From Eubacterium sp. (GTDB lineage Bacteria; Bacillota; Clostridia; Lachnospirales; Lachnospiraceae): a DNA stretch of 47,465 nucleotides. The DNA lies in the NCBI GenBank assembly GCA_017634555.1, contig JAGBNF010000017.1, forward strand, positions 1 to 47,465, given 5' to 3'. Positions 1 through 47,465 of this stretch are shown here, piece after piece. Position numbers and translations under genes: made by a program. Positions within the stretch are counted from its first letter, which is position 1, and each line of letters begins with the position of its first letter. A model generated the notes under the pieces. The model was not told the origin of the DNA and ran no database searches. It worked only from the letters and a program-made list of their open reading frames with translations.

Positions 1-148
1 GAAAAACGCTTCTTTGACGGTTCAGCTTGCGATAAGTGGCATTGAGACTTTCGATGGCGTTGGTAGTATAGATGACAGTTCTTACCTCTGATGAGAACTT
101 GAAAATCGGACAGATTGCATCCCAGTTATCGTACCAGCGTGTGTGGTG
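1..148 (-). pseudogene. IS256-family (mutator) transposase fragment, runs off the left edge
   Basis: Reading the minus strand, the open frame encodes WYDNWDAICPIFKF followed by VRTVIYTTNAIESLN and YRKLNRQR. YTTNAIESLN is the hallmark of the C-terminal part of IS256/mutator transposases. The frame meets a stop (149-151) immediately upstream, where the N-terminal two thirds should lie, and the relaxase gene ends at 155. The transposase is therefore 5'-truncated, most likely a relic insertion at the end of the mobile element. The rest of the C-terminus lies outside the window. Confidence 0.8.
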
Positions 149-154
149 TTAGGG

Positions 155-1786
155 TTAAAGGCTATATTCACATTCTTGGTAGGTGTTATTATTTCTTTTT
201 GGAGGGCTAACAGCTTCCTTAAGGGTTATACCGCAGTGGTGGCTTGCATAAATCAGAGACATATCTTCATCTATCTTCGTATCACATTCGATGCATTCCT
301 TTGCATATGCTTTCATAAATGTCCATATCTCCAGTTTTCTACCATCCGGGTCCTGAATATATAATGTATCTTTTTTTGTATGTCCATATATTTCACGATT
401 CTTATAATTATACTCATATGCCCGTAAACGTTCCCATTTAGCAATTTTGGGTATCTTGTTGCGTAAATATTCAAGTGTATCATTCTTTCGCGCTATTTCG
501 TCTTCTAGAGCTGTCTTATCATCCATCAAAGCTTCAATCTGATTCTCCGCTTGAATTAATTCTTCTCTTGTGGAATGATAACGACTATTGAGAGCTTGGT
601 ATTCATCCTTTTCAATAATTTCACCCTTTAGCTTATCCATTACCTGCTTGAATAAATCCATTATTCTATCAATCAGATCACGTAGAATCTGAATCATATT
701 TTTGTCTCGGATAAACATATCATAATCTTCCTTACTTATCTCCACGGTTGCTGGTCTCGTTTCTTTTTTTGTTATAGGATTATGACGAACTTCATGTTCT
801 TCAATTATTTTTATATTATAAGGCTGCCTATTCTTAATTTCTTTATTGGCAGCATCAATCATATTAATCAATCTCTTCGCATCTTTTTTCTCTTCGACAT
901 CTATCTGAAGCGCATTTATCTCAGCTCTGGCTGTTAGTATATCTGCTTCAAGTTCGCTAACATTCTGCTCCAGAGTATATAGCTCGTCCGTTTTACAAAC
1001 TATAATGCTATTTATATCTTCAAGATTATTCTTCTTTTCAGTCACTTCCGATTCCAATTCATCACATTTCTGCTTCAACTCATCAACTTCTTTTTCAGCT
1101 TTTTCCTTTTCTGCAATGGCCTTTTCAGTATCCTTCTTAGCTTTATATGTTTCGGTATGCAGATGCTCCACACCCAGTTTTGGATGTTCAACAACCACTC
1201 CATAGAAATTGCATATTTCTTCCAGTGCTCTGTTTTCTGCTCTTTGCCACTGCATTTGTGCAGTATCATTTGCACTGAGAGTATAGAATCCCATCTCATT
1301 TAGTGCCTTAACATATCCGTTCTGTGTTTCCATACCTTTCTTATATCCGTGAGCAACAGGAATATAGTCTATATGAACATGTGGATCACCATCTTCATCT
1401 GCGTGGTAATATGCTCCGATTAGCTCCAAATTAGGATTCCTCCGGGACCATCCATCTACAAAATCTCTCATGATTCTTTTATTCGTATCCTTATCTCCGC
1501 CTTTGTAAACTCCGATGATCATTTCATAACACGGATTCTTCTTTGCATCTTTTTTTACATTTGAAAGATAGTTTTTAATCTTCCGATCTGAACGTTTTTG
1601 TTTGGCATTATAATCATTAACCGCTTTATCAAATATCCTATGGTAAGCATGAGTTAAGGTTTCATCTTTCCATATTTCGTATTCACCACCCGGAATTACA
1701 TGCGGCTGTTTATCGATGACTTTCTTATTTCTGATGTTGTGTTCTCTATGAGCGTCCGGCCCATTATGTGTGCTTATTGTTGCCAT
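155..1786 (-). CDS. MobV/Pre-type relaxase (plasmid recombination/mobilization protein)
   Basis: A 543-residue protein of the Mob_Pre family. These relaxases nick oriT and pilot single-stranded DNA during mobilization of plasmids and integrative elements. The N-terminal 210 residues form the relaxase domain. They include the REHNIRN start typical of Firmicute Mob proteins and the metal-binding motif PHVHIDYIPV, where the spaced histidines coordinate the metal ion, preceded by LELIGAYYHADEDG. Residues 215-330 and 390-460 are charged, heptad-rich coiled coil. The gene lies directly downstream, on the same strand, of a hairpin-rich candidate oriT and the replication-like gene, as in MobV systems. 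A TTG or other start further upstream is not supported; the ATG follows an AGGAGG-like site at about 1793-1800. No coupling protein or integrase is in the window, so the element is probably mobilizable rather than self-conjugative, or continues to the left. Confidence 0.85.
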   Translation of the reverse strand: MATISTHNGPDAHREHNIRNKKVIDKQPHVIPGGEYEIWKDETLTHAYHRIFDKAVNDYNAKQKRSDRKIKNYLSNVKKDAKKNPCYEMIIGVYKGGDKDTNKRIMRDFVDGWSRRNPNLELIGAYYHADEDGDPHVHIDYIPVAHGYKKGMETQNGYVKALNEMGFYTLSANDTAQMQWQRAENRALEEICNFYGVVVEHPKLGVEHLHTETYKAKKDTEKAIAEKEKAEKEVDELKQKCDELESEVTEKKNNLEDINSIIVCKTDELYTLEQNVSELEADILTARAEINALQIDVEEKKDAKRLINMIDAANKEIKNRQPYNIKIIEEHEVRHNPITKKETRPATVEISKEDYDMFIRDKNMIQILRDLIDRIMDLFKQVMDKLKGEIIEKDEYQALNSRYHSTREELIQAENQIEALMDDKTALEDEIARKNDTLEYLRNKIPKIAKWERLRAYEYNYKNREIYGHTKKDTLYIQDPDGRKLEIWTFMKAYAKECIECDTKIDEDMSLIYASHHCGITLKEAVSPPKRNNNTYQECEYSL

Positions 1787-1827
1787 AGGATTCCCTCCTT
1801 TCTTCGTTATGTGTATTGCTGCGACTG

Positions 1828-1940
1828 ACTACTTCGTCGGAAGTAGTAACCCAATATTACTTCTGACACTGTGTATCAGAAGTATTGGGCTCTCCGAGGG
1901 GCAGGGGCTGCACCCCTACAACCCTGCCTTGCTTCGCAAG
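1828..1940. other. Candidate oriT: cluster of inverted repeats upstream of the relaxase gene
   Basis: Within about 110 bases there are a perfect 8-bp hairpin (1828-1835 with 1840-1847), a long imperfect inverted repeat (1850-1866 with 1876-1889, arms CCCAATA..CTTCTGA), a GGGG/CCCC hairpin (about 1899-1916) and a small CTTGC/GCAAG hairpin (1928-1940). MobV oriT sites lie just upstream of the mob gene and consist of such inverted repeats. The role as oriT is inferred from position and structure; no nick site consensus was confirmed. Confidence 0.45.
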
Positions 1941-1954
1941 TCACGTCGAATCAT

Positions 1955-2911
1955 CTACGCAACACTGTCGGAACGAGGTACTTGTGCCAGATACAGTTGC
2001 TCAAGTAACCTCAGTTCCTCATGTTCTTCTGACGCACGAACTGATCCCGACATGTAACCGGATTTATCAACAACTCCCCCATATGAGGTCAGCTGATACT
2101 CGTCCCGTATCGCTTTAATGATCCATCCAGTTACATTGCTTATAGGTGATTTCTGAGCTTTTAACATATTCACAGCAGCTTTACATTTTCTGATATCATA
2201 ACTGGCAGCCTTAAGAATAGCATTTACTCCCTTTTCATCTACACCAAATGGTTCTAAGAGTTTTTTTACAACAACAAAATCTCCATCAGTTGTATCTTTA
2301 TGTTTCTCAAACTTTTTATCTGCTGTTGTTGATATAATTTTTGTAGTAATCTCTGATGTATTTTCTGTATTTGTATCTATATTTTTAGAGACATGTATTT
2401 CGTTTTGAGGTAATACTTCTCTATCAGTTTGTACACACGTATCTACATTTTTATAGATACCTTCTTTTTTGTCGGGATATGTCAATTTTTGAAGAATCTC
2501 TGGAATAAGTTCAATGTACATAACATTAGGCAATTTACCATTCATGTAATCAATCGTCCGGAAATGTCTTTTTATAACACCCAGTTCTTCTAAAAATACA
2601 ATGCTGTCCCTGGCCTGCTTTTTACTTATGTTAAATTTCTCGCTGATCTGCTCATAATTACGCTGCAGATAAAAATCATCATTAAATTTCTTTTTATAAT
2701 TGACTAAAAGCCCTGATTCGCTCCTTATTTCACTTGGACGATACCAGTAGACGATATCTGCAAGAATTATGATCGCCAGACAATTAACGTTACCCTTGGA
2801 ATTAACTACTGTAGAATACCAAGTTTCAGGAATAACATTACCCTGAAAATTCATTTGGCCGATCTCATCTACAATTTTGTTTCCTGTTTTTGTATTGATT
2901 TGTACGTTCAC
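1955..2911 (-). CDS. Replication-initiator-like winged-helix protein of a mobile element
   Basis: A 318-residue protein. Its N-terminal half (GNVIPETWY, AIIILADIVYWYRP, NISKKQARDSIVFLEELGVIKR) matches a widespread family of phage and plasmid proteins in gut Firmicutes that carry a winged-helix domain and are usually annotated as replication or helix-turn-helix proteins. The middle (residues 170-220) is a polar Thr/Asp/Lys-rich linker. The C-terminal segment (VKKLLEPFGVDEKGVNAILKAASYDIRKCKAAVNML) ends with GWIIKAIRDEY, the ending typical of such replication proteins. It sits upstream of the candidate oriT and relaxase on the same strand. The role in replication is family-based inference. Confidence 0.6.
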   Translation of the reverse strand: MNVQINTKTGNKIVDEIGQMNFQGNVIPETWYSTVVNSKGNVNCLAIIILADIVYWYRPSEIRSESGLLVNYKKKFNDDFYLQRNYEQISEKFNISKKQARDSIVFLEELGVIKRHFRTIDYMNGKLPNVMYIELIPEILQKLTYPDKKEGIYKNVDTCVQTDREVLPQNEIHVSKNIDTNTENTSEITTKIISTTADKKFEKHKDTTDGDFVVVKKLLEPFGVDEKGVNAILKAASYDIRKCKAAVNMLKAQKSPISNVTGWIIKAIRDEYQLTSYGGVVDKSGYMSGSVRASEEHEELRLLEQLYLAQVPRSDSVA

Positions 2912-3088
2912 TAAAAAACCCCCTTTTATAAAGAGGGATTTTGTTCTAACTCATTGTTCTAACTTTTTTGTTTTTTTCCACTTGTTATTACTTATTATAT
3001 TGTGTTAAAGTGTATTGAAATATTTCGAGAAAGCATGAAATAAAAGGATTTAGAACGGAAACGTGACGATTGATAAGAACCTTAGATT

Positions 3089-3131
3089 GTTCGGGACGTA
3101 GAAGTCGCAGGTTCAAATCCTGTCACGCCGA
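3089..3131 (+). other. 3' part of a tRNA-Pro(CGG) gene: attachment-site scar at the element's right end
   Basis: The bases fold as the 3' half of a tRNA. There is an anticodon loop TTCGGGA (3090-3096), the 3' anticodon-stem strand, a 5-base variable loop, a full T arm (GCAGG-TTCAAAT-CCTGT, 3107-3123) and the 3' acceptor strand CACGCCG with discriminator A (3124-3131). The anticodon CGG and the acceptor ending CCG fit tRNA-Pro. Upstream bases do not pair to complete the anticodon stem, D arm or acceptor, so this is not a functional tRNA gene. A 3' tRNA fragment beside a relaxase and a rep gene is the expected product of integrase-mediated insertion into a tRNA gene. The intact copy and the integrase would be left of the window. 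Confidence 0.7.
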
Positions 3132-3144
3132 CAATGTATTTATA

Positions 3145-3174
3145 GGTCTTCGAGAGAATCGGAGGCCTTTTTTT
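3145..3174 (+). terminator. Rho-independent terminator after the tRNA fragment
   Basis: The arms GGTCTTCG (3145-3152) and CGGAGGCC (3160-3167) pair with some G-U wobbles and are followed by seven T's. This was probably the terminator of the original tRNA-Pro transcript. Confidence 0.75.
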
Positions 3175-3375
3175 CGTGCTTGTCTGACACATTGTCGAAC
3201 ATTCTATATTTATCAGTTGTATTTACTGTTTATCGGCAGGTGTTTTGGTTGTTTAAAAAACAGATATATAATATAATGATATTTAAGTAGTATCAAAAAT
3301 GTGTTGCTCTTTTGTTATGCTTTCTAAGTTATACCGTATTTAATTAAGAGAGATGTAAAAGGGGGTGGACAGTAA

Positions 3376-3450
3376 ATGATGATACAGATTAAACTTTCTT
3401 ACAGGCTTGTTTCTTACGCTATAACTGCGCCATTTTTACGCATAATATAA
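3376..3450 (+). CDS. Possible 24-residue hydrophobic/basic micro-ORF
   Basis: ATG ATG at 3376 is preceded at good distance by a strong purine-rich site (AGGGGGTGG, about 3360-3368) and ends in TAA at 3448. It encodes a short peptide with a basic-hydrophobic pattern (SYRLVSYAITAPFLRII). A strong terminator follows 13 bases later, so a small transcript is plausible. No family is recognised; it may equally be a non-coding RNA or chance. Confidence 0.25.
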   Translation: MMIQIKLSYRLVSYAITAPFLRII

Positions 3451-3463
3451 ATTTATAGATTAT

Positions 3464-3497
3464 GTCGAACAGAGATTTCTTTTCTGTTCGACTTTTT
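3464..3497 (+). terminator. Strong rho-independent terminator
   Basis: Perfect 9-bp arms GTCGAACAG (3464-3472) and CTGTTCGAC (3484-3492), an 11-base loop and a TTTTTGTTTTTTTT tail. It separates the preceding small transcript from the HAD gene. Confidence 0.85.
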
Positions 3498-3546
3498 GTT
3501 TTTTTTCGTAATTAAAAACAGGAGTGGTTTTTAATGAGGGGTTGCT

Positions 3547-4041
3547 ATGAATGTATACGATTTTGACGGTACGATATTCTATTCGGATTGTTCAATAGGA
3601 TTTGCTTTTTGGTGTATGAAGCGTCATCCGAAGTTGTGGTTTACGTATTTTCCTCAGGCGATAAAAAGTTTTTTTCAGTTTAAAAAAGGGAGAATTCCAA
3701 ATTATCTAATGCAACGTAAGATGTTCAGTTATCTTACAATGATTGATGATTTTGATGTTCAGATCGAAAAATACTGGGACAAATATGAAAAACGAATATC
3801 ATCATGGTATCTGGCGCAAAAAAGGCCGGATGATCTGATAATCAGTGCTTCACCGTCGTGTATCATCGGTCCTATTGCCAAGAGACTGGGTGTTGATTTT
3901 ATTGCCACGGAATATGATCTCGAATATGGAGTCTTTTTAAATAATCTGATGTATGCAAAAGAAAAAGCAAGGTACATTATAGACCATGGGTTTCCGGTAA
4001 TAGATAATTTCTATTCGGAGGGGATGATGTTTTGGAACTAG
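3547..4041 (+). CDS. C-terminally truncated HAD-superfamily (IB-like) phosphatase
   Basis: A 164-residue protein starting MNVYDFDGTIFYSD, the HAD motif I with nucleophile and acid/base aspartates (D5, D7). Motif II is ISASPS (about residue 97) and the motif III lysine lies in YAKEKARYI. The family normally continues after FYS with a second acidic motif and about 25-40 more residues. Here the protein ends six residues after DNFYS, exactly where an FGGY kinase reading frame begins in another frame. The loss of the motif IV acidic residues suggests an inactive or impaired enzyme. The substrate is unknown; relatives act on small phosphomonoesters. The likely cause is a deletion that joined two formerly separate genes. 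Confidence 0.75.
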   Translation: MNVYDFDGTIFYSDCSIGFAFWCMKRHPKLWFTYFPQAIKSFFQFKKGRIPNYLMQRKMFSYLTMIDDFDVQIEKYWDKYEKRISSWYLAQKRPDDLIISASPSCIIGPIAKRLGVDFIATEYDLEYGVFLNNLMYAKEKARYIIDHGFPVIDNFYSEGMMFWN

Positions 4042-4175
4042 CAAAGCAGCTTATTAAGCCTAATCATTCCTACAGACCTAATCCTCAAAATATGGAAGTG
4101 TATGGGCGGAGCTTCGAAGTATTTAAAAAACTGTATAAATCTAATTCAGCAAATTTTAAGAGACTGAATTCCTGA
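4023..4175 (+). pseudogene. C-terminal remnant of an FGGY-family (xylulokinase-like) sugar kinase
   Basis: In the frame one base off from the HAD gene, codons 4023-4175 encode a 50-residue tail containing YRPNPQNMEVYGRSFEVF and KKLYKSNSANFKRLN followed by a stop. This is the C-terminal signature of xylulokinase-like FGGY kinases (P-N-P-x-N...Y...F...K.LY). No start, phosphate motif or ATP-binding part remains, so it is non-functional. The frame begins within the last codons of the truncated HAD gene, which marks the deletion junction. Confidence 0.7.
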
Positions 4176-4191
4176 ATAAGGGGTGTAGCAA

Positions 4192-5661
4192 ATGGAAAAA
4201 AATGAAAAAATAGAGAAAATAGAAAAGACTGATAAAATAGAGAAAAAAGATAAGATATTTTTTGAAAATGAAGTTAATGCCAATAGGATGATGGCGCAAA
4301 TCCTGAATGTAACTTTAGTTATAGTTGCCATCACATGGGCTTTATTTGAAAATGATGTTTTTTATAGCCGAGTGCCTGTTAGGGCGTTGATGATATTTAA
4401 TCTTGCACTTATTTCATTTTCTAATTTTATATGTCGCCATTTTAAATATGAAAAATCCTGGATAAAATACAGTTTGATGGGAACACTTACGGTCGTATAT
4501 GCAGGAACGACTTCTGTGCTTACCTATAATGTTACGCTGTTGGTGGTTATTCCAATTCTTCTCTCCATCAGATATTTCAGTAAGAAATATACTATGTCTA
4601 TTGCGGTTTTATCCATTCTTATATTTTTTGCGGCTTATTTATATGGAGCAAATCACGGTATGCTGGACCTTAATTTTGTTCAGTATTCACCGGGGACTAT
4701 TATTACTACAAATGAGAAAATGTGGTTGGATGATGCTGTAAAGGATATACCGTACGATAAGGGACTGATGCTCTTTAATACCATGTTTTCTAATTATTTT
4801 GTTAAGTTTTTGCAGTTGGTTATTATTGCTGTTGCAGCTGTAAAGCTGGTTAGCCATTGTCAGGAAATCATGAGTAAACAGAAAAAGCTTACGGAGACCT
4901 CTGCAAGAATTGGCACAGAGCTTGCGTTAGCTGAAAAAATACAGGCGGATATGCTTCCAAATCTGTTTCCTGCATTTCCAGATAGAGCTGAGTTTGATCT
5001 TTATGCCTCTATGAATCCTGCCAAGGAGGTTGGCGGTGATTTTTATGATTTCTTCATGATAGATGATGATCATCTTGGACTTGTAATCGCCGATGTATCC
5101 GGAAAGGGTATTCCAGCTGCAATGTTTATGATGTTCAGCAAGAATATCATTGCTAACAATACTATGCTCGGAAAATCTCCGGCAAAGGCGCTTATGGATG
5201 CGAATGAGGCTATATGCGCCAACAACAGCGAAGAGATGTTTGTTACGGTGTGGCTGGGAGTTCTAGAGATTTCTACAGGAAAGCTGACAGCGGCAAATGC
5301 AGGTCATGAATACCCGGCACTTATGACTCCGGATGGCAATTTTGAGCTTTATAAGGATAAGCATGGACTTGTGATTGGTGGTATGGAAGGAGCAAAGTAT
5401 AGAGAGTACGAGATACAATTAGAGCCTGGGTCAAAATTATTTGTATATACAGATGGTGTTCCTGAGGCTACTAACAGCAGTGAAGAGTTATTTGGAACTG
5501 AACGAATGGTAGAAGCATTAAATGTAATGCATGACACAGAGCCAAAGAAACTTCTTGAAGGTGTTAGATGTGCGGTAGATGATTTTGTTAAGGATGCAGA
5601 GCAATTTGATGACTTAACTATGCTTTGCTTAGAGTATAAAGGAACTGAAACAAATGGATAA
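4192..5661 (+). CDS. Membrane-bound SpoIIE/RsbU-type serine phosphatase
   Basis: A 489-residue protein. The N-terminus is a Lys/Glu/Ile repeat (EKIEKIEKTDKIEKKDKI), followed by about six hydrophobic segments between residues 35 and 225 that form a membrane sensor. A short helix ending LAEKIQADMLP (about 235-250) leads into a PP2C/SpoIIE phosphatase domain. It has VGGDFYDFF, IADVSGKGIPAAM, AGHEYP, YTDGVPEA and FDDLTML, with all metal-binding aspartates in place. Such enzymes dephosphorylate STAS anti-anti-sigma proteins in partner-switching systems. The next genes encode an RsbW-like kinase and STAS proteins, so these are the likely partners. It starts 16 bases after the FGGY remnant and probably opens the cluster's transcription unit. 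The input signal is unknown. Confidence 0.88.
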   Translation: MEKNEKIEKIEKTDKIEKKDKIFFENEVNANRMMAQILNVTLVIVAITWALFENDVFYSRVPVRALMIFNLALISFSNFICRHFKYEKSWIKYSLMGTLTVVYAGTTSVLTYNVTLLVVIPILLSIRYFSKKYTMSIAVLSILIFFAAYLYGANHGMLDLNFVQYSPGTIITTNEKMWLDDAVKDIPYDKGLMLFNTMFSNYFVKFLQLVIIAVAAVKLVSHCQEIMSKQKKLTETSARIGTELALAEKIQADMLPNLFPAFPDRAEFDLYASMNPAKEVGGDFYDFFMIDDDHLGLVIADVSGKGIPAAMFMMFSKNIIANNTMLGKSPAKALMDANEAICANNSEEMFVTVWLGVLEISTGKLTAANAGHEYPALMTPDGNFELYKDKHGLVIGGMEGAKYREYEIQLEPGSKLFVYTDGVPEATNSSEELFGTERMVEALNVMHDTEPKKLLEGVRCAVDDFVKDAEQFDDLTMLCLEYKGTETNG

Positions 5662-5728
5662 AGTATATATAGAAAGTGGGGATGTTTTATAAGCTTTCTA
5701 AAAAATAATAAGAAAGGAAGAGGATAAA

Positions 5729-6145
5729 ATGGGATCAAGTAAGGAATTAGTGATTGAAGCGAGTACAGATAAGCTAGATGAAGTGATTGCTTTTGTAGAT
5801 ACTCAGCTTGAGAACTTTGAATGTTCTATGAAAACACAGATGCAGATCGATATTGCTGTGGAGGAGATATTTGTAAATATCGCAAATTATGCATATAACC
5901 CTGAGATAGGTGATGCAACTATCAGAGTAGAAGTATCTAATGAGCCGCTTGCAGTGGCGATAACATTTTTGGATCATGGAAAACCTTATGATCCATTAGC
6001 AAAGGAAGATCCTGATGTAACTCTTTCTGCTGAAGAAAGAGATATAGGTGGTCTGGGTATCTTCATGGCCAAGAAAAGTATGGATAATATTCGATATGAA
6101 TATAAAGACGGGCAGAATATCCTGACAATAGAAAAGAATCTTTAG
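5729..6145 (+). CDS. RsbW/SpoIIAB-like anti-sigma-type serine kinase (HATPase)
   Basis: A 138-residue GHKL ATPase with N-box AVEEIFVNIANYAY, G1 box FLDHGKPYDP and G2 box IGGLGIFMAKKSMD. Its length and motifs match stand-alone RsbW-type kinases that phosphorylate a STAS antagonist and bind an alternative target. Ribosome binding site AAAGGAAGAGG lies 8-10 bases before the ATG. It lies between the SpoIIE phosphatase and the first STAS gene, giving the classical kinase-phosphatase-antagonist trio. No sigma factor is encoded nearby, so the controlled target is unclear; the MATE-fused HATPase downstream is one candidate partner. Confidence 0.88.
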   Translation: MGSSKELVIEASTDKLDEVIAFVDTQLENFECSMKTQMQIDIAVEEIFVNIANYAYNPEIGDATIRVEVSNEPLAVAITFLDHGKPYDPLAKEDPDVTLSAEERDIGGLGIFMAKKSMDNIRYEYKDGQNILTIEKNL

Positions 6146-6252
6146 TAGAAAATAAAATGTAATAAAAACTCAAATAAAAACATTATTAAAATCATTAATA
6201 AAATATAAGTTTTAAGAATCATTAATATAAGAATAATTAGGAGGTAATACAT

Positions 6253-6552
6253 ATGTTAAATATTGAAAAGAAATCAGAGGGTAGTAATCTTAGCTTTGCA
6301 CTGTCAGGAAGACTTGATACTACAACAGCTCCTGATCTTGAGAAGGAAGTAAAGGATAATATTGAAGGTGTTGAGAAGCTTGATTTTGATTTTGCGGATT
6401 TGGCATATATCTCATCTGCCGGACTCAGAGTGCTTCTTTCTGCTCAGAAGATTATGAATAAGCAGGGGGAAATGGTTGTAAAGAACTGTTCAGATGAAAT
6501 CAAGGAGATTTTCGAAGTTACGGGATTTTCAGATATTCTCACAATAGAATAA
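6253..6552 (+). CDS. STAS-domain anti-anti-sigma-type antagonist, copy 1
   Basis: A 99-residue single-domain STAS protein. The SSAGLRVLLSAQ loop carries the serine that RsbW-type kinases phosphorylate (second Ser of DLAYISSAGL). The start ATG follows an ideal TTAGGAGG site. It differs from the second copy (8038-8337) at only six residues, and the ribosome-binding context and the bases following the stop codon are also alike, so the pair arose by recent duplication. It presumably cycles between the HATPase and the SpoIIE phosphatase encoded just upstream. Confidence 0.92.
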   Translation: MLNIEKKSEGSNLSFALSGRLDTTTAPDLEKEVKDNIEGVEKLDFDFADLAYISSAGLRVLLSAQKIMNKQGEMVVKNCSDEIKEIFEVTGFSDILTIE

Positions 6553-6587
6553 CTGAATAAGCATTTGTTTTATGGAGGGGGTTACAA

Positions 6588-7967
6588 ATGTTTATATTAG
6601 ATGATTATCAAAGTGATATAGAGTGTAAGGAACTATCTATAAGTAATGAAATGTTCCATCTTGCTCTTCAGGATGGGGAGAAGAGATATCATGTTAAAGG
6701 TCAAAAGGGTGACTATTTCGATATTGTGTATCTGGATAATAACGATGATATCGAACCGATTGAGTTTTATCCCCAATATATGAAGGGGCCTTTTATGGCT
6801 CAATACTTATCTTATGACGAAACGGATAAGGATACACTTTATATAGATTTCTTCCAAGGTATAAATGCTGCAGAATTCGAGGAAGTAAATGAGTATTCTA
6901 TAGCTCTGACCAGGGTGATTCTATCCTTCACTCAAGGGATTGATATATGGTTTGATGACCCACGTATTCTTTGGTTCATTTCTGAGGATGATAGGGTGCA
7001 TGTTGTGGAAAAGCTTCCTGAACTTTCGGGAGAAACTACATTTTACGTTCAAAAGCAGTTTAAGACGGGGCTTGAGGACAGGGATTTCAATAGGCTTAGT
7101 TCTACATATGCTTTTCATAATGTCTTTTTCCCACAGTGGATGCTGAAGGGTAAAAAATGTGCAGATTATAAATATGTCACTATGATAACCAATTCTATGC
7201 TTGGAATAGGTGCGATTCTTGCTTTCCAGAAAAGGTTTGAGATAGCATTCAGCTACTTTGGCCTTAAGCTGATTACTAATGAAGAAAGGCTCGGAAAGTA
7301 CCGCGTTGAAATGCTCAATAAGTATTTCGCTTTGGAGCTGACAGCGGAGGATGCGAGTGGGGACAATACACTGGTTATTGATAATCAGACATTTCTGATC
7401 AAGACAAAAATGGTTTATACAATCAACCAGGCAACAGATACATCCATTCTTGCACCTAAGTTCCGAAAAGAAATGGATGAATATTATGAAGCTTTGTTCG
7501 AAGGAAGAAAAGTTCTTGGAATCCTTATACGTGGAACAGATTATATATCAACCGGACTTTCCGGTGAGCATCGTATGGCGACTGTTCCACAAATGCTTCC
7601 AACCATTCATCAGTGGCTTGAAGAGGATGGATATGACCGCATATTCCTGGCCACTGAAGATAATGACATTCTGGATCAGATGAAGTCTGAGTTTGGAAAA
7701 AGGATTATAGCAGTTGCGCAGGAACGTCATAGAGTTTCGGATTTTAGAGAAGGTCAAATCATCAGCGAATTGGAGAAGGAAACCATTCCTCCTGATAAGC
7801 TGGATGAAATGGTTGAAGACACAACAATAAATTATTTCTATGCATTGTATCTACTATCTCGCTGTGACAGCTTTATGTGTTCTGGACAATGTAACGGATG
7901 GGATGTAGTTAATGACTTTAATGGTGGAAGATTCCAGAGGAGCTATAAGTTCAAAGTAGTGGAATAG
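6588..7967 (+). CDS. NodZ/FUT8-like (GT23-type) fucosyltransferase-like protein
   Basis: A 459-residue cytosolic-looking protein with no signal peptide. The C-terminal half has features of the GT-B fold fucosyltransferases of the NodZ/FUT8 and O-fucosyltransferase group. These are GILIRGTDYI (about residues 310-319, corresponding to the H-x-R-x-T-D donor motif with His replaced by Leu), RIFLATED (about 352) and YFYALYLLSRCDSFMCSGQ near the end, like the conserved loop contacting GDP-fucose. The N-terminal 250 residues match no domain I recognise. The start ATG follows GGAGGGGG. The gene is sandwiched between the two STAS genes and upstream of the NRPS, so it may glycosylate the NRPS product or a cell-surface acceptor. 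Substrate and donor are inference only. Confidence 0.55.
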   Translation: MFILDDYQSDIECKELSISNEMFHLALQDGEKRYHVKGQKGDYFDIVYLDNNDDIEPIEFYPQYMKGPFMAQYLSYDETDKDTLYIDFFQGINAAEFEEVNEYSIALTRVILSFTQGIDIWFDDPRILWFISEDDRVHVVEKLPELSGETTFYVQKQFKTGLEDRDFNRLSSTYAFHNVFFPQWMLKGKKCADYKYVTMITNSMLGIGAILAFQKRFEIAFSYFGLKLITNEERLGKYRVEMLNKYFALELTAEDASGDNTLVIDNQTFLIKTKMVYTINQATDTSILAPKFRKEMDEYYEALFEGRKVLGILIRGTDYISTGLSGEHRMATVPQMLPTIHQWLEEDGYDRIFLATEDNDILDQMKSEFGKRIIAVAQERHRVSDFREGQIISELEKETIPPDKLDEMVEDTTINYFYALYLLSRCDSFMCSGQCNGWDVVNDFNGGRFQRSYKFKVVE

Positions 7968-8037
7968 GAGATTATAGCTTATTAGTAAAATGATTCTTTA
8001 AGAATCAAAAATGTAAAACAATTAGGAGGTAACACTT

Positions 8038-8337
8038 ATGTTAAATATCGAAAAAAAATCGGATGGTAAAAACCTTAGTTTTGCGTTGTCAGGAAGACTT
8101 GATACTACAACAGCTCCTGACCTTGAGAAGGAAGTAAAGGAAAATATTGAGGGTGTTGAGAAACTTGATTTTGATTTTTCAGATCTGGCATATATCTCAT
8201 CTGCCGGACTCAGAGTGCTTCTTTCTGCTCAAAAGATTATGAATAAACAGGGAGAAATGATTGTAAAGAACTGTTCAGATGAGATCAAGGATATCTTTGA
8301 GGTTACGGGTTTTTCAGATATTCTCACAATAGAGTAA
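8038..8337 (+). CDS. STAS-domain anti-anti-sigma-type antagonist, copy 2
   Basis: A 99-residue near-twin of the protein at 6253-6552. The changes are conservative (E9D, S11K, D35E, A48S, V75I, E86D), and the phosphorylatable serine in YISSAGL is kept. It follows the same TTAGGAGG ribosome binding site. A remnant of a MATE-fused HATPase domain lies just downstream, so this copy may once have belonged to a duplicated STAS-MATE unit. Retention of two almost identical antagonists suggests a dosage role or two different HATPase partners. Confidence 0.92.
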   Translation: MLNIEKKSDGKNLSFALSGRLDTTTAPDLEKEVKENIEGVEKLDFDFSDLAYISSAGLRVLLSAQKIMNKQGEMIVKNCSDEIKDIFEVTGFSDILTIE

Positions 8338-8392
8338 CTGAGAAAGAAAATAGAAAGCCAGGGTATATAAATGTACTCATAAAAGGGGTGGA

Positions 8393-8573
8393 CTTAGTGG
8401 ATTTATATTAAGTGGACTTATGAAGGCTCATCAGGATGAAAAAGCTTATCTTGTAACTACCGGATATAATCGAAACATGATACGTTTTTCGCACACTGAA
8501 CACAGAGGATAATGTAATTAGATTCAGATATAGAATTATCAAAAGGGATTCTGGTATAGGAGTCAGTGAAGGT
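8393..8573 (+). pseudogene. Remnant of HATPase coding sequence upstream of the NRPS
   Basis: Codons 8393-8512 encode LSGFILSGLMKAHQDEKAY then LVTTGYNRNMIRF and a stop. This is a close match to the C-terminal end of the MATE-HATPase fusion at 13150-13263 (GFILSGLMEAHEEKAY, TTTGYNRNMMRF). After it, in frame with the NRPS and running into its start, comes VIRFRYRIIKRDSGIGVS, which resembles the G1 box of a histidine-kinase-type ATPase. Neither piece has a start or enough length to function. They look like debris from a duplicated transporter or sensor gene, left when the NRPS or the second STAS copy was inserted. Confidence 0.6.
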
Positions 8574-11567
8574 ATGAGAGTTGAAGAGATAGACATTTTT
8601 GAAAGATTTAATTCGCTTTTAAGGGATTGTCCGAATCATGTAATCCTTAGCGAAGGTCCTGCTGAAACTGATATAACAGTAGCACAGTTGGATATTCTTT
8701 CCGGAAAGGTATACAGGTACCTTAAGGACAAGAACTTCGGTAAAGAGGATATGATATGCATACTTCTGCCGAGAGGAACAGCAGTTGCCATAGCCATGCT
8801 GGGTATATGGAAAGCCGGAGCGGCGGCCGTTATTATTGATGAGAATAGTCCTGTGGAAAGAACAGAATATATACAGAAGGATTGCGGATGTGTTCTTGTT
8901 TTTGATGAGCAGATTTGGAAAGAAATCTTATGTTTAGAACCACTGGAGGGACATGAACCAATTGATCCTCATGCGGCCGCCTTCGCAGTTTATACATCAG
9001 GAACAAGTGGGAATCCTAAAGGAGTTTTGCATGAATACGGCAGGATTCCGATTACTTTTGCATCTTATCGTTGGAAAGGTGTTTCAATAAGTCAGCGCAA
9101 CGATATCATTATCCTGTACTTTCCGCTTAACTTTGTAGCTTCGATCATGTTTATGATTATAAGCTGGATGATCGGAACCAAGCTTCTCGTCGTTCCTTAT
9201 TCTGTATCCAAGGATCCGTTGAAAATAATGGAGTTTTTAGTGGAGAACAAAGTGACATTGGCGTTTATTCCTCCATCATTGTTCAGAACACAAAAAAGCT
9301 TTGGACCATATCTGAAAAAGGTCATTCTTTCTTCTGAACCAGCGCATGGAATATGGAAGGATCCTTCGGAAATGATGGTATTTAATGGGTATTGCAGTAC
9401 GGAGACAGCCTGTGGACTGCTGGTATCCGTGCTTGATAAGCCAAGTGTTGCAGCCCCGGTGGGATTGCCTCAATATAATGTCGGTATATATCTTATAAAT
9501 GATGATGGCAATCCGGTTGAAAAGGGTGAAACGGGGGAGCTTTGCTTTGATGCTCCGTTCACAAGAGGGTATATCAATCAGCCTGAACAAACTGCCAAGT
9601 CTTTCGTAAATGGTATCTTTCATAGTGGCGATCTTGCAAGACAAATGAGTGACGGGCAGTATCAGATTGTTGGAAGGATCAGTGACACAATCAAGATTAA
9701 CGGTAAAAGAGTAGAACCGAATGAGGTTGAAGAAGCCATCAAGCGTGTTACAGGTCTTGAATGGACTGCCGTCAGAAGCATTAGAGACATAAATGGTATG
9801 CATCTCGCTGCATATCATTTGGGGGATGTTGAGACCGGAATAATCGAACTCCGGGAGAAACTAGGTCAGATTCTGCCTTACTACATGTTGCCTTCCTATT
9901 TTGTGAAAATTGATTCAATCCCAAGACTCCATAATGGAAAAATGAACAGAAAGGCCCTTCCCAGACCTTCTGTTTCTGATTATTTAAGAGAGTATGTTCC
10001 GCTAACCAATGAGACGGAAGAGATAATATGTAATGCTATGCAGAAAGTGCTGAAGGTAAAGAGGATTGGGAAAAATGATGATTTTTTCCTCCTTGGCGGA
10101 GATTCGCTATCTTCCATGAAATTGATCGTTGAGACCGGACTCAGCGGACTTACCTTTGAAGATATTTATTTAGGTTGTACAGTTTCAGGTATTGCAGAGC
10201 GATATCTCAGTAAAACCAGTCGTACGAAGGTGAATGCCGAGAAGATTAATTCGGAAGCTATCTTAAGGTCTCATCCTTTGACAGTAGAACAGAAGTATAT
10301 ACTTAATTACGAGCTTTATACGCCTAATACTACTATGTATAACAACCCGGCTTTATGTAGATTTAATAATGTGGATGCAGAAGACCTGGCGGCGGCAATT
10401 AATAAAACAATACGGAATCATCCTGCGCTCCTTACCATATTTTATTATGAGAATGGAGAGTATAAGCAACGATATGCTCCTGAATTGATGCGCGAAATTA
10501 CCGTGGAGAGGATTTCGGATGAAGAAATTGAGACTCTGCGAGAAACTATGGTACAGCCGTTTAATGAGGTGACTGACAGCCTTCTTTGGCGTAGCAGGGT
10601 TTTCAGTGCACCGTCCGGAAATTATGTATTCTTTGATGTTCATCATTTGATCTTTGATGGAACATCTTATTGGCTGTTTATGAGCAATCTGCAAAAATGT
10701 CTTTCCGGAAAGGAACCTGTGCCGGATTACTATTATTATATTCTAGAACAGCGCGAAAACGAGATAACCGTTGCTCTGCATGATGAAGCAAAGGCATATT
10801 TTGAGAAAAGATATGCAGAAGTAAAATGTGTGCATAATCTGCCATATGATTATGACTCTGATGAAAACGATGCAGGAGATATAGATATAGATCTGCAATT
10901 TACCGATGATGATTATGATGCATTCGAAGTATCAACCGGAATAGGAAGGAATGGTTTATTCCTTATAGCAGGTCTGCTTGCGTTAAGTTCGATAACCAAC
11001 ACCGACACTGTTATGGTTACTTGGATATACAATGGCAGAAAAGATATTGATTCAATGAACAGCGTTGGCATGTTGTTCTACACATTACCGCTAATGCTTA
11101 CTGTCACAGATAATCTTACAATCGAAGAAATGCTGATGGATATAAAAGATCAAATGAATAATTCCCTGAAATATAGTTCTTGTTCATTTGTCAGTTCAAC
11201 CTATGTGTCCCCTGTGAAGGATGACTGTATCTGTTTCATGCTGCAGGATGATGCAAGATCCCTTTCCGAAAACTGGGAGCACCCATTTGAAATGTTGGAT
11301 ATTGCTATAAATAACAGGGCGTCGCAGACATCTCTTGATGTGGAGATTATGACGAATGGCGATGAGCCAAATCTTTATCTTGACTATGCAGCTAGTCTTT
11401 ATAATACGGATACAATTGTGCATTATGGTAATCTGATCAGGAGTATTGCAGATAAACTCATATATTACAGAGATTGTCAGGACATTTATGTAAAGGAAAT
11501 TATTAATAAATGTGAAAGTGAGGGTCCTGCGAGAATAAATGAATATAAAAACATTTTGCAAAAATAA
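8574..11567 (+). CDS. Single-module NRPS, domain order A-PCP-C
   Basis: A 997-residue protein. The adenylation domain (about 1-465) has A3 YTSGTSGNPKGV (~139), A5 NGYCSTETACG (~271), A6 GELCF, A7 HSGDLAR (~349), A8 GRISDTIKINGKR (~366) and A10 NGKMNRKALP (~455) with its catalytic lysine. The carrier domain has FFLLGGDSLSSMKLI with the phosphopantetheine serine (~510). The condensation domain (about 560-990) has an intact HHLIFDG (HHxxxDG, ~690). There is no thioesterase or reductase, so the terminal C domain probably transfers the loaded residue to a free amine or another acceptor. The specificity code could not be read with confidence. The gene overlaps the MATE gene by 29 bases, which indicates coupled translation with the exporter. 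The start is the first ATG after AGGAG (8558-8562). Confidence 0.9.
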   Translation: MRVEEIDIFERFNSLLRDCPNHVILSEGPAETDITVAQLDILSGKVYRYLKDKNFGKEDMICILLPRGTAVAIAMLGIWKAGAAAVIIDENSPVERTEYIQKDCGCVLVFDEQIWKEILCLEPLEGHEPIDPHAAAFAVYTSGTSGNPKGVLHEYGRIPITFASYRWKGVSISQRNDIIILYFPLNFVASIMFMIISWMIGTKLLVVPYSVSKDPLKIMEFLVENKVTLAFIPPSLFRTQKSFGPYLKKVILSSEPAHGIWKDPSEMMVFNGYCSTETACGLLVSVLDKPSVAAPVGLPQYNVGIYLINDDGNPVEKGETGELCFDAPFTRGYINQPEQTAKSFVNGIFHSGDLARQMSDGQYQIVGRISDTIKINGKRVEPNEVEEAIKRVTGLEWTAVRSIRDINGMHLAAYHLGDVETGIIELREKLGQILPYYMLPSYFVKIDSIPRLHNGKMNRKALPRPSVSDYLREYVPLTNETEEIICNAMQKVLKVKRIGKNDDFFLLGGDSLSSMKLIVETGLSGLTFEDIYLGCTVSGIAERYLSKTSRTKVNAEKINSEAILRSHPLTVEQKYILNYELYTPNTTMYNNPALCRFNNVDAEDLAAAINKTIRNHPALLTIFYYENGEYKQRYAPELMREITVERISDEEIETLRETMVQPFNEVTDSLLWRSRVFSAPSGNYVFFDVHHLIFDGTSYWLFMSNLQKCLSGKEPVPDYYYYILEQRENEITVALHDEAKAYFEKRYAEVKCVHNLPYDYDSDENDAGDIDIDLQFTDDDYDAFEVSTGIGRNGLFLIAGLLALSSITNTDTVMVTWIYNGRKDIDSMNSVGMLFYTLPLMLTVTDNLTIEEMLMDIKDQMNNSLKYSSCSFVSSTYVSPVKDDCICFMLQDDARSLSENWEHPFEMLDIAINNRASQTSLDVEIMTNGDEPNLYLDYAASLYNTDTIVHYGNLIRSIADKLIYYRDCQDIYVKEIINKCESEGPARINEYKNILQK

Positions 11568-13263
11568 GTTTAATTCAATGCTTATATCAGGTACATTTAC
11601 TATGGCTGTTTTGTATCTTATGATGCTTAGCGATAGTATTATAGCCGGTCACTTTATTGGGGAGAAAGGTATAGCTGCTATTAATGCAATTACTCCAATA
11701 ACAGGTATATCTACTTTCTTTGGGTGCATGGTTTCTACCGGATCCAGTATTGTATACAGCCAGGATATCGGTGCAATGAGAAAAAAACATGCTGATCAGA
11801 TATATGGGCAGGGATTAATTGTTACTATTGTTATAGGTATCATTTCAGCCGTCATCCTTTATTTTGTACGTGATTTATACTTTAGCATGAGTGGTGTTGC
11901 AGGAGAAATATATGATAGAGCTTTAGAGTACTATAAACTCACGCCTATTAATATTTTTTTGACAGTCCTTGTTTATTATCTGGAAGACATGGTATTCAGT
12001 GATGGCGATGAACTGATAAATAATCTGGGTTATATATTCCAGATTGGAGGGAATATTGTATGTTCCGTAATTCTGGCAAAGCATTATGGTATGCTGGGTA
12101 TAATTATAGGATCTATTATAGGGAATGGGCTTGGCATTATAGTATCCCTCATCCATTTTTTCAGAAAATGCAATACCCTCCATTTTGTTTGGTACTTTAA
12201 TATAAAAGAGTTTATTAAGACAGCGCGTTTCAGTATAGTAGATGCAGTGATATATCTATGCTGGTCAGCTATGGATTATGTTTTGATAAGCTATGTGTCG
12301 GCGCATTATGGAGAGACTGGACTGATTACTCTTGCGATAGTAGTAAGCCTTATAGAGTTCGGCGTAGTTTTGGATGGCGTTGGAATGGCGATTCAGCCGC
12401 TTCTTGGAACATATTTGGGTGAGAAAAATCATGTTCTTATTAAAAGATTAATGCGTATGGCTGTAAAAGCGGCTGTTTTAGAGGGAGTAATAGTAAACGT
12501 TCTGGTAATTGTTTTTGCCAAGCAGTTTTGTGCTCTTTTCGGAATAACATCCGGGACAGCGCTGGCTCCTTCCATAGCTGCGGTTAGGATCGTTTCTTGT
12601 GGACTTATATTTTGCAGTACGGTTTCTCTTTTTACATCTTACTACATGCTGATAGAACATATAGGTCTTTCGGTAGCGGTTACAGTTCTTAAAGATGGTA
12701 TTTTATACTCATTCTTGCCGATTTTCGGTTCGGTCATAGCGGGTGAAAATGGAATGTGGATAGCATTTATTATTGCACCGATAGTAACACTCATTATATC
12801 ACTGGCATATATTTATCTACGGTATGGAAAAGAATTATTCCCTTATTTGATAAAGGATATGGACTCGGAAATATTGGTTTTTGATGATGTTTTGACAAAG
12901 GAGACGGCAACAGGTCTTTCGGAAAAGGTTGAAAAACTACTCGAAGAGCATAACTATCCTAAAGGTATAGTCAATAAAGCAGCTTTATTTGTTGAGGAGA
13001 TCGGACTTACAATTCTTGAACAGAATAAGAAAGAGAAGAAAAAACTGTTTATTGAGCTTTCCGTGGTTTTCGAAGAGAAAGGTACACTCATCATAGAACG
13101 TGATTCGGGAATAATATTCGATATTACAGATCCTGATCAGAAGATAGAAGGGTTGAGTGGATTTATACTCAGCGGTCTCATGGAAGCGCATGAGGAAAAA
13201 GCTTATCTTACAACTACGGGTTATAATCGCAATATGATGAGATTTCCGTTAAAAAAATCTTAG
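11539..13263 (+). CDS. MATE-family exporter fused to a C-terminal RsbW-like HATPase domain
   Basis: A 574-residue protein. Residues 1 to about 435 form a MATE multidrug/toxin exporter with about 12 hydrophobic helices (DSIIAGHFIGEKGIAAINAI at the start is typical). Residues 445-574 are soluble. They carry ALFVEEIGLTIL, like an N-box, then LIIERDSGIIFD, like a G1 box, and end GFILSGLMEAHEEKAY, which reads as a degenerate GHKL/RsbW-type ATPase domain. The gene starts inside the NRPS 3' end, so it likely exports the NRPS product. The fused kinase-like domain would let the STAS proteins of the cluster control transport directly; that is inference, but the domain architecture is visible. Confidence 0.85.
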   Translation: MNIKTFCKNKFNSMLISGTFTMAVLYLMMLSDSIIAGHFIGEKGIAAINAITPITGISTFFGCMVSTGSSIVYSQDIGAMRKKHADQIYGQGLIVTIVIGIISAVILYFVRDLYFSMSGVAGEIYDRALEYYKLTPINIFLTVLVYYLEDMVFSDGDELINNLGYIFQIGGNIVCSVILAKHYGMLGIIIGSIIGNGLGIIVSLIHFFRKCNTLHFVWYFNIKEFIKTARFSIVDAVIYLCWSAMDYVLISYVSAHYGETGLITLAIVVSLIEFGVVLDGVGMAIQPLLGTYLGEKNHVLIKRLMRMAVKAAVLEGVIVNVLVIVFAKQFCALFGITSGTALAPSIAAVRIVSCGLIFCSTVSLFTSYYMLIEHIGLSVAVTVLKDGILYSFLPIFGSVIAGENGMWIAFIIAPIVTLIISLAYIYLRYGKELFPYLIKDMDSEILVFDDVLTKETATGLSEKVEKLLEEHNYPKGIVNKAALFVEEIGLTILEQNKKEKKKLFIELSVVFEEKGTLIIERDSGIIFDITDPDQKIEGLSGFILSGLMEAHEEKAYLTTTGYNRNMMRFPLKKS

Positions 13264-13290
13264 AGATAAATTACCAGGAGATTGTTTTAT

Positions 13291-13866
13291 ATGAAAATAT
13301 TATTCATTAATGCTTGTGTCAGAGCCGAATCAAGAACCAAGAGACTTGCTGATAAATTGTTGCAAATGATGAATGAAACATACGATGAGGTGTGTTTAAT
13401 GGATATCCCGTTTCCTGTAGTAGATGAAAACTTTCTTAATGAGAGGGCACGCCTTGCTTCTGAAGAAGAGTGTGATAATCCTATGATTAAGTTAGCAAAA
13501 CAGTTTGCCGAAGCAGAGGAGATAGTGATAGCGGCACCTTATTGGGATCTTTCGTTTCCGGCGGCATTGAAACAATATTTAGAACAGATTAATGTAGTTG
13601 GTATTACATTTAAATACTCAGAAGAAGGAATACCGGTAGGGCTTTGCAAGGCGAAAAGTCTTTTTATGGTTTCTACGGCAGGTGGTTTATATGCACCGGA
13701 AGAATATGGATTTGGTTATATAAAAGCATTGGCAGAAAATTATTATGGTATTAAAAATGTAAGGCATATTAAAGCACTGGGACTTGATATAGTGGGGGCG
13801 GACGAAGAGCGGATTCTGTTGGATGCCGAAAAAGAAATCCGGGAAATAGGAAACTGTTTTATATAG
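13291..13866 (+). CDS. Flavodoxin-fold NAD(P)H-dependent oxidoreductase (azoreductase/quinone reductase-like)
   Basis: The protein is 191 residues from ATG 13291, chosen because AGGAG sits 10 bases upstream; an in-frame TTG at 13282 has no such site. MKILFINACVRAESRTKRLAD is the N-terminal phosphate-binding loop of flavodoxin-like FMN reductases. VIAAPYWDLSFPAALKQYLEQ and FMVSTAGGLY match the FMN-contacting loops of the AzoR/MdaB group. It follows the MATE gene by 27 bases, in the same unit. A tailoring or detoxifying role for the NRPS product is possible but unproven. Confidence 0.8.
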   Translation: MKILFINACVRAESRTKRLADKLLQMMNETYDEVCLMDIPFPVVDENFLNERARLASEEECDNPMIKLAKQFAEAEEIVIAAPYWDLSFPAALKQYLEQINVVGITFKYSEEGIPVGLCKAKSLFMVSTAGGLYAPEEYGFGYIKALAENYYGIKNVRHIKALGLDIVGADEERILLDAEKEIREIGNCFI

Positions 13867-14026
13867 ATAAAAATATCGACTCGGAGGGAATACTCAGTTA
13901 TCTGAGAGCGGTACATTTTATGCATGCTGTTCTTAAGGATGATAAGGGTACTGCGGAAATGCGGTTCGATACTTGAAGGCCTGACAGGTATGGTCTGGGA
14001 TGAAACTATATAACAGATTTATTAAA
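13867..14026 (+). pseudogene. Possible short frameshifted coding remnant
   Basis: Downstream of the oxidoreductase the bases encode a coding-like stretch (SEGILSYLRAVHFMHAV and AEMRFDT, then stop). One base off, it continues as LEGLTGMVWDETI and stops at about 14013. It has no start codon and matches no family I recognise. It may be the 3' end of a lost gene; it could also be untranslated 3' sequence. Confidence 0.25.
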
Positions 14027-14050
14027 AAGAAGTCTTAGGGCTTCTTTTTT
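14027..14050 (+). terminator. Terminator ending the NRPS/MATE cluster
   Basis: The arms AAGAAGTC (14027-14034) and GGCTTCTT (14039-14046) are followed by a T run. It separates the accessory cluster from the Hsp70-GrpE gene. Confidence 0.7.
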
Positions 14051-14064
14051 CTTTAAAAAACAGA

Positions 14065-14083
14065 TATAATGACATAAATGTCA
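14065..14083 (+). promoter_or_regulatory. -10 box with adjacent palindrome before the Hsp70-GrpE gene
   Basis: TATAAT at 14065-14070 is followed directly by the palindrome TGACATAAATGTCA (14070-14083), at the expected transcription start. The -35 region (about 14042-14047) is poor. A repressor site overlapping the start is plausible. It is neither a CIRCE (HrcA) nor a CtsR heptad. Confidence 0.45.
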
Positions 14084-14120
14084 AAAATCTAGTCATTTAT
14101 ATGAAAGAGGGAAATCATAA

Positions 14121-15536
14121 ATGGAAAAAGTTATAGGACTGCATTTCTGGGAAGAGAAGGCTGAGATCAGCTGGTGTGACGGAGACTCGATCGTAACAGG
14201 TGCGATAGAGATGCCGTTTGACATTAGGAAGACAAGCATCCTGAGAGTCGACAGCTCATTTAAGAGAGCCTTTGAGACCATAGCGGAATTCCTGGCCAGA
14301 GAAGCGGGCATAGATAAATTCTACACGGTTCTCTGCGTTCCGGATCATTACGGTATTGAAGAAATGACGGCTATCTTCAGAATGGCTGAGGATTACGATA
14401 TATCAATAGTAAGGATCGTAACCGAAACCATGGCACTTGCCATGCATATTCTGATGGAGTACGGAGTTAATGAGAGGATCATTACCGGATTTATATCGGG
14501 AAGAAATCTCGGACTTGCCGAGTTCGACCTCAGCAGCGGTATGGTCAACAAGACCGATACTTATATTGCCGGAATCTGGAACAGTTCGTCACTTTTCAAG
14601 ACAAAGTTCTGCCATAGCTACAGCGAGAGAATGATGGACAGAACAGAGGCTGTGGGAATATTCTATGCAGGAACTATGTCTGACTGTCTTCAGTTCGATC
14701 AGATAATGAAGACCTATGTTGCAAGATCCAATGATTTCATCAATCGTGAGATAGAGATAAAAATGATAGACAGCGTGGGGATTATCGAAGGACTTGGCTA
14801 TATAGCCGGTTCTGTAGAGAGGCTTCCTTCGTTTATCGGAGTTAAGTATTCGGACCTTCTGTCTCCGTTCGGATTTACCTTAGCCGTAGGTGGAGAAATG
14901 TATCCCGTATTCGATGAGGGTACAAGAGTTCCGGCGGCTGTAGAAACAGAGCTCAGACGTATCAATGAACCGAAGACTTCATATGTAGAGTTCACACTGT
15001 TTGAAAATAAGGGAAATAAGTTTGAAAATATCCGTATGTTCAGAATGCCGAAGAAAAAGCTGAACGGATATTTCAATAAGCTTATAAAGGTTTCTGCTGA
15101 AGCTGATATTGATAAGAGGATAAATCTTGTTTTCTATGATGCTGAGAGAGACAGAGAGATGATAGTTCCTATTATAGAAGCAATGGATGATGACGAGATA
15201 AAGGTTGAACACCAGGAGAGCGTAGAAGGAATCATCAAGAAGCTGCTTCCTATAGTAGACAGCCTGGAGTATGCTGTTAAGTTCTCGAAGGATGAGAGTA
15301 ATCCGTACTATCAGGGAATCGTACAGTCATATAACAAGGCAGTACAGACACTTGCGGATAACGGTATCACTCAGATAAACGGTGAAGGCGAGGAATTTGA
15401 TTATAATCTGCATAATGCGGTGGCTCAGGTATCGGATCCGAATCTCCCTGAAAATACCATAAAACAGGTTATGCAGACCGGTTATATGTATCAGGGTAAG
15501 GTGCTCAGAGCGGCATCTGTTATCGTTGTTTCTTAA
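14121..15536 (+). CDS. Hsp70-like protein fused to a C-terminal GrpE domain
   Basis: A 471-residue protein with two chaperone modules. Residues 1-245 resemble a degenerate Hsp70 ATPase domain. VLCVPDHYGIEEMTAIFRMA then IVRIVTETMALAMHI corresponds to the VPAxF...A...AGL...EPTAAAL segment of DnaK, followed by GFISGRNLGLAEFDL. Residues 250-350 fit the beta substrate-binding domain (FGFTLAVGGEMYPVFDEGTRVPAAV). Residues about 365-471 are a clear GrpE head (KKLLPIVDSLEYAVKF, EEFDYNLHNAV, TGYMYQGKVLRAASVIVVS). GrpE is the nucleotide-exchange factor of DnaK and is normally a separate protein. The usual DnaK phosphate loops (GTTNS, DLGGGT) are not conserved, so ATPase activity is doubtful. It is a specialised paralog, not the housekeeping DnaK or GrpE, and sits next to an Mre11/Rad50-like pair. 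Confidence 0.8.
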   Translation: MEKVIGLHFWEEKAEISWCDGDSIVTGAIEMPFDIRKTSILRVDSSFKRAFETIAEFLAREAGIDKFYTVLCVPDHYGIEEMTAIFRMAEDYDISIVRIVTETMALAMHILMEYGVNERIITGFISGRNLGLAEFDLSSGMVNKTDTYIAGIWNSSSLFKTKFCHSYSERMMDRTEAVGIFYAGTMSDCLQFDQIMKTYVARSNDFINREIEIKMIDSVGIIEGLGYIAGSVERLPSFIGVKYSDLLSPFGFTLAVGGEMYPVFDEGTRVPAAVETELRRINEPKTSYVEFTLFENKGNKFENIRMFRMPKKKLNGYFNKLIKVSAEADIDKRINLVFYDAERDREMIVPIIEAMDDDEIKVEHQESVEGIIKKLLPIVDSLEYAVKFSKDESNPYYQGIVQSYNKAVQTLADNGITQINGEGEEFDYNLHNAVAQVSDPNLPENTIKQVMQTGYMYQGKVLRAASVIVVS

Positions 15537-15548
15537 TAAAGCTTTTAC

Positions 15549-15576
15549 TTGATTTGTCAGATTTATAAGTTATAAT
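15549..15576 (+). promoter_or_regulatory. Promoter before the Mre11-like gene
   Basis: TTGATT (15549-15554), a 16-base spacer and a perfect TATAAT (15571-15576). It lies between the Hsp70-GrpE gene and the phosphoesterase gene, so the last two genes can be expressed alone as well as by read-through. Confidence 0.6.
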
Positions 15577-15621
15577 TAGAGTGTTGCTTTGAATAATAAT
15601 ATGTAGAGAAGGGCAGGATAT

Positions 15622-16683
15622 ATGAGGTTTATTCATACATCTGACATTAGAATAGGTGTATCTCCCGATACGAATTACGAGTGGGGAGAGAAAAGAAAGG
15701 CTGAGATAGAAGGAGCCCTCGATAATATTATAAATGTATGCAACGAGAAGGATATTGATCTTCTGCTTATCGCAGGAAATCTTTTCTCGGAGCCTCCTAC
15801 AAAGGAACAGCTCGATCAGCTGGATGCAAAGCTTATGACTCTGGTCAAGACCCGTACGGTAATCCTTCCGGGTTATCTTGATTATGTTTCGGAGGGGTCT
15901 CCGGCATCGGAATATAAGTTTGAATCCAAGACGGTCATGCTTCCGGGAGGAAAGACTACAAATGCTTACCTGAAGGGTATTAATACATGTGTTACAGGAT
16001 ATGGTTATGATTATCCTGAGATACGTGCAGATGTTCTCGGAAAGATCGATCCGGGAAGGGTAAGTGCCGCAAATATCCTTATCGGTGCAGGCGGTGACCC
16101 GAACCATATGCCGTTCAAGACTTCAGAAATCGCGAAGAAAGGCTTTGATTATGTTGCACTCGGCGGCAGATCCAAGTCTGCACATATATTAAAGAACAGA
16201 CTTGCCTATTCCGGATGTCCGGAGCCTGCAGGTCCGGAGGAGACCGGAAGAAGAGGTTTTATTATAGGTGAGGTTACGGATGAAGGAACCAAAATCAGTT
16301 GGGTTCCTTGCAATAAGAGATGTTATATAGATATAAATATAACACTCTCACCGGAGATAACTGCTGAGGATGTTGCGACTAAGCTTGATGAAATGCTTAT
16401 GAAGCTTGGAAATGAGAACATTTATACTATCATTTTCAAGGGCTTTGCGGATCCTGATTTTGCACCTGATCTTAAGAGGATTAAGGAACGTTATCTTATA
16501 AGAAGCATTGAGAATCTTACGATCAATTCCCGTGATGAGGAAAAGCTTCTTGAGGAAAACGGCGCAAATATCATAGGCAGCTTTGTTACCGAAATAAGAG
16601 AATGCTATAACATAGATGAAAATATCAGAAATAAGGCTATGAGATATGGTCTTGAAGCACTCATAATGTCTGGAGAGAATTAG
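15622..16683 (+). CDS. Mre11/SbcD/YhaO-like metallophosphoesterase with degenerate active site
   Basis: A 353-residue protein with the Mre11/SbcD fold pattern, but with its signature motifs altered. HTSDIRIG replaces D-x-H of motif I, IAGNLFSE replaces GDxF(D), LPGYLDYV replaces GNHD, and YVALGGRSK (~175) replaces the GH-x-H motif found in YhaO-type proteins as ALGHIH. The residues that bind the two metals are therefore mostly missing, and nuclease activity is unlikely. The C-terminal third (ISWVPCNKRCYIDINITL onward) keeps the capping-domain pattern. It ends one base before the ATG of the Rad50-like ATPase, so the two are co-translated and probably form a complex. It likely acts as a structural or nucleic-acid-binding subunit. 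Confidence 0.8.
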   Translation: MRFIHTSDIRIGVSPDTNYEWGEKRKAEIEGALDNIINVCNEKDIDLLLIAGNLFSEPPTKEQLDQLDAKLMTLVKTRTVILPGYLDYVSEGSPASEYKFESKTVMLPGGKTTNAYLKGINTCVTGYGYDYPEIRADVLGKIDPGRVSAANILIGAGGDPNHMPFKTSEIAKKGFDYVALGGRSKSAHILKNRLAYSGCPEPAGPEETGRRGFIIGEVTDEGTKISWVPCNKRCYIDINITLSPEITAEDVATKLDEMLMKLGNENIYTIIFKGFADPDFAPDLKRIKERYLIRSIENLTINSRDEEKLLEENGANIIGSFVTEIRECYNIDENIRNKAMRYGLEALIMSGEN

Positions 16684-16684
16684 G

Positions 16685-18388
16685 ATGTATCTTACAAAAC
16701 TCCTTATGAAAGAGTTCGGAAAATTTCATAACAAGGAAATCAGTCTTAAGCCGGGAATCAATGTAATCTATGGAGAAGCAGGTTCCGGAAAGTCGACTGT
16801 TAAGGACTTCCTTCTGGGTATAATTTACGGTATAGACCGTAAGGAGGGCATCAGCCGTTCTCGTTCTGATTATGAGAGAAGAAAACCGGAAGACAGATCC
16901 GGATACGGCGGTTCGGCTTATATAAAGAAGGACGGATCGAATTATCTTGTTGAAAGATCCTTCCTTGCAGGAGGAAGAAAAACTTCGGTACTTGATGTCG
17001 GATCGGGAAGAGAGCTTCGTCTCGAGCGTCCCGATACACTTGTAGGTACGCTGGTTGAAACCGGTAGAAATACCTATAAGGACACCAAGGTCATAGAGAC
17101 AGGTAAAGAGGAAGAGAGCGCACAGGCTGCGGCAGCTAATCTGAAAAGCTACCTCAGCAACATAACCCTTTCGGGAAGCGCTTCCGTAAATAAACAGAAG
17201 GCTGTTGAATATCTTCAGGAAGAAAAGCAGAAGCATCTTCCTAAACCGCTTATCAGACGTCTGGATGAGCTTACGGAGAAGATAGAACAGTATGATGATG
17301 TAGACGGAAAGATAGAAGAGATAGATGCGGAACTGAAGAAGCTGGATGAAGAATTTGTCATCGAAGCAGAGAAGAGAAAGAGAGTCGCAAGAAGACTTGT
17401 GGAAAACGAAGACGGTTCCGTAACTTATCAGAATGATGAGGATGTAGATGATAAGATCAACAAGCTCACTGAGCTCAGGGAAGGCTACGGAGCAGGTGAG
17501 GAAGCTGTTGTTCAGGAAAAGCTGACGGATAAGATTCCTGTCATACTCGGTACGGGACTGCTTGTAATATGTGTAATCGCTGCCATCGTCTTTATGCTTC
17601 CGTTCGATGCGCTGCTTAGAAAATTCTTTATAATTATCACGTCACTCTATGTAGTATATATCATTGTAGACGGACTTAGAATCAAGGGGTATTTTGATTC
17701 CGATGATGATATAACGACGCCGGATGATGAAGAATTTAAAAAGGTTCTCGAAGAGATAAAGGATGAGAACGAGAAGCGGGAAGAGCTGGAATTCGATATG
17801 ACCTTTGCAAAGGAATATCAGGAGAAGAAGGCAGTTCTTAAGGAAAAGGAAAAGGTTCAGATCGACAGAAGAAACGAGAGAGCTAAGCTTAAAGCCGAAT
17901 TCAATTCGGTTTTCAAGAAGAAGAGCGAACTCGAGGATGAGATCAAAGCCATAGATTTTGCTATAGCAAGAATCAATTCCATTTCCGATAAATATAAAAA
18001 GACAGCTTATTCGGGATTCCTGCTTCATGTATCGGATATGATTCCGGGACTTACCGGAGGAAAGTATTCCGAGATAGACTTTGATGAAAAGGGAAACATC
18101 ATAGTTACAGGTGTTAACGGAGATGAAAGGCTTGAAAGACTTCAGCGCAGGGATATCGACAGAATATCCATAGCAGTAAGGTTTGCTGCAGCGAAGTATC
18201 TTTCTGAAGAAGCTTTGCCGCTGGTTATCGATGGTACCGGTGAAATGAAGAATGATGAGAGCCGTAAGGCACTTATAGACTATCTTGTAAGGATGGAGGA
18301 AGAGCAGATCATTATCCTTACAGATGATATGAGACTTCCGGAGTTCTTCATGAATTCGGGCGTACAGGCAAATGTGATAGAGTTATAA
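16685..18388 (+). CDS. YhaN/SbcC/Rad50-like ATPase with transmembrane hairpin
   Basis: A 567-residue AAA-type SMC-like ATPase. Walker A is GEAGSGKST (30-38). A coiled coil spans about 190-275. Two hydrophobic helices follow (about 285-335: IPVILGTGLLVICVIAAIVF and FFIIITSLYVVYIIVDGL), then a second coiled coil (about 350-440) and the C-terminal ATPase lobe. The latter has the signature-like QRRDIDRISIAVRFA and Walker B LPLVIDGTGEM, where the usual acidic pair DE is replaced by DG. B. subtilis YhaN has a similar coiled-coil-interrupted architecture and partners YhaO. The membrane hairpin at the coiled-coil apex would tether the complex to the membrane. The start is one base after the Mre11-like stop. 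Confidence 0.85.
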   Translation: MYLTKLLMKEFGKFHNKEISLKPGINVIYGEAGSGKSTVKDFLLGIIYGIDRKEGISRSRSDYERRKPEDRSGYGGSAYIKKDGSNYLVERSFLAGGRKTSVLDVGSGRELRLERPDTLVGTLVETGRNTYKDTKVIETGKEEESAQAAAANLKSYLSNITLSGSASVNKQKAVEYLQEEKQKHLPKPLIRRLDELTEKIEQYDDVDGKIEEIDAELKKLDEEFVIEAEKRKRVARRLVENEDGSVTYQNDEDVDDKINKLTELREGYGAGEEAVVQEKLTDKIPVILGTGLLVICVIAAIVFMLPFDALLRKFFIIITSLYVVYIIVDGLRIKGYFDSDDDITTPDDEEFKKVLEEIKDENEKREELEFDMTFAKEYQEKKAVLKEKEKVQIDRRNERAKLKAEFNSVFKKKSELEDEIKAIDFAIARINSISDKYKKTAYSGFLLHVSDMIPGLTGGKYSEIDFDEKGNIIVTGVNGDERLERLQRRDIDRISIAVRFAAAKYLSEEALPLVIDGTGEMKNDESRKALIDYLVRMEEEQIIILTDDMRLPEFFMNSGVQANVIEL

Positions 18389-18400
18389 AAGGTATATTAT

Positions 18401-18448
18401 GGGGACGATTTTTGTGGCATAGTTTTATATGTCACAGAAACCGTCCTC
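18401..18448. repeat. Imperfect inverted repeat with GGGGACG..CGTCCTC ends
   Basis: The left arm 18402-18420 (GGGACGATTTTTGTGGCAT) and right arm 18429-18447 (reverse complement with three changes) form a long hairpin with an 8-base loop and no T tail. Repeats with GGGGACGGTTTNTGTGACA arms are scattered in many Firmicute genomes as small palindromic or MITE-like elements. This may be such a copy rather than a terminator. Confidence 0.55.
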
Positions 18449-18470
18449 ATGGTGATTTTAGGAGAACGAA

Positions 18471-19313
18471 ATGATTATTGATTTTCATACGCATACATTT
18501 CCTGACAGAATAGCGGCATCCAGTATCAAGGTGCTTGAGGATACAAGCGGTACACTGGGCTTTACCGATGGAACAAATAAGGGATTGGTTGAGTCCATGA
18601 AAAAAGCGGGAGTAGATATGTCCATAATACTTCCGGTGGTGACCAATCCGGTAAAGACTTCCCATATAAACCGTTTTGCAGCAGAGGTTAATGAAACAAC
18701 TGATGAAACAGGGCTGTTTTCCTTTGGAGGAATACATCCGGATTCGGAGGATTATAAGGCACTGCTCAGAGAATGCAGGGATCTCGGATTAAAGGGAATC
18801 AAGCTTCATCCCGATTATTACGGTGTGATGTTTAATGATATCAGGATAAAAAGGATAGTGAGCTATGCGACGGAGCTGGGACTTATAGTACTTACACACG
18901 CAGGGATGGATATCGGGCTTTATCCGCCGATATGCTGTTCCATCGACAGTATCATAGAGGTACTTCGTGATGTTCAGCCTGATAAGCTTATACTTGCACA
19001 TATGGGAGGCTGGATGAACTGGGAAGAGGTTACGGAGAGACTGGCAGGAGAGGATGTATGGATTGATACAGCCTTTTCACTCGGTGAGATAAACTGGAAG
19101 GATAAGTCGAATCACCCGCCGTTCCATATGCTTTCCGATGAGATGTTCGTGAGAATGGTAAAGACCTTTGGTTCTGAGAAGGTGCTTTTCGCAACAGATT
19201 GTCCGTGGGCAGATCAACTTGATTATGTAAACCGTATTAAATCTGCCGATCTTTCAGAGGCTGAAAAGGAAAATATATTCCACAAAAATGCCGAAAAATT
19301 GCTTGATTTATAA
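18471..19313 (+). CDS. Amidohydrolase-family metal-dependent hydrolase
   Basis: A 280-residue TIM-barrel hydrolase. DFHTHTFPD at the N-terminus carries the HxH metal pair. GIKLHPDY (~107), VLTHAG (~143), LILAHMGG (~172) and LFATDCPW (~243) supply the remaining histidines and the catalytic Asp of the amidohydrolase_2 (uracil/ACMSD-like) group. The substrate cannot be told from sequence. It follows an AGGAG site and is separated from the neighbouring ATPase gene by the palindromic repeat, so it is probably its own unit. Confidence 0.8.
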   Translation: MIIDFHTHTFPDRIAASSIKVLEDTSGTLGFTDGTNKGLVESMKKAGVDMSIILPVVTNPVKTSHINRFAAEVNETTDETGLFSFGGIHPDSEDYKALLRECRDLGLKGIKLHPDYYGVMFNDIRIKRIVSYATELGLIVLTHAGMDIGLYPPICCSIDSIIEVLRDVQPDKLILAHMGGWMNWEEVTERLAGEDVWIDTAFSLGEINWKDKSNHPPFHMLSDEMFVRMVKTFGSEKVLFATDCPWADQLDYVNRIKSADLSEAEKENIFHKNAEKLLDL

Positions 19314-19323
19314 GTGTTTTTTC

Positions 19324-19360
19324 TTGCCTAGGTAGGATAAATACTATATACTATTATAGT
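19324..19360 (+). promoter_or_regulatory. suf operon promoter with palindrome over the -10 box
   Basis: TTGCCT (19324-19329), 17-base spacer, TATACT (19347-19352). The palindrome ACTATA-N6-TATAGT (19343-19360) covers the -10 box and start region, the position of a repressor site. An Fe-S sensing Rrf2/IscR-type regulator is the usual candidate for suf operons, but this is inference. Confidence 0.65.
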
Positions 19361-19427
19361 TAATCTAACATAACCCAATACGGTCAGTTAATTGGATCGT
19401 TCTTTTCTATAAACGGAGGTAGAAGCA

Positions 19428-20159
19428 ATGCTTCAGATTAAAGATTTAAAAGTTGATGTAGCTGAGAAGGAAATACTTCATGGTATAGATCTCTCGGTTG
19501 GTAAGGGTGAAACTCATGTTATTATGGGTCCGAACGGTGCAGGAAAGTCTACACTGGGATATGCGATCATGGGTAATCCTAGATATGAAGTAACAGCAGG
19601 TTCGATAATGATGAACGACGAGGATGTTCTCGAGATGGATGCTGCAGCACGTGCTAAGGCAGGCATCTATCTTTCATTCCAGAATCCTATCGAGGTTCCG
19701 GGAATATCACTTTCTAATTTCATCAGAAATGCACTGGATCAGAAGACGGGAACACGTGTTAAGCTGTGGGATTTCCGTAAGGCTCTTGAGAAGGAGATGA
19801 AGGTCCTTAATATGGATGCATCATATGCTGACAGAGACCTTAACGTAGGTTTCTCCGGTGGTGAGAAGAAGAAGGCTGAGATACTTCAGATGCTTATGCT
19901 TAAGCCACAGCTGGCTATTCTTGATGAGACAGATTCAGGACTTGATGTAGATGCTGTTCATACAGTATCTGCAGGTGTTGAAGAGTTCCAGAAGAATACT
20001 GACGGCTCACTCATCATCATTACACACAGTACAAGAATTCTTGAGTCACTTCATGTTGATTATACACATGTTCTTGTTGACGGACGTATTGTTGAGACAG
20101 GTGACGGATCACTGGTTGATGAGATCAATGCTAACGGATTTGAGAAGTATCTGAAATAA
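19428..20159 (+). CDS. sufC: SufC, Fe-S cluster assembly ATPase
   Basis: A 243-residue ABC-type ATPase that drives the SufBCD scaffold complex. Walker A is GPNGAGKST (33-41), the signature is VGFSGGEKKKAEILQM and Walker B is LAILDETDSGLDVDA, all canonical SufC. RBS CGGAGG lies before the ATG. It is the first gene of the sufCBDSU operon, the order typical of Firmicutes, with SufB 36 bases downstream. It acts in the cytosol. Confidence 0.97.
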   Translation: MLQIKDLKVDVAEKEILHGIDLSVGKGETHVIMGPNGAGKSTLGYAIMGNPRYEVTAGSIMMNDEDVLEMDAAARAKAGIYLSFQNPIEVPGISLSNFIRNALDQKTGTRVKLWDFRKALEKEMKVLNMDASYADRDLNVGFSGGEKKKAEILQMLMLKPQLAILDETDSGLDVDAVHTVSAGVEEFQKNTDGSLIIITHSTRILESLHVDYTHVLVDGRIVETGDGSLVDEINANGFEKYLK

Positions 20160-20195
20160 TTCCTTACGGATGCATACACAGTAAAGGCGGATATA

Positions 20196-21605
20196 ATGAA
20201 AGAAAAAACATATGTAGATGACATTGACAGAAGCCTGTATGATTTCCGAAATGAGGAAAAGGATGTATACAAGGTTGAGTCGGGTCTTACCAAAGAAATA
20301 GTAGAACAGATTTCAAGAGAGAAGAATGATCCTGACTGGATGAGAGAGCATAGACTCAGATCTCTTGAGATATATAACAATACAGAGGTAACAAACTGGG
20401 GTCCTCCAATTGACGGACTTAATATGGATAATATCGTTACCTATATCAAACCTAAGGATAACAAGATGAGTGCTGACTGGGACGAGGTTCCTGAAGAGAT
20501 CAAGGATACCTTCGAGAGACTCGGAATTCCTCAGGCTGAGAGAGAATCTCTGGCAGGTGTAGGAGCTCAGTACGATTCAGAGCTTGTTTATCATAATGTA
20601 AAAGAAGAGGTTGCTGCACAGGGCGTAATCTATACAGATCTTGAGTCGGCAATGCACGGTGAGTACGGAGATATGATAAGAGAACATTTCATGAAGCTTA
20701 TCACTCCGGAGGATCATAAGTTTGCTGCTCTTCACGGTGCTGTATGGTCAGGTGGCTCCTTCGTATATGTTCCGAAGGGAGTAAAGGTTGAAATCCCGCT
20801 GCAGTCATACTTCAGACTGAATGCTCCTGGAGCAGGACAGTTCGAGCATACACTTATTATAGTAGATGAGGGTGCAGACTTACATTTCATAGAGGGATGT
20901 TCAGCACCTAAGTATAATGTTGCAAACCTGCATGCAGGTGCGGTTGAGCTTTTTGTAGGAAAGAACGCAAAGCTCAGATATTCTACCATTGAGAACTGGT
21001 CAAAGAATATGTACAACCTTAATACAAAGAGAGCTACGGTTGCTGAAGGCGGAAAGATGGAATGGGTATCGGGATCCTTCGGTTCTCATGTATCTTATCT
21101 TTATCCGATGACAATCCTGAAGGGAGATAATTCAACAGTAGAATTTACGGGAATTACATTTGCCGGTGAGGGACAGAATCTTGATACCGGTCTTAAGGTA
21201 GTACATAGCGGAAAGAATACTTCTTCAACCGTTAATACAAAGTCAATCTCAAAGTCAGGCGGTATCAGCACATTCAGAAGTGCTGTAGTAGTAAGTAAGG
21301 GAGCAAGCGGTGCAAAGTCTGCAGTTGACTGCTCATCACTTATGCTGGATGACATTTCAAGATCTGATACAGTTCCTGTAATGGATATCAGAACCGATGA
21401 TGCGGATATCGGACATGAGGCAAAGATAGGTAGAATCAGTGATGAGGCTATATTCTATCTTATGTCCAGAGGTATTTCCGAAGAGGATGCAAGAGCGATG
21501 ATCGTAAGCGGCTTTGCAGACAACGTATCAAAGGAGCTTCCGCTGGAGTATGCTGTTGAGATGAATAATCTCATCAGATTAGAGATGGTAGGAAGTATAG
21601 GATAA
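20196..21605 (+). CDS. sufB: SufB, Fe-S cluster scaffold protein
   Basis: A 469-residue beta-helix scaffold protein on which SufBC2D builds Fe-S clusters. The core GAVWSGGSFVYVPKGVKVEIP and AGQFEHTLIIVDEGA, with ending SDEAIFYLMSRGISEEDAR, is diagnostic. Cys in HFIEGCSAPKYN is the conserved cluster-assembly site region. It sits between sufC and sufD with short gaps (36 and 16 bases), in one operon. Confidence 0.97.
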   Translation: MKEKTYVDDIDRSLYDFRNEEKDVYKVESGLTKEIVEQISREKNDPDWMREHRLRSLEIYNNTEVTNWGPPIDGLNMDNIVTYIKPKDNKMSADWDEVPEEIKDTFERLGIPQAERESLAGVGAQYDSELVYHNVKEEVAAQGVIYTDLESAMHGEYGDMIREHFMKLITPEDHKFAALHGAVWSGGSFVYVPKGVKVEIPLQSYFRLNAPGAGQFEHTLIIVDEGADLHFIEGCSAPKYNVANLHAGAVELFVGKNAKLRYSTIENWSKNMYNLNTKRATVAEGGKMEWVSGSFGSHVSYLYPMTILKGDNSTVEFTGITFAGEGQNLDTGLKVVHSGKNTSSTVNTKSISKSGGISTFRSAVVVSKGASGAKSAVDCSSLMLDDISRSDTVPVMDIRTDDADIGHEAKIGRISDEAIFYLMSRGISEEDARAMIVSGFADNVSKELPLEYAVEMNNLIRLEMVGSIG

Positions 21606-21621
21606 TAGGGGAGGGAAAGCG

Positions 21622-22704
21622 ATGAATAGTGCTATTAAGATTAACAACCTTCCCGTTCCTACATGGAGATGGCTGAAGGTAAATGATAAAAAGGTAGAGC
21701 TTCCTGAGACAGTAAAGGCTGTTGAGCCGAAGATGACACTCGGAAAGACTTCGGAGCTTCGTGAAAGCGGACTTTCGAGAGCTGATTATGAGACAGGTCT
21801 TGGAGCTGAATTTGATGAATATATAAAGAATACAGGCCTGAAGGCAGGCGTTATCGCAAAGAAGGCCGGTGATACCAATCCGGAATATACATGGATCAAG
21901 TATAATGCAGAAGAAGATGGAGCTGCAGTTCTCGACCTTGTTGCCGAGGAAGGCAGTGTACTGAATGTATTTATATACTACAGCGGATTTGAAGGTGCTA
22001 ACGGTATCAGTGATATCAGAATTGACGCTGCAGAAAATGCGGAAGTGAATCTCATCGAGGTATTCCGCCTTGATAAGACAGCAGTCTTCTATGATAATAT
22101 CGGAGCAAAGCTTGGTAAGAAGGCTAGCTTCAATCTCAGCCAGATAGTAGTATCGGGCGATAATATGAATCTCGGTGTAGTAACCGATATGATAGGTGAT
22201 AAGTCACTTCACAATATTGATTTTGGTTACCTGAGAGCAGGTGAGTCAGATCTTGACGTAAACTATGTTGCACGTCAGAGAGGAAAGCTCACAGAATCAC
22301 ATATGATGGCAGGCGGAGCACTCAGAGAGTCTGCAAAGAAGACCTTCCGCGGAACCATTGATTTTATTCGCGGCTGTGCTGATTCAAAGGGAGAGGTAAG
22401 AGATAATGTTCTGCTTCTTTCACCTGATGTAGTAAACAGAACCGTTCCACTCATTCTCTGTGCAGAGGAAAATGTTGAGGGTGAGCATGGAGCTTCAATC
22501 GGTAAGGTATCCGATGAAGAGCTGTTCTACTTTGAATCAAGAGGAATTCCTGAAAATGTAGCAAGCGAGCTGCTGGCTGCGTCAAAGCTTGAAGCTGTAG
22601 CCGGAAGGATTAAGGATTCAAGAGTAAGAGAGTACGTTCTCAGCAGAGTATGCCGTAAATGTGATGAAGAAGACAGAAAATGCATTTTAGATGGGAATGA
22701 ATAA
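21622..22704 (+). CDS. sufD: SufD, Fe-S assembly scaffold partner
   Basis: A 360-residue SufB paralog that completes the SufBC2D complex. The C-terminal motif EHGASIGKVSDEELFYFESRG is the SufD/SufB family ending. The N-terminal WRWLKVND is the usual start. Residues near the end (RVCRKCDEEDRKCILDG) contain three cysteines, an addition not found in all SufD proteins. It stops 2 bases before the sufS ATG, so translation is coupled. Confidence 0.95.
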   Translation: MNSAIKINNLPVPTWRWLKVNDKKVELPETVKAVEPKMTLGKTSELRESGLSRADYETGLGAEFDEYIKNTGLKAGVIAKKAGDTNPEYTWIKYNAEEDGAAVLDLVAEEGSVLNVFIYYSGFEGANGISDIRIDAAENAEVNLIEVFRLDKTAVFYDNIGAKLGKKASFNLSQIVVSGDNMNLGVVTDMIGDKSLHNIDFGYLRAGESDLDVNYVARQRGKLTESHMMAGGALRESAKKTFRGTIDFIRGCADSKGEVRDNVLLLSPDVVNRTVPLILCAEENVEGEHGASIGKVSDEELFYFESRGIPENVASELLAASKLEAVAGRIKDSRVREYVLSRVCRKCDEEDRKCILDGNE

Positions 22705-22706
22705 GA

Positions 22707-23930
22707 ATGAGTTTTAATGTTCAGGAAATACGAAAGGATTTCCCTTTCTTTGATAATACAGAGCTCTGTTATCTGGATAACTCTGCAACTACGCAGAGAC
22801 CTCGTCAGGTAATGGAAGCTGAGATGGATTACTATTATTATCATAATTCGAATCCGTTCAGAGGGCTCTATGAGCTTTCGATAGATGCTACAGACAGATA
22901 TGAGTCTGCAAGACATAAGGTTGCCGAGTTTATAAATGCTGCATCAGATTGTGAGATAATCTTTACAAGAAATGCATCTGAGAGTCTTAACCTTGTGGCT
23001 TATTCACTGGGAGCTATGTGCCTTTCTGAGGGAGATGAGATCATCACAACAGTAGTGGAGCATCACAGCAACATGCTTCCATGGAGACTTGCTGCTGAAA
23101 GACACGGAGCTACTGTTAAATATCTTGAGTGTGAACCTGACGGAAGTTTTACGCTTGAAAAGCTGAATGCACTTCTCACAGACAGAACAAAGATTGTTGC
23201 AATGACAGCTATGTCAAATATCTTCGGTCGAGTTAATGATATAAAGGGATTTGCTGCAGCTGCACATAAGAAGGGGGCGTACTTCGTAGCTGACGGTGCA
23301 CAGAGTGTACCGCATTCTGTTACTGATGTGCGTGATCTGGACATTGATTTTCTTTCGTTTTCGGGACATAAGATGTTGGCACCTATGGGAATAGGTGTAC
23401 TTTACGGAAAAGAAGAACTGCTTAAGAAGATGCCGCCGTTCCTTTCGGGAGGAGAGATGATCGAATATGTATCACTCGATTCCGTAAGCTATGCCGAGCT
23501 TCCTCATAAGTTTGAGGCAGGTACAGTGAATGCGGGAGGAGCAGTTGCACTTGCAGCAGCTATAGATTATATAAAGCAGATCGGAATGAAGGATATAGAG
23601 GAACGTGAAGAGATGCTTACTACAATGGCTCTCGAGGAGATGAAGAAGATACCACATATCAGAATCCTCGGTAGCGATGATCCAAAGGAGCATCATGGAA
23701 TTATAACCTTCAGAGTTGACGGTGTTCATCCACATGATACTGCTGCTATTATGGCAGATGATAATGTAGCGATAAGAGCAGGACATCACTGTGCGGAACC
23801 GCTGCATCAGTTTATAGGAATCCCATCAACAGTAAGAGCCAGCATTCTTTTCTATAACACAGAAGAAGAGATTGAAAGACTGGTAAAGAGTGTGGCTTCG
23901 CTGAGAGGAAGAATGGGTTATAACGACTGA
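22707..23930 (+). CDS. sufS: SufS, cysteine desulfurase
   Basis: A 407-residue group II PLP-dependent cysteine desulfurase that mobilises sulfur from cysteine for SufU. PLP lysine is in DFLSFSGHKMLAPMGIG (~225). The catalytic cysteine is in IRAGHHCAEPLHQF (~355). YLDNSATTQRP at the start is characteristic. It is followed 27 bases later by its sulfur acceptor SufU. Confidence 0.97.
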   Translation: MSFNVQEIRKDFPFFDNTELCYLDNSATTQRPRQVMEAEMDYYYYHNSNPFRGLYELSIDATDRYESARHKVAEFINAASDCEIIFTRNASESLNLVAYSLGAMCLSEGDEIITTVVEHHSNMLPWRLAAERHGATVKYLECEPDGSFTLEKLNALLTDRTKIVAMTAMSNIFGRVNDIKGFAAAAHKKGAYFVADGAQSVPHSVTDVRDLDIDFLSFSGHKMLAPMGIGVLYGKEELLKKMPPFLSGGEMIEYVSLDSVSYAELPHKFEAGTVNAGGAVALAAAIDYIKQIGMKDIEEREEMLTTMALEEMKKIPHIRILGSDDPKEHHGIITFRVDGVHPHDTAAIMADDNVAIRAGHHCAEPLHQFIGIPSTVRASILFYNTEEEIERLVKSVASLRGRMGYND

Positions 23931-23957
23931 AATTCAGTATAAGTAAAGGAAGGAAAA

Positions 23958-24416
23958 ATGGAGAGCAGAACATTTTATAACGAAGTACTTACTGAGCATA
24001 ATATACATCCGACACATAAGGTTAAGCTTATGAAGCCGGCCAGCGAACTCAGAGGAGTTAATCCATCATGTGGAGATGATATCACACTTCAGCTTGTTGT
24101 GAATGAGGATGGAATCATCGAAGACGGCGGATATACAGGAGACGGCTGTGCCATATCACAGGCAAGTGCCGATATGATGCTTGACCTTGTTATCGGTAAG
24201 ACTAAGGAAGAAGCACTTAAGCTTAAGGATACATTTCTCAGAATGATCAAGGAGAAGCTTACAGAGGAAGAGCTGGATACTCTTGAGGAGGCTCAGGCAC
24301 TTCAGGATATCTCACACATGCCTTCACGTGTAAAATGTGCGGTTCTCGGATGGCACACACTGGATGAGATACTCAACGGAAACGGCAAGGATTCCGTTTC
24401 AACAGAGGACCAGTAA
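23958..24416 (+). CDS. sufU: SufU, zinc-dependent sulfur acceptor
   Basis: A 152-residue IscU-like protein that takes sulfur from SufS in Gram-positive bacteria. The three cysteines of the family are present in NPSCGDDI, TGDGCAISQASADMM and SRVKCAVLGWHTL, with the Asp in CGDD as the fourth zinc ligand. The insert typical of SufU versus IscU (KTKEEALKLKDTFLRMIK) is seen. It is the last gene of the operon, followed by a terminator. Confidence 0.95.
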   Translation: MESRTFYNEVLTEHNIHPTHKVKLMKPASELRGVNPSCGDDITLQLVVNEDGIIEDGGYTGDGCAISQASADMMLDLVIGKTKEEALKLKDTFLRMIKEKLTEEELDTLEEAQALQDISHMPSRVKCAVLGWHTLDEILNGNGKDSVSTEDQ

Positions 24417-24461
24417 GGGAATCGGAGAAGTAAAGCGCGTAAATTAAATAATCTGAAATGA

Positions 24462-24492
24462 GGCTGTCGGACATGGAGTCCGGCGGCCTTTT
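24462..24492 (+). terminator. suf operon terminator
   Basis: The arms GGCTGTCGGAC (24462-24472) and GTCCGGCGGCC (24478-24488) form an 11-bp stem with two G-U pairs, followed by TTTT. Confidence 0.8.
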
Positions 24493-24563
24493 CTAATTGG
24501 AAATCTTATGTTATATTAGGAATTGGAGTTGCTTATTTATGGGTTAATTGAGGGGTGAAACTT

Positions 24564-25973
24564 ATGGATAGTGAAAGAAGTATACTCGCGGCATTTATGG
24601 TACCGCATCCACCGCTGATCGTTCCGGATGTCGGACGCGGAGGTGAAGAGAAGGTTAGAAAGACTATTGATTCGTATGAGAAGGTAGCAAAGAAGATTGC
24701 AGAGCTGAAGCCTGATACGATAATAATCACGAGTCCACATGCGACTATGTATCGGGATTATTTTCATATTTCACCGGGAGAGAAGGCGAAGGGTGACTTC
24801 GGAGATTTCGGTGCACCGAAGGTTAAGTTTGATGAAGAATATGATTATGAGCTTGTGGATCTGATAGCGGATCTCGCATTTGAAGATGATTTTCCTGCGG
24901 GCTTCGAGGGCGAAAAGAAGAAGACTCTGGACCACGGAACTATGGTCCCGCTGTATTTTATAAGAAAGTATTATACCGGCGGCAAGATAGTAAGGATAGG
25001 TCTTTCGGGACTTCCGCTTACAGATCATTATCAGTTGGGAATGTATATCAGAGAAGCTGTGGAGAAGCTGGGAAGACGAGCTGTCTTCGTAGCCAGCGGA
25101 GACCTATCTCATAAGCTGCAGGATTACGGACCATACGGATTTGCTCCTGAGGGACCTATATATGATGAACGCATAATGGACACCGCGGGAAGAGCAGCCT
25201 TCGGTGAGATGATGGAATTCGATGAAGAGTTTTGTGATAAAGCAGCGGAATGCGGGCACAGATCGTTTGTTATAATGTCGGGAGCCTTTGATGGGTTAGC
25301 TGTTGAAACCAAGGTTCTCTCACATGAGGATGTGACAGGAGTCGGATATGGAATAATTGAGTTTTACCCTAAAGGACAGGATGATTCGAGATATTTCCTC
25401 GATGAAAGAAGAAAAAAGCTCATGGAAGAAAGAAGTAAGTCGGACGGATATGTGCAGCTGGCAAGGCTGTCGCTGGAAAGCTATATAGCGGAGCATAAGA
25501 AGCTGAGTATTCCGGAGGATATACCTGAGGAGTTGATGGCTATCCTTCCAGAGGAAATCTTCAGTGAAAGAGCAGGTGCTTTTGTATCTATACATAAGAA
25601 CGGAAGGCTCAGGGGATGCATCGGAACTATAGCTCCGACTGCGGACAGTGTTGCAAGAGAGATAATAAGAAATGCCATAAGTGCATCCACACGTGATCCG
25701 AGATTTGATCCGATAACAGAGGATGAGCTTGAATGGCTTGAAATAAATGTGGATGTTCTGGGTGAACCTGAGGACATTGATTCCATAGATCAGCTTGATG
25801 TTAAGAAATACGGTGTTATAGTCAGCTGCGGCAACAGAAGAGGACTTCTGCTTCCTGATCTTGAGGGCGTTGATGATGTGGAGACACAGGTATCCATCGC
25901 TATGAGAAAAGGCGGGATAAGGGAGGATGATGACTATACACTTCAGAGGTTTGAGGTGATCAGGCATAAGTAA
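24564..25973 (+). CDS. AmmeMemoRadiSam fusion: Memo-like dioxygenase-fold domain plus AMMECR1 domain
   Basis: The protein is 469 residues from ATG 24564, chosen because GAGGGG lies 8 bases upstream; an in-frame GTG at 24555 overlaps that site. Residues 10-270 form a Memo/LigB-type domain (MVPHPPLIVPDVG, ITSPHATMYRDYF, DHGTMVPLYF, FVASGDLSHKLQDYG), whose His residues match the Memo metal-like pocket. Residues 295-469 form AMMECR1 (FVSIHKNGRLRGCIGTIAP, STRDPRFDPI, RRGLLLPDLEGVD). Both domains are fused here; in many bacteria they are separate. With the radical SAM gene that follows by 13 bases, it forms the AmmeMemoRadiSam system, thought to modify a radical-type substrate; the reaction is unknown. 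Confidence 0.92.
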   Translation: MDSERSILAAFMVPHPPLIVPDVGRGGEEKVRKTIDSYEKVAKKIAELKPDTIIITSPHATMYRDYFHISPGEKAKGDFGDFGAPKVKFDEEYDYELVDLIADLAFEDDFPAGFEGEKKKTLDHGTMVPLYFIRKYYTGGKIVRIGLSGLPLTDHYQLGMYIREAVEKLGRRAVFVASGDLSHKLQDYGPYGFAPEGPIYDERIMDTAGRAAFGEMMEFDEEFCDKAAECGHRSFVIMSGAFDGLAVETKVLSHEDVTGVGYGIIEFYPKGQDDSRYFLDERRKKLMEERSKSDGYVQLARLSLESYIAEHKKLSIPEDIPEELMAILPEEIFSERAGAFVSIHKNGRLRGCIGTIAPTADSVAREIIRNAISASTRDPRFDPITEDELEWLEINVDVLGEPEDIDSIDQLDVKKYGVIVSCGNRRGLLLPDLEGVDDVETQVSIAMRKGGIREDDDYTLQRFEVIRHK

Positions 25974-25986
25974 ACGGGGGGATGCT

Positions 25987-26862
25987 ATGGCACGATGTAA
26001 TGTATGTTTCAGACATTGTGATATAAAGGAAGGTGGTATAGGTTTCTGCGGTGCAAGAACCGTGAAGAATGGTGTGGTTACAGCTCGTAATTACGGAATG
26101 CTGACAGGCATCATGCTTGACCCTATAGAGAAGAAGCCCATATCCAGATTCTATCCGGGAAGCAGGATTCTTTCTGTGGGAAGCTACGGATGCAATCTGA
26201 GATGTCCCTTCTGCCAGAATTATGAAATATCCTGGTCGGAGGATGCACTAAGTATGCCGGATCAAAAGAGAAGGAGAGAGCTTATTGAGATAAGCCCCGA
26301 AGAACTGGCAGATCTTGCCGAAGCATATAAGAACCGCGGGAATATCGGTGTTGCATTTACCTATAACGAACCCCTTATAGGATATGAATTTGTAAGGGAT
26401 ACGGCGAAGCTGGTTAAGGAAAGAGGAATGAAGACAGTCCTTGTTTCAAACGGTACAGCCGAAATAGAGATTCTCGAGGAGATTCTTCCATATATAGATG
26501 CAATGAATATTGATCTTAAGGGCTTTTCGGATGATTATTATGAAAAGCTGCTGGGCGGCAGCAGAAGTATGGTTATGAATTTTATCGAGAGAGCCGTACC
26601 TGACTGTCATATGGAGCTGACCACTCTTATAATCCCGGGTGAAAACGACAGTGAACAGGAGATAAGGGAGCTGTCCGGATGGATAGCATCCTTAAAGGAT
26701 AAGGAAGGAAATGTGATCGGTACGGAAATTCCGCTACATATCTCAAGATTCTTCCCAAGGTTTAAGATGACAGACAGAGATGCGACTGAGGTGAAAAAGA
26801 TATACAGACTTGCCGATGTGGCAAGAGAAAAGCTGAAATACGTATATACAGGAAATTGCTAG
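25987..26862 (+). CDS. amrS: AmmeMemoRadiSam-system radical SAM protein
   Basis: A 291-residue radical SAM enzyme. The 4Fe-4S motif CNLRCPFC (within GSYGCNLRCPFCQNYEIS, ~70-85) is canonical. An N-terminal cysteine group (CNVCFRHCDIKEGGIGFCGAR) is typical of the AmrS and pyruvate-formate-lyase-activase-like group. VAFTYNEPLIGYEF and LVSNGTAE are family motifs. It is co-transcribed with the Memo-AMMECR1 fusion, which defines the system. The substrate has not been established from sequence. Confidence 0.92.
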   Translation: MARCNVCFRHCDIKEGGIGFCGARTVKNGVVTARNYGMLTGIMLDPIEKKPISRFYPGSRILSVGSYGCNLRCPFCQNYEISWSEDALSMPDQKRRRELIEISPEELADLAEAYKNRGNIGVAFTYNEPLIGYEFVRDTAKLVKERGMKTVLVSNGTAEIEILEEILPYIDAMNIDLKGFSDDYYEKLLGGSRSMVMNFIERAVPDCHMELTTLIIPGENDSEQEIRELSGWIASLKDKEGNVIGTEIPLHISRFFPRFKMTDRDATEVKKIYRLADVAREKLKYVYTGNC

Positions 26863-26887
26863 AGATTATTTTAAGGAGGATATAAAG

Positions 26888-27229
26888 ATGCCATTTATTA
26901 ATTCAAAGGTTACAGTGAAGATCAGTGATGAGAAGAGAGAGTCTATAAAGACAAAGCTGGGACAGGCCGCTTCGATCATCGGGAAGCCTGAAAGCTTTCT
27001 TATGGTAGGTTTTGAAGATGAGTATTGTCTTTATTTTGCAGGCGAAAAGCTTGAGAAGGGGGCTTTCGTATCAGTAGATTTTCTTGGCTCAGGTAACTCT
27101 GCCGCATTTGAAAAGATGACAGCAAGAATCTGTGAGATATATGCGGAAGAACTTGGAATTCCGGGCAATCACATTTATGTAGAGTATCGTACTACAAATG
27201 ATTGGGGATGGAACGGAAGAAACTTCTGA
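26888..27229 (+). CDS. MIF-family tautomerase
   Basis: A 113-residue protein of the macrophage migration inhibitory factor / D-dopachrome tautomerase family. It has MPF at the start (Pro-2 becomes the catalytic N-terminal proline after Met removal), then KPESFLMVGFEDEYCLYFAG and the C-terminal HIYVEYRTTNDWGWNGRNF, which matches the ending WGWNGSTF of MIF. It follows RBS TAAGGAGG, 25 bases after the radical SAM gene, so it may share its transcript. A cytosolic tautomerase is the safest call; signalling to a host would be speculation. Confidence 0.93.
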   Translation: MPFINSKVTVKISDEKRESIKTKLGQAASIIGKPESFLMVGFEDEYCLYFAGEKLEKGAFVSVDFLGSGNSAAFEKMTARICEIYAEELGIPGNHIYVEYRTTNDWGWNGRNF

Positions 27230-27240
27230 TGAAAATTTGC

Positions 27241-27268
27241 TTGCATTTTTTTAAATAAGTTATATACT
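27241..27268 (+). promoter_or_regulatory. purF promoter
   Basis: TTGCAT (27241-27246), 16-base spacer, TATACT (27263-27268). It gives a leader of about 290 bases before purF. An inverted repeat (GTCA..GGCAT/ATGCC..TGAC, about 27276-27303) lies at the 5' end of the transcript. Confidence 0.65.
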
Positions 27269-27326
27269 GATTTTGTCAGTGGCATTATTATGCCCCTATG
27301 ACGTTAAATGAATAAATAACTTTTTG

Positions 27327-27370
27327 GAAGCAAGGGCGCTTCGGGATTGATTCTCGAAGTGCCCTTTTTT
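27327..27370 (+). promoter_or_regulatory. Hexaloop hairpin overlapping a terminator in the purF leader (ANTAR-target-like)
   Basis: GAAGC (27327-27331) and GCTTC (27338-27342) enclose the six-base loop AAGGGC, with A at loop position 1 and G at position 4 as in ANTAR-protein targets. The same bases form the 5' arm of a terminator (27334-27345 with 27353-27364, then TTTTTT). The two structures are mutually exclusive. Equivalent overlaps occur before gltB and amt. A clear second hexaloop hairpin just upstream is not evident. Confidence 0.5.
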
Positions 27371-27542
27371 GTGCGAAGTCGAGGCAAGGTCACATATGCG
27401 AAGCAGATGTGACGATTATACATACGCTCGCGCGTTTACGCGCAAGAGCGTAATGTAATAAGCGTCATATAGCTGCTGAAAGCAGCTATGTAACTTTGCC
27501 GAGACCGTATCATCATGCAAATGATGAATTCATTTGCATGAT
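27371..27542 (+). ncRNA. Structured leader element (four-way junction plus hairpin), copy 1, before purF
   Basis: The closing helix P1 is GGCAAGGT (27383-27390) with ACTTTGCC (27493-27500). Inside are hairpin A (27391-27411, GAA loop), long hairpin B (27412-27465) and hairpin C (27466-27492). A further perfect 13-bp hairpin D follows (27512-27524 with 27530-27542). A second copy at 29342-29518 keeps the same helices with changed pairs, while the flanks (GAGGCAAGG, CATACGCTC, CTTTGCCGAGACCG) stay the same. This suggests selection for RNA structure. I do not recognise the class. Confidence 0.65.
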
Positions 27543-27565
27543 AACCTTTAGAAAGGAATTTACCC

Positions 27566-29050
27566 ATGAATTCAAAGAAGATGGAAGTAATCAGTAACGG
27601 AGTTATGGCAGATGACAAACTCCATGAGGAATGTGGAGTGTTCGGAGTATATGCACCGGCGGGAGCTGATGTTGCGGGAGAGATATACTACGGACTTGTT
27701 GCACTTCAGCATCGAGGACAGGAGGCAGCGGGAATTGCTGTTTCAGATACTGAAGGACCTATGGGAAATTTGAGGATGAAGAAGCAGCAGGGACTTGTAA
27801 GCGAGATATTTCATCCGGATGATCTGGCTAAGCTGACAGGTAATATAGGTGTCGGTCACGTCAGATATTCGACTACGGGTGGAAGCACCGAAGCAAATGC
27901 TCAGCCTATCGCTATGAACTATATAAAGGGAAGTCTGGCTGTAGTACATAACGGAAACATAGTAAATGCACCGGAACTTAAAGAGCAGCAGATGTACAGA
28001 GGACTTGCTCACTATACAACATCAGATTCAGAGGTTCTCGCATACGAGATCATTGGAGAGAGAGTAAAGGCTGCAACAATTGAAGAAGCAATAAAGAATG
28101 CAGCATGTAAGCTGAAGGGCGGATATGCTGTTGTTGTAATGAGCCCGAGAAAGCTTGTAGGTATCAGGGATCCATTTGGAATCAAGCCGCTTATACTCGG
28201 CCGTAAATTATCAGCAGGTGCAGCTGCTGAGGAAAGTGAAACAAATGAAGCATCACAGACTATGGAAGGTGTGGGAAGATATACATATATCCTTGCATCG
28301 GAAAGCGCAGCAATTACATCAGTAGGCGGAGAGGTATTAAGAGATATCGAGCCGGGAGAAATTATTTCAATCACAAAGGAAGGTGTGACATCTGACAGAG
28401 GACTCTGCCAGGAGAAGAGAGCACACTGTATATTCGAATACATTTATTTTGCAAGAAACGATTCCGTAATGGACGGAATTGAGATACATGATGCGAGAGT
28501 GGCAGCAGGTCGTGCACTTGCAAGAAAATCACGTGTGGATGCAGATATCGTAGTAGGAGTTCCGGATTCGGGACTTGCAGCTGCTGAGGGTTATTCTCTT
28601 GAGTCAGGTATACCGTTTGCTTTCGCATTTCATAAGAACAGCTATATCGGAAGAAGCTTTATCAAGCCGACGGATGAAGAGAGACGTACTGCAGTTCATA
28701 TGAAGCTGAGTGTTCTTAACAACGTAGTCAGGGATAAGAGGATCGTTATTATTGATGATTCTATAGTCCGCGGTACTACTATGAAGCAGCTTATAGAAAT
28801 GCTGAGAAAGGCCGGAGCTAAGGAAGTGCATGTAAGGATAAGTTCACCTCCATTCCTTTATCCATGCTATTACGGAACTGATGTTCCAACTGCAAAGCAG
28901 CTTATAGCATCACATCATTCCAGTGAAGAGGTATGTAAAAATGTGGGAGCGGATTCACTTGAATATCTGAGTGTATCTGACTTTACATCTATGGTAGGTG
29001 AGTTGCCGCTTTGTACCGCATGCTTTACGAATGATTATCCGGTGTTATAG
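27566..29050 (+). CDS. purF: Amidophosphoribosyltransferase, first step of purine synthesis
   Basis: A 494-residue PurF that converts PRPP and glutamine to phosphoribosylamine. The glutaminase domain begins after a short propeptide; the nucleophile is the Cys in HEECGVFGVYAP (~23), so maturation would remove about 22 residues as in B. subtilis. The PRPP motif is VIIDDSIVRGTT (~395). Cysteines in RAHCIFEY, PPFLYPCYYG and CTACFTNDY fit the Fe-S cluster of B. subtilis-type PurF. An insertion of about 20 residues (LSAGAAAEESETNEASQTME) in the glutaminase domain is unusual. It stands alone, without other pur genes, behind a long regulated leader. Confidence 0.96.
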   Translation: MNSKKMEVISNGVMADDKLHEECGVFGVYAPAGADVAGEIYYGLVALQHRGQEAAGIAVSDTEGPMGNLRMKKQQGLVSEIFHPDDLAKLTGNIGVGHVRYSTTGGSTEANAQPIAMNYIKGSLAVVHNGNIVNAPELKEQQMYRGLAHYTTSDSEVLAYEIIGERVKAATIEEAIKNAACKLKGGYAVVVMSPRKLVGIRDPFGIKPLILGRKLSAGAAAEESETNEASQTMEGVGRYTYILASESAAITSVGGEVLRDIEPGEIISITKEGVTSDRGLCQEKRAHCIFEYIYFARNDSVMDGIEIHDARVAAGRALARKSRVDADIVVGVPDSGLAAAEGYSLESGIPFAFAFHKNSYIGRSFIKPTDEERRTAVHMKLSVLNNVVRDKRIVIIDDSIVRGTTMKQLIEMLRKAGAKEVHVRISSPPFLYPCYYGTDVPTAKQLIASHHSSEEVCKNVGADSLEYLSVSDFTSMVGELPLCTACFTNDYPVL

Positions 29051-29084
29051 GAAAAAATAAAAAAATTCGTCAGCTATAAAAATT

Positions 29085-29118
29085 ACCTATTGACATAGTA
29101 GGTGAAAGGTGATATAAC
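29085..29118 (+). promoter_or_regulatory. mccBA promoter with palindrome over the -35 box
   Basis: TTGACA (29090-29095), 17-base spacer, TATAAC (29113-29118). The palindrome ACCTA-N9-TAGGT (29085-29103) covers the -35 box and could bind a repressor. It drives the cysteine-rich leader peptide and the mccBA genes. Confidence 0.7.
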
Positions 29119-29159
29119 AATCACATATTAAATCAGTAGGTAAATAGGAGACGGACGAA

Positions 29160-29264
29160 ATGTTTAATCAGATGATGTCAAACAGAATATGTTGTTGCTG
29201 TTGCTGTAATAAGAATAACAGCATTCTTCGCATGTTCTGTGAGAGTACTTCGGGATTAACGTAA
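29160..29264 (+). CDS. Leader peptide with six consecutive cysteine codons
   Basis: A 34-residue ORF (ATG 29160, stop 29262-29264) preceded by TAGGAGACGG. It encodes MFNQMMSNRI followed by CCCCCC (codons TGT TGT TGC TGT TGC TGT, 29190-29207), then NKNNSILRMFC. It sits between a strong promoter and a terminator, upstream of cysteine-biosynthesis genes. This is the layout of an amino-acid attenuator: ribosome stalling on Cys codons when cysteinyl-tRNA is scarce would alter folding of the downstream RNA. Confidence 0.85.
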   Translation: MFNQMMSNRICCCCCCNKNNSILRMFCESTSGLT

Positions 29265-29341
29265 ATTTTGTGTACATATTTACCAGGTATAATATTATGA
29301 TCAACAGGCGAGGAATGAGTTAATCATCCCTCGCTATTTTT
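29222..29341 (+). terminator. Cysteine attenuator: terminator with alternative antiterminator
   Basis: The terminator arms GCGAGGAATGA (29308-29318) and TCATCCCTCGC (29324-29334, one mismatch) are followed by TATTTTTG. The leader-peptide segment CATTCTTCGC (29222-29231) pairs over 10 bp, with one G-U, with the terminator's 5' arm (29308-29317), so an antiterminator can form. A consensus-like TATAAT (29288-29293) without a good -35 box also lies here and could give a shorter transcript. Confidence 0.7.
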
Positions 29342-29518
29342 GTGCGTTAGTTGAGGCAAGGTTGCATATGCGGAGCATATGCAACGATTAATACATACGC
29401 TCGCACATTTATGTGCATGAGCGTTTGGTATTAATCGTTGCATATCTGCTGGAAGCAGATATGCAACTTTGCCGAGACCGCATCATCGAGTGATTGAAGA
29501 ATTCAATTACCCGATGTG
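29342..29518 (+). ncRNA. Structured leader element (four-way junction plus hairpin), copy 2, before mccB
   Basis: The layout matches copy 1. P1 is 29355-29362 with 29466-29473. Hairpin A is 29363-29383 (9 bp, GGA loop), hairpin B is 29384-29438 (10-bp base ACGATTAATA/TATTAATCGT) and hairpin C is 29439-29465 (11 bp). A downstream hairpin D spans about 29485-29518. Compared with copy 1, arms A, B and C differ in sequence but remain paired. As in copy 1, the element starts right after a terminator tail (TTTTTGTGCG) and ends a few bases before the gene's ribosome binding site. Confidence 0.65.
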
Positions 29519-29539
29519 ATTTATGAAAGGAGACAAATT

Positions 29540-30700
29540 ATGAGCATTAACATTAATTCATTACTTATTCACGGCGGTATCGACGGAGACGAAACAACAG
29601 GAGCAGTTAACGTTCCTGTATATCAGACTTCAACATACAAGCAGGACGGTCTCGGTGAGAACAGAGGCTGGGAATATTCGAGAACAGGAAACCCAACAAG
29701 AGCTGCACTTGAAAAGCTGGTAGCCGATCTTGAGCAGGGAGAATACGGAATGGCATTTGCATCCGGACTTGCTGCAATCTCAACAGTACTTTCACTGTTT
29801 ACGTCAGGAGACAGACTTATCATTTCAGATAACATTTACGGCGGAACCTTCAGAGTTCTGGATAATGTATTTAAGCATTTCGGTCTCAACTTTACCATAG
29901 TTGATACATCTAATATTGAAGAAGTAAGACGTGCACTTGAGGATAAGGAAGCTGATAAGGACGGCGAAGTAAAGGCTGTATATATCGAGAGTCCTGCAAA
30001 TCCGCTTCTTTCCGTTACAGATATTGAGGCAGTATCAAAGCTCGCAAAGGAGTACGGAAAGCTTACCATCGTTGATAATACATTTCTTACACCGTATCTT
30101 CAGAGACCGCTTACACTTGGTGCAGATATAGTTGTACACAGCGGAACAAAGTATCTCGGTGGACACAGTGATACAGTATCCGGTTTTGTTATCGTAAAGG
30201 ATAAGGAGCTGGCTGACAGACTGTACTATCTTCAGAATGCAATCGGAGGAATCCTTGCACCTTGGGACAGCTTCCTCATGATCAGAGGCATCAAGACACT
30301 TGGTGTCAGAATGGACAGACATGTTGAGAATGCAAAGAAGATCGCAGAGTGGCTTGAGAACAGCGGTTATGTAGAGAAGGTTTATTATCCGGGACTTAAG
30401 TCTGATCCGGGTTATGAAATCCAGAAGAAGCAGGCAGATGGTCCGGGAGCTATGATCTCCTTTACTCTTAGAAAGGAATATGATTATAAGAAATTCTTTA
30501 AGTCACTGAAGCTTGTAACACTTGCAGAGAGTCTCGGCGGAGTGGAGTCACTGGTATGCCATCCTGCAACAATGACACATGCAGCAATTCCGAAGGATAT
30601 CAGAGAGGCAGTAGGAATCACAGATGAACTTATCCGTCTTTCAGTCGGAATCGAAGATGCTGATGATATTATCAGGGATTTAGAGCAGGCTATACGATAG
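29540..30700 (+). CDS. mccB: Cys/Met-metabolism PLP enzyme, probable cystathionine gamma-lyase (MccB-like)
   Basis: The protein is 386 residues from ATG 29540, which follows GAAAGGAG (29525-29532); an in-frame GTG at 29516 has no such site. Family marks are WEYSRTGNPTRAALEKLV, the active-site Tyr in DNIYGGTFRVL and the PLP lysine in HSGTKYLGGHSD (~200). Sequence alone does not separate cystathionine gamma-synthase (MetB), gamma-lyase (MccB) or O-acetylhomoserine lyase. The next gene resembles MccA, and the leader responds to Cys codons, so the reverse transsulfuration enzyme MccB is favoured. Confidence 0.82.
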   Translation: MSININSLLIHGGIDGDETTGAVNVPVYQTSTYKQDGLGENRGWEYSRTGNPTRAALEKLVADLEQGEYGMAFASGLAAISTVLSLFTSGDRLIISDNIYGGTFRVLDNVFKHFGLNFTIVDTSNIEEVRRALEDKEADKDGEVKAVYIESPANPLLSVTDIEAVSKLAKEYGKLTIVDNTFLTPYLQRPLTLGADIVVHSGTKYLGGHSDTVSGFVIVKDKELADRLYYLQNAIGGILAPWDSFLMIRGIKTLGVRMDRHVENAKKIAEWLENSGYVEKVYYPGLKSDPGYEIQKKQADGPGAMISFTLRKEYDYKKFFKSLKLVTLAESLGGVESLVCHPATMTHAAIPKDIREAVGITDELIRLSVGIEDADDIIRDLEQAIR

Positions 30701-30733
30701 AATGATCGCTGTATATGGAAGGAGATATGCGAC

Positions 30734-31642
30734 ATGGATGTATATATGAATATTCAGGAAATGATAGGTAATACACCGATAATGAAGATAGGACATATGG
30801 GTGTTAAGGAGGGCGTAAATATTTATGCAAAGCTTGAACTTATGAACCCTGCAGGAAGTGTTAAGGACAGAGTCGGAATGTATATGATCGAGGATGCCGA
30901 AAGAAGAGGCATTCTGAAACCGGGAGGAACAATCGTTGAAGCTACTGCAGGAAACACAGGTATAGGAATAGCAGTTGCTGCGCTTAATAAGGGATATAAG
31001 ATCATCTTTGTCGTACCTGATAAGTTCTCAATCGAGAAGCAGAAGGTTATGAAGGCACTCGGCGCAGAAATTATAAATACATCCCGTGTCGGAGGAATGA
31101 TGGGTGCTGCTGTAAAGGCAGAGGAGATTATAGCTGCAACTCCGGGAGCTGTTTCCATGAAGCAGTTCAAGAATCCGTCAAATCCGCTTTCTCATTATGA
31201 GACTACAGGCCCTGAAATATATAAGCAGATGGACGGAAAGATTGATTATTTTGTAGCCGGTGCCGGAAGCGGCGGTACATTTTCCGGGATCGTTAAATAT
31301 CTGAAGGAGCAGAATCCTGATATTCAGGGTGTGCTTGCTGATCCTGTAGGTTCAATAATCGGTGGCGGTGAGCATGCGGACTATGATATCGAGGGAATAG
31401 GAAATGATTTCATTGCCGATACTATGGATGTAACTCTCGTGGATAAGGTTATAAAGGTGACTGACAGTGAAGCCTTTGATACATCCAGGCAGCTGGCTCT
31501 TAAGGAAGGAATCCTGGCAGGTACATCTTCAGGTGCTGCACTCAGTGCGGCTCTCAGACTGGCCGAAAAGATAGAGAGCGGAAACATAGTAGTAGTGTTC
31601 CCTGACAGAGGAGACAGATATCTGAGTAAGGGACTTTTCTAG
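30734..31642 (+). CDS. mccA: MccA-like cystathionine beta-synthase / cysteine synthase family protein
   Basis: A 302-residue fold-type II PLP enzyme. PLP lysine is in NPAGSVKDRVGMYM (~44); the phosphate-binding loop is GAGSGGTF. DPVGSIIGGGE, DIEGIGNDFI and FPDRGDRYLSKGLF at the end match B. subtilis MccA (O-acetylserine-dependent cystathionine beta-synthase) better than CysK. It follows mccB by 33 bases with a GGAAGGAG site. Together the two would convert homocysteine and O-acetylserine to cysteine through cystathionine. CysK activity cannot be excluded. Confidence 0.82.
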   Translation: MDVYMNIQEMIGNTPIMKIGHMGVKEGVNIYAKLELMNPAGSVKDRVGMYMIEDAERRGILKPGGTIVEATAGNTGIGIAVAALNKGYKIIFVVPDKFSIEKQKVMKALGAEIINTSRVGGMMGAAVKAEEIIAATPGAVSMKQFKNPSNPLSHYETTGPEIYKQMDGKIDYFVAGAGSGGTFSGIVKYLKEQNPDIQGVLADPVGSIIGGGEHADYDIEGIGNDFIADTMDVTLVDKVIKVTDSEAFDTSRQLALKEGILAGTSSGAALSAALRLAEKIESGNIVVVFPDRGDRYLSKGLF

Positions 31643-31663
31643 TCACTGACAGTTATAAGACAT

Positions 31664-31690
31664 ACCTATAACAGACTATCGGTTCTAGGT
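31664..31690. promoter_or_regulatory. Palindrome CCTATAAC-N9-GTTCTAGG, candidate sulfur operator
   Basis: Arms 31665-31672 and 31682-31689 match with one mismatch. The same half-site and spacing occur at 32474-32498 before metN. It lies just after mccA, upstream of the CMD-family gene. Recognition by a cysteine/methionine regulator is inference. Confidence 0.4.
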
Positions 31691-31773
31691 ATTTTACAGA
31701 ACGGATATTGTGAGTTAACATTTACACATCAAAAAACAAAACATACATTTTTTAAAATATGGAGGACAAAAAA

Positions 31774-32328
31774 ATGGCAAGAGTTAAGTTACTTACACTT
31801 GAGGAAACAAGCGGAGCAGAAAAGGAAAGATATGAGGAGCTCGCAGGAAGAAATGCAGTTACAAACATGAAGGCAGGTCTTCTGAATGATGCGGCTACCT
31901 ATGATGCATACATGGGATGGTATACATCCTGGAATAGACTTGTAGAAGTTATCGGCGAGAAGGATGCTATCCTCTACGCACACTCAATTTCTACAACAAA
32001 TTCATGCCAGCTGTGCTCACTGTTTTTTATCAGTGATGTTAAGGGCCTCGGACTTGACCCCGCAAATCTTCAGTATGATGAGAAGGAGCAGGTACTTGCA
32101 GAGCTCGGACAGCAGGCAGTAAAGAATCCTACAGCAGTTTCAGATGAGATCTTCGACAGACTCAGAAAGTTCTGGAATGATCAGGAGATCGTTGTAATCG
32201 TTGGATTCGCAGGACAGATGATCGCAACAAACAACTTCAACTCAATCCTTAAGATAGATGTTGATAAGAGACTCCTTCCAATCATCAATGAGTTTAAACC
32301 TCAGACATGGAGAGAGAATATTCAGTAA
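31774..32328 (+). CDS. Carboxymuconolactone-decarboxylase/AhpD-like family protein
   Basis: The protein is 184 residues from ATG 31774; ATG 31759 overlaps the GGAGG site (31761-31765) that serves the later start. HSISTTNSCQLCSLFFISD carries the CxxC pair typical of AhpD-like peroxidase/oxidoreductase proteins, followed by the helical pattern of the CMD fold (IVVIVGFAGQMIATNNFNSIL). The exact activity is unknown; a thiol-based redox role is likely. It is flanked by sulfur-metabolism genes and by candidate sulfur operators, which fits a thiol function. Confidence 0.7.
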   Translation: MARVKLLTLEETSGAEKERYEELAGRNAVTNMKAGLLNDAATYDAYMGWYTSWNRLVEVIGEKDAILYAHSISTTNSCQLCSLFFISDVKGLGLDPANLQYDEKEQVLAELGQQAVKNPTAVSDEIFDRLRKFWNDQEIVVIVGFAGQMIATNNFNSILKIDVDKRLLPIINEFKPQTWRENIQ

Positions 32329-32349
32329 TTAATAATTCACATGATTTAA

Positions 32350-32449
32350 TGTATTCTTCGGAATACACCCATTATAATAGTTTGTCATACCCCTTCTAAA
32401 AGAGCCGGATAATCTGATGCAAGTCGGATTATCCGGTCTTTCGTTTTTA
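32350..32449 (+). terminator. UUCG hairpin and rho-independent terminator
   Basis: A small stem with UUCG tetraloop (TGTATTC-TTCG-GAATACA, 32350-32367) is followed by the terminator arms CCGGATAATC (32405-32414) and GATTATCCGG (32427-32436) and a TCTTTCGTTTTT tail. Confidence 0.8.
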
Positions 32450-32473
32450 TGGTGATTACGGATATAGCTTAAG

Positions 32474-32535
32474 CCTATAACTACGTATAAGTTATCGGTA
32501 ATTGTTTTTGACTATAACTACCGCTATAGTATGCT
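32474..32535 (+). promoter_or_regulatory. metNIQ promoter with two palindromic sites
   Basis: TTGACT (32508-32513), 16-base spacer, TATGCT (32530-32535). The palindrome ACTATA-N8-TATAGT (32511-32530) lies between the boxes, and a second one, CCTATAAC-N9-GTTATCGG (32474-32498), is just upstream. No SAM riboswitch is seen, so control is probably by a DNA-binding regulator. Confidence 0.55.
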
Positions 32536-32579
32536 ACATCATCAATAACGTATAGAAGGATAAAAGAAGGAGAAAGATC

Positions 32580-33602
32580 ATGGCAGAAAGAACAGTAGTG
32601 TATGAACTGAAAAATGTGTCCAAGGTTTTCCGGAATGAAGGAAAGGATTTTAAAGCTCTGGATGACATTAATCTTGAAATATATGAAGGAGAGATATTCG
32701 GAATAATAGGAATGAGCGGCGCAGGAAAGTCAACTCTGGTCAGAACCCTCAACAGACTGGAAGAGGTTACCGAGGGCTCGGTCAGCTTCTTCGGAACGGA
32801 TATCGGAAGCTTAAAGGCTTCAGATCTGAGAAAGATCAGAAGATCCATATCAATGATATTCCAGAGCTTCAATCTTCTTAATCAGAAAACCGTGTTGGAA
32901 AATGTAATGCTGCCGCTGAAGATTGCAAGAGTCGGCAGGAAGGAACGCAAGGCAAAAGCTCTTGAGATGCTGAGGGTAGTAGGACTTGAGGATAAGGCGG
33001 CCAGCTATCCGGCACAGCTGTCAGGTGGACAGCGTCAGAGAGTTGCAATAGCCAGAGCGCTTACTGTGGATCCGAAGGTGCTTCTCTGTGATGAGGCTAC
33101 ATCAGCCCTCGATCCGAAGATCACTGAGGAAATCCTCACGCTGCTTCAGGAGATAAATAAGACCAGAAATCTTACGGTCATTATCATTACGCACGAGATG
33201 TCCGTAGTTGAGAAGATATGTGACAGAGTTGCGATCATAGATCATGGAAATGTAGCCGAGGTGGGTGATGTAAAGGAAATCTTTACAGCTCCGAAATCTG
33301 ATGCGGCAAAGAGTCTGGTATTCCCACAGAGTGTGGATCAGATTCAGGACAATATCGTGGGCAGCAGACCTGACAGTACTCTTATCAGAGTAGTATTTGA
33401 CGGACATTCCGCAAATGAACCGCTTATCGCGGGACTTGCTGTTGAGACAGGACAGAAGGTCAATATCCTCAGCGCGAATACAAAGAGTGTAGGTGGAATA
33501 GGTTACGGACAGATGGTACTGGAGCTTCCGGAGAAGAAGGAGGATCAGGATACGGTCCTGGACTACTTTATATCCAAGGGACTCAGTGTTGCGGCTGTAT
33601 AG
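32580..33602 (+). CDS. metN: MetN, methionine ABC transporter ATP-binding protein
   Basis: A 340-residue ABC ATPase. Walker A is GMSGAGKST (~45), signature LSGGQRQRVAIARAL (~140), Walker B VLLCDEATSALDP (~163). The C-terminal 75 residues (VFDGHSANEPLIAGLAVETG...GIGYGQMVLELP) form the NIL/ACT-like domain that binds methionine and gives trans-inhibition in MetN. It is followed by metI (24 bases) and metQ. The operon imports methionine, complementing the neighbouring cysteine pathway. Confidence 0.95.
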   Translation: MAERTVVYELKNVSKVFRNEGKDFKALDDINLEIYEGEIFGIIGMSGAGKSTLVRTLNRLEEVTEGSVSFFGTDIGSLKASDLRKIRRSISMIFQSFNLLNQKTVLENVMLPLKIARVGRKERKAKALEMLRVVGLEDKAASYPAQLSGGQRQRVAIARALTVDPKVLLCDEATSALDPKITEEILTLLQEINKTRNLTVIIITHEMSVVEKICDRVAIIDHGNVAEVGDVKEIFTAPKSDAAKSLVFPQSVDQIQDNIVGSRPDSTLIRVVFDGHSANEPLIAGLAVETGQKVNILSANTKSVGGIGYGQMVLELPEKKEDQDTVLDYFISKGLSVAAV

Positions 33603-33625
33603 GGTTAGAGAAAGGAGAGAATGTC

Positions 33626-34279
33626 ATGGAACAGTTTATTATAGATTCAATAATCAAGGGTATTTTCGAGACCCTGAAGATGACAGTGTTTTCATCTGTT
33701 TTTGCATATGCCATAGGACTTCCGCTGGGAATCCTGCTGTATACGACATCAAAGGGAAGACTGTATGAAAATCGTGCGGTAAATACCATTGTGGGAGCAG
33801 TTGTAAATATATCAAGGTCACTGCCATTCCTTATACTTCTTGTGCTGCTGATACCGGTTACAAGATTTATAGTTGGTGCATCCATCGGTACTACAGCATC
33901 TATAGTGCCCCTTACTATCGGAACGATACCTATCGTTGCAAGAATGGTGGAGTCATCACTGAATGAGGTACCTTCGGGAATCATTGAGGCAGCTAACTCC
34001 ATGGGAGCAAGCCCGCTATTTATCATTTTACATTTCATACTTCCGGAGGCAGGCCCATCGCTTGTTCTGGGAGCTGCAATCAATATAGCAACAGTACTCG
34101 GTTATTCTGCAATGGCCGGAGTTATCGGCGGAGGTGGACTCGGAGCCATAGCACTGCAGTACGGATATTACAGATACCAGAAGGATGTCCTCTGGGTTAC
34201 TGTAGGAATACTTGTTCTTATGGTATGGCTTATCCAGGAGTCGGGAGGACTGCTTTCAAAGCGTATAAGAAAAAGCTGA
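33626..34279 (+). CDS. metI: MetI, methionine ABC transporter permease
   Basis: A 217-residue integral membrane permease with five hydrophobic segments. The cytoplasmic coupling motif EAANSMGASPLFIILHFILPEAGPS (EAA loop) fits binding-protein-dependent permeases; GVIGGGGLGAIALQYGYYRYQ is typical of MetI. RBS AAAGGAGAG. Located between metN and metQ. Confidence 0.95.
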   Translation: MEQFIIDSIIKGIFETLKMTVFSSVFAYAIGLPLGILLYTTSKGRLYENRAVNTIVGAVVNISRSLPFLILLVLLIPVTRFIVGASIGTTASIVPLTIGTIPIVARMVESSLNEVPSGIIEAANSMGASPLFIILHFILPEAGPSLVLGAAINIATVLGYSAMAGVIGGGGLGAIALQYGYYRYQKDVLWVTVGILVLMVWLIQESGGLLSKRIRKS

Positions 34280-34300
34280 TAGGTTATAAGTTGAACCTAT
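34279..34300. promoter_or_regulatory. Palindrome ATAGGTT-N8-AACCTAT between metI and metQ
   Basis: Perfect 7-bp arms (34279-34285 and 34294-34300) starting at the metI stop codon. It may be an operator for separate control of metQ, or an RNA hairpin that adjusts the metI/metQ ratio. It shares TATAAGTT with the sites before metN. Confidence 0.4.
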
Positions 34301-34428
34301 AGCGGAGTATAAGTTTTAAGGATTTGTTTTTAACAGCAGACTGTACTAAGATACAGAACATCAGATGAACGTCATTTGAGGACGCAATGCTGAAGAGGAA
34401 AAATTAATTTTTTAGGAGGACAAAAATT

Positions 34429-35457
34429 ATGAGAAAGAACATTGAGAGAAGAAATGAGAAGAAGAGTTTCAGAGGACGCTTAGCAGCAACAGGAGTTGCA
34501 TTTGCATTACTCCTTGGAGCAGTAGGATGCGGTGCTTCGGGATCAACAAGTGAGGCACCTGCAACAGCAGCAGAAAACACAACAGCATCTGAAGAGGTTA
34601 CTGAAGCAACTGAGGAAGTTACAGAGGCAGTTGAGAAGGAAGTTAAAGAAAGCAACATCGTAGCTGAAACAAGTGAAACAGAAAATGCTACATCAACTGA
34701 CAGTGCAGCATTCATTTATACAGGTGATCCTGTAACAATAAAGGTTGGAGCAAATATCACACCACATGCTGAGATATTAAGAGAGGCACAGCCGATACTT
34801 GCAGAGCAGGGAATCACACTTGAGATCGTAGAGCTTGAGGATTCAGTTACACCAAACATCGGAGTTATTGAGGGAAGCCTTGATGCAAATTACTTCCAGC
34901 ATGTACCTTACCTTGAGCAGTTCAACGAAGAGAACGGTTCAGATCTCGTATCTATCGGAGCAGTTCATTATGAGCCATTCGGAGTATATGCAGGACGTAC
35001 AACATCACTTGAAGAGCTTCCTGACAATGCAACAGTTGCAGTTCCTAACAACGTAACAAACGAAGCAAGAGCACTTCTTCTGCTTCAGCAGGAAGGTCTC
35101 CTTACACTTAAGGATGATGCAGGAATCAACGCAACTATAGCTGATATCACAGATAATCCAAAGAACATCCAGTTCAAGGAACTTGCACCTGAGCAGCTTG
35201 TACAGTCACTTCCTGATGTAGATGTAGCAGTAATCAACGGTAACTACGCAATCGAGGGTGGCCTCAGTGTTAAGGATGCACTTGCTGTAGAAGCAAATGA
35301 CGGACTTGCAGCACAGACATACGGAAACATCATTGCAACATCACCTGAGAAGGAAAATGATGAAGCACTTAAGGCTCTTGTATCAGTACTTCAGGGTAAG
35401 GAAATCAGCGAGTTCATTAACGGTAAGTATGACGGAGCAGTAGTTCCTCTTTACTAA
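34429..35457 (+). CDS. metQ: MetQ/NlpA-type methionine-binding lipoprotein
   Basis: A 342-residue surface lipoprotein with signal peptide RLAATGVAFALLLGAVGC, where the cysteine (~35) is the lipidation site. A linker of about 60 residues rich in Thr, Glu, Ala and Ser (EEVTEATEEVTEAVEK) precedes the binding domain (TIKVGANITPHAEILREAQP onward, ~100-342), typical of NlpA/MetQ. The linker is much longer than in most MetQ proteins and would extend the binding domain from the membrane. RBS TTTAGGAGG. Confidence 0.93.
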   Translation: MRKNIERRNEKKSFRGRLAATGVAFALLLGAVGCGASGSTSEAPATAAENTTASEEVTEATEEVTEAVEKEVKESNIVAETSETENATSTDSAAFIYTGDPVTIKVGANITPHAEILREAQPILAEQGITLEIVELEDSVTPNIGVIEGSLDANYFQHVPYLEQFNEENGSDLVSIGAVHYEPFGVYAGRTTSLEELPDNATVAVPNNVTNEARALLLLQQEGLLTLKDDAGINATIADITDNPKNIQFKELAPEQLVQSLPDVDVAVINGNYAIEGGLSVKDALAVEANDGLAAQTYGNIIATSPEKENDEALKALVSVLQGKEISEFINGKYDGAVVPLY

Positions 35458-35520
35458 GATTGAGATTAAAGGATACATTTAACATATAGATCAGACAGAA
35501 TAGTTGAAAGGAAATGTCCC

Positions 35521-36732
35521 ATGAAAGGTTTTGAGTATTATAATCCTGCGAAGATCATTTTCGGAGCAGAGAGTATAAATAAAATAACAGCCCTCCTGGA
35601 AGAGAGTCATGTTAAATCGCTTCTTCTGGTATATAGCGGTGACTTCATTAAGGATCTTGGAATATATCAGAAGATAAAAGAAGCGACAGATACTCTGGGA
35701 ATCAAGTTTATTGAAAACGGTAATGTAGTACCGAATCCATCAATCACTCTTGTAAGAGAGCTGGTTGAGCAGGGTAAGAAAGAAAATGTAGATTTTGTAC
35801 TTGCTGTCGGTGGAGGAAGCTCCATCGATACAGCAAAGGCAGTATCCATAGGAATACCGTATGAGGGTGATGTATGGGATTTCTTTGAAAAAGGTATAGT
35901 TCCGGAAAAGGTACTTCCGATCGGTGTTGTTGCAACTACCGCATCCAGTGGTTCGGAAACATCCAATGCGGCAATTCTCTCAAGCGGAGAGTGGAAGCTG
36001 GGATTTGAAGATGATCGTATTATTCCAAAGTTTGCAATCATGGATCCGGCTTATACGGCAAGGCTTCCGAAGTATCAGACAGCTGTAGGAATTGCAGATG
36101 TCCTGGCTCATTTGCTGGAAAGATATTTCTCGGATGAAAAGAATTCAGATACTACAGATTATCTGATCGAGGGTGCTGTCAGAGCGCTTATCCTTAACGG
36201 AAAAAGAGTTATCAAGCTTATAGATAAATACAGCGATGACGGAAGGATTCCGGATGAACTCTCATCACTTCCCGAATATATAAATGCGCGAGCAGAAATA
36301 CAGTGGCTTGCGAGTGTTGCGCATAATAACTTCCTGGATGCCGGACGTTCGGCTGACTGGGGATCACACAGGATCGAGCATGAGCTTTCGGCTCAGTACG
36401 ACATAACTCACGGAGAAGGAATGGCAGTAGTCTTCACGGCATGGACAAAGCATATAGCAAAGATAAAGCCATGGAGACTCGCACTTCTCGCAGCAAGAGT
36501 TTTCGGCGTTGATTCATACGATTATACAGAAGAAGAGAGAGCGCTCATTTTATCTGAAAAGCTTGAAAGCTTTTTCAAGGAACTGGGAGTTGCAACAACG
36601 CTTAAGGAACTGGGAATCGGTGAAGCTGATTTTGAGATAATGGCTGAAAGAGCAACCAGAAACGGTGCTGTCGGACATTACGTGAAGCTCGATAAGCAAA
36701 CCTTTATAGATGTGCTGAGAGAGGCATTATAA
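35521..36732 (+). CDS. Iron-containing alcohol dehydrogenase (YqhD/BdhA-like)
   Basis: A 403-residue group III alcohol dehydrogenase. The nucleotide-binding motif is AVGGGSSIDTAKAV (~99). The metal-binding Asp/His set is visible in AIMDPAYTARLP, ADVLAHLLERYF, SHRIEHELS and YDITHGEGMAV. Closest in pattern are NADPH-dependent butanol dehydrogenases and YqhD aldehyde reductases. It reduces aldehydes formed in fermentation; the exact substrate is not determinable. RBS GAAAGGAAATG, 63 bases after metQ, and followed by a terminator. Confidence 0.88.
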   Translation: MKGFEYYNPAKIIFGAESINKITALLEESHVKSLLLVYSGDFIKDLGIYQKIKEATDTLGIKFIENGNVVPNPSITLVRELVEQGKKENVDFVLAVGGGSSIDTAKAVSIGIPYEGDVWDFFEKGIVPEKVLPIGVVATTASSGSETSNAAILSSGEWKLGFEDDRIIPKFAIMDPAYTARLPKYQTAVGIADVLAHLLERYFSDEKNSDTTDYLIEGAVRALILNGKRVIKLIDKYSDDGRIPDELSSLPEYINARAEIQWLASVAHNNFLDAGRSADWGSHRIEHELSAQYDITHGEGMAVVFTAWTKHIAKIKPWRLALLAARVFGVDSYDYTEEERALILSEKLESFFKELGVATTLKELGIGEADFEIMAERATRNGAVGHYVKLDKQTFIDVLREAL

Positions 36733-36761
36733 GCTTGTTACGAAAGTAGTTAAATGATATA

Positions 36762-36802
36762 ATGCTATAAGCCTATCTAAGGGATAGGTTTATAGCATTT
36801 TT
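36762..36802 (+). terminator. Terminator after the alcohol dehydrogenase gene
   Basis: 16-bp arms ATGCTATAAGCCTATC (36762-36777) and GATAGGTTTATAGCAT (36783-36798), one G-U pair, followed by TTTTG. Confidence 0.85.
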
Positions 36803-36822
36803 GTTTTAAAAGGTATATAAAT

Positions 36823-37740
36823 ATGACATTACAGCAGCTAAAATATGCAATTGAAATAGCGGACTCCGGTTCGATGAATGAAGCGGCTAAGAAGCTTTTT
36901 ATATCGCAGCCCAGTCTTTCGGGTGCGATAAAGGAACTTGAGAATGAGCTTGGCTTTGAGATATTCCTCAGATCCAACAGAGGTATTCTTATTTCACCGG
37001 ACGGAGAAGAATTTCTCGGATATGCCAGACAGGTTATAGAGCAGTTCAGTATCCTGTCGGATCATTATATCGAGAAGAAGAATAAGCATAAGTTCAGCGT
37101 ATCCATGCAGCATTACTCTTTTGCGGTTAAAGCATTCGTAGAGGTTGTAAAGCAGTACGGTATGGACAGCTTCGAGTTTGCGGTACATGAGACAAGAACC
37201 ATGGAGGTTATTGATAATGTACGTAACTTTAAGTCCGAGCTCGGTGTATTATATCTTAATGATTTTAACGAGAAGGTTCTGAAGAAGGTGTTTTCCACAA
37301 ATAACATTTCCTTCCATGAGCTTTTCACATGCGATACCTTCGTATATCTCTGGAGCGGACATCCGCTTGCGAAGAAGAAGGAGATCTCTATAAAGGAGCT
37401 TGAGGATTATCCGGTTCTTTCCTTTGATCAGGGTAAGGAAGGATCTCTATTCCTGGCAGAGGAACAGCTGAGTACCTATGATTATTCAAGAATCATCAAG
37501 GGTAACGACAGAGCGACCATGCTTAACCTTATGATAGGTCTTAACGGTTATACGCTTTGTTCGGGAATCATAAGTGAGGAGCTGAACGGAGATGCATATA
37601 TGGCTATTCCGCTTAAGGAAAGTGAGAAGATGCATATCGGATATATAAAGCGTAAGGATACCGGTCTCAGTGAGATAGGTAAGCTTTATATCGAAGAGCT
37701 AGAGAAGTATAAGGCCTTTGCTTATAACAAGAAGAAATAA
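36823..37740 (+). CDS. LysR-family transcriptional regulator
   Basis: A 305-residue LTTR. The N-terminal winged helix (LKYAIEIADSGSMNEAAKKLF, ISQPSLSGAIKELENELG) is followed by a substrate-binding domain (~90-300). No divergent gene is present, so its target is not obvious; candidates are the flanking dehydrogenase, met or trp genes. The ATG has only a weak AAAAGG site and follows the terminator by about 20 bases. The effector is unknown. Confidence 0.9.
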   Translation: MTLQQLKYAIEIADSGSMNEAAKKLFISQPSLSGAIKELENELGFEIFLRSNRGILISPDGEEFLGYARQVIEQFSILSDHYIEKKNKHKFSVSMQHYSFAVKAFVEVVKQYGMDSFEFAVHETRTMEVIDNVRNFKSELGVLYLNDFNEKVLKKVFSTNNISFHELFTCDTFVYLWSGHPLAKKKEISIKELEDYPVLSFDQGKEGSLFLAEEQLSTYDYSRIIKGNDRATMLNLMIGLNGYTLCSGIISEELNGDAYMAIPLKESEKMHIGYIKRKDTGLSEIGKLYIEELEKYKAFAYNKKK

Positions 37741-37747
37741 TTTTTTG

Positions 37748-37777
37748 TTGACAGATAAGGTTATCCGGGTTTAAAAT
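37748..37777 (+). promoter_or_regulatory. trpEG promoter
   Basis: TTGACA (37748-37753), 18-base spacer, TAAAAT (37772-37777). It is directly upstream of the T-box leader. Confidence 0.65.
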
Positions 37778-37794
37778 CCAAAACAACTGAATAA

Positions 37795-38104
37795 GCTGAA
37801 ACCGTTGATGCGGAGATAAAGCTGAGAGATGTGCATTACAGAGAGTGGAACATATGATGAGAGTTCTGCAGTAACAGCTTAGCAAATGGACCGCTGAGGG
37901 CACAGTCAAATGTAATGCCGCACTCTATGGCAGCTGCAGAGTATTCTGTGACGTGAATCGAGCGTGAATCGATAGAGATATAAATGTGATAAACTGAGTA
38001 TCTTGTTGAGAGCGGAAAATCTATAAATGGATTTCCGAATAAAGGTGGCACCGCGAATTATTCGTCCTTAAAGCAATCATTGGATTGTTTTAAGGGCTTT
38101 TCTT
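37795..38104 (+). promoter_or_regulatory. T-box leader with UGG (Trp) specifier
   Basis: The T-box core AAAGGTGGCACCGCG is at 38041-38055, followed by the terminator (38066-38077 with 38084-38095, tail GGGCTTTTCTTTT). The stem I base GCGG (37810-37813) pairs with CCGC (37891-37894). Just before the latter lies the specifier TGG (37887-37889) followed by A, as expected for tRNA-Trp. Uncharged tRNA-Trp would bind and prevent termination. It fits the tryptophan-synthesis genes downstream. Confidence 0.9.
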
Positions 38105-38157
38105 TTGTGCAGATTCATCTGCACGATATCCTATTTATTTACAAGGAGGTTTACAAA

Positions 38158-39639
38158 GTGAGTAAAGTAGATATGAGTAAGGCCGTTATCAAGCCGTCGA
38201 TCGAAGAACTTAAGAAGCTTGATACAAAGCTTTATGATATTGCACCGGTCAGTACCGAGATACTGTCGGACTTCATTACACCGGTAGAAGCACTGCGCAT
38301 ATTTAAAAATGTATCATCACATACATATATGCTTGAGTCTGCAGAGGCAAACGAAACATGGGGCAGATACACATTTCTTGGATTTGATCCGAAGCTTGAG
38401 ATAACATGTCTTGAAGGAGAGCTGAAGATTGGAGATGAGACGATAAAGACCGATGATCCTTCATCACATATCAGAAAGATCATGAAGGATTACAGAAGTC
38501 CGAGATTTGATTATCTTCCGACCTTTACGGGAGGACTGGTAGGCTATTTCTCCTATGACTATATCAAGTACAGCGAGCCTGTTCTGAGACGCGAGGTAAA
38601 GGATGAGAATGAGTTTAAGGATGTGGACCTTATGCTTTTCGATAAGGTTATTGCCTTCGATAATGTGAGGCAGAAGATCGTCCTTATAGTAAATGTGAAG
38701 CTTTCAGAGCTGGAGACTGACTACGAGAGAGCAGTGCAGGATCTTGCTTCACTTGCAGAGCTTCTTAAGACCGGAGAGAAGGCGGAGGAAAAGCCGGGAA
38801 GGATAACCGGTGAGGTAACGCCGCTTTTTAGTAAAGAGCAGTATGAGGAAATGGTTGAGAAGGGAAAGAGATATATCTTCGAAGGAGATATCTTCCAGAT
38901 AGTTCTTTCAAACAGATTATCGGCACCTTTCGAAGGAAGCCTGCTTAACACATACAGAATGCTCCGTACCATCAATCCATCTCCGTATATGTTCTATTTT
39001 TCAGGAACAGATGTAGAGGTTGCGGGAGCGTCTCCTGAGACTCTTGTAAAGCTTGAGGACGGAGTGCTTCATACATTTCCGCTTGCGGGCAGCAGACCGA
39101 GAGGAAAGAGTCCGGAAGAGGATAAGCGTCTTACTGAAGAGCTTCTCAGGGATGAGAAGGAGCTTGCTGAGCATAACATGCTTGTGGACCTCGGAAGAAA
39201 TGATCTGGGAAGAGTAAGTAAGTTCGGTACTGTTGAAGTTGAAAGATATATGGATGTTCTGAAGTTCTCCCATATAATGCATATCGGTTCTACGGTACGC
39301 GGTGAGATAAGGGATGATAAGGATGCACTGGATGCCATAGAGGCTGTACTTCCTGCGGGAACGCTTTCGGGTGCACCGAAGATAAGAGCATGTCAGCTTA
39401 TTGATGAGCTTGAGGGAAGCAAGAGAGGCATCTACGGCGGAGCCATAGGATATATAGACTTTACGGGAAATATGGATACCTGTATAGCCATAAGGATCGC
39501 ATATAAGAAGAACGGAAAAGTATTCGTAAGAAGCGGAGCCGGTATTGTGGCTGATTCAGTTCCGGAGAAGGAATATGTGGAGTGCTACAACAAAGCGAAG
39601 GCGGTTCTTACAGCACTTGAGGAGGGAAGTTCGATATGA
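38158..39639 (+). CDS. trpE: Anthranilate synthase component I
   Basis: The protein is 493 residues from GTG 38158, selected because AAGGAGG (38143-38149) lies 8 bases upstream; the open frame extends back into the T-box but without a binding site. The chorismate-binding domain has FQIVLSNRLSAPF, GASPETLVKLEDG, AGSRPRGKSPEED, DLGRNDLGRV and GTLSGAPKIRACQLIDELE. The N-terminal LLES-type Trp-feedback element is represented by YMLESAE. It overlaps trpG by 4 bases (ATGA). The enzyme makes anthranilate from chorismate with glutamine delivered by TrpG. Confidence 0.96.
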   Translation: MSKVDMSKAVIKPSIEELKKLDTKLYDIAPVSTEILSDFITPVEALRIFKNVSSHTYMLESAEANETWGRYTFLGFDPKLEITCLEGELKIGDETIKTDDPSSHIRKIMKDYRSPRFDYLPTFTGGLVGYFSYDYIKYSEPVLRREVKDENEFKDVDLMLFDKVIAFDNVRQKIVLIVNVKLSELETDYERAVQDLASLAELLKTGEKAEEKPGRITGEVTPLFSKEQYEEMVEKGKRYIFEGDIFQIVLSNRLSAPFEGSLLNTYRMLRTINPSPYMFYFSGTDVEVAGASPETLVKLEDGVLHTFPLAGSRPRGKSPEEDKRLTEELLRDEKELAEHNMLVDLGRNDLGRVSKFGTVEVERYMDVLKFSHIMHIGSTVRGEIRDDKDALDAIEAVLPAGTLSGAPKIRACQLIDELEGSKRGIYGGAIGYIDFTGNMDTCIAIRIAYKKNGKVFVRSGAGIVADSVPEKEYVECYNKAKAVLTALEEGSSI

Positions 39640-40205
39640 TATTACTGATAGATAATTATGACAGCTTTTCCTATAATCTGTATCAGCTTATAGGAAGTAT
39701 AGAACCTGATATCAGGGTTATCAGAAATGATGAGATGACGGTGAAAGAGATAGAAAAGCTTGCGCCTTCTCATATCATTCTTTCACCGGGACCGGGAAAG
39801 CCGTCGGATGCGGGAGTATGTGAAGAGGTGGCTGAGAAGCTGGCAGGTAAGATTCCTATCCTCGGAGTGTGTCTCGGCCATCAGGCTATCTGCGAGGTTT
39901 ACGGAGCAACCGTAACCTATGCGAAAAGACTTATGCACGGAAAGCAGTCAGTATGTACCATAAAGCCTGAGACGGATATATTTAAGGGACTGGGAGATAA
40001 GGTAAAGGTAGCAAGATATCACTCCCTTGCTGCAAAGGAGGAGACGCTTCCAGAGGTACTTGAAGTGATAGCGGTATCCGATGATGACGGTGAGGTAATG
40101 GCCGTAAAACATAAGGATTATAAGCTCTACGGACTACAGTTCCATCCGGAATCCATACTTACTCCGGAGGGTATGACAATGCTGAAGAATTTTATTGATC
40201 TGTAA
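39636..40205 (+). CDS. trpG: Anthranilate synthase component II (glutamine amidotransferase)
   Basis: A 189-residue class I glutaminase. Catalytic triad motifs: PILGVCLGHQAI (Cys ~79), and QFHPESILTPEG (His and Glu near residue 172). LSPGPGKPSDAG is the oxyanion segment. It overlaps trpE by 4 bases. No trpD follows; gltB is next, so the remaining trp genes are elsewhere. It could also serve PabA function. Confidence 0.95.
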   Translation: MILLIDNYDSFSYNLYQLIGSIEPDIRVIRNDEMTVKEIEKLAPSHIILSPGPGKPSDAGVCEEVAEKLAGKIPILGVCLGHQAICEVYGATVTYAKRLMHGKQSVCTIKPETDIFKGLGDKVKVARYHSLAAKEETLPEVLEVIAVSDDDGEVMAVKHKDYKLYGLQFHPESILTPEGMTMLKNFIDL

Positions 40206-40243
40206 CAGAAATGCGTGGTTAATAAAATAAATTATTTTTCTAC

Positions 40244-40302
40244 TTGACTTTTAAAAATAAAGTATTATACTGATTATTGTTATAAAAAGTTTGTGCTACA
40301 AT
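40244..40302 (+). promoter_or_regulatory. gltB promoter region
   Basis: TTGACT (40244-40249), 16-base spacer, TATACT (40266-40271). A second extended -10, TGCTACAAT (TACAAT 40297-40302), lies downstream with a weak -35. The leader to the start codon is about 110 bases and contains the attenuator. Confidence 0.6.
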
Positions 40303-40318
40303 TTTTATATATTTCAGA

Positions 40319-40363
40319 AAAGCAATGGCGCTTTAGGTTTATGGACCTAGAGCGCCTTTCTTT
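40319..40363 (+). promoter_or_regulatory. Hexaloop hairpin overlapping a terminator in the gltB leader (ANTAR-target-like)
   Basis: AAAGC (40319-40323) and GCTTT (40330-40334) enclose the loop AATGGC (A1, G4). The same bases form the 5' arm of the terminator GGCGCTTTAGGT (40327-40338) with ACCTAGAGCGCC (40345-40356), tail TTTCTTT. The sequence AAAAGCAATGGCGCTTT is identical in the amt leader. An RNA-binding antiterminator of the ANTAR type is the best analogy. Confidence 0.5.
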
Positions 40364-40391
40364 GCGTCCAAAGGCTAAGGAGGATATGGTA

Positions 40392-43300
40392 ATGGACAAG
40401 AGTTTGGAAGAATTGAGACAGCAGGGATTATATGATGCATCATTTGAGCATGATAACTGCGGTATCGGTGCGATCATCCAGATCGACGGTACTCCTTGTC
40501 ATCAGCTCGTTGCTGATGCACTCAGTATAGTAGAGAACCTTGAGCATAGAGCAGGTAAGGATGCGACGGGAGAAACCGGTGACGGTGTTGGAATCTTAAC
40601 GCAGATACCTCACAAGTTCTTTAAAAAGATAATGGCTGAAAAGGGAATAATTCTTCCGGAAGCAACTTCCGATAACAAGAGACCTTACGGTGTCGGCATG
40701 TTCTTCTTCCCTCAGAGCGATCTTGAGAGAAAACAGGCCAAGAATATGTTTGAAACTATAGTAAAGAAGAATGATCTTACAATTCTCGGATGGAGAAAGG
40801 TAAACATCGCACCTGAAGTACTCGGTAAGAAGGCGAGAGACTGTATGCCTGTTATAGAGCAGATATTTATCGAGAGACCAGAGAGACTTAAGGATGCTGA
40901 AGATCTTGTGTTCGACAGACTTCTCTATCTTGTAAGAAGAGAGTTCGAACAGTGTAATATCGATACATACATTCCTTCACTTTCATGCAGAACTATAGTT
41001 TATAAAGGAATGTTCCTTGTAGGACAGCTTAGAACATTCTTTGAGGACTTAAAGGATAAGGATTTTGAATCAGCTATCGCAATGGTTCATTCAAGATTCT
41101 CAACAAATACAAACCCAAGCTGGAACAGAGCTCATCCGAACCGCCTTATGGTTCATAACGGTGAGATCAATACTATCAAGGGTAATGCAGATAAGATGCT
41201 TGCTCGTGAAGAGACAATGCATACTGACGTATTTGATGAAGAGGATATGACAAAGGTTCTTCCTGTTATATCATCAAGCGGATCTGACTCTGCTATGCTT
41301 GATAACACGTTGGAGTTCCTTATGATGAGCGGTATGGATCTTCCGCTTGCAGCAAGTATTCTTATTCCTGAGCCATGGGCTCATAACGATACACTCTCAC
41401 AGGAAGAGAGAGATTTCTATCAGTATTACGCAACAATGATGGAGCCATGGGACGGACCTGCATCAATCCTTTTCTCAGACGGTGATGTAATGGGTGCCAT
41501 CCTTGACAGAAATGGTTTAAGACCTTCGAGATATGTCGTTATGGACGATGGAAGACTCATCCTCTCATCTGAGGTAGGAGTACTTCCTCTCGAAGAAAAA
41601 CATATAGTAAAGAAAGACAGACTCTATCCGGGAAAGATGCTTCTCGTAGATACAAAGGAAGCAAGAATCTATTCGGATCAGGAAATCAAGGAAAAGTATG
41701 CTAAGCGCGAGCCTTACGGTGAGTGGCTTGACATGTCTCTGCTTGAGCTTAAGGATATCAAGATTCCAAACGAGAAGGTTCCTGAGATCACAGGAGAGAA
41801 CAGAGAGAAGCTCCAGAAGGCATTTGGTTATACCTATGAGAACTATCATGAGGGAATCCTCTCTATGGCGCTCAACGGTACAGAGCAGATCGGATCCATG
41901 GGTGTTGATACACCTATAGCAGTTCTCTCAAAAGAGTATCAGCCGTTGTTCTATTATTTCAAGCAGCTCTTCGCACAGGTTACAAACCCTCCTATCGATG
42001 CAGAGCGTGAAAAGATAGTTACATCAAAGAGTGTATATGTCGGAAAGAACGGTAATCTCCTTGAGGAGAAGGCTGAAAACTGTCATGTACTTAAGATACA
42101 GAATCCGATACTTACAGATCTCGATATGATGAAGATCAAGCATCTCAATAAGGACGGAATCAAGGCTTCAACAGTTTCACTGCTCTACTACAAGAGCACT
42201 CCGATGAAGAGAGTTCTGGATCACCTTTTTGTAGAGGTTGATAAGGCTTATCGTGAAGGTACAAGCGTACTTGTACTCAGTGACAGAGGAGTAGACGAGA
42301 ACCATGTGGCAATCCCATCACTCCTTGCAGTATCGGCTGTTCATAAGCACCTTGTAGAGACAAGAAAATGTACCGCTATGTCACTCATTCTTGAGTCAGG
42401 TGAGCCGAGAGAGGTTCATCACTTTGCAACACTCCTCGGATACGGTGCATCAGCAGTCAATCCGTATCTGGCACATGCAACTATCAAGGAGCTCATTGAA
42501 GATGGAATTCTTGAGAAGGATTATTATGCAGCAGTTGCAGATTATGACAGTGCAGTACTTAACGGTATCGTAAAGATCGCATCTAAGATGGGTATCTCAG
42601 CAGTTAAGTCATATCTGGGCAGCAAGATATTTGAAGCAATCGGTATCTCAGAGCAGGTAATCAACGATTACTTCCCTGGAACAGTAAGCCGTGTAGGCGG
42701 AATCACACTCGATGATATCGGAAGACAGGTAGATGCTCAGCACAGCAAGGCATTTGATCCGCTGGGACTTCCTGTAGATCTTGAGCTTACGGCAATGGGT
42801 CGTCATAAGCTTCGTGCACAGGGAGAAAATCACAGATACAATCCTAAGACTATACATATGCTCCAGCTTTCAACCAGAGAAGGAGACTATGATAAGTTTA
42901 AGCAATATACAGAAATGGTTGACTCAGAGGAAACAGGATATCTGAGAAGCCTTATGGATTTCAACTATCCATCAGAAGGGATCTCAATCGACGAGGTTGA
43001 GAGTGAGGACAGCATTGTTCAGAGATTTAAGACAGGAGCCATGTCATACGGCTCTATATCAGAGGAAGCACATGAGACACTTGCCATAGCAATGAATCAT
43101 CTTCACGGTAAATCAAATTCCGGTGAGGGTGGTGAGAGCGATGAAAGAATCGCATCTGCAGGAACAAAGCATGACAGAAGCTCAGCTATCAAGCAGGTAG
43201 CCAGCGGACGTTTCGGTGTTACAAGCAAGTATCTTGTTAGTGCAAGAGAAATACAGATCAAGATGGCACAGGGAGCTAAGCCAGGTGAAGGCGGACATCT

Positions 43301-44978
43301 TCCTGGAAAGAAGGTTTATCCATGGATAGCTAAGACACGTCACTCAACACCGGGTGTAAGTCTTATATCCCCACCACCTCATCATGATATTTATTCAATC
43401 GAGGATCTGGCACAGCTTATCTACGATCTGAAGTGCTCAAACAAGAAGGCACGTATTTCAGTTAAGCTCGTATCCGAAGCAGGTGTCGGAACCGTTGCAG
43501 CAGGCGTTGCAAAGGCCGGTGCCGAGGTAGTGCTTGTATCGGGATATGACGGAGGAACAGGAGCAGCACCACTTTCATCAATCCATAACGCAGGTCTTCC
43601 ATGGGAAATGGGACTTGCAGAAACTCATCAGACTCTTGTAGAGAACGGACTTCGTAATCAGGTTGTTGTTGAAACAGACGGTAAGCTGATGAGCGGAAGA
43701 GATGTTGCTATCGCAGCTATACTCGGTGCGGAAGAATTCGGTTTTGCAACAGCTCCGCTGGTAACAATGGGCTGTGTAATGATGAGAGTATGCCAGCAGG
43801 ATACATGTCCTATGGGTGTTGCTACTCAGAATCCTGAACTCAGAAAGAGATTCATCGGAAAGCCTGAGTATGTAGAAAACTTCATGAGATTTATCGCAAG
43901 AGAGCTTCGTGAATATATGGCTAAGCTCGGTGTAAGAAGCATCAGCGAGCTTGTTGGACGTACAGACCTTCTCAAGGTTAGGGAGTCCTCAAATATAAGC
44001 AATACAGATAAGATCGATCTCAGCAAGATCATGGTTGATATGTCAAAGATCGACAGAAGTCTTCAGACATTTAATCCTGACCTTAAGTATGACTTTAAGC
44101 TTGATGCTACAAAGGATGAAGCAGTTCTCTTAAAGGATAAGGCAGTTAAGGCTGTGATCAAGAATGCGAAAGCAGGAAATGAGAAGGCTGAGGTTGCGGT
44201 TTCTGTAACAAATACAGACAGAACCTTCGGAACACTTCTGGGTGCAGAGATTACACGTATCGCTCCGGAAGGACTCAGTGATGATTCACTGGTTATCAAC
44301 TGTACAGGATCAGGCGGACAGAGCTTCGGTGCATTTATTCCGAAGGGGCTTACACTTCATCTTGTAGGTGACAGCAATGACTATTTCGGAAAGGGACTTT
44401 CAGGCGGAAAGCTTATAGTACATGCTCCGGCGGATGCAGGCTATAACGCTGAAGAGAATATTATCATAGGAAATGTAGCCCTTTACGGTGCAACATCGGG
44501 TGAGGCTTATATCGCCGGTATCGCAGGAGAAAGATTCTGCGTAAGAAATTCAGGTGCGGTTGCCGTAGTTGAAGGTGTGGGTGAGCATGGTTGTGAGTAC
44601 ATGACTGGTGGACGTGCTGTAATACTCGGACCTACAGGAAAGAATTTTGCTGCAGGTATGAGCGGCGGTGTGGCTTATGTACTTGATGAAGAGAACAAAC
44701 TTTACAGAAATCTGAATAAGCAGCTCGTTTCTATGGAGCTTCTCTCTGAGAAGAATGATATAGAAGAATTAAAGAAGATGATAGAGAAGCATGTAGAGGC
44801 TACAGGCTCTAAAAAGGGACAGAAGATCCTCGACAGCTTTGAGGAATATATATCTCATTTCAAGAAGATAATACCGGCAGATTACAAGAAGATGCTTCAT
44901 CTTATCGCATCATGTGAAGAGCACGGTATGACAAGAAGCGATGCCGAGGTAGAGGCATTCAAGAAGCTTGTGGGCTGA
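40392..44978 (+). CDS. gltB: Glutamate synthase large subunit
   Basis: The protein is 1528 residues from ATG 40392, at 8 bases from TAAGGAGG; the frame is open further upstream through the attenuator, but no site supports an earlier start (ATG 40386 is too close). The N-terminal glutaminase domain has its nucleophile Cys in EHDNCGIGAI (~22) after a short propeptide. The central and FMN-binding domains include GAKPGEGGHLPGKKV and VSGYDGGTGAAPLSS, with 3Fe-4S cysteines in GCVMMRVCQQDTCPMGVAT. The C-terminal beta-helix domain has G-rich repeats (YGATSGEAYIAGIAGERF). It makes glutamate from 2-oxoglutarate and glutamine, with GltD supplying electrons. Confidence 0.96.
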   Translation: MDKSLEELRQQGLYDASFEHDNCGIGAIIQIDGTPCHQLVADALSIVENLEHRAGKDATGETGDGVGILTQIPHKFFKKIMAEKGIILPEATSDNKRPYGVGMFFFPQSDLERKQAKNMFETIVKKNDLTILGWRKVNIAPEVLGKKARDCMPVIEQIFIERPERLKDAEDLVFDRLLYLVRREFEQCNIDTYIPSLSCRTIVYKGMFLVGQLRTFFEDLKDKDFESAIAMVHSRFSTNTNPSWNRAHPNRLMVHNGEINTIKGNADKMLAREETMHTDVFDEEDMTKVLPVISSSGSDSAMLDNTLEFLMMSGMDLPLAASILIPEPWAHNDTLSQEERDFYQYYATMMEPWDGPASILFSDGDVMGAILDRNGLRPSRYVVMDDGRLILSSEVGVLPLEEKHIVKKDRLYPGKMLLVDTKEARIYSDQEIKEKYAKREPYGEWLDMSLLELKDIKIPNEKVPEITGENREKLQKAFGYTYENYHEGILSMALNGTEQIGSMGVDTPIAVLSKEYQPLFYYFKQLFAQVTNPPIDAEREKIVTSKSVYVGKNGNLLEEKAENCHVLKIQNPILTDLDMMKIKHLNKDGIKASTVSLLYYKSTPMKRVLDHLFVEVDKAYREGTSVLVLSDRGVDENHVAIPSLLAVSAVHKHLVETRKCTAMSLILESGEPREVHHFATLLGYGASAVNPYLAHATIKELIEDGILEKDYYAAVADYDSAVLNGIVKIASKMGISAVKSYLGSKIFEAIGISEQVINDYFPGTVSRVGGITLDDIGRQVDAQHSKAFDPLGLPVDLELTAMGRHKLRAQGENHRYNPKTIHMLQLSTREGDYDKFKQYTEMVDSEETGYLRSLMDFNYPSEGISIDEVESEDSIVQRFKTGAMSYGSISEEAHETLAIAMNHLHGKSNSGEGGESDERIASAGTKHDRSSAIKQVASGRFGVTSKYLVSAREIQIKMAQGAKPGEGGHLPGKKVYPWIAKTRHSTPGVSLISPPPHHDIYSIEDLAQLIYDLKCSNKKARISVKLVSEAGVGTVAAGVAKAGAEVVLVSGYDGGTGAAPLSSIHNAGLPWEMGLAETHQTLVENGLRNQVVVETDGKLMSGRDVAIAAILGAEEFGFATAPLVTMGCVMMRVCQQDTCPMGVATQNPELRKRFIGKPEYVENFMRFIARELREYMAKLGVRSISELVGRTDLLKVRESSNISNTDKIDLSKIMVDMSKIDRSLQTFNPDLKYDFKLDATKDEAVLLKDKAVKAVIKNAKAGNEKAEVAVSVTNTDRTFGTLLGAEITRIAPEGLSDDSLVINCTGSGGQSFGAFIPKGLTLHLVGDSNDYFGKGLSGGKLIVHAPADAGYNAEENIIIGNVALYGATSGEAYIAGIAGERFCVRNSGAVAVVEGVGEHGCEYMTGGRAVILGPTGKNFAAGMSGGVAYVLDEENKLYRNLNKQLVSMELLSEKNDIEELKKMIEKHVEATGSKKGQKILDSFEEYISHFKKIIPADYKKMLHLIASCEEHGMTRSDAEVEAFKKLVG

Positions 44979-45032
44979 TCTATACAGAACAGTCTTCGTA
45001 AACTTATATGAAGCATTTGAAGGGAGAGACAA

Positions 45033-46619
45033 ATGGGTAAGCCAACCGGATTTATGGAATATAACAGAGTTGACGGACCGGTAATCGGTGAGGAGAAGAG
45101 AATAGATAATTTCTGTGAGTTTCACGGAATGTTATCTTTGGAAGAAAGGAAGAAGCAGGCTGCAAGATGCATGAACTGCGGAGTGCCTTTCTGTCAGGCA
45201 GGGGCGATGATCGCCGGGATGGCTTCGGGCTGTCCGCTTCATAACCTTGTCCCTGAGTTAAATGATCTCGTGTTTCAGGGATGCCTGGATAAGGCATACC
45301 GGAGACTGAGTATAACACACAGTTTTCCTGAATTCACTTCACGTGTATGTCCGGCACTGTGCGAGGCAGCTTGTACAGCCGGACTTCATGGGGAGTCTGT
45401 AACTACTAAGGAAAACGAGAAGTCCGTAATCGAGTACGCATATGAAAACGGTCTGGTTAAGGAGGAGATTCCTCAGATCAGAACCGGTAAGAAGGTTGCT
45501 GTAGTAGGAAGCGGTCCTGCGGGACTGGCTGCCGCTCAGCTTCTTAATCGACGCGGACACCTGGTAACCGTATATGAGAGAAATGACCGTATAGGCGGTC
45601 TGCTTCGCTACGGAATACCTAATATGAAGCTGGAGAAGTCTGTTATCGACAGACGTATAAAGCTTATGGAGGAGGCAGGTATCACATTTATAACAGGTGT
45701 AAATGTCTGTGGAAGCAAGAAGAAGGGCAGTGATGCTCCGGGCCTCATCGCAGATAAGGTGAAGTCTATCAGTGCAGATGAGTTAAAGAAGGAATATGAT
45801 GCCGTTATTCTTTGCTGTGGTGCATCAAATCCTCGTGATATCAAGGCTCCGGGAAGGGAAGCTGAAGGAATCTACTATGCAGTGGATTTTCTGGGCAGAG
45901 TGACCAAGGAGCTGCTTGATACTGATTTTAAAATGCTTGATGAATTGAAGAAGCTTAAGGACGGTAAAGCAGAGTCTGTTTCCGGCAGCATGATCGGTAA
46001 GGTATATGGCAAGGATGTTATAGTTATCGGCGGCGGTGATACAGGAAATGACTGTGTAGGTACAAGTATACGTCTAGGCTGTAAGTCAGTTACTCAGCTT
46101 GAGATGATGCCGAAGGCACCGGACTCAAGACTTGCTTCAAACCCATGGCCGGAGTGGCCTCGTATAGGCAAGACCGATTACGGTCAGGAAGAGGCTATAT
46201 ATAAGTTTGGTCATGATCCGAGAATATATCAGACCACCGTTAAGGAATTCGTATATGACGACGACAAGCACCTTAAGGAGGTTGTTATCCAGTCACTCGA
46301 GCCAAAGCGCGACGAGAAGACCGGACGTATGATGATGGTGCCTGTAGAGGGTACCGAGAAGACATTACCGGCACAGCTGGTTCTTATCGCAGCAGGCTTC
46401 CTGGGAAGTGAAAGCTATGTTACGGAAGGTTTCGGTGTCGAAGTGGACGGAAGAACAAATGTAAAGACCGAGGCGGGACACTATGCTACATCTGACGAAA
46501 AGGTATATACGGCAGGTGATATGCATCGTGGTCAGTCCCTTGTTGTATGGGCTATTTCAGAGGGCCGTAATGCAGCACGTGAAGTGGATGAAGCTCTTAT
46601 GGGATTTACAAATCTCTAA
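45033..46619 (+). CDS. gltD: Glutamate synthase small subunit (NADPH-dependent)
   Basis: A 528-residue flavoprotein. N-terminal Cys motifs CMNCGVPFC, SGCPLHN and CPALCEAAC bind two 4Fe-4S clusters. FAD motif VAVVGSGPAGLAAAQLL (~150), GGLLRYGIPNMKL, NADPH motif VIVIGGGDTGNDCVG (~330) and the C-terminal YTAGDMHRGQSLVVWAISEGR complete the family. It lies 54 bases after gltB with an AGGGAGAG site. An insertion of about 20-25 residues (GSKKKGSDAPGLIADKVKSI) is a minor difference from other GltD proteins. Confidence 0.95.
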   Translation: MGKPTGFMEYNRVDGPVIGEEKRIDNFCEFHGMLSLEERKKQAARCMNCGVPFCQAGAMIAGMASGCPLHNLVPELNDLVFQGCLDKAYRRLSITHSFPEFTSRVCPALCEAACTAGLHGESVTTKENEKSVIEYAYENGLVKEEIPQIRTGKKVAVVGSGPAGLAAAQLLNRRGHLVTVYERNDRIGGLLRYGIPNMKLEKSVIDRRIKLMEEAGITFITGVNVCGSKKKGSDAPGLIADKVKSISADELKKEYDAVILCCGASNPRDIKAPGREAEGIYYAVDFLGRVTKELLDTDFKMLDELKKLKDGKAESVSGSMIGKVYGKDVIVIGGGDTGNDCVGTSIRLGCKSVTQLEMMPKAPDSRLASNPWPEWPRIGKTDYGQEEAIYKFGHDPRIYQTTVKEFVYDDDKHLKEVVIQSLEPKRDEKTGRMMMVPVEGTEKTLPAQLVLIAAGFLGSESYVTEGFGVEVDGRTNVKTEAGHYATSDEKVYTAGDMHRGQSLVVWAISEGRNAAREVDEALMGFTNL

Positions 46620-46640
46620 TAAAATTCATTGAAAATTCAT

Positions 46641-46653
46641 GGTGCCTGTCACC
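46641..46653. repeat. Small palindrome GGTGCCTGTCACC after gltD
   Basis: GGTG/CACC arms with a 5-base centre, within an A/T-rich spacer (46620-46698). Similar ATGGTGCC..GGCACC palindromes recur in clostridial intergenic DNA. It is not followed by a clear T run, so it is not a classical terminator. Confidence 0.35.
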
Positions 46654-46698
46654 GTGAAAAAATAGTGAAAAAGATTTCAAAAAAATTTGAAAAAGCTA

Positions 46699-46727
46699 TT
46701 GACTTTTTCACTGCAATGGAGTAATGT
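46699..46727 (+). promoter_or_regulatory. amt promoter
   Basis: TTGACT (46699-46704), 17-base spacer, TAATGT (46722-46727). It gives a leader of about 210 bases before amt, containing two attenuator modules and two further hairpins (46862-46891 and 46894-46915). Confidence 0.6.
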
Positions 46728-46739
46728 ACATATTCGTAA

Positions 46740-46780
46740 AGAACAAAGGCGTTCTGAGAGAGATTCTCGGAACGCCTTTT
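46740..46780 (+). promoter_or_regulatory. amt leader attenuator 1: hexaloop hairpin overlapping a terminator
   Basis: AGAAC (46740-46744) and GTTCT (46751-46755) enclose AAAGGC (A1, G4). The overlapping terminator uses GGCGTTCTGAG (46748-46758) with CTCGGAACGCC (46766-46776), then TTTT. The stem sequence differs from the other modules yet remains paired. Confidence 0.5.
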
Positions 46781-46813
46781 CTATTTTATATTTTTAATCT
46801 ATATTTCTTTTAA

Positions 46814-46862
46814 AAAGCAATGGCGCTTTGGATTGATATGATATCCGAAGCGCCATTTTTTG
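46814..46862 (+). promoter_or_regulatory. amt leader attenuator 2: hexaloop hairpin overlapping a terminator
   Basis: AAAGC (46814-46818) and GCTTT (46825-46829) enclose AATGGC. The overlapping terminator is AATGGCGCTTTGGA (46819-46832) with TCCGAAGCGCCATT (46844-46857), then a run of T's. It is nearly identical to the gltB module. Two successive terminators would give tight control of ammonium uptake. Confidence 0.5.
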
Positions 46863-46947
46863 TAAGTCAAAAATGAGTTATAGGGACTTACTTGATCCGA
46901 ACTCGCGAGCGGATTGCTTTACCGGCTAACAAAGGAGGATATGTGAA

Positions 46948-47465
46948 ATGACGGAAGAAATTATGAATGCATTGGATGGCGAACTATTCGCGGTTTGGTT
47001 CCTGATCGGAGCAGCTTTGGTATTCTGGATGCAGGCAGGATTTGCTATGGTAGAGTCTGGTTTCGCCAGAGCAAAGAATGCAGGTAATATCCTGATGAAG
47101 AACCTGATGGACTTCTGTATCGGATGTTGTGTTTTCATCCTGATAGGTTTTGGCCTTTTCCTTGGCGAAGACCTTTGCGGATTTATAGGTAAACCGGGTT
47201 TTGATATTATCACAACATATAAAGATTTTGATTGGTCAAACTTCATTTTTAACCTGGTATTCTGTGCAACAACAGCAACAATCGTTTCAGGTGCTATGGC
47301 AGAGAGAACAAAGTTCCTCAGCTATTGCGTATACTCAGGAATTATTTCAGCACTTGTTTATCCGATTGAAGCACACTGGATCTGGGGCGGCGGTTGGCTC
47401 GCACAGCTTGGCTTCCATGATTTCGCAGGTTCATGTGCAATCCACATGGTTGGCGGTATCTCAGC
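46948..47465 (+). CDS. amt: Ammonium transporter, N-terminal part (runs off the right edge)
   Basis: 172 codons of an Amt/MEP-type channel. RBS AAAGGAGG lies before ATG 46948; the nearer ATG 46941 is followed at once by TGA. Visible family features are AVWFLIGAALVFWMQAGFAM (first helix), VESGFARAKNAGNILMKN, TTATIVSGAMAERTKFLSY and PIEAHWIWGGGWLAQLGF, ending IHMVGGIS at the window edge. It transports NH3/NH4+ across the membrane. It follows gltBD, and both leaders share a regulatory hairpin, so nitrogen-dependent co-regulation is likely. Confidence 0.95.
   Translation, partial: MTEEIMNALDGELFAVWFLIGAALVFWMQAGFAMVESGFARAKNAGNILMKNLMDFCIGCCVFILIGFGLFLGEDLCGFIGKPGFDIITTYKDFDWSNFIFNLVFCATTATIVSGAMAERTKFLSYCVYSGIISALVYPIEAHWIWGGGWLAQLGFHDFAGSCAIHMVGGIS

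Follow-up and report, generated by a model that had tools for sequence, protein, structure and literature searches.

The window analysed here (47,465 nucleotides of a contig from Eubacterium sp.) carries two copies of a structured element on its forward strand, the first upstream of purF and the second upstream of a gene of the cystathionine gamma-lyase/synthase family. The relevant features are as follows.

27327 to 27342, + strand: possible anti-terminator hairpin GAAGC/GCTTC, read from the sequence, overlapping the 5' arm of the purF leader terminator
27334 to 27370, + strand: purF leader terminator hairpin and T-run, read from the sequence; insertion context, outside the element (the same attenuator occurs without the element in relatives, including G006)
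27371 to 27542, + strand: copy 1 of the element (outer stem, hairpins A, B and C, trailing hairpin D)
27378 to 27390, + strand: copy 1, 5' side of the inner closing stem, with a tandem G-A step (GTC-GA-GGCAAGGT)
27392 to 27410, + strand: copy 1, hairpin A (27392-27399 paired with 27403-27410, GAA loop)
27411 to 27465, + strand: copy 1, hairpin B, long, with a TTTA loop
27466 to 27492, + strand: copy 1, hairpin C
27493 to 27510, + strand: copy 1, 3' side of the closing stem and outer stem (ACTTTGCC-GA-GAC-CGTAT)
27512 to 27542, + strand: copy 1, hairpin D, a perfect palindrome (RNA and single-stranded DNA folding)
27566 to 29050, + strand: purF (amidophosphoribosyltransferase), downstream of copy 1; NCBIfam TIGR01134 above cut-off
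29309 to 29341, + strand: leader terminator hairpin and T-run ahead of copy 2; insertion context
29342 to 29516, + strand: copy 2 of the element (outer stem with hairpins A to D)
29364 to 29382, + strand: copy 2, hairpin A, GGA loop
29384 to 29438, + strand: copy 2, hairpin B
29439 to 29465, + strand: copy 2, hairpin C
29484 to 29516, + strand: copy 2, hairpin D
29540 to 30700, + strand: cystathionine gamma-lyase/synthase family gene, downstream of copy 2; strong NCBIfam matches, below cut-off among the matches listed

The initial annotation had described two copies with common joints, one closing helix, hairpins A, B and C and a trailing hairpin D, each starting at a terminator T-run and ending shortly before a ribosome binding site. 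All of this is present at 27371-27542 and 29342-29518, with the T-runs at 27365-27370 and 29337-29341 and the ends just 5' of an apparent ribosome site. Its naming of purF agrees with TIGR01134, but its mccB can be placed only in the cystathionine gamma-lyase/synthase family, the matches listed being below curated cut-offs. The GAAGC/GCTTC motif also precedes purF in many genomes of the genus. A covariance model run on the genome of the window (G000) matched copy 1 at 27368-27513 (143.9 bits) and copy 2 at 29339-29486 (162.2 bits); the element measures ∼145 bases plus hairpin D. An Rfam scan of the window found no family above its threshold. MicroRNA families that matched with low E values scored far below their gathering scores and were set aside as matches to any long A+U-rich hairpin.

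Folding of the copies, compared with shuffles, gave z values of −9.1 (copy 1) and −9.9 (copy 2) as RNA with flanks and of −8.9 and −11.0 as single-stranded DNA. The arms of A are complementary to those of C in each copy, so that two folds are open to it, a four-way junction and a single long rod. In both window copies the minimum is the rod for RNA and the four-way junction for single-stranded DNA, and A, B and C are separate arms in the single-stranded DNA minimum of all 10 copies folded. The covariation suits the four-way-junction layout proposed earlier and the rod about equally well. The proposal that the arms change sequence yet stay paired is borne out by strong covariation: across 66 copies, 93.0% of paired cells are complementary, versus 69.7% after shuffling and 24 to 50% with the register slid, in an alignment (66 matches with E up to 1e-13, from 65 of 94 sources searched) that was fitted to the model and is therefore biased towards the model's own pairs. 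Pairing is far beyond chance.

The kind of pair differs between parts of the element. Hairpin D gave 508 Watson-Crick, 3 G-U, 1 A-C and 35 other pairs, D being taken as the best hairpin within 60 bases past the element end, so that a few may not be D, and the tip helix of B gave 322, 2, 4 and 2 in the model alignment. For all of B the same alignment gave 1,327, 32, 15 and 64; it is preferred to an ungapped count of 46 B tips (631, 20, 32 and 33), because the latter loses register at a bulge. For comparison, terminators adjoining copies gave 721 Watson-Crick, 39 G-U, 4 A-C and 11 other pairs, and ordinary terminators counted with the same script gave 1,377, 56, 33 and 16, a lower G-U share than that of the terminators adjoining copies. 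The fast-changing hairpin tips therefore covary nearly without G-U, which points there to a palindrome at the level of DNA. G-U is tolerated in the basal stems and in C (54 G-U versus 3 A-C in P1; 54 versus 20 in C) and in whole rods (111 G-U, 47 A-C and 92 other pairs in 69 copies, with 14 low-scoring copies omitted), which fits some constraint at the RNA level.

The genome of the window, which is incomplete, has 13 copies by the covariance model, two of them partial (L030, half an element; L031, a short form), and further end fragments at C1, C27 and C6. Matches with E up to 0.001 occur in 31 of 61 genomes of the genus, with 0 to 13 copies per genome once reverse-strand shadows are excluded; 93 of 126 rows in the match table were retained after removal of 29 such shadows, second matches in L042, L164 and L049, and L096. 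More distant matches occur in 15 other genera (334 genera sampled). Of the best 15 matches read from other genera, most do not follow a leader terminator; three do follow terminators that look by eye like those of T-box (L285 and L291) or purF-type (L287) leaders. The exact end pattern had no match in viral contigs, and a phage or virus origin was rejected on that ground. In named genomes it occurs in 20 stretches, most in unrelated groups and most taken as chance; of the four tested with the model (L081, L082, L090 and L096), only L096, from an uncultured Lachnospiraceae bacterium, matches with E up to 0.001.

The initial annotation had taken hits scattered at random and bearing flanking duplications as the mark of a mobile repeat. 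The matches in related genomes are scattered, but not at random, and favour the terminators of leaders. By a strict rule, 72 of 92 model matches lie directly after a T-run, the 92 being the 93 retained rows minus the second match of L063; these totals include seven doubtful rows, L060 and L182 among those with a T-run and L080, L187, L189, L194 and L195 among the 20 without. Six of those 20 follow T-box terminators with a short T-run (L197 judged by its flank only). The downstream gene is co-directional in 61 of 66 copies (61 of 65 if the doubtful L060, one of the five exceptions, is left out), compared with 78 of 166 ordinary terminators, and the site is leader-like in 47 of 63 copies, compared with 30 of 166. 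The baseline terminators come from G000 and G006, from which 4 and 5 rows bearing element-like tails were removed. The two Fisher values for these comparisons (1.4e-11 and 2.1e-15) are not true probabilities, because the copies are related and come from 32 genomes and the baseline from two. Neither bias is explained by a plain mobile repeat.

A known sensor lies just upstream of the element in 18 of 69 loci searched (12 T-box, 3 SAM, 1 ZTP, 1 TPP and 1 cobalamin riboswitch). Among copies behind a T-run, 48 of 51 have no T-tract of their own, and 5 of the 6 copies that stand at the end of a tRNA or gene with no terminator ahead of them do have one. The genes that follow copies are unrelated, one copy precedes a tRNA cluster, and the spacing from copy to next gene varies widely.

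Leaders of related genomes differ in whether they carry the element. The pheS leader is element-free in G060 and G021, filled in G045 and G000, and holds a truncated derivative in G006; the purF leader is element-free in G006 and nine others and filled in G000, G066 and G048 (best 30 of 57 matching genomes read for pheS and best 30 of 54 for purF). Filled and empty leaders come from different species, so gain and loss are not separable at every site. No flanking or target-site duplication was seen by eye between filled and empty pheS or purF leaders, in species too diverged for exact borders. In a tree of 69 copies, the pheS copy of G000 pairs with the recD2-like copy of the same genome (100/99) and not with the pheS copy of G045, and the purF copy of G000 shares a weak group of five rows (88/84) with the mccB copy of G000, well away from its purF counterparts in G066 and G048. 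By sequence, several copies are thus closer to a copy in the same genome than to the copy at the same gene elsewhere. Other copies look as if they follow descent, judged by pairs from different genomes that share a locus by their flanks and group together (L032/L198, L029/L174, L059/L077, L052/L073, L067/L068 and L170/L173).

The two look-alike folds belong to a scattered family of palindromes behind leader terminators, and so resemble a mobile repeat of a kind not yet described more than they do a new sensor of metabolites. We consider it probable that the element is a MITE-like palindromic repeat, dispersed and non-autonomous, which inserts behind attenuators and is then carried in the read-through leader. 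The initial annotation had offered a palindromic mobile unit settling behind terminators as one of two readings, and copy number, varied context, presence or absence in the same leader and the likeness of copies within a genome all support it. The element would insert in a single orientation, immediately at the T-run with which an intrinsic terminator ends, in most cases a leader terminator, and would thereby enter the 5' leader of read-through transcripts. It may move as DNA, probably in single-stranded form folded into the four-way junction plus a hairpin, with terminator hairpin and T-run as the likely target and an enzyme encoded elsewhere as the putative driver. A process acting on DNA would keep the tip hairpins perfect, and leader copies may persist as harmless or mildly useful, e.g., by spacing the attenuator from the ribosome site.

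Among the genomes of the genus, no transposition event was seen, and the search, which covered the Y1 family, found no autonomous relative. Y1 transposases do not track the element: by hand count, they occur in 17 of 31 genomes with the element and in 19 of 30 without it, and none of 13 Y1 loci scanned (of 30 fetched, and including L253 of G000) holds a copy. More tentatively, the element could be a new kind of mobile element that travels as a folded single strand of DNA, with three hairpins on a stem making up a four-way junction, and that finds attenuated leaders by their terminator hairpin and T-run. A DNA-level process would keep its fast-changing tips near-perfectly paired, and leaders throughout a bacterial family would gain a standard structured module between the attenuator and the gene.

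That the element serves read-through leaders in some general way is unlikely, but the reading carries some weight because copies so strongly favour leaders and co-directional genes. The element would then be a domesticated repeat: after read-through of the attenuator, its fold would shield the mRNA or insulate the ribosome site from the attenuator, mobility having spread the copies and selection retaining them behind attenuators. The scarcity of T-tracts in copies behind T-runs compared with terminator-less copies, the three leader-terminator sites in other genera, the common descent of some same-locus copies and the tolerance of G-U in basal stems are consistent with such a role. Close relatives with the same leader, however, differ in whether they have the element, the distance to the next gene is highly variable, G-U is avoided in the tips and no leader terminator precedes most of the 15 matches from other genera; the copy ahead of a tRNA cluster also means that translation would not be the sole target.

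A link to group IIC introns, with the element either a degenerate intron or a small RNA that the protein of such an intron moves in trans, is very improbable. Group II introns start with GUGYG, which the GTGCG start of the element resembles, and the element begins right at the T-run. In PMC10190682, group IIC introns are described as recognising a DNA stem-loop adjoining the insertion site. The element would likewise enter beside one. The GTGCG is, however, paired within the outer stem and co-varies with its partner, and no match to Intron_gpII (domain V) was found in 27240-29560 with E up to 10. Group II introns occur in 19 of 61 genomes of the genus (none was found in G000) and are unlinked to the element by hand count (11 of 31 genomes with it, 8 of 30 without it).

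We give equally little credence to the idea that the copies are independent small RNAs or terminators of a family with kinship to Clostridiales-1 of Rfam (RF01699). The Rfam model matched repeatedly over eight copies in other genomes (30.8 to 34.7 bits) and over the tRNA copy of G000 (25.5 bits), with hairpin modules alike in D and in the loop of B. Even the best match, at 34.7 bits, is nevertheless below the threshold of 48, the matches fall in more than one register, some skip large parts of the model, and the copies, for which no own promoter was identified, lie within leaders. Least credible is the other reading of the initial annotation, a metabolite-sensing riboswitch or gene-specific cis-regulator of purine and sulfur genes, which conserved joints, strong covariation and sites ahead of purF and a sulfur amino-acid gene would suit but which is contradicted by unrelated downstream genes, tRNAs and varied leaders in place of one pathway, by the riboswitches and T-boxes that, upstream of 18 of the 69 loci, do the sensing already, by the lack of an own terminator in most leader copies and by relatives that have the same leaders without the element.

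If the mobile reading is true, the leader attenuators of this family carry a recurrent insert after the terminator that could be mistaken for a regulatory RNA in motif surveys, since its covariation is strong; the distinguishing mark would be tip covariation nearly without G-U. The element would also be a test case for the way in which a repeat finds terminators and for the retention of a repeat as a standard part of attenuated leaders.

No described repeat of the same kind was found in the literature searched, as far as the accessible parts of those reports go. MITEs, BOX, RUP, Correia and bcr repeats are likewise short, non-coding and palindromic, with many intergenic copies, and in the available portions of PMC10969869 and PMC3446304 small bacterial repeats are often within transcripts, bcr10 and bcr18 having conserved secondary structure. 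The present element shares multiple short non-coding copies with inverted repeats (13 in its own genome, with palindromic arms). Unlike these families, it sits at terminator T-runs, mostly of leaders, and has a three-arm fold with hypervariable, near-perfect tips; no target duplication was seen by eye between the diverged species, and the Y1 loci scanned gave no parent transposon. It resembles REP/RAYT systems as an extragenic palindrome with a conserved foot and variable arms, but the RAYT-like gene L253 of G000 has different repeats on its flanks (GTGCCAGGCACC, identified by eye), and the model matched neither there nor at the 12 other Y1 loci scanned. Clostridiales-1 RNA, reported from Clostridiales and listed in a table in PMC2864571, has similar hairpin modules in a different arrangement, with sub-threshold matches only. 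Group IIC introns also enter beside a DNA stem-loop, but the element, at about 170 bases, has neither a domain V match nor coding capacity. Mobile attenuators, as presented in the available part of Naville and Gautheret (2010, PMC2965389), are mobile sequences linked to the leader terminators of unrelated genes, and in this the two are alike; their terminator is part of the mobile element, whereas in the present case it is the host leader (T-box or riboswitch) that supplies the terminator, and the element comes after it.

The two copies of a four-way-junction RNA-like element claimed in the initial annotation were present in the window, each with a closing stem, the hairpins A to C, and a further hairpin, D, behind them:

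27371-27542, copy 1, before purF
29342-29516/29518, copy 2, before a gene of the cystathionine lyase/synthase family

In each, an outer stem (GTGCG paired with CGCAT or CGTAT) begins at the final T of a terminator, and the three arms lie within an inner closing stem that contains a tandem G-A step (GTT-GA-GGC... opposite GCC-GA-GAC). Arms A and C are complementary both to themselves and to each other, so two folds are open to the element, a four-way junction and a single rod, and pair counts over eight own-genome copies support both (91.4% and 89.4% of cells, respectively; shuffled, 81.2% and 77.6%). RNA folding favored the rod in both window copies and varied in outcome across eight other copies; in all 10 copies folded as single-stranded DNA, A, B, and C each formed an arm of their own. 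Conserved pairing with changing sequence, as originally proposed, is very well supported: over 66 copies, 93.0% of positions were paired, and both sides had changed in 50 of 57 pairs.

The element is a repeat, not an isolated pair. BLASTN and a covariance model built on eight copies (R1) found 13 copies in the window's own genome (G000; incomplete assembly, 2.33 Mb), including a half element (L030) and a short form (L031), and fragments from either end also occur. R1 matched 31 of 61 genus genomes (E value of 0.001 or better), a few weakly or over a short length (G052, G046, and G002). Copy number was uneven, with 16 rows in G000, 11 in G006, 10 in G049, and none in 30 genomes; reverse-strand shadows of the palindrome are counted among these rows. 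In a family sample, R1 matched 2 of 298 genera. A wider model built on 66 copies (R2; E value up to 1e-6) matched 18 of 397 genomes, from 16 of 334 genera; both genus counts include the window's own. Outside the genus, the best match of each of 16 genomes and a second copy in G022 were inspected; part were clear members that keep the start and end motifs, and the remainder were merely similar palindromes. At L042, L040, L048, and L196, the element's 3' half, hairpin D included, is partially duplicated in tandem. Palindromes edged by GAGTGATAACGAGCC and GGCGACAACA or near variants (L080, L294, and L296) turn up repeatedly elsewhere in the family, in other genera; they share the GAGCC/GGCGA foot and perhaps represent a wider superfamily.

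A T-run lies immediately 5' of 72 of 92 matches by a strict rule. Among the other 20, six follow T-box terminators with short T-runs (L050, L059, L069, L077, and L168 by Rfam and L197 by its flank), three follow tRNA genes (L029, L174, and, by eye, L193), two lie at the end of a gene read as groEL (L032 and L198), and five are doubtful rows (L080, L187, L189, L194, and L195). A known sensor lies directly upstream at 18 of 69 loci.

Sensors directly upstream of element loci, as assigned by Rfam
T-box, 12 loci (10 scoring below the Rfam threshold): L013, L016 (end fragment of the element only), L040, L048, L050, L056, L059, L069, L077, L168, L172, L188
SAM riboswitch, 3 loci: L011, L066, L169
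ZTP riboswitch, 1 locus: L012
TPP riboswitch, 1 locus: L030
Cobalamin riboswitch, 1 locus: L178

The downstream gene is codirectional with the copy in 61 of 66 cases, against a baseline of 46 of 92 and 32 of 74 for ordinary intergenic terminators called with a single script over 447 kb of G000 and ∼400 kb of G006, respectively. Leader-like sites, with a codirectional gene downstream and an upstream gene opposed or >120 bases away, hold 47 of 63 copies versus 30 of 166 ordinary terminators. A T-tract in arm B is absent from 48 of 51 copies behind a T-run. Where a copy lies at a tRNA or gene end and no terminator precedes it, five of six have such a tract (the sixth, L198, had none by the script's pattern). 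Each copy thus appears to be a terminator itself or to lie behind one. These five (L029, L174, L193, L032, and L046), with the T-tract after hairpin B, may themselves be terminators.

Presence and absence were read at two leaders, locus names other than purF being assigned mostly by eye. All of the best 30 pheS leaders, from 57 genomes with a match, had a T-box motif (by pattern) and a terminator (by eye). A full copy was found in G000 and G045, a truncated copy in G006, and a remnant-like start in G059; in G060 and G021, which lack the element, the T-run is followed almost at once by the ribosome site. In other species of the genus, different, unrelated-looking palindromes lie between the T-box terminator and the ribosome site (L140, L141, L147, L148, L153, and L154). 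For purF (best 30 of 54 genomes with a match), 29 leaders were read, one over 16 bases only. The attenuator GAAGCAAAGGCGCTTCGAG...CTCGAAGTGCC is common to many genus genomes, with a full copy 3' of it in G000, G066, and G048 and element pieces or odd inserts in G008, G076, and G042. The nearest relative as judged by PurF, G006, has the attenuator without the element, as do nine more genomes (G052, G051, G015, G058, G007, G065, G045, G060, and G057); G051 has a different palindrome. The attenuator itself (window positions 27327-27370; L102-L130) is small and conserved across the genus, and its possible anti-terminator overlaps the terminator; the same type occurs at L287 in another genus, and similar terminators precede glnN and gltB (genes by eye).

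In a tree of 69 copies, the G000 pheS copy groups with a G000 recD2-like copy (100/99), and the G000 purF and mccB copies group together weakly (88/84). A distant clade contains the purF copies of G066 and G048 together with glnN and gltB copies. At least six cross-genome pairs of seemingly the same locus cluster (L032/L198, L029/L174, L059/L077, L052/L073, L067/L068, and L170/L173), so some copies are inherited, which counts against pure mobility.

The level at which pairing is maintained was judged from pair types.

Pair counts, in the order Watson-Crick, G-U, A-C, other
B tip helix: 322, 2, 4, 2
Whole of B: 1327, 32, 15, 64
D hairpins, 47 distinct: 508, 3, 1, 35 (most of the 35 a tandem G-A step, by eye)
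Terminator hairpins beside copies, 60 distinct, same script as D: 721, 39, 4, 11
Ordinary terminators, 121, two-way ones read on both strands: 1377, 56, 33, 16

In the B tip, G-C and A-T swap with almost no G-U intermediates, and the D hairpins lie outside the covariance model and were thus not selected by it. The scarcity of G-U in both, compared to terminators, which function as RNA, argues that the tips are held paired at the DNA level, e.g., via selection on a folded single strand; hairpin-templated repair is another possible process of this kind. The basal stems and arm C are richer in G-U than in A-C (P1, 54 versus 3; P1b, 24 versus 4; P2, 30 versus 9; C, 54 versus 20; for arm A, 16 versus 9), leaving room for an RNA-level constraint that may act on the element's base.

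We favor, as the most likely account and a reasonably probable one, a nonautonomous mobile palindrome that lies behind attenuators and is carried in the read-through leader. Of the two readings first offered, a mobile palindromic unit settling behind terminators is supported by dispersal, position, and presence or absence; a cis-acting RNA tied to purine or sulfur metabolites is not supported. The element would recognize a terminator (hairpin plus T-run) as its target, insert on its 3' side in a single orientation, and travel in the read-through mRNA; it would move as folded DNA, with an enzyme supplied in trans. Position, orientation, dispersal, and presence or absence are the observed parts of this scheme. 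The main fact for which it does not account is the leader bias: either the target search prefers leaders or selection retains copies there, in which case the element would be a domesticated postattenuator module.

By hand count, Y1 transposases showed no link to the element: they occur in 36 of 61 genus genomes, in 17 of 31 that carry the element and 19 of 30 that lack it. No copy was present at any of the 13 Y1 loci scanned of 30 fetched. A RAYT-like Y1 gene in G000 (L253; G000:C16:50788-51114) is flanked by repeats of the GTGCCAGGCACC type and stands apart from the element. A group II intron identity was rejected, as no domain V match was found near the window copies and introns, none of them found in G000, showed no link with the element in the hand count (19 of 61 genus genomes; 11 of 31 with it and 8 of 30 without).

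The comparison with Rfam proposed in the initial annotation returned no family at threshold in the window. The nearest entry deemed serious was Clostridiales-1 (RF01699), whose repeated matches would speak for a stand-alone small RNA or terminator family akin to it, but every match (25.5 to 34.7 bits) fell under the threshold of 48 bits, and we regard this explanation as very improbable. The likeness of the element to Clostridiales-1 may be limited to hairpin modules.
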